Assembly (NCBI GenBank): GCA_947632415.1
Contig: CANRPB010000006.1
Location: 1-37,633 of the forward strand
Length of the DNA stretch: 37,633 nucleotides
Source: an uncultured Bacilli bacterium
GTDB lineage: Bacteria; Bacillota_I; Bacilli_A; RF39; UBA660
Direction: 5' to 3'
The stretch's first letter is position 1, and each line of letters starts with the position of its first letter. Below, piece by piece: positions 1-37,633 of this stretch. The notes below the pieces were generated by a model. It had not been told where the DNA came from and made no database searches. It saw only the letters and a program-made list of their open reading frames with translations. The position numbers and the translations under genes are program-made.

Positions 1-387
1 GGGTTCCAAGGTGTTATTAAAAGACATGGACAAAGTAGAGGACCTATGGGACATGGTTCACATTATCATAGAAGACCTGGTTCTATGGGTACTATGAGAC
101 CTATGCGTGTTTTTAAAGGTAAAAAGTTACCAGGACATATGGGAGTTTTAACTGTTACAATTCAAAATTTGGAGATTGTTTCAGTTGATAAAGAAAATAA
201 TGTAATTTTGGTTAAGGGTAATGTACCTGGTCCTAAAAAATCATTGGTTATTATTAAATCATCAGTAAAAAATCCTGGAAAGGTTAATGAGGCTCAAGAG
301 TTAAATTCTTATGTTATTGAAGAAGCTGTAGCGGATAATCAAGAGAATGTTAGCACTGAAGAAGTTAATGCCTCTACTGAGGAATAG
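1..387 (+). CDS. rplC: 50S ribosomal protein L3, C-terminal part (5' truncated by window edge)
   Basis: The frame is open from base 1 and reads [20 protein letters not shown], the conserved central L3 segment that reaches the peptidyl-transferase region. The ATG at 46 in the ORF track is internal, so the gene begins upstream of the window. The tail after residue ~100 is an acidic low-complexity extension ([13 protein letters not shown]) of the kind often seen at the L3 C-terminus in Firmicutes. It is the first visible gene of the S10 operon and lies 11 bases before rplD. Confidence 0.96.
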
Positions 388-398
388 GAGGAAACTAG

Positions 399-1022
399 AT
401 GGGAAAAATATCTGTTTTAAATATTAAAGGTGAAAAAACTAATGATATTTCTTTAAATAAAGAATTATGGGAAATGGAACCAAATGATGCTGTTTTATAT
501 GACGCAATTACATTATCAAGAAACTCTTTAAGACAAGGTACTGCAAGTACAAAAACACGTAGTGAAGTAAGTGGTGGAGGTAAGAAGCCATGGAGACAAA
601 AGGGAACAGGACGTGCTCGTCAAGGTAGTATTCGTGCTGCTCAATGGTATCATGGTGGAGTAGTATTTGGACCACATCCAAGAAGTTACGATAAGAAAAT
701 GAATCGTAAAGAAAGACGCTTGGCTTTAAAGTCTGCTTTGGCTTATAAAGCAATCGATAATGAGTTAGTTGTTGTTGATTCATTTAAGTTAGAGAGTTCT
801 AAGACTAAAGAAGTTGTAGGTGTTTTAGAAAATTTGAAAGTTAGCAAAAATGTATTAATCGTAGTTGATGAATTAGATGAGAATATGGTTTTAGCTACAC
901 GTAATTTGAGTAATGTTATTTTATTACAGGCTAATGAAATTAATGTTTTAGATATTATTTCAGCTGATTATATGGTTATTACTGAAAAGGCTATCAAGAT
1001 GATAGAGGAGGTGCTTGTTTAA
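399..1022 (+). CDS. rplD: 50S ribosomal protein L4
   Basis: The 207-residue product has normal L4 length. The conserved loop ([19 protein letters not shown]) at residues ~60-80 is the extended arm that lines the peptide exit tunnel. A strong ribosome-binding site (aggagg) precedes the ATG. The stop overlaps the start of rplW in a TAATG junction, so the two are probably translationally coupled. E. coli L4 represses its own operon; no leader is visible here because the operon start is outside the window. Confidence 0.97.
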
Positions 1023-1303
1023 TGAGTAATTATAGGGATGTTATAAAAGCACCAATTATTACTGAGAAGAGTGCTAATTCAAGTCATGACAATAATACTA
1101 TTGTATTTAGTGTTGATGTTAAGGCTAATAAGACACAAATCAAACAGGCTATTGAAAAAATATTCAACGTAAAAGTTGAAAAGGTTAATACTGTAAATGT
1201 AAAACCTAAGAAGAAAAGAGTTGGTCGTTACGTTGGTAAGACTAACAGAGTTAAAAAAGCATATGTTAAGTTGAGTGAAGGAAGTTCTATTGAACTTAAT
1301 TAA
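1022..1303 (+). CDS. rplW: 50S ribosomal protein L23
   Basis: The 93-residue product starts [17 protein letters not shown], the typical L23 opening, and has the [21 protein letters not shown] segment that contacts 23S rRNA. L23 sits at the tunnel exit and is the docking site for trigger factor and SRP. Its start overlaps the rplD stop by one base, and the ribosome-binding site (gaggtg) lies inside the end of rplD. Confidence 0.97.
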
Positions 1304-1314
1304 GGAGGATATAT

Positions 1315-2145
1315 ATGGCGATTAAAAGTTTTAAATCAATGACTAATGGTACAAGAAATATGTCCAAATTAGTGAATGAAGATATTACTAAAACTACACC
1401 AGAGAAATCTTTAGTTGTTACATTAAAGAAGAATGGTGGACGTAATAACCAAGGTAAAATTACTTTAAGACATCGTGGTGGTGGAGCAAAGAGAAAGTAT
1501 CGTCTTATTGATTTTAAGAGAAATAAAGATGGTGTTGTTGGAACTGTTGCTTCTATCGAGTACGATCCAAATAGAACTGCTAACATTGCTTTAATTAACT
1601 ATGCTGATGGAGAAAAAAGATATATTATTGCTCCAAAAGGTTTAAAAGTTGGAAATAAAATTGAGAGCGGAGTTAAGACTGACATAAAAGTTGGTAATTG
1701 TTTAACTCTTGAAAATATTCCTGAAGGTACTTTAGTTCATAATATTGAGTTAAAGGCTGGTAAAGGTGGGCAAATTGTTCGTTCTGCTGGTTCTAGTGCT
1801 CAAATATTGGGTACTGAAGGAAAGTATACATTAATTCGTTTGACTAGTGGCGAGGTTCGTAAAGTGTTAAGCACTTGTCGTGCTACTATTGGTGAGGTTG
1901 GTAATGCTGACCATGAATTAGTAAATATTGGTAAAGCAGGTCGTAAAAGACATATGGGTATTAAGCCTACTGTTAGAGGATCTGTTATGAATCCTAATGA
2001 TCACCCACATGGTGGTGGTGAAGGACGTACACCAGTTGGTCGTAAAGGTCCAGTTACTCCTTGGGGTAAACCTGCATTAGGACATAAGACACGTAGCAAT
2101 AAAAAACAATCTGATAAGTTAATTGTTCGTCGTCGTAAAAAATAG
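1315..2145 (+). CDS. rplB: 50S ribosomal protein L2
   Basis: The 276-residue product is full length for L2, a core protein near the peptidyl-transferase centre that supports subunit joining. Hallmarks are [11 protein letters not shown]-like and [16 protein letters not shown] early in the protein, and the C-terminal [14 protein letters not shown] motif containing the conserved functional histidine. aaggagg precedes the ATG with good spacing. The operon continues directly into rpsS. Confidence 0.98.
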
Positions 2146-2162
2146 GGAAAGGATTGAAGATA

Positions 2163-2435
2163 ATGGCTAGAAGTTTAAAAAAAGGACCTTTTGCTGACAA
2201 AAGTTTGTTAGCGAAAGTTCAAAAAGTTAAAGAATCAGGTAAAAAAGAAGTTATTAAAACTTGGTCTCGTCGAACAACCATTTACCCTGACTTTGTCGGA
2301 CTTACATTTGCTGTTCATAATGGTAGAGAGCATATTCCTGTTTATGTAACAGAAGATATGGTTGGACACAAATTAGGTGAGTTTGCTTTGACTCGTAAGT
2401 TTGGTGGACACGGCGATAATAAAGATAAAAAATAG
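2163..2435 (+). CDS. rpsS: 30S ribosomal protein S19
   Basis: The ORF track starts at a TTG at 2154, but the conserved S19 N-terminus [10 protein letters not shown] begins at the ATG at 2163, and the gaaagga ribosome-binding site is spaced for that codon. The resulting 90-residue protein has the usual S19 length and motifs ([31 protein letters not shown]). S19 lies in the 30S head and contacts the A site and S13. Confidence 0.96.
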
Positions 2436-2455
2436 TATCTGGAAGGAGGACTAAA

Positions 2456-2788
2456 ATGGAAGCAGTAGCGATTGCAAAGGGAGTTAGAATTGCACCTCGT
2501 AAAGCCCGTTTAGTTATAGATTTAATACGTGGTAAAAGTGTTTTAGAAGCCGATAAAATTTTAAAGAATATTAATAAGGAATCAGCTAGGATTTCTAGAA
2601 AAGTTTTGGTTTCTGCAGTAGCAAATGCTGAAAATAATTTAGGATTAGATAAAAATAATCTTTATGTTAAAGAGGCTATTGTCAATGAAGGACAAACAAT
2701 GAAAAGAATGAAATTTGGTTCTCGTGGACACGTAGATCCAATTAAGAAAAGAACTAGTCACATTAAAATAGTTGTGAGTGAAAAATAA
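2456..2788 (+). CDS. rplV: 50S ribosomal protein L22
   Basis: The 110-residue product carries the L22 signature ([17 protein letters not shown]) at the N-terminus and the long hairpin region ([25 protein letters not shown]) that extends into the exit tunnel near the macrolide site. A perfect ggaggact-type ribosome-binding site precedes the ATG. Gene order rpsS-rplV-rpsC is standard. Confidence 0.97.
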
Positions 2789-2805
2789 ACAAAGGAGGAG
2801 AACTC

Positions 2806-3486
2806 GTGGGTCAAAAAGTTAGTCCAGTCGGACTTAGAATTGGCATCAATAAATCTTGGGAATCTAATTGGTATGCAGATAACAAGGATTTTGCTAAGTT
2901 TTTAAATAATGATGTTAAAATTCGTGAATTTTTATTTAAAAAATTAAAAGATGCTTCAGTTTCTAGTATTTTAATTGAGAGAACTGCTAAGAAAACTGAT
3001 GTTGTTATTAATACTGCAAAACCTGGCGTTGTAATTGGCCATGGTGGCGATGAAGTTGAAAAACTAAAAAAAGAACTTTCAAAGTTAGTTAATGAAAATG
3101 TACAAATTTCAATTATGGAAATTAAAAACCCAGATGTTGTTGCTGCACTTGTAGCAGAAAACATTGCTCATCAAATTGAAAATCGTGTTTCGTTTAGAAT
3201 TGCTCAAAAGAGAGCTATTAGAAACGCTATGAAAGCAGGGGCTAAGGGTATTAAAACTTCAGTTTCTGGTCGTTTGGCTGGTGCTGATATGGCAAGAACT
3301 GAAGGATATACTGAAGGAAATATTCCTCTTCATACTTTAAGAGCAGATATTGATTATGCACATAAAGAGGCTAATACTACTTATGGTAAAATTGGTGTTA
3401 AAGTATGGATTTATAAAGGAGAAATCCTTCCTGAAAAGAAAGATAAGGGAGGTAATGTAGATGGCAGTCATTCCAAAGAGAACTAA
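2806..3486 (+). CDS. rpsC: 30S ribosomal protein S3
   Basis: The start is a GTG giving [20 protein letters not shown], the invariant S3 opening, behind aaaggagga. The KH RNA-binding domain has [14 protein letters not shown], where the usual GxxG loop reads GHGG. The C-terminal half shows [20 protein letters not shown]. Length of 226 residues is normal. The last 26 bases overlap rplP in another frame, an unusually long overlap for this operon. Confidence 0.97.
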
Positions 3487-3892
3487 GTATCGTCGTCCAC
3501 ATCGTTTAGTATATGATGGTGTTTCTAGAGGAAATACTGAGCTTCATTTTGGAGAGTATGGATTGCAAGCATTGGAAGGTGCTTGGATAACTCAACAACA
3601 AATTGAAGCAGCTCGTGTTGCTATGACACGTTATATGAAACGTGGTGGTAAAGTTTTTATTAACATTTTCCCACATTTGTCTTTGACTAAAATTCCTTTG
3701 GAAACTCGTATGGGTAAAGGAAAAGGTCAACCAGAGGTATGGGTTGCAGTTGTTAAGAAGAATAAAATTATGTTTGAGATAAGTGGAGTTACTGAAGAAG
3801 TAGCACGTGAAGCGCTTAGACTTGCTATGCATAAACTTCCAATCAAATGTAAATTTGTTAAGAAAGAAAGTGGTGAGACACGTGAAAAATAA
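3461..3892 (+). CDS. rplP: 50S ribosomal protein L16
   Basis: The 143-residue product matches L16 by [45 protein letters not shown] and the FP...[15 protein letters not shown] region near the A-site tRNA elbow. The chosen ATG has a gggagg site eight bases upstream, within rpsC. The first four residues (MAVI) replace the more common MLMP start. It overlaps rpsC by 26 bases and rpmC by 11 bases. Confidence 0.96.
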
Positions 3893-4076
3893 GGAAATTA
3901 GAGATTTAACTAATGAAGAAATATTAGCTAAAATCGAAGAGTGTAAAGAAGAATTATTTAACTTACGTTTAAGTCAAGCTACTGGTAATCTTGAAAAACC
4001 TTCAAGAATAAGAGAATTAAGAAAGTCAGTTGCACGTATGAAGACTATTTTACGTGAACGTGAACTACAAGATTAG
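3882..4076 (+). CDS. rpmC: 50S ribosomal protein L29
   Basis: The ORF track starts far upstream at 3807, inside rplP. The true start is most likely the GTG at 3882, giving a 64-residue protein beginning [14 protein letters not shown], the expected L29 length and N-terminus. Core motif: [20 protein letters not shown]. The ribosome-binding site (ggtgag) is inside rplP, so coupled translation is likely. A GTG at 3873 is an alternative start. Confidence 0.93.
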
Positions 4077-4086
4077 GAGGTTTATA

Positions 4087-4344
4087 ATGGAAAAGAGAGC
4101 TCAAGAATTAGTAGGAAAAGTTGTGAGTGATAAAGGTGATAAAACTATTACAGTTTTAGTTGAAACTTACAAAAAGGATCGTTTATATCATAAACGTGTT
4201 AAATATTCTAAAAAATATGCTGCACATGATGAGAAAAATGTAGCAAAAGTTGGCGATATTGTACGTATTGCTGAGACTAGACCACTATCTAAGACTAAGC
4301 ATTTCCGTTTAGTTGAAGTAGTTGAAGAAGCAGTTGTTTTATAA
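4087..4344 (+). CDS. rpsQ: 30S ribosomal protein S17
   Basis: The ATG at 4087, behind aggagg, gives an 85-residue protein; the track's upstream start at 4054 lies inside rpmC. Motifs are [17 protein letters not shown] at the start and [21 protein letters not shown] near the end, both S17 signatures. S17 is a primary 16S rRNA binder in the 30S body. Confidence 0.96.
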
Positions 4345-4370
4345 TTGCTAACGAATAGGAGGATTAATAT

Positions 4371-4739
4371 ATGATTCAACAACAAAGTCGTTTAAAAGTT
4401 GCTGATAATTCGGGTGCAAGAGAACTTTTAGTTATTCGTGTACTTGGTGGAAGCAAAGTTAAGACTGGTAATATCGGTGATATTGTAGTTGGAACTGTAA
4501 CAAAGGCGACTCCTAGCGGTACAGTTGAACGAAAGAAAGTTGTTAAGGCTGTAGTTGTTAGAAGTAAATTTGGTCTTAGAAGAGAAGATGGGTCTTATAT
4601 TAAATTTGATGATAATGCTTGTGTTATTATTAAGGATGATAAGAGTCCAGTTGGAACTCGTGTATTTGGACCGGTTGCGCGTGAATTACGTGATAAAGAT
4701 TATATGAAAATTGTATCACTTGCTAAAGAAGTGTTATAG
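4371..4739 (+). CDS. rplN: 50S ribosomal protein L14
   Basis: The 122-residue product has the exact family length, with [22 protein letters not shown] at the N-terminus and [14 protein letters not shown] near the end. L14 forms an intersubunit bridge and contacts L19. A tagg-agg ribosome-binding site is present. This is the first gene of the classical spc segment and is joined here to the S10 genes without a terminator. Confidence 0.98.
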
Positions 4740-4753
4740 GTTGGAGGAATAAT

Positions 4754-5059
4754 ATGAACTTTAAAAAAGGAGATAAAGTAGTTGTTATTTCTGGTAAATC
4801 TAAGGGTGCCCTTGGAACAATTTCAAATGTTTTAAAAGATAATAAAGTCATTGTTGAAGGCGCTAATATGGTTAAAAAACATATTAAACCTAATGGTCAA
4901 GTAGCAGGGAGTATTGTTGAAGTTGAGGCTCCAATTGATGCTTCTAATGTAATGCTTGTGGATCCAAAAACTAAAAAAAGAACCAGAATTGGTCACACTA
5001 CTGATAAAAAAGGTAATAAAGTTCGAGTTAGTAAAAAGTCTAATGAAGAACTTAATTAA
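4754..5059 (+). CDS. rplX: 50S ribosomal protein L24
   Basis: The 101-residue protein opens with the KOW motif ([19 protein letters not shown]) typical of L24, an assembly initiator of the large subunit. [22 protein letters not shown] follows as expected. ttggagga precedes the ATG. It lies between rplN and rplE in canonical order. Confidence 0.97.
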
Positions 5060-5076
5060 TTGGAAGGAGGGTATAT

Positions 5077-5616
5077 ATGAACCACCTAAAAGAAAAGTAT
5101 AATAAAGAGATTGTACCTAGTTTAATGAAAAAGTATGGTTATAAGAGTATTATGGAAGCACCTAAGTTAGAGAAGATTGTTGTTAATATGGGTGTTGGTG
5201 ATGCTACAACTAATTCTAAATTATTAGAGGCTGCTATGAATGACATGGCTATTATAACTGGCCAAAAACCAGTTGCTACTAAGGCTAAGAAGGCTATTGC
5301 TGGTTTTAAAGTTAGAGAGGGTCAAGCAATTGGTTGTAAAGTAACACTTCGTGGCGAGAATATGTATAATTTTTTGGATAAATTAATTAGTATTACATTA
5401 CCACGTGTTCGTGATTTTAGAGGAATTTCATCTAAAGCGTTTGATGGTAGAGGAAACTATACTTTAGGATTAACTGAACAACTTATATTCTCAGAGATTG
5501 AGTATGATAATGTTGTTAAGGTTCGTGGGATGGATATTGTTTTTGTTACAACTGCAAAAACTAATGAGGAAGCCTACGATTTACTAAAAGGTTTCGGAAT
5601 GCCATTTAAGAAATAG
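5077..5616 (+). CDS. rplE: 50S ribosomal protein L5
   Basis: The 179-residue product has standard length. Visible L5 signatures are [36 protein letters not shown] and the region around [11 protein letters not shown]. It binds 5S rRNA and contacts the P-site tRNA. A strong ggaaggagg site lies upstream of the ATG. Confidence 0.98.
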
Positions 5617-5631
5617 TTATAGGAGGATTAT

Positions 5632-5817
5632 ATGGCTAAGAAAAGCATGATTGTAAAAGCTAGTCGTAAACCAAAATTCAAAGTACGTGAATATACACGT
5701 TGTGAAAGATGCGGAAGACCTCATTCTGTATTAAGAAAATATGGAATTTGCCGTATTTGTTTTAGAGAATTAGCTTATAAAGGACAAATACCAGGCGTTA
5801 AAAAGTCTAGTTGGTAG
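5632..5817 (+). CDS. rpsN: 30S ribosomal protein S14, zinc-binding type
   Basis: This is the short 61-residue form (often rpsZ or rpsN1) with a complete Cys4 zinc site, CERCGRPH followed by CRICFREL, rather than the ~89-101 residue zinc-free form. S14 is in the 30S head near the decoding region. The zinc form in the spc operon is the usual vegetative copy in Bacilli. No zinc-free copy is seen in this window. Confidence 0.97.
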
Positions 5818-5835
5818 GATGAAGGGAGGATATAT

Positions 5836-6231
5836 ATGGTAACAGATCCAATCGCAGATATGCTTACAAGAATTCGTAATGCAAATCAATTGCGATATAA
5901 AGAAGTTGAAGTACCCGCTTCAAAAATTAAAATTGAAATTGCAAGAATACTTAAAGAAGAAGGTTTCATTTCTGATTATAAAGTTAAGAAGAGTGATGTT
6001 CAAAGTATTATTGTGTTATTCTTAAAATATGGAGATAAGAAGGAACGTGTAATTACTGGATTAAAGAGAATTTCTAAACCAGGGTTACGTGTTTATGCTA
6101 AGGCTACTGAAATTCCACGTGTTTTGAATGGTTTGGGAATTGCTATTGTGTCTACTTCTCATGGAGTTATGACTGATAAAGAAGCAAGAAGTGAATCATT
6201 AGGTGGAGAAGTATTGGCTTATATTTGGTAG
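5836..6231 (+). CDS. rpsH: 30S ribosomal protein S8
   Basis: The 131-residue protein has the S8 opening [16 protein letters not shown] and the C-terminal [27 protein letters not shown]8 binds 16S helix 21 and in E. coli also represses the spc operon through its own mRNA; whether that occurs here cannot be judged. agggagga precedes the ATG. Confidence 0.98.
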
Positions 6232-6246
6232 AAAGAGAGGATTGTT

Positions 6247-6777
6247 ATGAGTCGTATTGGTAATAGAATTCTTACAATACCCGCTGGTGTTACTGTTAGT
6301 GTTGATGGTACTTTAGTAACTGTTAAGGGTCCTAAGGGCGAACTTTCTACTGAAGTTGATCAAAATATCAAGGTTGAAGTTGAAGGAACAGAGGTTAAGG
6401 TTACAAGACGTAATGATAACTTTAAGGCTGCTCATGGAACTGTTAACGCTAATATCAGTAATATGATTACTGGTGTTTCAGTTGGTTTTGAAAAGAAGTT
6501 AGAGGCTGTTGGTGTAGGATATCGTTTTGCACTTAAAGGTAATGAATTGGTTATTACTGCAGGTTATTCTCATCAAGTTAATTTGGAAGTACCTGAAGGT
6601 ATTACTCTTGAAAGTCCAAGTAATACTGAATTATTTATCAGAGGTATTGATAAGCAAGCTGTTGGACAATTTGCTGCTAATGTTAGAAGTGTAAGAGAAC
6701 CAGAACCTTATAAGGGTAAAGGTATTCGTTATTCTGATGAACATATTATTCGTAAAGAGGGTAAGAAGGCTGCTTAA
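6247..6777 (+). CDS. rplF: 50S ribosomal protein L6
   Basis: The 176-residue protein begins MSRIGNRILTIPAGV and has the KGPKGELS segment plus the C-terminal GKGIRYSDEHIIRKEGKKAA motif typical of L6. Two related domains make up this family. L6 sits by the GTPase-associated centre. Ribosome-binding site agagagg is weaker than in the neighbouring genes. Confidence 0.98.
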   Translation: MSRIGNRILTIPAGVTVSVDGTLVTVKGPKGELSTEVDQNIKVEVEGTEVKVTRRNDNFKAAHGTVNANISNMITGVSVGFEKKLEAVGVGYRFALKGNELVITAGYSHQVNLEVPEGITLESPSNTELFIRGIDKQAVGQFAANVRSVREPEPYKGKGIRYSDEHIIRKEGKKAA

Positions 6778-6802
6778 TATTAAGTAAAGGAGAGAGTTAT
6801 TC

Positions 6803-7165
6803 ATGATTAATAAAAAATCTCGTAATGACGCACGTATTGCTAGACATGTTCGTGTTAGATCGAAAGTTGTTGGCACTGCTTTAGTACCAAGATTAAATGT
6901 TTTTAGATCAAATGGTAATATCTTTGCTCAAATCATTGATGATAGTGCTGATAAAACATTAGTTAGTGCTTCTTCTATTGACAAGGAGTTAAAGCTTGAC
7001 AATGGTGGAAATATCGATGCAGCAACTAAGGTTGGTGAATTATTGGCTAAGAGAGCTAAAGAGGCTAATATTACTAAGGTAACTTTTGATAGAGGTGGAT
7101 ACCTATATCACGGACGTGTTAAGGCATTAGCAGATGCTGCACGTGAAAATGGATTAGAATTCTAA
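6803..7165 (+). CDS. rplR: 50S ribosomal protein L18
   Basis: The 120-residue protein contains [20 protein letters not shown] and the C-terminal [30 protein letters not shown], which is diagnostic of L18. L18 carries 5S rRNA into the large subunit with L5. Length and position between rplF and rpsE are standard. Confidence 0.98.
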
Positions 7166-7179
7166 TAGGAGGAAATTTG

Positions 7180-7683
7180 ATGGAAAATAAGAAAAGAGAA
7201 CCACGTCAAAAACAATTTGAAGAAGAAGTTGTTAATGTTAGACGTATTACTAAGGTAACTCAAGGTGGTCGTGATTTCAAGTTCTCTGCTACAGTTGCTG
7301 TCGGTGATAGAAAAGGCCGTGTAGGTATTGGCAATGGAAAGGCTAAGGAAGTACCTGATGCTATTAAGAAGGCTTCACAAGCAGCTGTTAAGAACGTAGT
7401 TAGAGTTTCTATCGTTGATGGAACTATCCCACATGAAGCAATTGGTGTTAGAGGTGCTAGTAGGGTTATGTTAAAACCTGCAACTGCTGGTACTGGTGTT
7501 AAGGCTGGTGGTCCAGTTAGAGCGGTTCTTGAACTTGCTGGTGTTAAAAATATTTTATCTAAGTCACTTGGTTCAAATACAAAAATTAATATGGCTTATG
7601 CTACTTTAGAGGCTTTAAAGTCTCAAAGAACTATTGAAGAGGTTGCTAAGTTACGTGGTAAAAAGGTAGAGGAGATTAGATAA
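7180..7683 (+). CDS. rpsE: 30S ribosomal protein S5
   Basis: The TTG at 7177 used by the ORF track directly precedes an ATG at 7180, which is better spaced from aggagga and gives a 167-residue S5. Motifs are [24 protein letters not shown] and [14 protein letters not shown] of the double-stranded RNA-binding fold, then [14 protein letters not shown]5 helps decoding accuracy. The rpmD gene (L30) expected next is missing, and rplO begins one base after this stop. Confidence 0.97.
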
Positions 7684-7684
7684 T

Positions 7685-8128
7685 ATGAAATTAAATACTA
7701 TTCATCCTGCAGAAGGCGCTGTTCGTGCTCGTAAAAGAGTTGGTCGTGGCGTTGGTAGTGGTTTAGGTAAAACTTCAGGAAAAGGTCATAAAGGACAAAA
7801 CGCTCGTAGTGGTGGAGGAGTTAGACCTGGTTTTGAAGGTGGACAATTACCATTATTTAGAAGATTACCAAAGCGTGGATTTAGTAATGCTAAGTTTAAA
7901 GTTAGATATGCTATTATTAATTTAAGTGATTTGAATAAGTTTGAGGATGGTTGTGTTGTTACACCAGAGTTATTGAAAGAAATGGGATTAGTTAAAAATC
8001 AATTAGATGGAATTAAAGTTTTAGGAAATGGAACTTTAGAGAAAAAGTTAACTGTTAAGGCACATAAGTTTTCTGATGTTGCTTATGCAGAGATAGAAAA
8101 ATTAGGTGGAAAAGCTGAGGTGATTTAA
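7685..8128 (+). CDS. rplO: 50S ribosomal protein L15
   Basis: The 147-residue protein shows the glycine/arginine-rich L15 N-terminus ([42 protein letters not shown]). It follows rpsE with a single spacer base, and its ribosome-binding site (gaggaga) lies inside rpsE. Its stop overlaps the secY start in TAATG. L15 is a late assembly protein that binds 23S rRNA. Confidence 0.97.
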
Positions 8129-9384
8129 TGTTTGCAACTGTTAAGCAAATATTTGCACCAAAAAATAAAGAAATAAGAAAAAGAATTTTATTTACATTGG
8201 CTGTATTATTTGTTTTTAAGTTAGGTACTGCTATTGTTATTCCAGGAGTTAATGTTGCTTCTATTAATAATTTGGGTTTTCTTGAATTATTAAATATTAT
8301 GGGTGGAGGGGCTTTGTCAAATGTTTCGATATTTGCGCTTGGTGTTTCTCCATACATTACTGCTTCAATTATAATTCAACTTTTAGAGATGGATATTGTT
8401 CCATATCTTGCTGAGTTGTCTAAGCAGGGAGGTACTGGTAGGGCTAAGTTAAATCAAATTACTAGAATTACTGGTATTGTTCTTGCTTTTGTACAGGGTT
8501 ATATGTTTTCATTCACATATATAAAGGGTCATGATGTTATGGATTATATGTTATTTTCATTAGTTTTGACTGCTGGTACTTGTTTTGTTATGTGGATGGC
8601 TGATCAGGTTACAAGTAAGGGAATTGGTAATGGTACAAGTGTTATTATCATGGCTGGTATTGTTGCTAGTATGCCTAATATGTTTGCTTCGGCATGGAGT
8701 GGTTTTGTTAATAATAGTGGAAATTTTGGAATTTTATTGTTTGTGATTTATGTTCTAATTTATCTTGCTCTTATTATTGGTATTATTTATATTGAAACTG
8801 CTGAGAGGAGAATTCCTATTCAGTATGCCAATAAGTCAGCTGGTACTTTTGGAAAAAATCAGAATTATGTTCCTTTTAAATTAAATTCTGCTGGTGTTAT
8901 GCCTGTTATATTTGCTTCGGCACTTATATCTATTCCGGCTTTTGTTGCTAATTTTGTTAACAAGGAAGGTTTTATTAATTTTGTTAATAAGTGGCTTAAT
9001 ATGTCATCGGGTACAGGTTTTGCACTTTATATTATATTTATTTTTGCTTTTTCGTATTTTTATACATTTTTACAAATTAAGCCAAAGGAAATGGCTGAGA
9101 ATTTACAAAAGAATGGTGGATATATTCCTGGTGTTAGACCTGGAAATGAAACTATTGATTATATAAATAAAGTTTTGAAGAATTTAACGGTTGTTGGTGC
9201 TTTGGGACTTGCATTTATTGCTGCGCTTCCAATTTTATTTGGTATGTTTACTAATCTAGATAATAGTGTTAGTTTAGGTGGTACAGGTATTTTGATTGTT
9301 ATTGGTGTTTGTTTGGAAACATATAAACAAATCGAAAGTCAACTTGTTAGTCATACTTATAGAAAGGGAAGACGTAGGAGATGA
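8128..9384 (+). CDS. secY: Protein translocase subunit SecY
   Basis: The 418-residue protein is the central channel of the Sec translocon. About ten hydrophobic segments can be followed. Conserved stretches include GVSPYITASIIIQLL in the second membrane segment, the Q-Y...NKSAGTFG region before PFKLNSAGVMPVIFASALIS, and the C-terminal cytosolic loop PGVRPGNETIDYI. It begins in the rplO stop codon and ends overlapping adk (ATGATG with TGA), a compact arrangement that suggests translational coupling. Confidence 0.97.
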   Translation: MFATVKQIFAPKNKEIRKRILFTLAVLFVFKLGTAIVIPGVNVASINNLGFLELLNIMGGGALSNVSIFALGVSPYITASIIIQLLEMDIVPYLAELSKQGGTGRAKLNQITRITGIVLAFVQGYMFSFTYIKGHDVMDYMLFSLVLTAGTCFVMWMADQVTSKGIGNGTSVIIMAGIVASMPNMFASAWSGFVNNSGNFGILLFVIYVLIYLALIIGIIYIETAERRIPIQYANKSAGTFGKNQNYVPFKLNSAGVMPVIFASALISIPAFVANFVNKEGFINFVNKWLNMSSGTGFALYIIFIFAFSYFYTFLQIKPKEMAENLQKNGGYIPGVRPGNETIDYINKVLKNLTVVGALGLAFIAALPILFGMFTNLDNSVSLGGTGILIVIGVCLETYKQIESQLVSHTYRKGRRRR

Positions 9385-10031
9385 TGAGTATTATTCTTAT
9401 TGCTCCTCCTGCTGCTGGGAAGGGCACGCAGTCTGATTTGCTGGTGAAGGAGTATGGTTTTGTTCATATTTCTACTGGTGATATTCTTAGAGAGGTTGCT
9501 TTAAAAAATGACGATATTAGGGAAAAGTTGAATTCTGGTAGTTTGATTGATGATGATATTGTTTTTGGTTTGCTTCTTGATAGATTAAAGCGTGATGATT
9601 GCAAAAAAGGATTTATACTTGATGGTTTTCCTAGAACTGTTAATCAGGCGATGAAATATGATTCATTAATTAATGAGTTAGGTATTACTTGTAATGTTGT
9701 TTTGTTTTTGGATGTTGATAAGGATACGGCGATTAAGAGGATAAGTGGTCGTGTCGTTTGTCCAAATTGTGAACGTGTTTATAATGAATTTTTGGATGAT
9801 GTTAAGCCTAAGGTTTTAGGAATTTGTGATGATTGTGGCGCTGTTCTTGTTAAAAGGTCTGATGATAATGTTGAGACTTTTGCTAAGCGCTATGATGATT
9901 ATTATAAGAATACTTTTCCACTTATTGACTATTATTTAAATAAAGGTATTTTATATAGGGTTGATAGTGGTAAGGATAAAGATTATGTTTTAAAAGTTAT
10001 AGAGAGTGTTATAGGTGATGTTCGTGATTAG
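9384..10031 (+). CDS. adk: Adenylate kinase
   Basis: Adenylate kinase interconverts AMP plus ATP with two ADP. The 215-residue long form has a LID with a Cys4 zinc site (CPNCERVYNEF ... CDDCGAVL). Other motifs are STGDILREV (AMP site) and LDGFPRTVNQA. The P-loop reads APPAAGKGTQ where most homologues have GxPGAGKGTQ; both substituted positions are normally glycine. Two tandem ATGs exist at 9381 and 9384; the second is better spaced from taggag and gives MSIILIAPP. It overlaps secY and map. Confidence 0.95.
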   Translation: MSIILIAPPAAGKGTQSDLLVKEYGFVHISTGDILREVALKNDDIREKLNSGSLIDDDIVFGLLLDRLKRDDCKKGFILDGFPRTVNQAMKYDSLINELGITCNVVLFLDVDKDTAIKRISGRVVCPNCERVYNEFLDDVKPKVLGICDDCGAVLVKRSDDNVETFAKRYDDYYKNTFPLIDYYLNKGILYRVDSGKDKDYVLKVIESVIGDVRD

Positions 10032-10770
10032 TATAAAGTCGCCTAGCGAAATTGAACTTTTGAGGATTGCTGGTAGTATGACTGGTGATGTTCATAATTA
10101 TTTGAAGGATTTTATAAAACCTGGTATTACTACTGGTGAGTTAGATAAGTTAGCGTATGATTATATTTTAAGTCGTGGCGCTACTCCATCTTTTAAGGGT
10201 TATAATGGTTTTCCAGGAACGATATGTACTTCTGTTAATGAGGAAGTTGTTCATGGAATTCCTAGTAATCGTGTTCTTAATGATGGAGATATTATATCTA
10301 TTGATATTGGTGTATGTTATAAAGGATATCATGGTGATTCTGCTTGGACATATCCAGTTGGTAAGATAAGTAAGAGATGTGAAGATTTATTAAAATGGAC
10401 TGAAGAATCTTTATTTGAGGGATTATCTGTTATTAAGGATGGAGCAAGAGTAGGAGATATTGGTTGTGCTGTTAGTAAGCATGCCCATAGACATAATTTA
10501 GGTGTTGTTCGTGAACTAGTTGGACATGGTGTTGGGTCTCATTTACATGAAGAGCCTGATGTTCCTAATTATGGTTTTGCACATACTGGTCCTATTTTAA
10601 AAGAGGGTATGGTTATTGCTGTTGAGCCAATGCTTAATTTAGGTACTCCTAAAGTTTATATTTTAGATGATGATTGGACTATTGTAACAGCTGATAATAA
10701 ACCATCTGCTCACTTTGAGCATACTGTGCTTGTTACGAAGGATGGGTATGAAATTTTAACGAAGAGGTGA
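10018..10770 (+). CDS. map: Methionine aminopeptidase, type I
   Basis: This enzyme removes the initiator methionine. The five metal ligands are visible: Asp in SIDIGV, Asp in [12 protein letters not shown], His in [12 protein letters not shown], Glu in AVEPML and Glu in HFEHTVLV. Length is normal (about 250). The start is uncertain: GTG 10015, ATG 10018 and GTG 10024 are all in frame; aggtg is spaced best for 10024, while ATG is the strongest codon. All choices overlap the end of adk. Placement secY-adk-map-infA is the Firmicutes order. Confidence 0.94.
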
Positions 10771-10774
10771 TTTG

Positions 10775-10993
10775 ATGGCAAAGGATGATGTTATTGAAGT
10801 AACTGGTAAGGTTATTGAGGCTTTACCTAATGGTGAATTTAAAGTAGAACTAGAGAATAAACATGTTGTAATTGCTCACGTTTCTGGTAAAATCCGAATG
10901 TATAATATTCGCATTTTACAAGGTGATACGGTTACTCTAGAGTTGTCTACATATGATTTAACACGTGGGCGCATAACCTATAGAAAAAATTAG
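10775..10993 (+). CDS. infA: Translation initiation factor IF-1
   Basis: The ATG at 10775 behind gaggtga gives a 72-residue protein beginning [13 protein letters not shown]; the track's start is the preceding TTG. This is the single S1/OB fold of IF-1, with [26 protein letters not shown] and [16 protein letters not shown]-1 binds the 30S A site during initiation. It is followed at once by rpmJ. Confidence 0.97.
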
Positions 10994-11003
10994 GAGGTAT
11001 TTT

Positions 11004-11117
11004 ATGAAAGTAAGAGCATCTGTAAAGAAGATTTGTCCAAAATGTAAAATTATTAGACGTAGGGGAAAGATTTATGTAATCTGTGAGAACCCTAAGCATA
11101 AACAAAGACAAGGTTAA
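11004..11117 (+). CDS. rpmJ: 50S ribosomal protein L36 (too short for the ORF track)
   Basis: A 37-codon ORF starts with ATG behind taggagg and encodes [20 protein letters not shown], ending KHKQRQG. The C-x2-C ... C ... H zinc ligands (CPKC, then CENPKH) identify the zinc-binding form of L36. Length, sequence and the position between infA and rpsM are all canonical. Confidence 0.97.
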
Positions 11118-11132
11118 TAGGAGGTGTTTAGT

Positions 11133-11498
11133 ATGGCACGTATTAAAGGTGTTGATGTACCTAATAATAAGAGAGCTGAAATTGCTTTAACTTATATTTA
11201 TGGTATTGGAAGAAGTTTATCGAATAAAATATTGGCTGATGCTAAGGTTGATGTTAATAAGAAGGCTGGAGATTTATCTAATGATGAGTTAGCACGTATT
11301 CGTGATGAAGTTAACAAGTATACGACTGAGGGTGATTTACGTCGTGATGTTAATATGAATATTAAGACTAAGATGGAAATTAATTCTTATCAAGGTACTC
11401 GTCATAAGAAGGGATTGCCTGTTCGTGGACAAAGAACAAATAGAAATGCAAGAACTCGTAAGGGTAAAGGTAAAGTTGTTGCTAATAAGAAGAAATAA
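11133..11498 (+). CDS. rpsM: 30S ribosomal protein S13
   Basis: The ATG at 11133 gives [28 protein letters not shown], the standard S13 N-terminus, at good distance from aggaggtg; the track's start at 11124 adds three residues. The basic tail around [19 protein letters not shown] is diagnostic. The protein is 121 residues. S13 contacts the large subunit and P-site tRNA. Confidence 0.97.
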
Positions 11499-11522
11499 TA
11501 GACTTTAAAGGAGGTTATTGAA

Positions 11523-11906
11523 ATGGCTTATAAATCAAGAAAGCGTAAGGTTAAGAAGAATGTACCACAAGGTAAGGCTTTTATTCACACTACTTTTAAT
11601 AACACTATTGTTACAGTTAGTGATTTAGATGGTAATGTTGTTAGTTGGGCTTCAGCTGGTACTTTAGGATTTAAGGGTAGTAAGAAGTCTACACCGTTTG
11701 CTGCTGGTATGGCTGCAGAGGCTGCTGGTCGTGCTGCTGTTGACATGGGAATGAAGACTGTTAAGGTTTTTGTTAAAGGTTTAGGTTCAGGACGTGAGAC
11801 AGCTATTAGATCACTTCAAACAGCTGGACTTGAAATTGAAACTATATCTGATGTAACACCTATTCCACACAATGGATGTCGTCCACCAAAACGTCCTCGT
11901 GGATAA
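11523..11906 (+). CDS. rpsK: 30S ribosomal protein S11
   Basis: The 127-residue protein has [36 protein letters not shown] and the C-terminal [18 protein letters not shown], all S11 signatures. It lies on the 30S platform by the mRNA exit. aaaggagg is upstream. It is followed 18 bases later by rpoA, as in other bacteria. Confidence 0.98.
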
Positions 11907-11924
11907 GAGAAAAGGAGTGTTAGA

Positions 11925-12875
11925 ATGTTAAATTTTGAAAAACCAATGTATAAGATAACTGATTATATTGAGAGTAATAGTTATGGAAAGTTTGAACTTG
12001 AGCCTCTTGAGAGGGGCTTTGGTATTACTTTGGGTAACGCTCTTAGACGTGTAATGTTATCAAGTATGCCTGGTAGCGCTATTGTTGCTTTTAAGGTTGA
12101 TGGCGTTATGCATGAGTTTCAAACTATTGAAGGTATAGTTGAAGATGTTACTACTATTGTTTTGAATTTGAAGAGTGTTGTTGTTAAGAATAATACTGAT
12201 GAGGTTCAAAGGTTAACTATATCTGTTAATGAGGAGAAAACTGTTACGGCAGGTGATATTGTTACTGATGCTGATGTGGAGATTGTTAATCCTGAGCAAG
12301 TAATTTGTACTATTTCTAAGGGTGGTAAGTTAGAGATGGAGTTATTGGTTGCGAATGGACGTGGTTATGTTCCTTCAAATGAGAATAAAATTTTTGTTGA
12401 AGATCAAAAGGCAGGTTTTATTTCTATTGATGCGCTTTATTCTCCAATTGAAAGGGTTAGTTATGATGTTGAGTCTGCCCGTGTTGGACAAGATGCAAGT
12501 TATGATAAGTTGATTATGAATGTTCAAACTAATGGTTCTATTAGACCTGAAGAGGCAATGGCTTTGTCGGCTAAGATTTTGATTGAACATTTGAACATAA
12601 TTACAGATTTAAGTGAGATTGCTGATATGACAGGAATTATGAATGCTAAACAGGAAGATAGTAAGTTGAAAAAGTTGGAAACTTCTATTGATGATTTGGA
12701 TTTCTCAGTTAGGGCTTATAATTGTTTAAAAAGAGCAGGTGTTAATACACTTGGTGATTTGACAGAAAAATCAGAGTTAGAAATGATGAAGATACGTAAT
12801 TTAGGTAAAAAATCTTTAAAGGAAGTTATGGATAAAATTAAAGATATGGGACTTAAATTCCGTGATGATGACTAA
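11925..12875 (+). CDS. rpoA: DNA-directed RNA polymerase subunit alpha
   Basis: The 316-residue protein has both alpha domains. The N-terminal assembly domain shows [23 protein letters not shown] and [16 protein letters not shown]. The C-terminal domain after residue ~250 ([35 protein letters not shown]) contacts UP elements and activators. Length is typical of Bacilli. It lies between rpsK and rplQ as expected. Confidence 0.98.
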
Positions 12876-12892
12876 TAGTTAGGAGGATTAAA

Positions 12893-13249
12893 ATGGCTTA
12901 TAGAAAGTTAGGTCGTACTAATAAGCATAGAAGAAGCATGCTTGCTAATTTAACTAGGGACTTAATTAATAATGAAAGAATTGAAACAACTGAAACTAGG
13001 GCTAAGGAAGTTCGTAGGTTTGTTGATAAGATGATTTCTTATGGTAAAGATGGTTCTTTGGTTGCTAGAAGAAAAGCATTGGCTTTTTTACATAATGATA
13101 CAGAAACTGTTAAGAAGGTTTTTGATGATTTGGCTAAAAGGTATGAATCGCGTAATGGTGGTTATACAAGAATCTTAAAATTGAATGAAAGAAGAGGAGA
13201 CGACGCTTTAGTTGTTATTCTTGAATTAGTTGAAGGAGATGCTAAATAA
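12893..13249 (+). CDS. rplQ: 50S ribosomal protein L17
   Basis: The 118-residue protein begins [25 protein letters not shown], the invariant L17 start, and ends [18 protein letters not shown]. It is the last gene of the ribosomal super-operon. Its final codons form the left arm of a terminator hairpin, and the stop codon lies in the loop. Confidence 0.98.
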
Positions 13250-13264
13250 GCGTCTTTTTTTCTT
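13236..13264 (+). terminator. Intrinsic terminator of the ribosomal super-operon
   Basis: AGATGC pairs with GCGTCT (one G-U pair) around a seven-base loop TAAATAA, followed by a T-rich run. The rplQ stop codon (TAA) sits inside the loop, so a ribosome finishing rplQ would cover the hairpin. Confidence 0.75.
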
Positions 13265-13284
13265 TTGCTAAGGTAAGTTTTTTG

Positions 13285-13311
13285 AAAGATAATTTAATTT
13301 ATCTTTTTTTT
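13285..13311 (+). terminator. Second, AT-only terminator-like hairpin after rplQ
   Basis: AAAGATAA pairs with TTATCTTT over a six-base loop and runs into eight or more Ts. It lies ~25 bases past the first terminator and could catch read-through before the ECF operon. The stem is nearly all A-T, so it is weaker. Confidence 0.45.
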
Positions 13312-13379
13312 GTATATTTACATTTTTGTTTTTTTAATTTTTGTTTTTTGAAAAATTTATTTTTTCTTTTTTTGTTTTG

Positions 13380-13408
13380 TTGTAAAAAAAAAGTATTTAT
13401 ATTAAAAT
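13380..13408 (+). promoter_or_regulatory. Possible sigma-A promoter of the ECF operon
   Basis: TTGTAA and TAAAAT are separated by 17 bases, 20 bases upstream of the ecfA1 ATG at 13428. The surrounding T- and A-tracts make chance matches likely, so this is tentative. Two terminators upstream imply that a promoter is needed about here. Confidence 0.4.
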
Positions 13409-13427
13409 GTGTATAAGGGTGGTAGTT

Positions 13428-14219
13428 ATGGATAATATGATTGTTATTAATAATTTAAAGTTTCGTTATGATGATAGTGTTATTTTTAATGACTTTAATT
13501 TATCTATAAAGAATGGTTCTTTTACTACTCTTGTTGGAAGTAATGGAAGTGGGAAGAGTACATTGGTTAGGCTTTTGACTGGTTTACTTAAGTTTGATGG
13601 TTCTATTTTCATTGATGGTTTGTCTTTAGATAATTATAATATTTCTTTGATTAGAGATCGTATTGGTGTTGTTTTTCAGGATGTTGATGATGTTATTGTT
13701 GGTAGTACAGTTTTTGATGATTTGATTTCGGCTATTGGTAATGGGGATTATTCTAATGTCAATGACATTGTTTCTTATTTAGGTATTGGTCATTTGCTTA
13801 ATAAGTCTTTTTGTGAGTTAAGTTTTGGTGAAAGACAGGTTGTCTTGCTTGCTAAGGCTATTTTAAAGAGGCCTAAGTTACTTATTTTTGATGATGCTTT
13901 TTCTATGATTGATTCTGTTACTAGAGGTAAGATTTTTGAGTTATTAAGGCTTGTTAATAGGGATTTTGGTGTTACTATTCTTAATATTACTAGTGAAATT
14001 GATGAGTCTTTGTATGGTGATTTTATTATTTTGATGGATGATGGACATGTTGTTTTGTCTGGTACTAAGGATTTTATTTATAAGCAAGAAAAGTTATTGA
14101 AGGGTATGGGTATTAGTTTGCCTTTTATGGTTGATTTATCTAAGCGGTTATCTTATTATGATTTAGTGGATGGTTTTGTTTTTGATATGAATGAGATGAT
14201 TGATGCTTTATGGAAGTAA
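13428..14219 (+). CDS. ecfA1: ECF transporter ATPase EcfA1 (degenerate catalytic motifs)
   Basis: First of the two ABC ATPases of an energy-coupling-factor vitamin/metal importer. Start chosen at ATG 13428 behind aagggtgg; the track start at 13407 is too early. Walker A GSNGSGKST is at ~37-45, the Q-loop is GVVFQDVDDVIVG, and the signature is LSFGERQ. Two key residues are changed: Walker B ends IFDDA, so the catalytic Glu is Asp, and the switch region reads NITSEID where the family has ITHDMD, so the His is Ser. The ATP-hydrolysing role may therefore lie mostly with the partner. It overlaps ecfA2 by 10 bases. Confidence 0.9.
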   Translation: MDNMIVINNLKFRYDDSVIFNDFNLSIKNGSFTTLVGSNGSGKSTLVRLLTGLLKFDGSIFIDGLSLDNYNISLIRDRIGVVFQDVDDVIVGSTVFDDLISAIGNGDYSNVNDIVSYLGIGHLLNKSFCELSFGERQVVLLAKAILKRPKLLIFDDAFSMIDSVTRGKIFELLRLVNRDFGVTILNITSEIDESLYGDFIILMDDGHVVLSGTKDFIYKQEKLLKGMGISLPFMVDLSKRLSYYDLVDGFVFDMNEMIDALWK

Positions 14220-15019
14220 AGGTTAGGGATGTTTCTTTTTCATATGATGATAAATTGATTATTGATAATTTTTCTTGTGAATTTAAGAGTAATAAAATTA
14301 GTGCTTTTGTTGGTGGTAATGGTAGTGGTAAGTCGACTTTATTGAAGCTTATTGATGGTTTGCTTGTTCCTATTAATGGTTATGTGAAGCTTGGTAGTGT
14401 TAATTTTAGTGTGAATAATTCTTATCCTTGTAGAGGTAAAGTTGGTTTTTTGTTTCAATTTGTTGATAGGCAAATTTTTAATAAGTCTGTTTATGATGAG
14501 ATTAAAGTTGGTTATAAGGGTCTTGATTTTGATAAAAGGGTTATTGATGTTATTAATATGGTTGGTCTTAATGAGAGTTTTTTGTATAAAGATCCTTATA
14601 AAATTAGTAGTAGTGAGAGAAGAAGGTTAGGGCTTGCTTGTGTTCTTATTCATGATCCTGATGTTGTTATTCTTGATGAACCTTTTATTGGTCTTGATAG
14701 TAGGGGTAAGAATGATTTTTTGAGGCTTATTAAGGTTCTTAAGAAGGATTTTGGTAAGACAATTATTGTTGTTAGTCAGGACGTTGATTTTTTGCACAAG
14801 TTTGTTGATTATGTTTATTTGATAAAGGATGGTAGTATTTTTTTAGAGGGAGATAAGTATGATGTTTTTTCTAATGAGCTTGCTATGAAAAGTTGTGGGC
14901 TTAAGGTTCCTGATGTTTTGCATTTTTCTAATTTGGTTTTAGAGAATAAGAATGTTAAAATTGGTTATAGGGATGAGATTAATGATTTGATAAAGGATGT
15001 GTATAGATATGTTAAGTAA
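14210..15019 (+). CDS. ecfA2: ECF transporter ATPase EcfA2 (switch His replaced)
   Basis: The second ATPase of the ECF module, 269 residues, is read from an ATG overlapping the end of ecfA1. Walker A GGNGSGKST, Q-loop GFLFQFVDRQIFN and a complete Walker B VVILDEPFIGLD are visible. The signature is ISSSERR rather than LSGGQ. The switch segment reads VVSQDVD where VTHxMD is usual, so the conserved His is Gln. The gene shows the strong G+T bias of its neighbours. The EcfA1-EcfA2-EcfT order next to truA is the standard Bacilli arrangement. Confidence 0.9.
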   Translation: MEVKVRDVSFSYDDKLIIDNFSCEFKSNKISAFVGGNGSGKSTLLKLIDGLLVPINGYVKLGSVNFSVNNSYPCRGKVGFLFQFVDRQIFNKSVYDEIKVGYKGLDFDKRVIDVINMVGLNESFLYKDPYKISSSERRRLGLACVLIHDPDVVILDEPFIGLDSRGKNDFLRLIKVLKKDFGKTIIVVSQDVDFLHKFVDYVYLIKDGSIFLEGDKYDVFSNELAMKSCGLKVPDVLHFSNLVLENKNVKIGYRDEINDLIKDVYRYVK

Positions 15020-15710
15020 TTTTTCTTTGTATTATAATTGTTCTTCTAAGATTCATTCATTAAATCCTTTGTGTAAAATTTTGGCTTTTCTTATTTTTTC
15101 TTTTATGTCTTTTATGTGTTTTCATTTTAATGTGTTGGTATCTTTGTTTTTGGTTTTGGTTTTTATTGTAGGTATTTCTAATATTCCTTTTAGTGTTTAT
15201 TTTAAAAGAATTTGGAGTTTAAAGTATTTGTTTTTGGTTTTGTTTTTACTTTGTTTTGTTTTAAGTCGTAATTTTTCTTTTAGTTTTTTTCTTGTTTGTA
15301 AATTGGTTTTGTTTGTTTTGTATGTTCTTGGTTTTGTTATGACTACTAAGATTGATGATATGGCTCTTGGTTTTTCTTATTTATTTAGGTTTGTTGATGT
15401 TTTTGGTTTTTCTGCTTATAGTGTTGCGGTTAGTTTTTCTCTTATTTTTTACTTTTTACCTTGTTTAGTTTTTGAGTATAAACGGATTAAAATGGCTTGT
15501 GTTAGTCGTGGTGTTTCTTTTAATGGTAGTGTTTTTGCTTTGTTTAAATTGGCCTTTTTATCTTCGATTAAGCGTTTGGATATGATTAGGTGTTCAATGT
15601 TGGTTTCGAGTAGTATTCGTGGGTTTAGGTGGCATTTTAATGATATTTATATGATTGTTTGTCATTTGGCGGTATTGGTATTGATATTGGTTAGAGGGGT
15701 GACTTTGTGA
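15009..15710 (+). CDS. ecfT: ECF transporter transmembrane subunit EcfT
   Basis: This is the membrane subunit that couples the two ATPases to exchangeable substrate-binding S proteins. Of ~233 residues most are hydrophobic, with about five membrane segments starting at LNPLCKILAFLIFSFM. The two coupling-helix motifs, normally Ala-Arg-Gly, appear as SRG (ACVSRGVSFNG) and IRG (SSSIRGFRW). The ATG at 15009 is preferred over 14997 because aaagga is correctly spaced only for it. The stop overlaps the truA GTG. No S component is nearby, so the substrate is unknown. Confidence 0.88.
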   Translation: MLSNFSLYYNCSSKIHSLNPLCKILAFLIFSFMSFMCFHFNVLVSLFLVLVFIVGISNIPFSVYFKRIWSLKYLFLVLFLLCFVLSRNFSFSFFLVCKLVLFVLYVLGFVMTTKIDDMALGFSYLFRFVDVFGFSAYSVAVSFSLIFYFLPCLVFEYKRIKMACVSRGVSFNGSVFALFKLAFLSSIKRLDMIRCSMLVSSSIRGFRWHFNDIYMIVCHLAVLVLILVRGVTL

Positions 15711-16438
15711 GATATTTGATTACTTTTTCTTATGATGGTTCTAAGTATAATGGTTATCAGAAGCAACCAACTGGTTCTACTATTCAGGGAAAGTTGGAGG
15801 ATGTTTTGGAACTTATTAGTGGCACTAAGGTCGGTGTTGTTGCGAGTGGGAGGACGGATGCTTTGGTTCATGCTTTGAATCAGAAGGCTCATTTTGATTT
15901 GGATATGGATATAAGTTGCGAAAAGTTGATTAAGGCTTTTAATGGCTTGTTGCCTAAGGATATTTATGTTAAGGATTGTGTTGTTGTTAATTCTAGTTTT
16001 CATGCTAGGTATAGTGTTAAGAGTAAGGAGTATATGTATGTAATTAATACTGGTGAGTATAATCCGATTATGAAAGATTATGTTTTTCAGTATAATAGAA
16101 GGCTTGATCTTGGTGTTATGAGGGAGGCTTTGAAGTATTTTTGTGGTGTTCATGATTTTAGGTCTTTTACGGCTGGTAGTGATGTTCGTGATAATTATGA
16201 GAGAGAGATTTTTAAGGCGGATATTGAAGTTTATGGTGATATAGTTATTATTTCTTTTTTGGGGACTGGTTTTATGAGATATATGGTTAGGAATATGGTT
16301 GGTACACTTATTGATATTAGTGAAGGTAAGTTTCTCCCTTCTGATTTATCTATTATGTTTGGTGCTTGTGATAGAAAAAGTGCGGGTAGGTGTGCGCCTG
16401 CGTGTGGTTTGTATTTGAAGGATGTTTTGTATATATGA
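15707..16438 (+). CDS. truA: tRNA pseudouridine(38-40) synthase TruA
   Basis: TruA makes pseudouridine at positions 38-40 of the tRNA anticodon arm. The GTG start overlaps the ecfT stop. Conserved elements are FSYDGSKYNGYQKQPTGSTIQG, the catalytic Asp in SGRTDALVHALNQ, AKxYxY-like KSKEYMYVINTG, and DFRSF. The family motif is RTDAGVHA; here the Gly is Leu, while the Asp is kept. Length (243) is normal. The position between ecfT and rplM is typical, but a phosphoesterase gene has been inserted after it. Confidence 0.94.
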   Translation: MRYLITFSYDGSKYNGYQKQPTGSTIQGKLEDVLELISGTKVGVVASGRTDALVHALNQKAHFDLDMDISCEKLIKAFNGLLPKDIYVKDCVVVNSSFHARYSVKSKEYMYVINTGEYNPIMKDYVFQYNRRLDLGVMREALKYFCGVHDFRSFTAGSDVRDNYEREIFKADIEVYGDIVIISFLGTGFMRYMVRNMVGTLIDISEGKFLPSDLSIMFGACDRKSAGRCAPACGLYLKDVLYI

Positions 16439-17244
16439 GATTAGTTGTTGTTAGTGATATTCATGGTAATTTACCTGCTTTAGAGAAGGCGTTTGATTTT
16501 ATTGAGAAACTAAAAATTGATGGTATTATATGGTGTGGTGATTATATTACTGATATTTTGTTGTCGTCGGAGGTTTTGGAGTTTATTCGTCTTAAGAATG
16601 AGAAGTATAGGCATTGGATGATTAAGGGTAATAGGGAGGATTATATTATTGATTTTCATAATGGTAGGAGTAAGGATTTTAGTGATGTTGATGTTACGGG
16701 TAGTTTGATGTTAACGTATAATTCTTTGAGTCGTTCGGATATTAATTATATTTCTAGTTTGCCTGATCATGTTGTTGTTGATATTAAGGGGTGTCCTAAG
16801 ATTTATGTTAGTCATAAACTTAGTAGTAATGTTGATTATAAGTATCATGTTTTTGGTCATGTTCATAAGCAGTGTTTGTTTGTGAAGGATGGTACTTGTT
16901 TTATTAATCCTGGTAGTGTTGGGCAGTGTTTTTCTGGTAAGCCTGGTTTGGAGTTTGCTATTATGGAGCTTATTGATGGTGAGTGGTCGAGTCATTTTTA
17001 TCATATGAATTATAATTTGGAGTATGTTGTTAAGTTTATTAGAAATAGTGATTTGGCTACTTGTAAGATTCATTGGGCTGATGTTTTGGTTAGAACTTTG
17101 GTTTCTGGTCATGATTATATTGATGATTATATTAATATTGCTCGTCGTGTTGCGAGTTCTAATGGTTTTGATGGTAAGTATCTTGGTAATATTCCTAATA
17201 AGGTTTGGGATTATGTTTATAATAATTTAGATGATTTGAAGTAG
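16435..17244 (+). CDS. Calcineurin-like metallophosphoesterase (YfcE/MJ0936-like)
   Basis: The real start is the ATG at 16435, overlapping the truA stop (ATGA); the track's 16390 lies within truA. The 269-residue protein shows the whole dinuclear metal motif set: SDIHGN (Asp, His), CGDY, KGNRED (Asn, Arg, Glu), SHK, and FGHVHKQ, followed by NPGSVGQ. Members act as phosphodiesterases or phosphatases on small substrates; the substrate cannot be read from sequence. The C-terminal ~90 residues after the fold are an extension. The overlap with truA suggests co-transcription with the ECF-truA operon. Confidence 0.87.
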   Translation: MRLVVVSDIHGNLPALEKAFDFIEKLKIDGIIWCGDYITDILLSSEVLEFIRLKNEKYRHWMIKGNREDYIIDFHNGRSKDFSDVDVTGSLMLTYNSLSRSDINYISSLPDHVVVDIKGCPKIYVSHKLSSNVDYKYHVFGHVHKQCLFVKDGTCFINPGSVGQCFSGKPGLEFAIMELIDGEWSSHFYHMNYNLEYVVKFIRNSDLATCKIHWADVLVRTLVSGHDYIDDYINIARRVASSNGFDGKYLGNIPNKVWDYVYNNLDDLK

Positions 17245-17271
17245 TTTTAGTAATTTTAGTTGTATTTTTGG

Positions 17272-17300
17272 TTGACTTTATTTGGTATTTCTAGTACAAT
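17272..17300 (+). promoter_or_regulatory. Strong sigma-A promoter of rplM-rpsI
   Basis: TTGACT, 17 bases, TACAAT, about 80 bases before the rplM ATG. It is a near-consensus vegetative promoter, followed by a structured leader. Confidence 0.78.
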
Positions 17301-17306
17301 TTTATT

Positions 17307-17380
17307 TGGTACATTTTGTTTATCCCACATTGATAGACCTTGGGACAGTCTATTGAATGTAATGGAGAAAGGAAATTTTT
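17307..17380 (+). promoter_or_regulatory. Structured rplM 5' leader, L13-leader-like
   Basis: A two-part stem is visible: ACATT pairs with AATGT and, inside it, TAGAC with GTCTA around the loop CTTGGGACA. TCCCA upstream of the stem is complementary to TGGGA within that loop, so a pseudoknot is possible. An L13 leader family (autoregulatory ribosomal-protein leader of low-GC Gram-positives) is known at this exact place, upstream of rplM-rpsI. I infer membership from position and structure; no alignment was run. Confidence 0.6.
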
Positions 17381-17809
17381 ATGAAAGATTCGTATATGCA
17401 AAAAAAGGAAGATATTGTTCGTAATTGGTATGTTATCGATGCTGAAGGTAAGAATTTAGGTCGTGTAGCAACTCGTGCGGCTCATATCTTAAGAGGTAAG
17501 CATAAGCCTACTTTTACTCCTCATGTTGATTGTGGAGATTATGTTATTATCGTTAATGCTTCAAAGGTTAATTTAACTGGTAATAAGCTTGATGATAAGA
17601 TTTATTATAATCATAGTGGATACACTGGTGGTTTACGCGAGAGAACAGCTCGTGAAATGAAAGAAAAATATTCTGTTGAGATGATTGAAAGAGCAGTTAA
17701 AGGAATGCTTCCAAAGGGAAGGTTAGGACGAGCTACTTATAAGAAGTTATTTGTTTATGAAGGTAGCGAGCATCCTCATATGGCTCAAAAGCCAATTAAG
17801 ATGGACTAA
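17381..17809 (+). CDS. rplM: 50S ribosomal protein L13
   Basis: The 142-residue protein has [20 protein letters not shown], the typical L13 start, and [27 protein letters not shown] near the end. It begins with MKDSYMQKK behind gagaaagga. L13 is an early assembly protein. It forms its own operon with rpsI, with its own promoter and leader. Confidence 0.98.
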
Positions 17810-17821
17810 GGAGGGTTTTAA

Positions 17822-18238
17822 ATGGCAGATAAGAGAGTTTTTTTAGGAACAGGTAGAAGAAAGTCTTCTGTTGCTCAGGTTAAGATGGTTCCTGGTAAGG
17901 GTAAAATTACTGTTAATGGCAGAGATGTTAGAGAGTTCTTTCCATATGAAACTAATGTTATGGATTTAAAACAACCTTTAGTTGCTACTGGAACAGAGGA
18001 GTCTTTTGATATTGATGTTAAGGTTAATGGTGGTGGATTTACTGGCCAGACTGGTGCTATTAGATTGGGTATAACTAGGGCTTTGTTGGTTTATGATAAG
18101 GCTAATGAAGATAGTGAGAATAGTTATAAGAAGATTTTAAAGAGAGAGGGTTTTATTACTAGAGATCCTCGTTGTAAAGAGCGTAAAAAACCTGGTCTTA
18201 AAGCTGCAAGACGTGCTCCACAATTTTCTAAGAGATAA
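17822..18238 (+). CDS. rpsI: 30S ribosomal protein S9
   Basis: The 138-residue protein shows [19 protein letters not shown] and the invariant tail [17 protein letters not shown], whose last Arg reaches the P-site tRNA. aggagg overlaps the end of rplM. It is the last gene of the operon and is followed at once by a terminator. Confidence 0.98.
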
Positions 18239-18249
18239 TTTTTCTTTAT

Positions 18250-18275
18250 ACCTCATATGTTTATGGGGTTTTTTG
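18250..18275 (+). terminator. Terminator of rplM-rpsI
   Basis: ACCTCAT pairs with ATGGGGT (one G-U pair) over a six-base loop, followed by a run of Ts. It begins 12 bases after the rpsI stop. Confidence 0.72.
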
Positions 18276-18281
18276 TTTAAT

Positions 18282-18305
18282 AAAAAAAGACTTTTTTAGT
18301 CTTTT
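18282..18305 (-). terminator. Terminator of the lipoprotein gene (possibly bidirectional)
   Basis: AAAAGACT pairs with AGTCTTTT around five bases. Read on the minus strand it starts at the lipoprotein stop codon and ends in a T run; read on the plus strand it may back up the rpsI terminator. Confidence 0.62.
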
Positions 18306-18741
18306 ATTTACATGTATAACCTTCGCTTTCAAATTCTGCTTTTGCATCTTCATATGATTGTTCTGTATTAACTAGGTCTAGTTGATCTTTGGCATTGTCG
18401 TCTAGTTTGTTTATGTCAGCGTCTAAATTAAATTTAAACCCATCTTCTGTGTCTTTTGTTGCGTATTCTATTCCTTTTGTATCTTTTAAATTAGAGAATT
18501 CTTCTTCAATGCTTGCTTTAAGTTCATCTCTATATTCAATAAATGTTTCGTTAAGTTTTACATCCATATCCATAGATAGTTTTGTTATTTTATCTTTTTT
18601 GAAGGTTGTTTTTATGGTTTGATTCATTTTCATTTCTTCGCTGTAGTCGTTGTTTCTAGAACATTCTAATACTTTGGATCCACAACCTGTAAGTAGGCAT
18701 GCACTCATTACGAACGCTCCAATATAAAATCCCTTTTTCAT
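18304..18741 (-). CDS. Putative lipoprotein of unknown function
   Basis: The 145-residue protein has a lipoprotein signal (MKKGFYIGAFVMSACLLTGC), giving a lipidated Cys at position 20. The mature part is acidic and rich in Lys/Asp/Glu, with two further Cys (LECS near the front and YTCK at the very end) that could form a disulfide. The layout, a lipobox followed by a TIKTTFKKDKITKLSM-type beta strand pattern, recalls YehR-like (DUF1307) lipoproteins; this is a guess. aaggaga precedes the ATG. The gene is monocistronic on the minus strand, with A+C-rich codons opposite to its neighbours. Confidence 0.85.
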   Translation of the reverse strand: MKKGFYIGAFVMSACLLTGCGSKVLECSRNNDYSEEMKMNQTIKTTFKKDKITKLSMDMDVKLNETFIEYRDELKASIEEEFSNLKDTKGIEYATKDTEDGFKFNLDADINKLDDNAKDQLDLVNTEQSYEDAKAEFESEGYTCK

Positions 18742-18762
18742 TATTTCATCTCCTTATAATTA

Positions 18763-18791
18763 ATAATAACATTTTATTAAAAATTATTCAA
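18763..18791 (-). promoter_or_regulatory. Promoter of the lipoprotein gene
   Basis: On the minus strand TTGAAT, 17 bases, TATTAT, about 20 bases upstream of the ATG. The intergenic region is divergent with rnr. Confidence 0.62.
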
Positions 18792-18838
18792 CCCCTAAAA
18801 TTGTTTAATTATGTATATATATTTATTTAAAAAAAGTG

Positions 18839-18844
18839 TATAAT
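18839..18844 (+). promoter_or_regulatory. Probable -10 element of the rnr operon
   Basis: A perfect TATAAT lies 26 bases before the rnr ATG. I see no convincing -35 hexamer at the right distance; upstream is an alternating AT stretch. Confidence 0.42.
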
Positions 18845-18869
18845 TATGATAGACTTTATAGGAGGATGT

Positions 18870-20978
18870 ATGGATAATCAAGAAACTTTGGAAAATAGAA
18901 TATTGGAGTTATTAAAAAAAGAGAATAAGGCTATGAGTGCTTTTGAATTGGAAGAAAAGTTAAATTTGAAGAGGGATAGCTTTAAGGAGTTAATTAAGGT
19001 TTTAAATAGTTTGGAGGAGTCTTTACAAGTATATAGAACAAAGAAGGATAACTTTATGCTTTTTTCTAATAGTCATTTGAGGGTTGGTACTTTTTTGGCT
19101 AATAAGCGTGGTTTTGGTTTTGTTGATATTAATGATGGAAAGGATATTTTTATTCCTTTTGATTCTGTTAATGGCGCTATTCACAATGATAAGGTTATTG
19201 TTGAAATTACGTCTAAAAATTGTGAGGAGCCTGAGGGTAGAATTTTAAAGATTGTTGATCGTAACTTGAGTAATATGGTTGGTGAGTTTTATTATAAAAA
19301 GGGTAAAGCCTATGTTTTATTGGATGATAAGAAGGTTAAAATTAATATTTCTATTGATCCTAAAAAGACAATGGGTGCGATGAATGGTCATAAAGTTTTG
19401 GTTAAGATTACTAATAAACTTAAGGATAATAATTATAAGGGTGAAGTTTTGCGTATTTTAGGGCATAAGAATGATCCTGGTGTTGATATTTTATCGATTA
19501 CGGCTAAGTATGATATAAATGATATTTTTAGTGATGAGGTTATGAAACAGGCTGATAATTTACCGTTTGATGTTAAGTCTGATGAATTGGTTAATAGGAG
19601 GGATTTGAGGAATCAAGAGATATTTACTATTGATGGTGATGATACAAAGGATATTGATGATGCGATATCGTTGAGGGTACTTGATAATGGTAATTATGAG
19701 CTTGGTGTTCATATTGCTGATGTTAGTCATTATGTTACGATGGATAGTCCTTTGGATGTTGAGGCTCGTGATAGGGGGACAAGCGTTTATCTTGCTGATA
19801 GGGTTATTCCTATGCTTCCTCATAAGTTGTCTAATGGTATTTGTTCTTTGAATCCTGGTGTTGATAGACTTACTATTTCTTGTGTTATGGAGATTAATGC
19901 TAAGGGTGAAACTGTTAATTATGATATTTTTGAAAGTGTTATTAATTCTAATAAACAGATGACTTATGGTTGTGTTAATAAGATACTTGAAGATAATGTT
20001 GTTCCAGCTGGGTATGAGGCTCATGTTGATACACTTAAATTAATGGCTAAACTTGCGAAAATATTACGTAAATATAAGGAAAATAGAGGATATATTGATT
20101 TTGAGTTGAATGAGTCAAAGATTATTGTTGACGATAAGGGACGTGCTGTTTCTGTAAAGTTAAGGGAACGTGGAACTGGTGAAAAGTTGATTGAGGATTT
20201 TATGATTGCTGCTAATGAGACAGTGGCACAACATATCTTTTATATGGATTTACCTTTTGTTTATCGTGTTCATGGTGAACCTAGTGAAGAGAAAATTGGT
20301 AATTTCAAGAGGTTTGTTTCTATATTGGGTTATAAGATTTTGGGTAATAATAAAGAGATAACGCCTAAGAGTATGCAAGGGATGTTGGAACAGTTGAAGG
20401 ATAAGCCTGAGTATAATATATTGTCTTCAATTTTATTAAGAAGTATGCAGAAGGCTGTTTATGATAAAAAAAATATTGGTCATTTTGGTTTAGCTAGCAA
20501 GTGTTATACGCATTTTACGTCTCCTATTAGAAGGTATCCGGATTTGACGGTTCATCGTTTACTTAGGGAGTATTTATTTCTTTCTAAGGTTGATGAGAAT
20601 ACGGTTAATTTTTTTGATAATAGATTAGTTGATATTACGGCTCATTCTTCGGAGAGGGAGCGTGCGGCTGCTCAGTGTGAGCGTGAGGTTGATGATATGA
20701 AGAAGGCTGAGTATATGTTAAATCATATTGGTGAGGTTTATGATGGAATTGTTAGTAGTGTAGTGCCTTTTGGGATGTTTGTTATGCTTGATAATACGGT
20801 TGAAGGTTTAGTAAGGCTTGATGATTTGACGGATGATTTTTATGTTTATAATGAGGATTCTTTTAGTTTAGTTGGTAGAAATAATAAAAGAGGTTATCGT
20901 TTGGGTGATAAGGTAACGATTAGGGTTAAGGCAGCTAGTAAGGAGACGAAGACGGTTGATTTTGTCATTGAGAAGTAG
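18870..20978 (+). CDS. rnr: Ribonuclease R
   Basis: This 3'-to-5' exoribonuclease degrades structured RNA and helps tmRNA-directed decay. The start is the ATG at 18870 behind aggagg; the track's 18846 adds eight unlikely residues. The 702-residue order is a winged-helix N-terminus (NRILELLKKENKAMSAFELEEKL), cold-shock domains, the RNB catalytic domain (TIDGDDTKDIDDAISL with the metal-binding Asp cluster, HIADVSHYV, CSLNPGVDRLT), FTSPIRRYPDL, and a C-terminal S1 domain (GIVSSVVPFGMFVMLDNTVEGLV). It is linked by overlaps to a CapA-like gene and then smpB. Confidence 0.97.
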   Translation: MDNQETLENRILELLKKENKAMSAFELEEKLNLKRDSFKELIKVLNSLEESLQVYRTKKDNFMLFSNSHLRVGTFLANKRGFGFVDINDGKDIFIPFDSVNGAIHNDKVIVEITSKNCEEPEGRILKIVDRNLSNMVGEFYYKKGKAYVLLDDKKVKINISIDPKKTMGAMNGHKVLVKITNKLKDNNYKGEVLRILGHKNDPGVDILSITAKYDINDIFSDEVMKQADNLPFDVKSDELVNRRDLRNQEIFTIDGDDTKDIDDAISLRVLDNGNYELGVHIADVSHYVTMDSPLDVEARDRGTSVYLADRVIPMLPHKLSNGICSLNPGVDRLTISCVMEINAKGETVNYDIFESVINSNKQMTYGCVNKILEDNVVPAGYEAHVDTLKLMAKLAKILRKYKENRGYIDFELNESKIIVDDKGRAVSVKLRERGTGEKLIEDFMIAANETVAQHIFYMDLPFVYRVHGEPSEEKIGNFKRFVSILGYKILGNNKEITPKSMQGMLEQLKDKPEYNILSSILLRSMQKAVYDKKNIGHFGLASKCYTHFTSPIRRYPDLTVHRLLREYLFLSKVDENTVNFFDNRLVDITAHSSERERAAAQCEREVDDMKKAEYMLNHIGEVYDGIVSSVVPFGMFVMLDNTVEGLVRLDDLTDDFYVYNEDSFSLVGRNNKRGYRLGDKVTIRVKAASKETKTVDFVIEK

Positions 20979-22140
20979 GATTGTTGTTGTTGCTTTTTTG
21001 CTTTTGTTAACTGGTTGTGCTGATAAGAATGTTTCTGATGTGATTAATGAGTCTCAGGATAATTATAGTATGATTAATGAGTCTCAGGAGGATTATAGTG
21101 TTTCTTTGTTTGCTGTTGGGGATGCGTTAATTCATGATGCTGTATATAAGGATGCTCAAACGACAGAAAAGTCTTCTGATGGATATTATATTTATGATTT
21201 TAAGGATATGTTTACTGAAATAGCGCCTCTTGCTTCTAGTCATGATTTGGCTTTTTATAATCAAGAGACTATAATTGGGGGTAAAGATTTGGGGTTATCT
21301 AATTATCCTATGTTTAATTCTCCTGATGAGATTGGTCTTGATATGTTGGCTTCTGGTTTTAATATTGTTAATCTTGCTACTAATCATACGATGGATAAGG
21401 GTGTTAAAGGTGCTAGTTATTCGGTTAATTTTTGGGAGTCTCAGGATGCTTATGTTACTGGTAGTTATTCTTCTTCTTTGAAGCGTAATAATATCCAGAT
21501 TGCTGAAAAAAATGGTATTAAGTATGCGGTATTAGGTTATACTTATGGTACTAATGGGTTGCCTGTTCCTAGTGGTTATGAGTATTTGGTTAATGTTTGG
21601 AGTGTTTATGGTGATGATTATGAGGCTTATAAGGAAGTTGTAAAGCAGGATGTTTTGAGTGTTAGGGATAAGGTTGATGTGCTTATTGTTTCTATGCATT
21701 GGGGTAATGAGTATACGCATGTTCCGACGTCTTATCAAAGAGATGCTGCGCAGTTTTTATCTTCGCTTGGTGTTGATATTGTGATTGGAACTCATCCGCA
21801 TGTTATTCAGCCAATTGAGTATGTTGGTGATACTTTAGTTATTTATTCGCTTGGTAATTTTATTTCAGCACAGGCTGATGAGAATACTAGGGTTGGAATG
21901 ATGGTTTCTCTTGATATTAATAAACATGTTCATAATGATGATGTTAGTGTTACGATTGATGATGTTCAGGCTGATTTGATATGGACTTATCATGAAAGAT
22001 ATAGGAATTTTAAGGTGATACCTTTTTATAGTTTGAATGATACTTTGCTTAGTGGTTATGAGGCTAAGTATGAGAAGTATAAGAGTATTATTAATCCGAC
22101 AGGTGATCAAAGAATTCAAGTCGGTTTTAAGGAGATATGA
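20956..22140 (+). CDS. CapA/PgsA-family metallophosphatase-like lipoprotein
   Basis: The fold belongs to the PGA_cap family linked to poly-glutamate capsule synthesis. A lipobox (LLLLTGC) anchors it outside the membrane. Motifs: FAVGDALIHDAVYK, FYNQETIIGG (family NxE/NLE), NLATNHTMDKG, SMHWGNEYTHVPTSYQ, VDIVIGTHPHVIQPIE and YSLGNFISAQ, all intact. The start is unclear: TTG 20956 and TTG 20968 both lie inside rnr and have no clear ribosome-binding site, so translation may depend on rnr. Residues after the lipobox contain a tandem duplication. The stop overlaps smpB. There are no capB/capC genes, so a capsule role is unproven. Confidence 0.87.
   Translation: MILSLRSRIVVVAFLLLLTGCADKNVSDVINESQDNYSMINESQEDYSVSLFAVGDALIHDAVYKDAQTTEKSSDGYYIYDFKDMFTEIAPLASSHDLAFYNQETIIGGKDLGLSNYPMFNSPDEIGLDMLASGFNIVNLATNHTMDKGVKGASYSVNFWESQDAYVTGSYSSSLKRNNIQIAEKNGIKYAVLGYTYGTNGLPVPSGYEYLVNVWSVYGDDYEAYKEVVKQDVLSVRDKVDVLIVSMHWGNEYTHVPTSYQRDAAQFLSSLGVDIVIGTHPHVIQPIEYVGDTLVIYSLGNFISAQADENTRVGMMVSLDINKHVHNDDVSVTIDDVQADLIWTYHERYRNFKVIPFYSLNDTLLSGYEAKYEKYKSIINPTGDQRIQVGFKEI
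21041..21100 (+). repeat. 30-bp tandem duplication inside the CapA-like gene
   Basis: Two adjacent 30-base units beginning TGATTAATGAGTCTCAGGA differ at three positions. They encode INESQDNYS-M and INESQEDYS-V just after the lipid-anchored Cys, so they lengthen the linker between membrane and enzyme by one unit. Confidence 0.9.
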
Positions 22141-22142
22141 TA

Positions 22143-22580
22143 ATGGAAATCAATAATAGAAAAGCAAAGTATGATTATCAGTTGTTTGATTCTTATGAGG
22201 CTGGTATTGTTTTGGTTGGTACTGAGGTTAAGTCTATAAGGCAGGGTAATTGTAATTTGAAGGATAGTTATGTTGTTATTAGGGGTTTAGAGGCTTATGT
22301 GATAGGTATGCATATTGGTCAATATAAACAAGGTAATATTTTTAATCATGATGAGACGAGAACGAGGAAATTGTTGCTTAATAAGAGGGAAATTCTTAAG
22401 ATTAATGATAAGATTAAGATGAATGGTTATACTTTAATTCCTGTTAAACTTTATTTTAAGAAGAATAGGGTTAAGTTATTGATTGCTTTGGCCCGTGGTA
22501 AGAAGTCTTATGATAAAAGGGAGGCTATTAAGCAAAGGGATATGAATAGGGATATGAGATCTCGCTTAAAGGGTAATTAA
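22143..22580 (+). CDS. smpB: SsrA-binding protein SmpB
   Basis: SmpB binds tmRNA and places it in stalled ribosomes. ATG 22143 lies eight bases after aaggag and gives MEINNRKAKYDYQLFDSYEAGI; the ATG at 22137 in the track is too close. Signatures are VLVGTEVKSIRQGNCNLKDSYV, HIGQYKQGN and IPVKLYFKKNRVKLLIALARGKK, with the basic tail KKSYDKREAIKQRDMNRDMRSRLKGN. The length (145) is on the short side but normal. Its partner ssrA lies 7 kb downstream in this window. Confidence 0.97.
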   Translation: MEINNRKAKYDYQLFDSYEAGIVLVGTEVKSIRQGNCNLKDSYVVIRGLEAYVIGMHIGQYKQGNIFNHDETRTRKLLLNKREILKINDKIKMNGYTLIPVKLYFKKNRVKLLIALARGKKSYDKREAIKQRDMNRDMRSRLKGN

Positions 22581-22587
22581 TTTATGG

Positions 22588-22616
22588 CATGGGTAATAAT
22601 ACTCATGTTTTTTTTT
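22588..22616 (+). terminator. Terminator of the rnr-capA-smpB operon
   Basis: CATGGGTA pairs with TACTCATG (one G-U) over a four-base ATAA loop, followed by nine Ts. Very convincing. Confidence 0.82.
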
Positions 22617-22633
22617 ATTTCTTTGGGTTTCTA

Positions 22634-22642
22634 TGGTATAAT
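22634..22642 (+). promoter_or_regulatory. Extended -10 promoter of the deacetylase gene
   Basis: TGGTATAAT is an extended -10 element 23 bases before the ATG at 22666. The expected -35 place is in the T run of the previous terminator. Confidence 0.5.
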
Positions 22643-22665
22643 ATTTTTGAAGATGAGATGGTTTT

Positions 22666-24054
22666 ATGAAAAGATTTGTTATAGTTTTTATTTTATTTAT
22701 TGTTATTTTTGTTGTGTCTGTTTTGTATAATACTTTGCCACGTCTTGAGTTGAATGGTAGTAAAAATATGGTTATTTCTTATCGTGATACTTATCATGAG
22801 GCTGGTGTTATTGTTAAGAATGCTAATGACGATTATGTTAGTAAAGTAAAGATAGATAGTAATGTTGATACGAAGGTTATTGGTTCTTATTATGTTGATT
22901 ATTCTTTGAAAATTGGTAGAAAGACTTTGCGTGTTAGGAGAAATGTTAGGGTTGTTGATGATGTTTCGCCGGTTATTAAGTTGAAGGGTGAGCAGATTGT
23001 TCAAGTTTCTCTTAATGATGTTTATGAGGAACCTGGTTATAAGGCAGTGGATGAGTATGATGGTGATATTACTGATAGGGTTGAGGTTATTGGTGAGGTT
23101 GATACTTCTAATTATGGTGAGTATGTTTTGACTTATAGGGTTACTGATAATAGTAATAATAAAGTTGAGGTTAATAGAATTGTTAAGGTTATTGATGAGG
23201 AGGCTCCTAAGTTTGTGTGTGATAGTGATTATTCGGCTTTTGTGCTTGGAGCGGATAGTGTGATTGGTTGTTCGGCAATTGATAATTTTGATGGTGATAT
23301 TACTGATAAGATTAAGGTAGAGGGTAGTTATGATGTTAATACTAAGGGTATTTATAAGGTTATTTATAGGGTATCTGATGATGCTTCTAATGAGGCAAGT
23401 ATTGAACATAATATTGTAATATATGATAATAAGGAGGATGCGGTTGCGTTTCTCACTTTTGATGATGGACCAACGAGTATTACTCCTAAAATTCTTGATG
23501 TTTTGAGGGATTATGATGTAAAGGCTAGTTTTTTTGTTTCGCCTCAGAAAAATACTGATAATTATAAGTATATAAGTGAAGAGTTGGAGTCTGGTTATGA
23601 GGTTGGAATTCATGGATATCATGATACTGAGGAATTGTATAGTGATTTTGGTTCATTTAAGAGTTATTTTAAAGAGATGCAGAGTTTGCTTAAAAGGGAA
23701 ACTGGTAGGGATATTTTTATTTATCGTTTTCCTGGTGGTAGTAAGTCGAAGAATTTGCGTTTGAGTGTTTTTAATGAGATAAGTTCTTATTTTGATGATT
23801 TGAATGTTGTTTATTATGATTGGAATATTGATTCTATGGATTCTTCTTCTTTGACGATAACTAGTGATGAGATTATTAAATCGACTTTGATGCAGGTTAT
23901 AAATTGTTCTAGTAGGGAGATTACATTACTTTTTCATGATTCTGATACTAAGGAACAAACGGTTAAGGCTTTGCCTTCGATAATTAGTGTTTTGAAGGAT
24001 ATGAATTATCAATTTAAGACGATTAGTGAGTCTAAGCCTGTTCAATTTAGGTAA
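22666..24054 (+). CDS. Polysaccharide deacetylase with three Ig-like repeats
   Basis: An N-terminal membrane anchor (FVIVFILFIVIFVVSVLY) is followed by three Ig-like repeats of the DUF5011 type at about 22-105, 106-180 and 181-260; two contain the YDGDITD/FDGDITD signature and end in RVTD/RVSD-S-N. The NodB domain (~262-462) has FLTFDDGPTS (catalytic Asp and metal Asp), YRFPGGSKSKN, YYDWNIDSMD and LLFHDSD. The second metal motif, usually HxxxH, reads IHGYHDTEE, one residue shorter. It probably removes acetyl groups from peptidoglycan or another surface glycan outside the cell. Monocistronic. Confidence 0.88.
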   Translation: MKRFVIVFILFIVIFVVSVLYNTLPRLELNGSKNMVISYRDTYHEAGVIVKNANDDYVSKVKIDSNVDTKVIGSYYVDYSLKIGRKTLRVRRNVRVVDDVSPVIKLKGEQIVQVSLNDVYEEPGYKAVDEYDGDITDRVEVIGEVDTSNYGEYVLTYRVTDNSNNKVEVNRIVKVIDEEAPKFVCDSDYSAFVLGADSVIGCSAIDNFDGDITDKIKVEGSYDVNTKGIYKVIYRVSDDASNEASIEHNIVIYDNKEDAVAFLTFDDGPTSITPKILDVLRDYDVKASFFVSPQKNTDNYKYISEELESGYEVGIHGYHDTEELYSDFGSFKSYFKEMQSLLKRETGRDIFIYRFPGGSKSKNLRLSVFNEISSYFDDLNVVYYDWNIDSMDSSSLTITSDEIIKSTLMQVINCSSREITLLFHDSDTKEQTVKALPSIISVLKDMNYQFKTISESKPVQFR

Positions 24055-24055
24055 T

Positions 24056-24079
24056 AAAAAAAATCAGTATAAACTGATT
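24056..24079 (-). terminator. Terminator of the Tyr/Gly-rich protein gene
   Basis: On the minus strand AATCAGT pairs with ACTGATT around four bases and runs into eight Ts. The hairpin starts at the stop codon of the minus gene and backs onto the deacetylase stop. Confidence 0.66.
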
Positions 24080-24323
24080 ATCTGTATGGCCCGTAGTATG
24101 GTCCTGGGTATGGTCCGTAGTATGGTCTATAGTATGGTCTATTGTATCCATATCCGCCTCCCCAGAATGCTGGTGCGATGGCTGCTCCTGTTACTCCTCC
24201 TAGTAGAAATGGGAATGCGAATCCGCCTCCGATAAGTCGTTCGTCGTTGTTTTTTGGATATTCTTTTGGGTTATAGTTTTGTGGATAGTTATAAAATGGT
24301 TGATAATTGTTCATATTGTTCAT
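24078..24323 (-). CDS. Small Tyr/Gly/Pro-rich protein, unknown function
   Basis: The 81-residue protein has three parts: an Asn/Tyr/Pro-rich N-terminus (NNYQPFYNYPQNYNPKEYP), a hydrophobic glycine-rich centre (IGGGFAFPFLLGGVTGAAIAPAFWGGG), and a C-terminal repeat of Tyr-Tyr-(Arg/Gly)-Pro units (YYRPYYGPYPGPYYGPYR). A perfect aaaggag precedes the ATG, and a terminator follows. Tyr/Gly-rich short proteins of this look occur among spore coat and surface proteins, and a spoVID-like gene lies 3.4 kb away; that connection is inference. The repeat DNA is built from tatggtc/cgtagtatgg units. Confidence 0.78.
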   Translation of the reverse strand: MNNMNNYQPFYNYPQNYNPKEYPKNNDERLIGGGFAFPFLLGGVTGAAIAPAFWGGGYGYNRPYYRPYYGPYPGPYYGPYR

Positions 24324-24421
24324 AAGTATCTCCTTTCAATATATAATATGTGTTATTTATTTAAAGGTGAAAAACAGTTAAAAAAAAAGGTTTTTGTCAT
24401 ATACTTGATTAGGGTGGTATG

Positions 24422-25276
24422 ATGAGGAATTTTTTCAGTAAATTGGGTATGGCGACTTTAATTTGTTTGAGTTTTATAATTTCTGAGAAAACGGCGGTGG
24501 TTGTTAATGATATGGATGAGTTGATGACTGAGATTAAGGATAAGGCTGATAGTTATTATGTTGGTGGTGTTGATGCTGTTATAGATGATACGGGAATGGT
24601 TCCTGGTTTGTATGGGAAGCGGGTTAATGTTAAGAAAAGTTATAGTGAGATGAAAAAGATTGGTTTTTTTTGTGACAAGTATTTGGTATATGATGATGTG
24701 GAGCCTAATGTTAGTTTAAAGGATAATTATGATAAGGTAATTATTAGTGGTAATAGGTTAAAGAATATGGTTAGTTTGATGTTTAATGTTTCTTCTTCGG
24801 ATGATATTGGTGCTATATTGGATGTTTTGAATAGGGAAGATGTTAAGGCAACTTTTTTTGTTGATGGAAACTGGTTTGAGAGTAATAATGAGTTGACTTT
24901 GAGTCTTATTAAGGAGGGGCATACGGTTGGTAATTTGGCTTATGGTATGAATTATCAGAAGGCTGAGTATGTTTGGATGAATAATATTTTTAGAACGTTG
25001 GGGAAACAAAAGATTAATTATTGTTATGATACGGGTAATGTGGATGATTTGAAGGCTTGTGCGCTTCAGATGAGTTATACGGTTAGGCCTAGTATTGTGG
25101 TTGGTTCTAATCCCATGATGGAGATTAAGAAGCAGATTAAGGCTGGTTCTTTGATTTCTTTGGATGTTAATGAGAAGGTAAATAGTGAACTTGGTTTGAT
25201 TGTTAGTTATATAAAATCTAGGGGATATAGGCTTGATAATTTGACTAATCATTTGTCTGAAAAAAATAGTAATTAA
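24422..25276 (+). CDS. NodB-fold protein with lost active site (deacetylase pseudoenzyme)
   Basis: The 284-residue protein has an N-terminal hydrophobic segment (MATLICLSFIIS), a ~100-residue region ending in DKVIISGNRLKNMVSLMF, and a NodB-like domain recognised by ILDVLNREDVKATFFVDGNWFESN and LIKEGHTVGN. The catalytic TFDDGP is replaced by MFNVSS and the metal-binding HTxxH after GHxxGN by LAYGM, so no metal site remains. Start at ATG 24422 (or the ATG three bases earlier), behind gggtgg. It may bind glycan or a partner rather than cut. It is followed by a terminator and is separate from the active paralogue by one minus-strand gene. Confidence 0.8.
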   Translation: MRNFFSKLGMATLICLSFIISEKTAVVVNDMDELMTEIKDKADSYYVGGVDAVIDDTGMVPGLYGKRVNVKKSYSEMKKIGFFCDKYLVYDDVEPNVSLKDNYDKVIISGNRLKNMVSLMFNVSSSDDIGAILDVLNREDVKATFFVDGNWFESNNELTLSLIKEGHTVGNLAYGMNYQKAEYVWMNNIFRTLGKQKINYCYDTGNVDDLKACALQMSYTVRPSIVVGSNPMMEIKKQIKAGSLISLDVNEKVNSELGLIVSYIKSRGYRLDNLTNHLSEKNSN

Positions 25277-25309
25277 AGTCTTAATAATGTAGACTTTTGT
25301 TTTTTTTTG
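25275..25309 (+). terminator. Terminator after the pseudo-deacetylase gene
   Basis: AAAGTCT pairs with AGACTTT over a nine-base loop, followed by TGTTTTTTTTT. The left arm begins at the stop codon. Confidence 0.72.
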
Positions 25310-25318
25310 TATTATAAT
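25290..25318 (+). promoter_or_regulatory. Possible lon promoter
   Basis: A perfect TATAAT lies 26 bases before the lon ATG, with TAGACT 17 bases upstream of it. The -35 overlaps the preceding terminator stem. No CIRCE element or CtsR box was seen here. Confidence 0.45.
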
Positions 25319-25344
25319 AATCGCATTCCAAGGGGGGTAATAAA

Positions 25345-27672
25345 ATGATTAAAACGAACTTGCCAGTCATCTTATTAAAAGGAATAGTATTACTTCCTAA
25401 TAATGATATTAGATTGGAATTTAGTAATGATGATAGTAAAAATATAATTGATGTGGCTGAGTTGTTTCATGATAATGAACTTTTGGTTGTGAGTAATATA
25501 AAGTTATCGGAGAAGCATCCTGATATAAAGAATTTACCTAAGATTGGTGTTGTTTCTAAAATAACTCATAAGGTGGAACTTCCTAATGGTAAGACGAGGG
25601 TTGTGATTACTGGTAAGACGAGGGCTACTATTCATGAGTATTTGAATTTAAATAATAGTTTTGAGGTTTTAGAGTCGATTTTGTCTAATATTGATGATGA
25701 GGTATTGGATGAAAAGGAAGAGGTAGCGATTATAAGAAAGTTATATCGTGAGGTTGATGCTTGTGTTAAGACTGTACCTAGAATGAGTAATAGTGTGTTG
25801 TCGCTTATAATTAATTCTACTAGTTTGTCAAAGATGACTGATATAATTACTTCTTTTTTGCCGGTTGATGTTAATAGACAGAATGAGTATTTATTGGAGA
25901 CTAAGGCGAGTAATCGTGCGAAGATGGTTCTTGAGGATTTGTATAGGGAAGAAGAGTTGTATGAGATTGATAAGAAGATAGATGCTAATATCAAAAAGAC
26001 GCTTGATGATAGTCAAAAGGAGTTTATTTTAAGGGAGAAGATTAAGACTATTAAGGAAGAGTTGGGCGAGGTTAATTTAAAGGATCAAGAGATTGAGAAG
26101 ATTAAGGAAAAGATGTCTAAGTTGAAGGCTCCTAAGCATGTTAAGGACAGGCTTAATGAGGAGTTGAAAAGGTATGAGAGTTTATCGATAATGTCGCCTG
26201 AAATAAGTATTATTAAGAGTTATATTGATTGGTTATTGGATCTTCCTTGGAAGAATGAGACTAAGGATAATAATGATTTGAAGCAGGTTAGAAAAATTTT
26301 GGATGAGTCGCATTATGGATTGGATAAGGTTAAGACGAGGATTATTGAGTTTTTGGCTGTGAAGCAGATGACTCATGAACTTAGAGGTCCAATAATTTGT
26401 TTAGTGGGTCCACCTGGTGTTGGTAAAACGTCGCTTGCTTTTTCGATAGCTAAGGCGATTAATAGGAATTTTGTGAAGATTTCTGTTGGTGGTATTAACG
26501 ATGATGCGGAGATTATCGGACATAGGAAGACTTATATAGGTGCTAGTCCGGGTCGTATTATTTCTTCTATGAAGAAGGCTGGTAGTGTTAATCCGGTGTT
26601 TTTAATCGATGAGATTGATAAGATGACTAAGGATATTAAGGGTGATCCTGCTAGTACTTTGTTGGATGTTTTTGATCCGGAGCAGAATAAGTTTTTTATG
26701 GATAATTATATTGATGTGGAGTATGATTTGTCGAAGGTAATGTTTATTACGACGGCTAATTATATTGAACAAATACCTGAGGCTTTGAGGGATAGGTTGG
26801 AAATCGTTTATTTGAGTGGTTATACGGAGTATGAGAAGTTGGATATTTGCAAGAGGCATTTGATTAAGAATGTTGCTTCAGAGCATGGTATTGATGAGAA
26901 TTTGGTTAAGTTTAGTGATGATATTTTATTGGATATAATTAGATATTATACTAAGGAGGCTGGTGTTAGGGAGCTTGAGAGGAAGATTTCTACTATTATT
27001 AGGAAGATTGTTACGGAGATTGTTGTTGGTGATTCTTTGAAAAGTGAGATAGTTATTACTAAGGAGAAGTTAGTTGAGTATTTAGGAAAAGAGAAGTATC
27101 ATTATATTTATAAGGAAACTAAGGCTCAAGTTGGTGTTGTTAATGGTCTTGCTTATACTTCTTATGGTGGTGATGTTTTGCCAATAGAGGTTAATTTTTA
27201 TAAGGGCAAGGGCGATTTGGTTTTGACTGGTTCTTTGGGTGAGGTAATGCAGGAGAGTGCGAAGATTGCTCTTAGTTTTATAAAGTCTAATTGTAGTGAT
27301 TTTGCGATTAATTTTGATGATATTGTTGATAAGGATATTCATATTCATGTTCCTGAGGGTGCTATTCCTAAGGATGGTCCAAGTGCTGGTATTGCGCTTA
27401 CGACGGCTCTTATAAGTTCTATTTCTAATAAGGAGGTTCCTACTGATGTTGCGATGACGGGGGAGATTACTTTAAGGGGTAATGTTCTTGCGATTGGTGG
27501 TCTTAAGGAGAAGAGTACTGGTGCTTGTCGTAATGGTATTAAAAGGGTAATTATTCCTTATGATAATTTGTCTGATTTGGATGAGATTCCTGATGAGATT
27601 AAGGGTAATATTAGTTATATTCCTGTTAAGAGTTATGATGAGGTTTATAAGATAATATTTGGTAATGGTTAA
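25345..27672 (+). CDS. lon: ATP-dependent protease Lon (LonA type)
   Basis: The 775-residue protein has the full LonA layout. The N-terminal substrate domain covers ~1-200 and includes a coiled, Lys/Glu-rich linker. The AAA+ domain has Walker A GPPGVGKT at ~355 and Walker B FLIDEIDKM at ~420. The protease domain has catalytic Ser at ~680 (DGPSAGIA) and Lys at ~721 (GGLKEKSTG). Lon degrades misfolded and regulatory proteins in the cytosol. A very strong ribosome-binding site (aaggggggt) precedes the ATG. It is monocistronic, flanked by terminators. In Bacillus lonA lies in the same neighbourhood as spoVID-ysxE, as here. Confidence 0.98.
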   Translation: MIKTNLPVILLKGIVLLPNNDIRLEFSNDDSKNIIDVAELFHDNELLVVSNIKLSEKHPDIKNLPKIGVVSKITHKVELPNGKTRVVITGKTRATIHEYLNLNNSFEVLESILSNIDDEVLDEKEEVAIIRKLYREVDACVKTVPRMSNSVLSLIINSTSLSKMTDIITSFLPVDVNRQNEYLLETKASNRAKMVLEDLYREEELYEIDKKIDANIKKTLDDSQKEFILREKIKTIKEELGEVNLKDQEIEKIKEKMSKLKAPKHVKDRLNEELKRYESLSIMSPEISIIKSYIDWLLDLPWKNETKDNNDLKQVRKILDESHYGLDKVKTRIIEFLAVKQMTHELRGPIICLVGPPGVGKTSLAFSIAKAINRNFVKISVGGINDDAEIIGHRKTYIGASPGRIISSMKKAGSVNPVFLIDEIDKMTKDIKGDPASTLLDVFDPEQNKFFMDNYIDVEYDLSKVMFITTANYIEQIPEALRDRLEIVYLSGYTEYEKLDICKRHLIKNVASEHGIDENLVKFSDDILLDIIRYYTKEAGVRELERKISTIIRKIVTEIVVGDSLKSEIVITKEKLVEYLGKEKYHYIYKETKAQVGVVNGLAYTSYGGDVLPIEVNFYKGKGDLVLTGSLGEVMQESAKIALSFIKSNCSDFAINFDDIVDKDIHIHVPEGAIPKDGPSAGIALTTALISSISNKEVPTDVAMTGEITLRGNVLAIGGLKEKSTGACRNGIKRVIIPYDNLSDLDEIPDEIKGNISYIPVKSYDEVYKIIFGNG

Positions 27673-27699
27673 AAAGATAGAATAAACTATCTTTTTTTT
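27671..27699 (+). terminator. lon terminator
   Basis: AAAAAGATAG pairs with CTATCTTTTT over a six-base loop (aataaa), then Ts. The hairpin begins in the lon stop codon. A nearly identical hairpin occurs at 37534. Confidence 0.77.
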
Positions 27700-27724
27700 A
27701 ATAGTATTTATTAGGAGGGAAAAA

Positions 27725-28429
27725 ATGAAGAAAATAGTTCCGTTTAAAAAGAAGTTGACTTTTGATACTAATGTGAGTGAGATAACGAGTATTTCTTTGG
27801 AGAATACTTTGCATTGTTCTTTAAATGTTGTTGATGGTGAGTTGATTATTAATGGTAGTTATAAGATAACTGATACTAGTATTAAAGTTGATGATTTTGA
27901 GTTTAGGGTTCCTGTAAATATTGAGATTGATGATAAATATATAACGGATAATATTATTATTGATATTGATGATTTTTATTATGAGATTATTAATAGTAAT
28001 ATTTTGGAGGTTAATATAGATATTTTACTTGATAATTTGGTGTCTAAGCCTATGATTGATCAGGTTAGGGAAGAGGTTTTAAAGAGTTCTGAGGAGGATA
28101 AGGTTATGGAGCAAGAGGATTTGTTTGAAAGTGTAGTTAGCGATGATGTTCAGTTGGATAATTCTAGGTGTATTGATGAGGATGATGTTTATGAGGAGAT
28201 TGGTTCTACTAGTGTAACGAGTGATTTTAAGGATAATAATATTTTTGATTCTTTTAGTACGGGTGATGAGGATTATTCAACGTATTATGTTTATATTGTG
28301 CGAGAGGGTGATACGCTTGATAGTATTATGACAAAGTATGATATTTCAATGGAGAAGATGATGGAGTATAATGATGTTTCGGAGTTAAAACTTGGTGATA
28401 AGTTAATTATTCCTGAGTATAATGTTTAG
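27725..28429 (+). CDS. SpoVID-like protein with C-terminal LysM domain
   Basis: The 234-residue protein has three parts. Residues ~8-110 form a beta-rich domain (LTFDTNVSEITSISLENTLHCSLNVVDGELIING...) resembling the N-terminal domain of SpoVID, the Bacillus protein that drives spore-coat encasement. A long Asp/Glu-rich linker (~115-185) follows. A LysM domain (YIVREGDTLDSIMTKYDIS ... LKLGDKLIIPEYN) ends the protein. No signal peptide is present, as expected for a protein acting in the mother-cell cytoplasm. It overlaps the next gene, a CotS/YsxE-like protein, by eight bases; the same pair follows lonA in Bacillus. The family call is by architecture and context. Confidence 0.75.
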   Translation: MKKIVPFKKKLTFDTNVSEITSISLENTLHCSLNVVDGELIINGSYKITDTSIKVDDFEFRVPVNIEIDDKYITDNIIIDIDDFYYEIINSNILEVNIDILLDNLVSKPMIDQVREEVLKSSEEDKVMEQEDLFESVVSDDVQLDNSRCIDEDDVYEEIGSTSVTSDFKDNNIFDSFSTGDEDYSTYYVYIVREGDTLDSIMTKYDISMEKMMEYNDVSELKLGDKLIIPEYNV

Positions 28430-29333
28430 ATTAAATGAGGTTTTGAAGAAGAATAATTTGAAACCTCGTAAATATACTAAGAGGGATAGTGTAATGTTGG
28501 TTTCTACGGATAGTGGTAGGTATGTTGTTAAGGAGCGAACGCGGGATAATCAGTTTATTTATGATTATTTGAAGTCGCGTAGTTTTGATTATATGCCGAT
28601 GGTTGTTAATTGTTATAGTGATGATTATGAGATAACTAAGTATATTGAAAGTTTTGATATACCTGATGAGCAGAAGATTTTGGATTTGATTGATTTGGTT
28701 GCTTTACTTCATAATAAAACCACTCATTATAGAGAGGTTACTGAGGATGATTATAAGGAGATTTATGAGGATTTAAAGAATAATGTTGAGTATTTGTATA
28801 CTTATTATATGGATTTGATTACTCTTATAGAGAGTAAAGTGTATATGAGTCCAAGTGAGTATGTTTTGGCGCGAAATATTTCTAAGATTTTTTCTGATTT
28901 GGATTTTTTGAATGATGAAATTGATAAGTGGTATGATATTGTTAAGGAGAAGAAGAAAAAGCGTCTTGTGGTTTTGCATAATAATCTTGAATTGGATCAT
29001 TTTATTGTTAATAAGCAGAATTTTTTGACTAGTTGGGATAAGTCTAAGATTGATATACCTATTTTTGATATTTATAAGTTGTATTTGAGGCATGGTTTGG
29101 ATTTTGATTTTGCTGAGATTTTTAGAAGATATGAAAGGAATTATCCGCTATCTATTGATGAGAGAAAGTTGTTTTTTATTTTAATTTTGTTGCCTCCTAA
29201 AGTTGAGTTTAATAAAAGTGAGTATGAAAATACTAGAGAAGTTGGGAAAATGATTGATTTTATTTATAAGACTGAAATGTTTGTTTCACCATATTATTCT
29301 GAAAAAGGAGAAAAAGATAATGCATATAAATAG
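28422..29333 (+). CDS. CotS/YsxE-like kinase-fold protein, probably inactive
   Basis: The 303-residue protein resembles the spore coat CotS/YsxE/YutH family (aminoglycoside-phosphotransferase fold). The N-lobe has MLVSTDSGRYVVKERTRDN, with the ATP-binding Lys in VVKE. The hinge and alpha-rich middle follow (LIDLVALLHNKTTHYRE). The catalytic loop, normally HxDxxxxN, reads LHNNLELDHF, so the catalytic Asp is Asn, and the metal-binding Asp region reads SWDKSKIDIPIFDIYKLYLRHG. This suggests a pseudokinase. ATG 28422 lies inside the spoVID-like gene; the pair is probably coupled. The identification rests on pattern and synteny. Confidence 0.72.
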   Translation: MFRLNEVLKKNNLKPRKYTKRDSVMLVSTDSGRYVVKERTRDNQFIYDYLKSRSFDYMPMVVNCYSDDYEITKYIESFDIPDEQKILDLIDLVALLHNKTTHYREVTEDDYKEIYEDLKNNVEYLYTYYMDLITLIESKVYMSPSEYVLARNISKIFSDLDFLNDEIDKWYDIVKEKKKKRLVVLHNNLELDHFIVNKQNFLTSWDKSKIDIPIFDIYKLYLRHGLDFDFAEIFRRYERNYPLSIDERKLFFILILLPPKVEFNKSEYENTREVGKMIDFIYKTEMFVSPYYSEKGEKDNAYK

Positions 29334-29462
29334 AAATAGTAGGAATATATTGAATCGTGTTAGAATAAAGAATGTTAGTAGTAGTTGATATATTAGTAGG
29401 ATTGAGAAGGCAAATATTAGAATAAACCATTTTCCTCTTCCGAACCACCATTTGTTGTTCAT
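29286..29462 (-). CDS. Small two-helix membrane protein (58 aa, missed by the ORF track)
   Basis: On the minus strand an ATG behind aggtgat (a seven-base match to the anti-Shine-Dalgarno) opens a 58-codon frame starting MNNKWWFGRGKWFILIFAFS and continuing with two very hydrophobic stretches separated by FILTRFN. A basic, Trp-rich head before the first helix fits an inside-facing N-terminus. It overlaps the 3' end of the ysxE-like gene by 48 bases in the convergent direction. A TATACT lies about 13 bases upstream of the ribosome-binding site. A+C-rich codons match the other minus-strand genes. Function unknown. It could be a chance frame in AT-rich DNA. Confidence 0.45.
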   Translation of the reverse strand: MNNKWWFGRGKWFILIFAFSILLIYQLLLTFFILTRFNIFLLFLFICIIFFSFFRIIW

Positions 29463-29522
29463 ATTATCACCTATTTTAGTATATGTTTTATATAAAATAT
29501 TGAATAGGCTTTGTGATTTTAT

Positions 29523-29550
29523 TTGACTTTTGTTAATTATGTGTTATAAT
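29523..29550 (+). promoter_or_regulatory. ssrA: Strong promoter of ssrA
   Basis: TTGACT, 16 bases, TATAAT, with an additional extended -10 TG (TGTTATAAT). The first tmRNA base is nine bases downstream. Confidence 0.82.
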
Positions 29551-29558
29551 TTTTTTAT

Positions 29559-29936
29559 GGGGATGTTAGGTTTCGACAGGGTTAAATCGGTATGAACTGC
29601 AAGTCGGTGGGAATCGTTATATCCAAAAAAAAATAACTGGAAATAAAATTAAAAATGCATTTGCTTCAATGTTCAAGGGTAACGTTGTAGCCTACGCTTA
29701 ATTTAGTTTAAGAAGTGCGACTTTCTTTTTTCTCTTTCCCATGGGGATTTTAGAAGGTTCAATTTTAGTGGGATATACTAATATTTTGCTTAGGAGTATT
29801 AGTGAATATTATAAGCTTACTATGTATGGGTTGTTAGTTACTAACATAACATAGGAATTTATATAACTAACTAAACTTGTAGATGTTTATATGGAAATAA
29901 TTTTGGACAGGAGTTCGAATCTCCTCATCTCCACCA
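29559..29936 (+). ncRNA. ssrA: tmRNA (SsrA)
   Basis: The 378-nt RNA starts GGGGATGTTAGGTTTCGACAGG, typical of tmRNA, and ends CATCTCCACCA with an encoded CCA. The first seven bases pair with the last seven before ACCA. The T-arm is visible as AGGAGTTCGAATCTCCT. The tag frame most likely begins at GGA 29639, after ataact, and ends at TAA 29699, giving a 20-residue tag ending GNVVAYA, a variant of the usual ALAA end. A poly-A run precedes the tag, and pseudoknot-forming stems follow it. tmRNA with SmpB rescues stalled ribosomes. Downstream DNA looks like an integrated accessory segment. Confidence 0.95.
29925..29936 (+). repeat. Possible attachment-site copy 1 (tmRNA 3' end)
   Basis: TCATCTCCACCA, the last bases of tmRNA, recurs as TCAGCTCCACCA at 30687 (11 of 12 identical, same orientation). 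tmRNA 3' ends are common integration targets. Confidence 0.4.
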
Positions 29937-30047
29937 ATGTAGTATTAAACAAACTTTCTGTTTGTTCGTTGATATTTTGGGAGAGGTTAATACGCTTCCT
30001 TTTTGATACATTTTTATTTAATTACTGCATATAATAATATTAGATAC

Positions 30048-30076
30048 TTGACGTACGCAAAAAGGCACGTTATAAT
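30048..30076 (+). promoter_or_regulatory. Promoter of the toxin-antitoxin operon
   Basis: TTGACG, 17 bases, TATAAT, 20 bases before the antitoxin ATG. The spacer carries two ACGT words (gACGTacgc ... gcACGTta) overlapping the -35 and -10, which could be half-sites for antitoxin autorepression. Confidence 0.72.
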
Positions 30077-30095
30077 GTAAATGAGGTGATTAATA

Positions 30096-30353
30096 ATGAG
30101 TACAATAAATATAACTAATGCTAGAGCAAGCTTATACCAATTGGTATCAGATGTTAATGTAGGTTTTAATCCTATTACTATTGTAAATAATAAGGGAAAA
30201 AATGCTGTATTAATATCTGAAGATGAATGGAAAAATATTGAAGAAACATTATTTTTATCAAGCATTCCAGGTTATGTAGATAATATTAACAATATAAGAA
30301 AAAATGAAAATTGGGAATCAGCAAAAAAATATGAAAAGGATGAAGAATGGTAA
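30096..30353 (+). CDS. Type II antitoxin, Phd/YefM family
   Basis: The 85-residue protein begins MSTINITNARASLYQLVSDV, close to the YefM N-terminus (NYTELRxNL...), followed by PITIVNNKGKNAVLISEDEWKNIEETLFL, the Phd/YefM core that binds DNA. The C-terminal Lys/Glu-rich part would wrap the toxin. It ends with a seven-base overlap with the toxin gene. Codon use is A-rich compared with the G+T-rich neighbours, a sign of transfer. Confidence 0.9.
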   Translation: MSTINITNARASLYQLVSDVNVGFNPITIVNNKGKNAVLISEDEWKNIEETLFLSSIPGYVDNINNIRKNENWESAKKYEKDEEW

Positions 30354-30622
30354 ATATATATACAATTAAGTTTTCTAAACAGGCAGAAAAAGATAAATTA
30401 AAACTAAAAAATTCTAATCTTGATAAAAATTGTAAAAATATATTAAATCTAATGATGGAAAATCCTTTTTGTTATCCACCATCATATGAAAAATTAACTG
30501 GCGAATTATCAGGACTTTATTCTAGAAGAATTAATAGACAACATCGAATTGTTTATGAAGTAGATGAAGAAAAAAAAGAAATTCATATTATTAGAATGTG
30601 GACTCATTATGATAAAATTTAG
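30347..30622 (+). CDS. Type II toxin, Txe/YoeB family mRNA interferase
   Basis: The 91-residue protein matches YoeB/Txe. It has FSKQAEKDKLKLKNSN, KNILNLMMENPF, PPSYEKLTGELSGLYSRRINRQHRIVYEV and ends IIRMWTHYD. The RRINRQHRIVYEV and C-terminal HYD motifs contain the family's catalytic residues (Glu in the central part, Arg, and a C-terminal His). YoeB cuts mRNA at the ribosomal A site when freed from its antitoxin. It is translated from an ATG inside the antitoxin stop region. Confidence 0.9.
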   Translation: MVNIYTIKFSKQAEKDKLKLKNSNLDKNCKNILNLMMENPFCYPPSYEKLTGELSGLYSRRINRQHRIVYEVDEEKKEIHIIRMWTHYDKI

Positions 30623-30655
30623 TTATTTAGTGGTATAACAATTAAAAAGCCATAA

Positions 30656-30681
30656 CTAAAAACATAATAGTTTGTTTTTAG
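30656..30681 (+). terminator. Possible terminator of the toxin-antitoxin operon
   Basis: CTAAAAAC pairs with GTTTTTAG around a ten-base loop, 34 bases after the toxin stop. There is no separate T run after the stem. Confidence 0.38.
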
Positions 30682-30686
30682 ATTAG

Positions 30687-30698
30687 TCAGCTCCACCA
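30687..30698 (+). repeat. Possible attachment-site copy 2
   Basis: TCAGCTCCACCA repeats the 3' end of tmRNA (11 of 12) 762 bases downstream and brackets the toxin-antitoxin pair. An adjacent CTCGAAC ... GTTCGAG inverted repeat (30711-30734) is of unknown role. Confidence 0.4.
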
Positions 30699-30745
30699 TA
30701 GGTAAATTCGCTCGAACTTTTTATAAGGTTCGAGAATAAATAGAC

Positions 30746-30776
30746 AATCAATTCTAAATTAGGATTGATTTTTTTT
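30746..30776 (+). terminator. Strong terminator before the hypothetical gene
   Basis: AATCAATTCT pairs with AGGATTGATT (one T-G) around AAATT and continues into eight Ts. No gene lies directly before it; it may end the tmRNA/toxin-antitoxin segment. Confidence 0.75.
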
Positions 30777-30816
30777 CTTGTTTAGAAAAAGTCTTTCAAA
30801 TAAAGGATTGATTAAA

Positions 30817-31038
30817 ATGGTAAATGTTATCAAGCAAGAAGTTAGAATGAAAGAATCATTAAGAAAAAGATTAGAGTTTATATGTGGGTTTTGTAAAGTT
30901 AAACTAATTATTATTAATGGCAATTTAAGAACTATTGATAGAACTAATCTTACATATCTAGAATCACATAGAATTATAATTAATGATATAACCTTTCTAG
31001 CTTTTAATTATTCTAATGAGATATTTTTGAAAACTTAA
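30817..31038 (+). CDS. Hypothetical protein
   Basis: The track's 86-residue frame starts at a TTG in the terminator T run; the ATG at 30817 behind aaagga gives 73 residues. It begins with a basic amphipathic stretch (VRMKESLRKRLEFICGF) and ends in alternating hydrophobic and polar residues (IIINDITFLAFNY). No family recognised. A-rich composition matches the toxin-antitoxin genes rather than the core genes. It may be a remnant of the integrated segment. Confidence 0.4.
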   Translation: MVNVIKQEVRMKESLRKRLEFICGFCKVKLIIINGNLRTIDRTNLTYLESHRIIINDITFLAFNYSNEIFLKT

Positions 31039-31134
31039 ATAATAAGATTAAATTATATGAATTAGAAAACTATTTAAAACATAACTAATATCTATACCCT
31101 AATCAGGGAACTAAATGAAATTTATTCAAAAGTA

Positions 31135-31163
31135 TTGCAATTTATCTATAAATAGTGTATATT
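31135..31163 (+). promoter_or_regulatory. Promoter of candidate small RNA 1
   Basis: TTGCAA, 17 bases, TATATT, with no ORF downstream before the hairpin at 31179. Confidence 0.55.
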
Positions 31164-31169
31164 GTTTAT

Positions 31170-31210
31170 CGAGATGTGCCTAGGAAACTTTTGAAGCCTT
31201 AGGTCTTTTT
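31170..31210 (+). ncRNA. Candidate small RNA 1 (about 40 nt) ending in a terminator
   Basis: After the promoter at 31135 a short transcript would contain CCTAGG pairing with CCTTAGG (one bulge), with a small CTT/AAG inner stem, and end in a T-rich run (tctttttcattttt). The CCTAGGAAA motif recurs in RNA 2, 158 bases downstream. No known family recognised. The region could also be an attenuator. Confidence 0.42.
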
Positions 31211-31250
31211 CATTTTTATAAAAATAATTTATTAAAATTAGTAAAAGTCA

Positions 31251-31259
31251 TGGTATAAT
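31251..31259 (+). promoter_or_regulatory. Extended -10 promoter of candidate small RNA 2
   Basis: TGGTATAAT, an extended -10 element, lies seven bases before the proposed RNA start. No clear -35. Confidence 0.5.
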
Positions 31260-31265
31260 GATTAT

Positions 31266-31359
31266 AGAATTAAATTGTTTATTTGTTTGTTGTGATGGTT
31301 TCGGACTATCTTAACTATCGCATCAATATAATTTAACCTAGGAAATTCCTAGTTTTTTT
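31266..31359 (+). ncRNA. Candidate structured small RNA 2 (about 94 nt)
   Basis: An outer stem TTAAATT/AATTTAA encloses a nine-pair inner stem GTGATGGTT/AACTATCGC (two G-U pairs) with a 12-base loop TCGGACTATCTT. A terminator follows directly: CTAGG, AAATT loop, CCTAG, seven Ts. No ORF with a ribosome-binding site is inside. It may be a free small RNA or a leader that attenuates the sigma factor gene 134 bases later; a separate promoter for that gene favours the first. I do not recognise a known riboswitch. Confidence 0.52.
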
Positions 31360-31419
31360 AATTTTTTTATCTAATATTTTTTATAATACTTGTATTGTCT
31401 GAATCTATGTTTTAAGTTC

Positions 31420-31448
31420 TTTACAAGAAAAATTATAAATGTTAAAAT
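31420..31448 (+). promoter_or_regulatory. Promoter of the sigma factor gene
   Basis: TTTACA, 17 bases, TAAAAT, about 45 bases before the ATG at 31493. Confidence 0.52.
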
Positions 31449-31492
31449 AATAGTCAAATTTGTTTGGAGATATAATTTATAGGGGGTAGCTA

Positions 31493-32947
31493 ATGGAGTT
31501 GGATTTAAATACAATAAAGGATTTGGATTCTAAGCATTTATTTAAGTTGTTATTGCCGGTTATTAATGATGTTTTTTTATCTTTTAAGTATGTAGGAATA
31601 GGTGGGGCTAAGTATAGAAAAATTGTTTTATCGGAAATAAAAAAGTCTAAAGAGACGTATTTGGGAAATGGTTCTTATGCTGTGTTTATAGAGAAAAAAA
31701 TTACAGATGAATTGCATAGGATTGTTCGTGAGTCTTTGGCAATTAAGGATGTTTCATTTGAGATAATAAGTAATTATATTAATCAATATTTTGGTGCTGA
31801 TGCTTTGAATAATTTGAAAAAATTGTTTGCTTTTTTTGAGGATTTTTCTTTTGTACCTAGTATGGATTTGTTGATTGGTTTATTGAGGAAGAATAAAGGT
31901 TTTTTTGAAACAGTTGAGTGTGTATTTAAGGATTATTGCTTGCAAATAATGTCTTGTGAAGATATACTTAATAGTAATTTTTTTATTATGATAATTGATT
32001 CATATTGTATTGTTAATAATGTTGAGATAGATAGTTTTTTTGGTAATGTTGAAGCTGATGGTGGTGTTTTTCATGATGGTATTAATGTTTATTTGAGGGA
32101 AGTTGATAGGAAACCTGTGTTAACAAATGAGCAGGAAGTTCAGCTTGTCAGTAGAATTAAGGCTTTTGATGGAAGTGCTAAAAAGCAGTTTATGGAGAGT
32201 AATTTAAAGTTAGTGGTTAATATTGCTAAAAAATATTGTAATTGTGGTTTATCATTTTTAGATTTAATACAGGCTGGTAATTTAGGATTGATGAAGGCAG
32301 TTGATGGTTATGATGTAGGAATGGGGTATAGATTTTCTACTTATGCGTTTTATAATATTAGGAATGCGATTATTTGTGCTATTAATGATAAGGATGTTAG
32401 ATTGTCTAGTTATTTACATGGTAGTTTTTGCACATATAATATGGTGTATGAATCTTTGAAGAATGAGTTGGGAAGGGTTCCTACAGTGGTGGAGCTTGCT
32501 GATAAGGTGGGAATTTCTGTTTCAAATGTTCAAGAATTGCTTAGTTTTTATGTTGATATTTTAATTGGTGATGTTTCTTCATTAGAGTTTTCACAAGATG
32601 TATTATTATTTGATAAAAAAAGTACAGATAATCATAAAGGTAATATGAAAAGGGAAGATTTTTTAAAAATGTTGAGGTTGTTAAGATCTCCTATTTTTGA
32701 AAAAGTGCTTGGTATGTTGTCAGTTAAGGAGGCAATAATTATTTCTTTAAGGTTGGGATATGTTGATGAAAAATTTTTTTCTACGGAGTCTATTGCTAAG
32801 TTTTTAGGAATGAATGAAGTGGAAGTGAGGGAAATAGTTAAGAAGGTTTTAATAGTTTACAAAGAATGTTTTAATGATTTTATAGATGGCGCTATTGAAG
32901 TTTTGACTGATCAAAGTAGAGTATTATCTCTTGGCAATTTAGAATAA
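31493..32947 (+). CDS. Sigma-70 family RNA polymerase sigma factor with long N-terminal extension
   Basis: Residues ~196-484 form a sigma factor: region 1.2/2.1 (INVYLREVDRKPVLTNEQEVQLVSRI), region 2 (ESNLKLVVNIAKKY, LSFLDLIQAGNLGLMKAVDGYD, YRFSTYAFYNIRNAI), region 3 (GRVPTVVELADKVGIS) and region 4 (SVKEAIIISLRLGY ... STESIAKFLGMNEVEVREIVKKVL). The first ~195 residues match no domain I know. A segment in it (GSYAVFIEKKITDELHRIV) vaguely echoes the FSTYAFYNIRNAIICAI helix, so it may be a decayed duplicate of region 2; that is speculative. Region 2.4 departs from the housekeeping consensus (NAIICAIND), so promoter choice likely differs. A strong aggggg site precedes the ATG. Confidence 0.85.
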   Translation: MELDLNTIKDLDSKHLFKLLLPVINDVFLSFKYVGIGGAKYRKIVLSEIKKSKETYLGNGSYAVFIEKKITDELHRIVRESLAIKDVSFEIISNYINQYFGADALNNLKKLFAFFEDFSFVPSMDLLIGLLRKNKGFFETVECVFKDYCLQIMSCEDILNSNFFIMIIDSYCIVNNVEIDSFFGNVEADGGVFHDGINVYLREVDRKPVLTNEQEVQLVSRIKAFDGSAKKQFMESNLKLVVNIAKKYCNCGLSFLDLIQAGNLGLMKAVDGYDVGMGYRFSTYAFYNIRNAIICAINDKDVRLSSYLHGSFCTYNMVYESLKNELGRVPTVVELADKVGISVSNVQELLSFYVDILIGDVSSLEFSQDVLLFDKKSTDNHKGNMKREDFLKMLRLLRSPIFEKVLGMLSVKEAIIISLRLGYVDEKFFSTESIAKFLGMNEVEVREIVKKVLIVYKECFNDFIDGAIEVLTDQSRVLSLGNLE

Positions 32948-32969
32948 TTTTATATTTGTTGATGGAAGT

Positions 32970-32991
32970 GCAAGATTTTTCTTGTTTTTTT
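32970..32991 (+). terminator. Terminator after the sigma factor gene
   Basis: GCAAGA pairs with TCTTGT (one G-U) around TTTT and continues into a T run. Confidence 0.5.
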
Positions 32992-33060
32992 AATGTAAAG
33001 ATTTAGTATTATTTGGTAATTAATTATTTGTGTGATAAAATTAGTGATGAGGTTTTTTAT

Positions 33061-35802
33061 ATGGATGAGAACAAGTATTTAATAATTATAGATGGTGATG
33101 ATAAGACTAAGGAAGTACAGTATTATAAAAAAGATGATTCATCGTATAATATAAAATATCATAATGGTAAAAGAGAATATCCTTATAGTTTTAAGAGAGT
33201 CCAAATTAAGGATAGTTGTGAGAGTTTAGATATTATTAATTATGATTATTATTATAAAAATCAATTGCTTCTTAATATTGAAAAGATTTTGAAATTTGAT
33301 GATATAATAAAGGTATTTTATGATAATGGTGATAGTCGATTATTTTTTTCTGATGATATTGTAGAAGGAACTAAAGCTAATAGTGTAGTTGGTAATGTTA
33401 TGGATTATTATAAGGAAATATCAAAATATGTTAGTGATGGAGATAAGGAGAGTAATGATCATAAGAATACTTTTCTTTATAATGAGTATAGTAAATTAAA
33501 CTATGTTCATAAGGATAGTATTTTAAATGTTTTTTTAAATAAATATGATCTTTCTGAATCTAGTGATTTTCCTTGTAATGTAATTTTTCCTTTTGGGTTT
33601 AATAATAGTCAAAAGGAGGCTGTTTTGAATGTTTTTAAGAGTAATATATCGATAATTGAAGGTCCTCCTGGTACTGGTAAAACTTTTACAATTTTAAATT
33701 TGATTATTAATTTAGCGTTTGTTCAAAATAAAAAAGTTGCTGTTGTATCTAATAATAATGAAGCAGTTAAGAATGTTAAGCAGAAGTTGACGAAGTATGG
33801 TTTTGATTTTATTTTGGCAAGTTTGGGTAAGTTTTCAAATAGGGATAGTTTTTTTTCTAATCTTCCTGAATTTAAAGTTGATGATTTTTTTTCTGATGAT
33901 GATATCGATGATTTATTTGCTGTTTGTAAGGGTTTAGAGGAAAAGTTGGATGTTTTTTTGAATCAAAATAAGTATATGGTTGAACTTGAAAGAAAGATAG
34001 ATGCTTTTTGCCTTGAACAGAAACATTTTGATATTTATTATAAAAATTGGGATATTGAAGAGATTGAGAAATTATCGTTTTATAATAAAAGTGATGATGA
34101 AATATTGGATTTAATAGCGGATTTACAATCTAGTAATGGTAGTATTAATTTGTTTTGGAAGATAAAGATGTATTTGAAACATGGTTTAAAGAATTTGGAT
34201 AAGGGTGTTGCTGATTATATTTTAATGTTACAGCGTGAGTATTATGAATTAAAGTTAAAGAGGTTACGTGATGAATATAATTTTATAAAAAATGAGTTGA
34301 AAAGTAATAATTTTGATCAATTAAAGCAAGATTATTGTGATGTTTGTATTAAAATTTTGAAAAAGTTATTGTATCAAAGATATGTTGGGAAGGAGTGTGT
34401 TTTTACTAATAATAATTACAAGAATAATATGGAAGAATTTATGTCTTTATTTCCAATTGTTTTGAGTACAACGTATTCACTTAGAAATTCTATTCCTAAG
34501 GATTTTCTGTTTGATTATGTGATTATAGATGAGTCTTCACAGGTTGATTTACTTGCTGGTTGTCTTGCATTATCTTGTGCTAAGAATGCGGTTATTGTTG
34601 GTGATTCTAAGCAGTTACCTCAAATTGTTGATAATAAGATTAAAAGGTATATTGGTGATAGAAAGGTTGATGTTTGTCATGATTATTTTTGTAACAATAT
34701 TTTGAGTGCTATGCATAGGCTTTATGATGATTATATTCCTTCAACTGTTTTGTTGGAGCATTATAGATGCCATCCTAAGATTATTGAGTTTTGTAATAGA
34801 CGTTATTATGATGGTAGGTTAGTGGCTTATGAGCAGGAATGTCATAAGGATGTTAAAAATCCTTTAGTTTTATATTATACTGTTTCTGGATGTCATATGC
34901 GTAGATTAACTTGGGGGAATAAGGGTGTTCTTAATGAAAGAGAGTTGGAAGTTATAAAGAAGGAAATATTAGATGATCGAGTGGCTGATTATTCTTGTAA
35001 TGATATTGGAATTGTTACTCCATATCGTTTGCAAGCTGATAATATTTCGGCTAGTGTTGATGAGGGAATTGAAAGTGATACTGTCCATAAATATCAGGGA
35101 AGGGAAAAGGATTTAGTTATTATGTCTACTGTTATTGATAGTTCATTAGATGGTAAGAAATGTATTAAATTTGTCGATGATCCTTGTATGGTAAATGTTT
35201 CGATTTCACGGGCTATTAAACAGTTTGTTTTGGTTACAGATAATAAACTTTTTAATGAAAATGGTAATGAAATTAAGGCTTTTATTAAGTATATTAAGTA
35301 TAATACTTTAGATTCTGAGATAGTTGATAGTAATTTGGTTTCAATTTTTGATTTGCTTTATAAGGATTATTCTAAAAAGTTGGATTCTTTGAATAAAAGA
35401 TTATTGCATAGACTTCGTTATAGGAGTGAAAATATTATGGATACGGTTTTAGATAAGATTTTTATGAGTGAAAAGTTTAAGGATTTTAAGTATTTACCAC
35501 AAGTTTTATTGAAAAATTGCATTAAATCGTATGATAATTTGTCTTTTGAAGAGAAAAGATATATTGACAATAATGCTTCATTTGATTTTGTTATATATGA
35601 TAGTATGTGTTTGAAACCGGTTTTATTTATTGAGGTTGATGGTTTTGCTTTTCATTTTAATAATCCTGTTCAGTTGAAGAAAGATAGATTAAAGGATAGT
35701 ATTGCTAAGAAGAATAATATTTGTTTATTGAGGTTTAGAACTGATAAGTTATTTTCGGAAGAAGATGTTGTTAATATCATTTTGAATGCTTTGGGTATTT
35801 GA
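33061..35802 (+). CDS. SF1 helicase (AAA_11/AAA_12 type) with C-terminal PD-(D/E)XK nuclease domain
   Basis: Start at ATG 33061 behind gatgagg; the track's TTG 33013 lacks a ribosome-binding site. The 913-residue protein has an N-terminal ~180-residue region, then Walker A GPPGTGKT (~201), a long coiled insertion (~270-450), motif II DYVIIDESSQ (~490), motif III VGDSKQLPQI, motif IV EHYRCHPKIIEF, motif V DTVHKYQGREKDLVIMS and motif VI VNVSISRAIKQFVLVTD. The C-terminus carries a DUF2726-like nuclease core (SFDFVIYD ... LFIEVDGFAFHF at ~858, then K/R-rich helix). Helicase-nuclease fusions of this kind occur in DNA repair and anti-phage systems. No methylase or partner gene is adjacent. Confidence 0.88.
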   Translation: MDENKYLIIIDGDDKTKEVQYYKKDDSSYNIKYHNGKREYPYSFKRVQIKDSCESLDIINYDYYYKNQLLLNIEKILKFDDIIKVFYDNGDSRLFFSDDIVEGTKANSVVGNVMDYYKEISKYVSDGDKESNDHKNTFLYNEYSKLNYVHKDSILNVFLNKYDLSESSDFPCNVIFPFGFNNSQKEAVLNVFKSNISIIEGPPGTGKTFTILNLIINLAFVQNKKVAVVSNNNEAVKNVKQKLTKYGFDFILASLGKFSNRDSFFSNLPEFKVDDFFSDDDIDDLFAVCKGLEEKLDVFLNQNKYMVELERKIDAFCLEQKHFDIYYKNWDIEEIEKLSFYNKSDDEILDLIADLQSSNGSINLFWKIKMYLKHGLKNLDKGVADYILMLQREYYELKLKRLRDEYNFIKNELKSNNFDQLKQDYCDVCIKILKKLLYQRYVGKECVFTNNNYKNNMEEFMSLFPIVLSTTYSLRNSIPKDFLFDYVIIDESSQVDLLAGCLALSCAKNAVIVGDSKQLPQIVDNKIKRYIGDRKVDVCHDYFCNNILSAMHRLYDDYIPSTVLLEHYRCHPKIIEFCNRRYYDGRLVAYEQECHKDVKNPLVLYYTVSGCHMRRLTWGNKGVLNERELEVIKKEILDDRVADYSCNDIGIVTPYRLQADNISASVDEGIESDTVHKYQGREKDLVIMSTVIDSSLDGKKCIKFVDDPCMVNVSISRAIKQFVLVTDNKLFNENGNEIKAFIKYIKYNTLDSEIVDSNLVSIFDLLYKDYSKKLDSLNKRLLHRLRYRSENIMDTVLDKIFMSEKFKDFKYLPQVLLKNCIKSYDNLSFEEKRYIDNNASFDFVIYDSMCLKPVLFIEVDGFAFHFNNPVQLKKDRLKDSIAKKNNICLLRFRTDKLFSEEDVVNIILNALGI

Positions 35803-35913
35803 TGATGGTATGTGGAATATTTTGTTTTCTTTATATTTGTTTTAATTATTTTTCTAAGTAGACATTATTTGTTTATTTTGGTAAAATATTTTTATAATAA
35901 TAAAGGGGTTAAT

Positions 35914-37083
35914 ATGAAGAAGATTATATTTAAGGGTGTTTTTTTATTTTATTTGTTGTTTTTTTCTGTAAGTGTTAGGGCGATTGATACATATTCGCAT
36001 AATGCTGTTATGTATAATTTGAATGATGATAAGGTTATTTTTGAAAAGAATAAGGATGAGAGGGTAAAGATTGCTAGTTTAACTAAAATAATGACTGCGA
36101 TTATTACTTTGGAGAATGTTGATGATATTCATGGTGTTGTTGAGATGCCACGGGAGGCTTTTGAGGATTTGGATGGTTATGCGACTTCTGGTATTTCGGT
36201 TGGTGATATTGTAACTTATGAGGATTTGTTGTATGGAATAATGCTTCCGAGTGGTGCTGATTGTGCTAATGCTCTTGCTATTAGTGTGGCTGGTAGTATT
36301 GATAATTTTGTTTCGATGATGAATGTAAAAGCTCGTGATTTGGGTATGAATGATACTTTTTTTTCAAATCCTATTGGTAAAGATTTGGATAATTATTCTA
36401 CGGTTAGTGATGTCGCGATTATGTTAAAGTATGCTCTTAATAATGAGGAGTTTTATAAGTTGTTTACTACTAGGAATTATGTTACAACTACTAATTTAAG
36501 GTTGGAGAGTACTTTGACTGAAAGGGCTAGAAGGTATAATTTGGATATTTCTAATATTTTGGGTTCTAAGACAGGATTTACGGATGAGGCTGGTTATTGT
36601 CTTGCTTCTCTTGCTTCTATAAATGGTGTTTCGTATTTACTTGTTACGGTTAAGGCTGGTACTAGTATGCCTTATCAACTTATGGATGCAATTAATTTAT
36701 ATGATTATTTTTCTTCGAATTATGGTTATAAGAGGGTACTTGAGTTTGGTAGCCCTTTGGTTACGCTTAGGGTTGGTTTGTTTAAAAGAAGTTTGAGTAT
36801 TTCTTCTGATAGTGATGTTTATTTATATCTTAATAATGATGTTTTTGTTGATGATATAACGTATGATTATGTTGGTGTTACTGATGTGGGTAGTGTTAGT
36901 AATGGTGAGTATTTGGGAAAAATAAAAATAAATTATCATGGCGATTTATTATATGAGTATGATGTTTTTTCTGATAGGAGTATGAATGATAATTGGATTA
37001 TAGTTGGTGTGTTTTTTATTTTGATGTTGACTGTATTTTACATGGTTGTTAGAAATAGAAAAAAATTTAATTTACAAATTTAG
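35914..37083 (+). CDS. D-alanyl-D-alanine carboxypeptidase (PBP5/DacA type)
   Basis: The ATG at 35914 behind aaagggg gives 389 residues; the track's start at 35812 adds a hydrophobic stretch with no ribosome-binding site. A signal peptide (MKKIIFKGVFLFYLLFFSVSVRA) is followed by the penicilloyl-serine transferase motifs SLTK (~60), PSGADCAN (~115) and SKTGFT (~215). The enzyme trims the terminal D-Ala of peptidoglycan stem peptides outside the cell. The C-terminal domain ends in a membrane helix (WIIVGVFFILMLTVFYMVV), where PBP5 usually has an amphipathic helix. Its family in spore formers includes DacB and DacF; which one this is cannot be decided. Confidence 0.9.
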   Translation: MKKIIFKGVFLFYLLFFSVSVRAIDTYSHNAVMYNLNDDKVIFEKNKDERVKIASLTKIMTAIITLENVDDIHGVVEMPREAFEDLDGYATSGISVGDIVTYEDLLYGIMLPSGADCANALAISVAGSIDNFVSMMNVKARDLGMNDTFFSNPIGKDLDNYSTVSDVAIMLKYALNNEEFYKLFTTRNYVTTTNLRLESTLTERARRYNLDISNILGSKTGFTDEAGYCLASLASINGVSYLLVTVKAGTSMPYQLMDAINLYDYFSSNYGYKRVLEFGSPLVTLRVGLFKRSLSISSDSDVYLYLNNDVFVDDITYDYVGVTDVGSVSNGEYLGKIKINYHGDLLYEYDVFSDRSMNDNWIIVGVFFILMLTVFYMVVRNRKKFNLQI

Positions 37084-37099
37084 GTGTTTTTGGTATACT
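37071..37099 (+). promoter_or_regulatory. Promoter of the small membrane protein gene
   Basis: TTTACA, 17 bases, TATACT with an extended -10 TG (TGGTATACT). The -35 lies in the last codons of the carboxypeptidase gene. Confidence 0.66.
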
Positions 37100-37126
37100 A
37101 TGGATAGATGATAAGGGAGTGATTTT

Positions 37127-37393
37127 ATGAAGGAAGCTGCTGGTGAAGCTAATTTATCTGTGATAACTATTATTTTGATGGGTATTATAAGTTTGACGTT
37201 TCTTACTATCATTCCTAGGATAATGTCTAGTATTAAGGATAAGGCATGTTGTGTTTCTAATAATGGTAAAGTTGAGTTTAAAAATTCAAAATATGTTTGT
37301 ACTTATGAATATGCAAAATCGAAGGTTAGTAATAAGTTTAATCCTGTATATACTAGTGAAAGTTTAAATAATTACAATAAACATTGTAAATAA
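37127..37393 (+). CDS. Small single-pass membrane protein, unknown function
   Basis: The 88-residue protein has a short N-terminal part (MKEAAGEANLS), one membrane helix (VITIILMGIISLTFLTIIPRIM) and an external or cytosolic tail with four Cys (KACCVSNNG, KYVCTYEYAK, NKHCK). aaggga is well placed before the ATG, and the gene has its own extended -10 promoter. The helix following a short head recalls pilin- or secretion-like small proteins, but there are no neighbours to support that. No family recognised. Confidence 0.7.
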   Translation: MKEAAGEANLSVITIILMGIISLTFLTIIPRIMSSIKDKACCVSNNGKVEFKNSKYVCTYEYAKSKVSNKFNPVYTSESLNNYNKHCK

Positions 37394-37533
37394 ATGTTTT
37401 AGTTATTTTTGCTTTGTATTTATTATTATGTTGTAAAATAGGAAGCCAGTTGAATTTGGCTTTGCTGTGTTGGATAAAAAAATATTGGCGACTGCAAATA
37501 AGTTTTTTTGAGTTTATATATTTTTGGTAAATT

Positions 37534-37560
37534 AAAAAGATAGCTTAAACTATCTTTTTA
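37534..37560. terminator. Bidirectional terminator between convergent genes
   Basis: AAAAAGATAG pairs with CTATCTTTTT around CTTAAA. The stop codon of the minus-strand fragment is in the loop. Its two arms equal those of the lon terminator. The 37394-37533 stretch before it shows only a weak AAGCCA/TGGCTT hairpin. Confidence 0.55.
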
Positions 37561-37633
37561 ATTTCATTAATTGATAAATTAGTAATTGAAGAAACCTGTT
37601 CAATGTCCATATTTAAGTTCAAAAGATTTTTAA
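37545..37633 (-). CDS. C-terminal fragment of a minus-strand gene cut by the window edge
   Basis: The minus strand is open from the window edge for 28 codons and ends LNMDIEQVSSITNLSINEIKKIV before a TAA in the loop of the terminator. The pattern (hydrophobic heptads with a ITNLS-type turn) recalls the C-terminal helices of Rpn-family PD-(D/E)XK nuclease/putative transposase proteins, where a helix-turn-helix-like tail of this kind is common. The fragment is too short to be sure. Confidence 0.4.
   Translation of the reverse strand, partial: KNLLNLNMDIEQVSSITNLSINEIKKIV

Follow-up and report, generated by a model that had tools for sequence, protein, structure and literature searches.

Two overlapping ORFs downstream of lon in a genome of the order RF39 resemble spoVID and ysxE of Bacillus, and they raise the question of whether a bacterium with so reduced a genome retains sporulation coat assembly or carries a remnant of it. 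The pair lies in a window of 37,633 nucleotides (contig CANRPB010000006.1 of assembly GCA_947632415.1, forward strand), which is one entire contig of a draft genome (1.388 Mb, 119 contigs, 92.9% complete, with 1.3% contamination estimated). Gene identity, synteny, selection, the promoter motif, co-loss, the presence of SpoIVA, CotE, and sigma factors, and the loss of a kinase Asp were determined by computation. Very probably, the pair is orthologous to the Bacillus spoVID-ysxE operon in shortened form, and this RF39 bacterium has kept an endospore programme. The features to which the text refers are as follows.

24419 to 25276, plus strand: gene for a YlxY-like polysaccharide deacetylase (TIGR02873, E = 1.3e-36)
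25345 to 27672, plus strand: lon, encoding a LonA-type ATP-dependent protease, the syntenic anchor (TIGR00763, 850.9 bits, above cut-off)
27670 to 27699, plus strand: intrinsic terminator hairpin of lon, AAAAAGATAG - AATAAA - CTATCTTTTT plus T-tract (inverted-repeat scan)
27680 to 27707, plus strand: candidate sigmaE-type promoter of spoVID, with -35 GAATAAA at 27680 to 27686 and -10 AATAGTAT at 27700 to 27707
27713 to 27719, plus strand: Shine-Dalgarno-like AGGAGGG of spoVID (read from the sequence)
27725 to 28429, plus strand: SpoVID-like coat morphogenetic protein, 234 aa (matches to PF01476 LysM, PF20918, and TIGR02907)
28422 to 29333, plus strand: YsxE-like bacterial spore (pseudo)kinase, 303 aa (TIGR02904, E = 1.5e-31)

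Identity of the overlapping ORFs

The SpoVID-like ORF is composed of an N (SPOCS) domain at approximately residues 1 to 105, a disordered acidic linker, and a LysM domain at residues 190 to 230. It scored 37.7 bits against LysM PF01476 (cut-off, 20.9) and 21.1 bits against SPOCS_spoVID-N PF20918 (E = 3e-4), the latter under the cut-off of 27.1. Among the 21 aligned SpoVID-like relatives, PF20918 was matched by 16 (best E = 2.6e-9) and LysM by all; the preliminary description of this DNA, made from its letters, had read the protein as a SpoVID-like N domain plus LysM, a reading that these matches support even with the ORF's own PF20918 score below threshold. Similarity to TIGR02907 spore_VI_D was weak (30.2 bits versus an equivalog cut-off of 169.85; the model has 344 positions and the protein 234 residues), and a 218-aa SpoVID-like homologue adjoining ysxE in another family of the class scored 33.5 bits against the same model. 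In the AlphaFold prediction, pLDDT exceeded 90 over residues 1 to 110, an all-strand N domain, and over most of the LysM domain, with values below 50 in the linker. Foldseek searches of this model returned just sub-threshold matches to alpha-crystallin-like beta-sandwiches (best E = 7e-3), and thus the search linked the N domain to no protein of solved structure. Directly N-terminal to LysM, the place of the SpoIVA-binding region A in SpoVID, there is a conserved (S/I)(L/I)F motif, with F174 invariant in the alignment of SpoVID-like relatives (A2).

The second ORF had been described as CotS/YsxE-like, and only the YsxE half of that label stands. The ORF scored 109.8 bits against TIGR02904 spore_ysxE, below the equivalog cut-off of 263.55, and all 22 YsxE-like relatives matched this model. 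Since that score is far above the 30.9 bits obtained with the CotS model TIGR02906, the ORF at 28422 to 29333 is YsxE, and its assignment as CotS was ruled out. Pfam matches to Ribonuc_2-5A and APH were weak, fell below cut-off, and were discarded. The matches of the two ORFs to SpoVID and YsxE models are well beyond chance.

The AlphaFold model of the YsxE-like protein has a kinase-like fold, for which the top Foldseek match was B. subtilis YtaA/CotI, likewise a kinase-like protein of the spore coat (2q83; E = 1e-8, TM = 0.64, probability 1.00); 2q83 was also the sole match in a sequence profile search. In all 22 aligned relatives the HxD motif is replaced by H186-N-(N/H), and the protein is therefore predicted to be a pseudokinase that has lost the catalytic Asp (D239 of YtaA) while keeping the structural His/Asp. 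Also invariant in this alignment are D216, which aligns to YtaA D269, and H97, which judging by motif probably corresponds to H148. Several spore kinases have been described as pseudokinases, and ysxE mutants of B. subtilis form weaker spores (PMC2860764), with no maturation in ysxE mutants of B. anthracis (PMC12700454).

Gene order, promoter layout, and selection across RF39

The end of lon is separated from the start of spoVID by 52 bases, and spoVID overlaps ysxE by 8 bases. This neighbourhood had been likened to lon...spoVID-ysxE of Bacillus, where the order is lonA, ysxC, hem genes, spoVID, ysxE, valS; the gene order agrees, but the genes between lon and spoVID in Bacillus are missing here. 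The order lon - EngB/YsxC-like GTPase - spoVID - ysxE, found within the same class but in a different family (L156), is intermediate towards this Bacillus arrangement, and the start of a ValRS-like gene was read by eye 3' of ysxE in one RF39 locus (L034). The YlxY-like deacetylase gene, which has a CATATACT -10-like box approximately 15 to 22 nt 5' of its start, takes the place of lon beside spoVID in some relatives (directly upstream in eight named loci).

Other genes were observed around these. An 81-aa Tyr/Gly/Pro-rich ORF without a Pfam match (24078 to 24323, minus strand) lies between two deacetylase genes and resembles a small coat protein. A tmRNA gene is located just 3' of ysxE (29559 to 29936; Rfam RF00023, 158 bits). 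Two small genes at 30096 to 30622 read by eye like a YefM/YoeB-type toxin-antitoxin, and a big divergent RpoD-like sigma factor of 484 aa is encoded at 31493 to 32947. Two further unusual sigma factors (663 and 365 aa) are encoded on another contig of the genome (G000:C65), and a normal RpoD is present as well.

The candidate spoVID promoter and the lon terminator occupy the same bases, with the loop of the hairpin holding the -35 and the T-tract forming the promoter spacer. Upstream regions were scored for a two-block motif consisting of ATA, 14 to 18 bases, and (C/A)ATAN(A/T)NT, which was present in 60 of 79 spoVID upstream regions versus 31 of 293 control upstream regions (Markov shuffles gave an expectation of approximately 10). 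The strict -10 CATA(C/T)AnT occurred in 43 of 79 and 11 of 293, respectively. When the regions were aligned on the -10 alone, an ATA -35 block that had not been selected for emerged at fixed spacing. The -10 of the window, AATAGTAT, matches less well than the family consensus. A sigmaA promoter was considered and rejected, with a TTGACA-like -35 at sigmaA spacing in 0 of 74 aligned promoters. A -35 lying under a hairpin of at least 5 bp with a T-tract was found in 36 of 74 loci, including that of the window. The two-block motif fits the sigmaE consensus. In B. subtilis, spoVID is controlled by sigmaE (PMC517825), and at the level of the motif spoVID-ysxE of RF39 is a candidate for the same control. 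The placement of promoter in terminator may be a compact packing that separates vegetative lon transcription from that of the mother cell.

As sampled, RF39 comprises a single family of approximately 100 genera with genomes of 0.6 to 1.9 Mb. All of the closest named homologues of the pair were from metagenome-assembled genomes of uncultured Bacilli, Tenericutes, or Mollicutes, among them “Candidatus Faecisoma merdavium,” a member of RF39 (PMC8035907). The preliminary description had placed the DNA in a lineage related to Mollicutes, correctly, RF39 being a relative of Mollicutes within the Bacilli. A SpoVID-like gene was directly 5' of ysxE in 78 of 80 named loci (the remaining two were at contig ends), the overlap was kept in 76 of these 78, and lon preceded the pair in 47 of the 69 named loci whose flanking sequence was long enough. 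Between close relatives, the median dN/dS was 0.134 for SpoVID (51 pairs) and 0.121 for YsxE (94 pairs), with a maximum of 0.26.

Sporulation genes and alternative explanations

Further sporulation genes were sought in the same genome by profile search. SigE (320.2 bits) was found with SpoIIGA directly 5', as were SigK (305.8 bits), SigF beside SpoIIAA, SigH, Spo0A (E = 1.6e-40), SpoIVA with all three domains, CotE (E = 8e-52), and a SleB-like cortex-lytic enzyme. Two other genes that the preliminary description had named, sigG and safA, were not found in this assembly. Relatives do carry a SigG-like gene (356 bits in G546, of the same genus), and the contig end lies just 3' of spoIIGA-sigE (G000:C9:1-1692, L011), which sigG follows in Bacillus; because the contig stops after sigE and relatives carry the gene, the missing SigG is most likely an assembly gap. 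No SafA was identified in this genome, where a LysM-only protein (G000:C14) was not assignable as such. For SpoIIAB, there was no HATPase_c_2 match in this genome, and in 60 RF39 genomes matches occurred just in frames of approximately 350 to 770 aa, none of them SpoIIAB-sized. On the minus strand of G000:C13:707-1718 (L012), spoIIAA overlaps directly into sigF without spoIIAB between them. Opposite a SleB-like gene (G000:C96:208-2837, L157) lie the genes of two multi-LysM proteins, the second of which apparently also has an amidase domain; this cluster has a likely function in cortex hydrolysis.

Across 288 RF39 genomes, YsxE was found in 256, SpoIVA above cut-off in 257, CotE above cut-off in 260, and Spo0A in 273. 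YsxE, SpoIVA, and CotE were jointly absent from 15 genomes versus 0.3 expected, some of the individual absences being assembly gaps or divergence. Pairwise co-absence was significant (Fisher test, P = 6e-11 to 2e-12, values inflated by shared ancestry). Spo0A was absent or degenerate (very divergent) in 13 of the 15 genomes lacking all three, which are probably cases of recent sporulation loss inside RF39. Four of the 15 belong to one genus (G024, G090, G191, and G197), in addition to 11 others. The pattern of absences is one of whole-programme loss in a few lineages and retention elsewhere. Two assemblies of approximately 0.8 Mb (G070 and G071, 92% complete) carry YsxE, SpoIVA, Spo0A, and CotE, and several RF39 assemblies with these four genes are of approximately 0.8 Mb at 89 to 92% completeness.

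These results bear on what the pair now does. That it is a sporulation remnant undergoing decay, in a lineage no longer making spores, an option that the preliminary description had kept beside coat assembly, would be in keeping with the reduced genome, the lack of any SpoIIAB match in this genome and of a SpoIIAB-sized one in 60 RF39 genomes, the clear disappearance of the programme from some RF39 genomes, and the missing genes noted by Field et al. (PMC10868615). It is nevertheless improbable, because dN/dS is low (0.134 and 0.121), synteny is conserved with the overlap in 76 of 78 loci, and the pair is lost together with other spore genes; moreover, both ORFs are intact, the promoter motif is retained, and Spo0A, SpoIVA, CotE, SigE, SigF, and SigK are all intact in the genome. 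Coat assembly, the other half of that statement, is supported by the profile matches and by these other sporulation genes.

Repurposing of a LysM protein and an APH-like protein for a vegetative envelope role unrelated to spores is very unlikely. Both folds are common, and a -10 such as CATATAAT also includes a sigmaA-like TATAAT, but the profile matches are specific to YsxE and SpoVID-N, no sigmaA -35 was present in 74 promoters, which have an ATA -35 at sigmaE spacing instead, and the pair is co-lost with SpoIVA and CotE. It can hardly be, either, that the sporulation genes lie on contaminating contigs from other Bacilli species in the metagenome bin: the draft is fragmented and its estimated contamination is 1.3%, yet every one of the nearest relatives of the pair comes from an RF39-type genome, and the same genes occur in little-fragmented genomes of this type, such as G111 (1 contig) and G157 (approximately 5 contigs). 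A shortened spoVID-ysxE operon within a retained endospore programme is the preferred explanation. Because the pair is intact and under selection across the order, alongside the rest of the sporulation set, very small RF39 genomes probably still make coated endospores.

Proposed working and relation to known systems

Protein contacts, checkpoint, coat role, and spore formation of the RF39 pair are modelled here on Bacillus. Spo0A, SigH, SigF, and SpoIIGA would bring about SigE activity in the mother cell, and SigE would transcribe spoVID-ysxE from the promoter folded into the lon terminator. With the promoter inside the terminator, the vegetative lon transcript would end just ahead of the start of the developmental transcript. 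In B. subtilis, SpoVID is anchored by SpoIVA, to which it binds via region A together with the LysM half; its outer-coat partner is CotE, and forespore encasement by SafA and CotE is made possible by the SpoVID N domain (PMC6282716). Free SpoVID LysM sequesters lipid II, halting cortex synthesis when SpoIVA mis-assembles (PMC10659427). By analogy, SpoIVA would hold RF39 SpoVID on the forespore via the C-terminal part of SpoVID, the N domain would bring in CotE and further coat proteins, allowing the forespore to be encased by the coat, and LysM could bind the peptidoglycan precursor, tying cortex synthesis to correct SpoIVA assembly. Since RF39 SpoVID retains both ends and sheds most of the middle, it could still serve in encasement and perhaps in the checkpoint. 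YsxE, encoded by the overlapping gene, would be translationally coupled to SpoVID and may be a coat component with a non-catalytic kinase fold, required if spores are to attain full maturation or resistance.

The RF39 protein shares with B. subtilis SpoVID the N domain, low-complexity linker, and C-terminal LysM, and its gene shares the position downstream of lon, the ysxE directly after, and the sigmaE-type promoter, in a genome that likewise encodes SpoIVA and CotE. Unlike the 575-aa B. subtilis protein, it has 234 aa, with the middle cut to a short acidic linker and profile scores below curated cut-offs; the locus differs in lacking hem genes between lon and spoVID, and the genome in having no identified SafA. 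As in Bacillus YsxE, whose family includes CotI/YtaA, CotS, and YutH, the best profile is that of YsxE, the kinase-like fold is nearest YtaA, the gene overlaps spoVID from downstream, and the catalytic Asp is lost as in the pseudokinases of the family. In contrast to Bacillus YsxE, the RF39 protein scores approximately 110 bits versus the cut-off of 263.55 and has its own highly conserved LLHxKTT and LHN(N/H)LxLxHF. Clostridial SipL, which combines SPOCS/DUF3794 with LysM and binds SpoIVA, is similar to the RF39 protein, a putative partner of SpoIVA, in its SPOCS-type domain and C-terminal LysM. However, SipL has three DUF3794 domains (PMC6436350), whereas the RF39 protein matches SPOCS_spoVID-N and its gene adjoins ysxE.

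In a 2012 survey, most bacilli but no clostridia had spoVID and ysxE, and cultured spore-formers had genomes larger than 2.3 Mb, with the exception of “Candidatus Arthromitus” at 1.5 to 1.6 Mb (PMC3533761). RF39 is comparable to these segmented filamentous bacteria in being host-associated, with a reduced genome and a complete spore programme, which for RF39 is predicted from genes; the papers retrieved report no RF39 spore. “Candidatus Arthromitus” differs in being clostridial, a group reported without spoVID and ysxE, and several RF39 assemblies are smaller still. Sporulation of RF39 was predicted by Field et al. (2024), who also described spoIIAB as reduced or absent (PMC10868615), agreeing with the present analysis in order, spore-forming conclusion, and spoIIAB loss; that study was KEGG-based, and SpoVID and YsxE are unnamed in its main text (PMC10868615). 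Predicted sporulation and spoIIAB loss in RF39 were thus already known, and the new elements are the compact pair of SpoVID and YsxE with its partners CotE and SpoIVA, the layout of the promoter, the pattern of co-loss, and the presence of the whole set in assemblies of approximately 0.8 Mb.

A wider proposal is offered tentatively, as possible but somewhat short of likely: RF39 would include endospore formers with the smallest genomes known for such bacteria (down to approximately 0.8 to 0.9 Mb), with a minimal SpoIVA-SpoVID-CotE-YsxE coat core, SigF switching without SpoIIAB, and SigE promoters compressed into upstream terminators. That the coat hub and its partner are intact, under selection, and equipped with a sigmaE-type promoter in gut genomes of 0.8 to 1.7 Mb shows which coat parts survive extreme reduction, and RF39 SpoVID offers a short natural version for dissecting the coat checkpoint. 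The findings support spores as a route by which uncultured RF39 gut bacteria spread.
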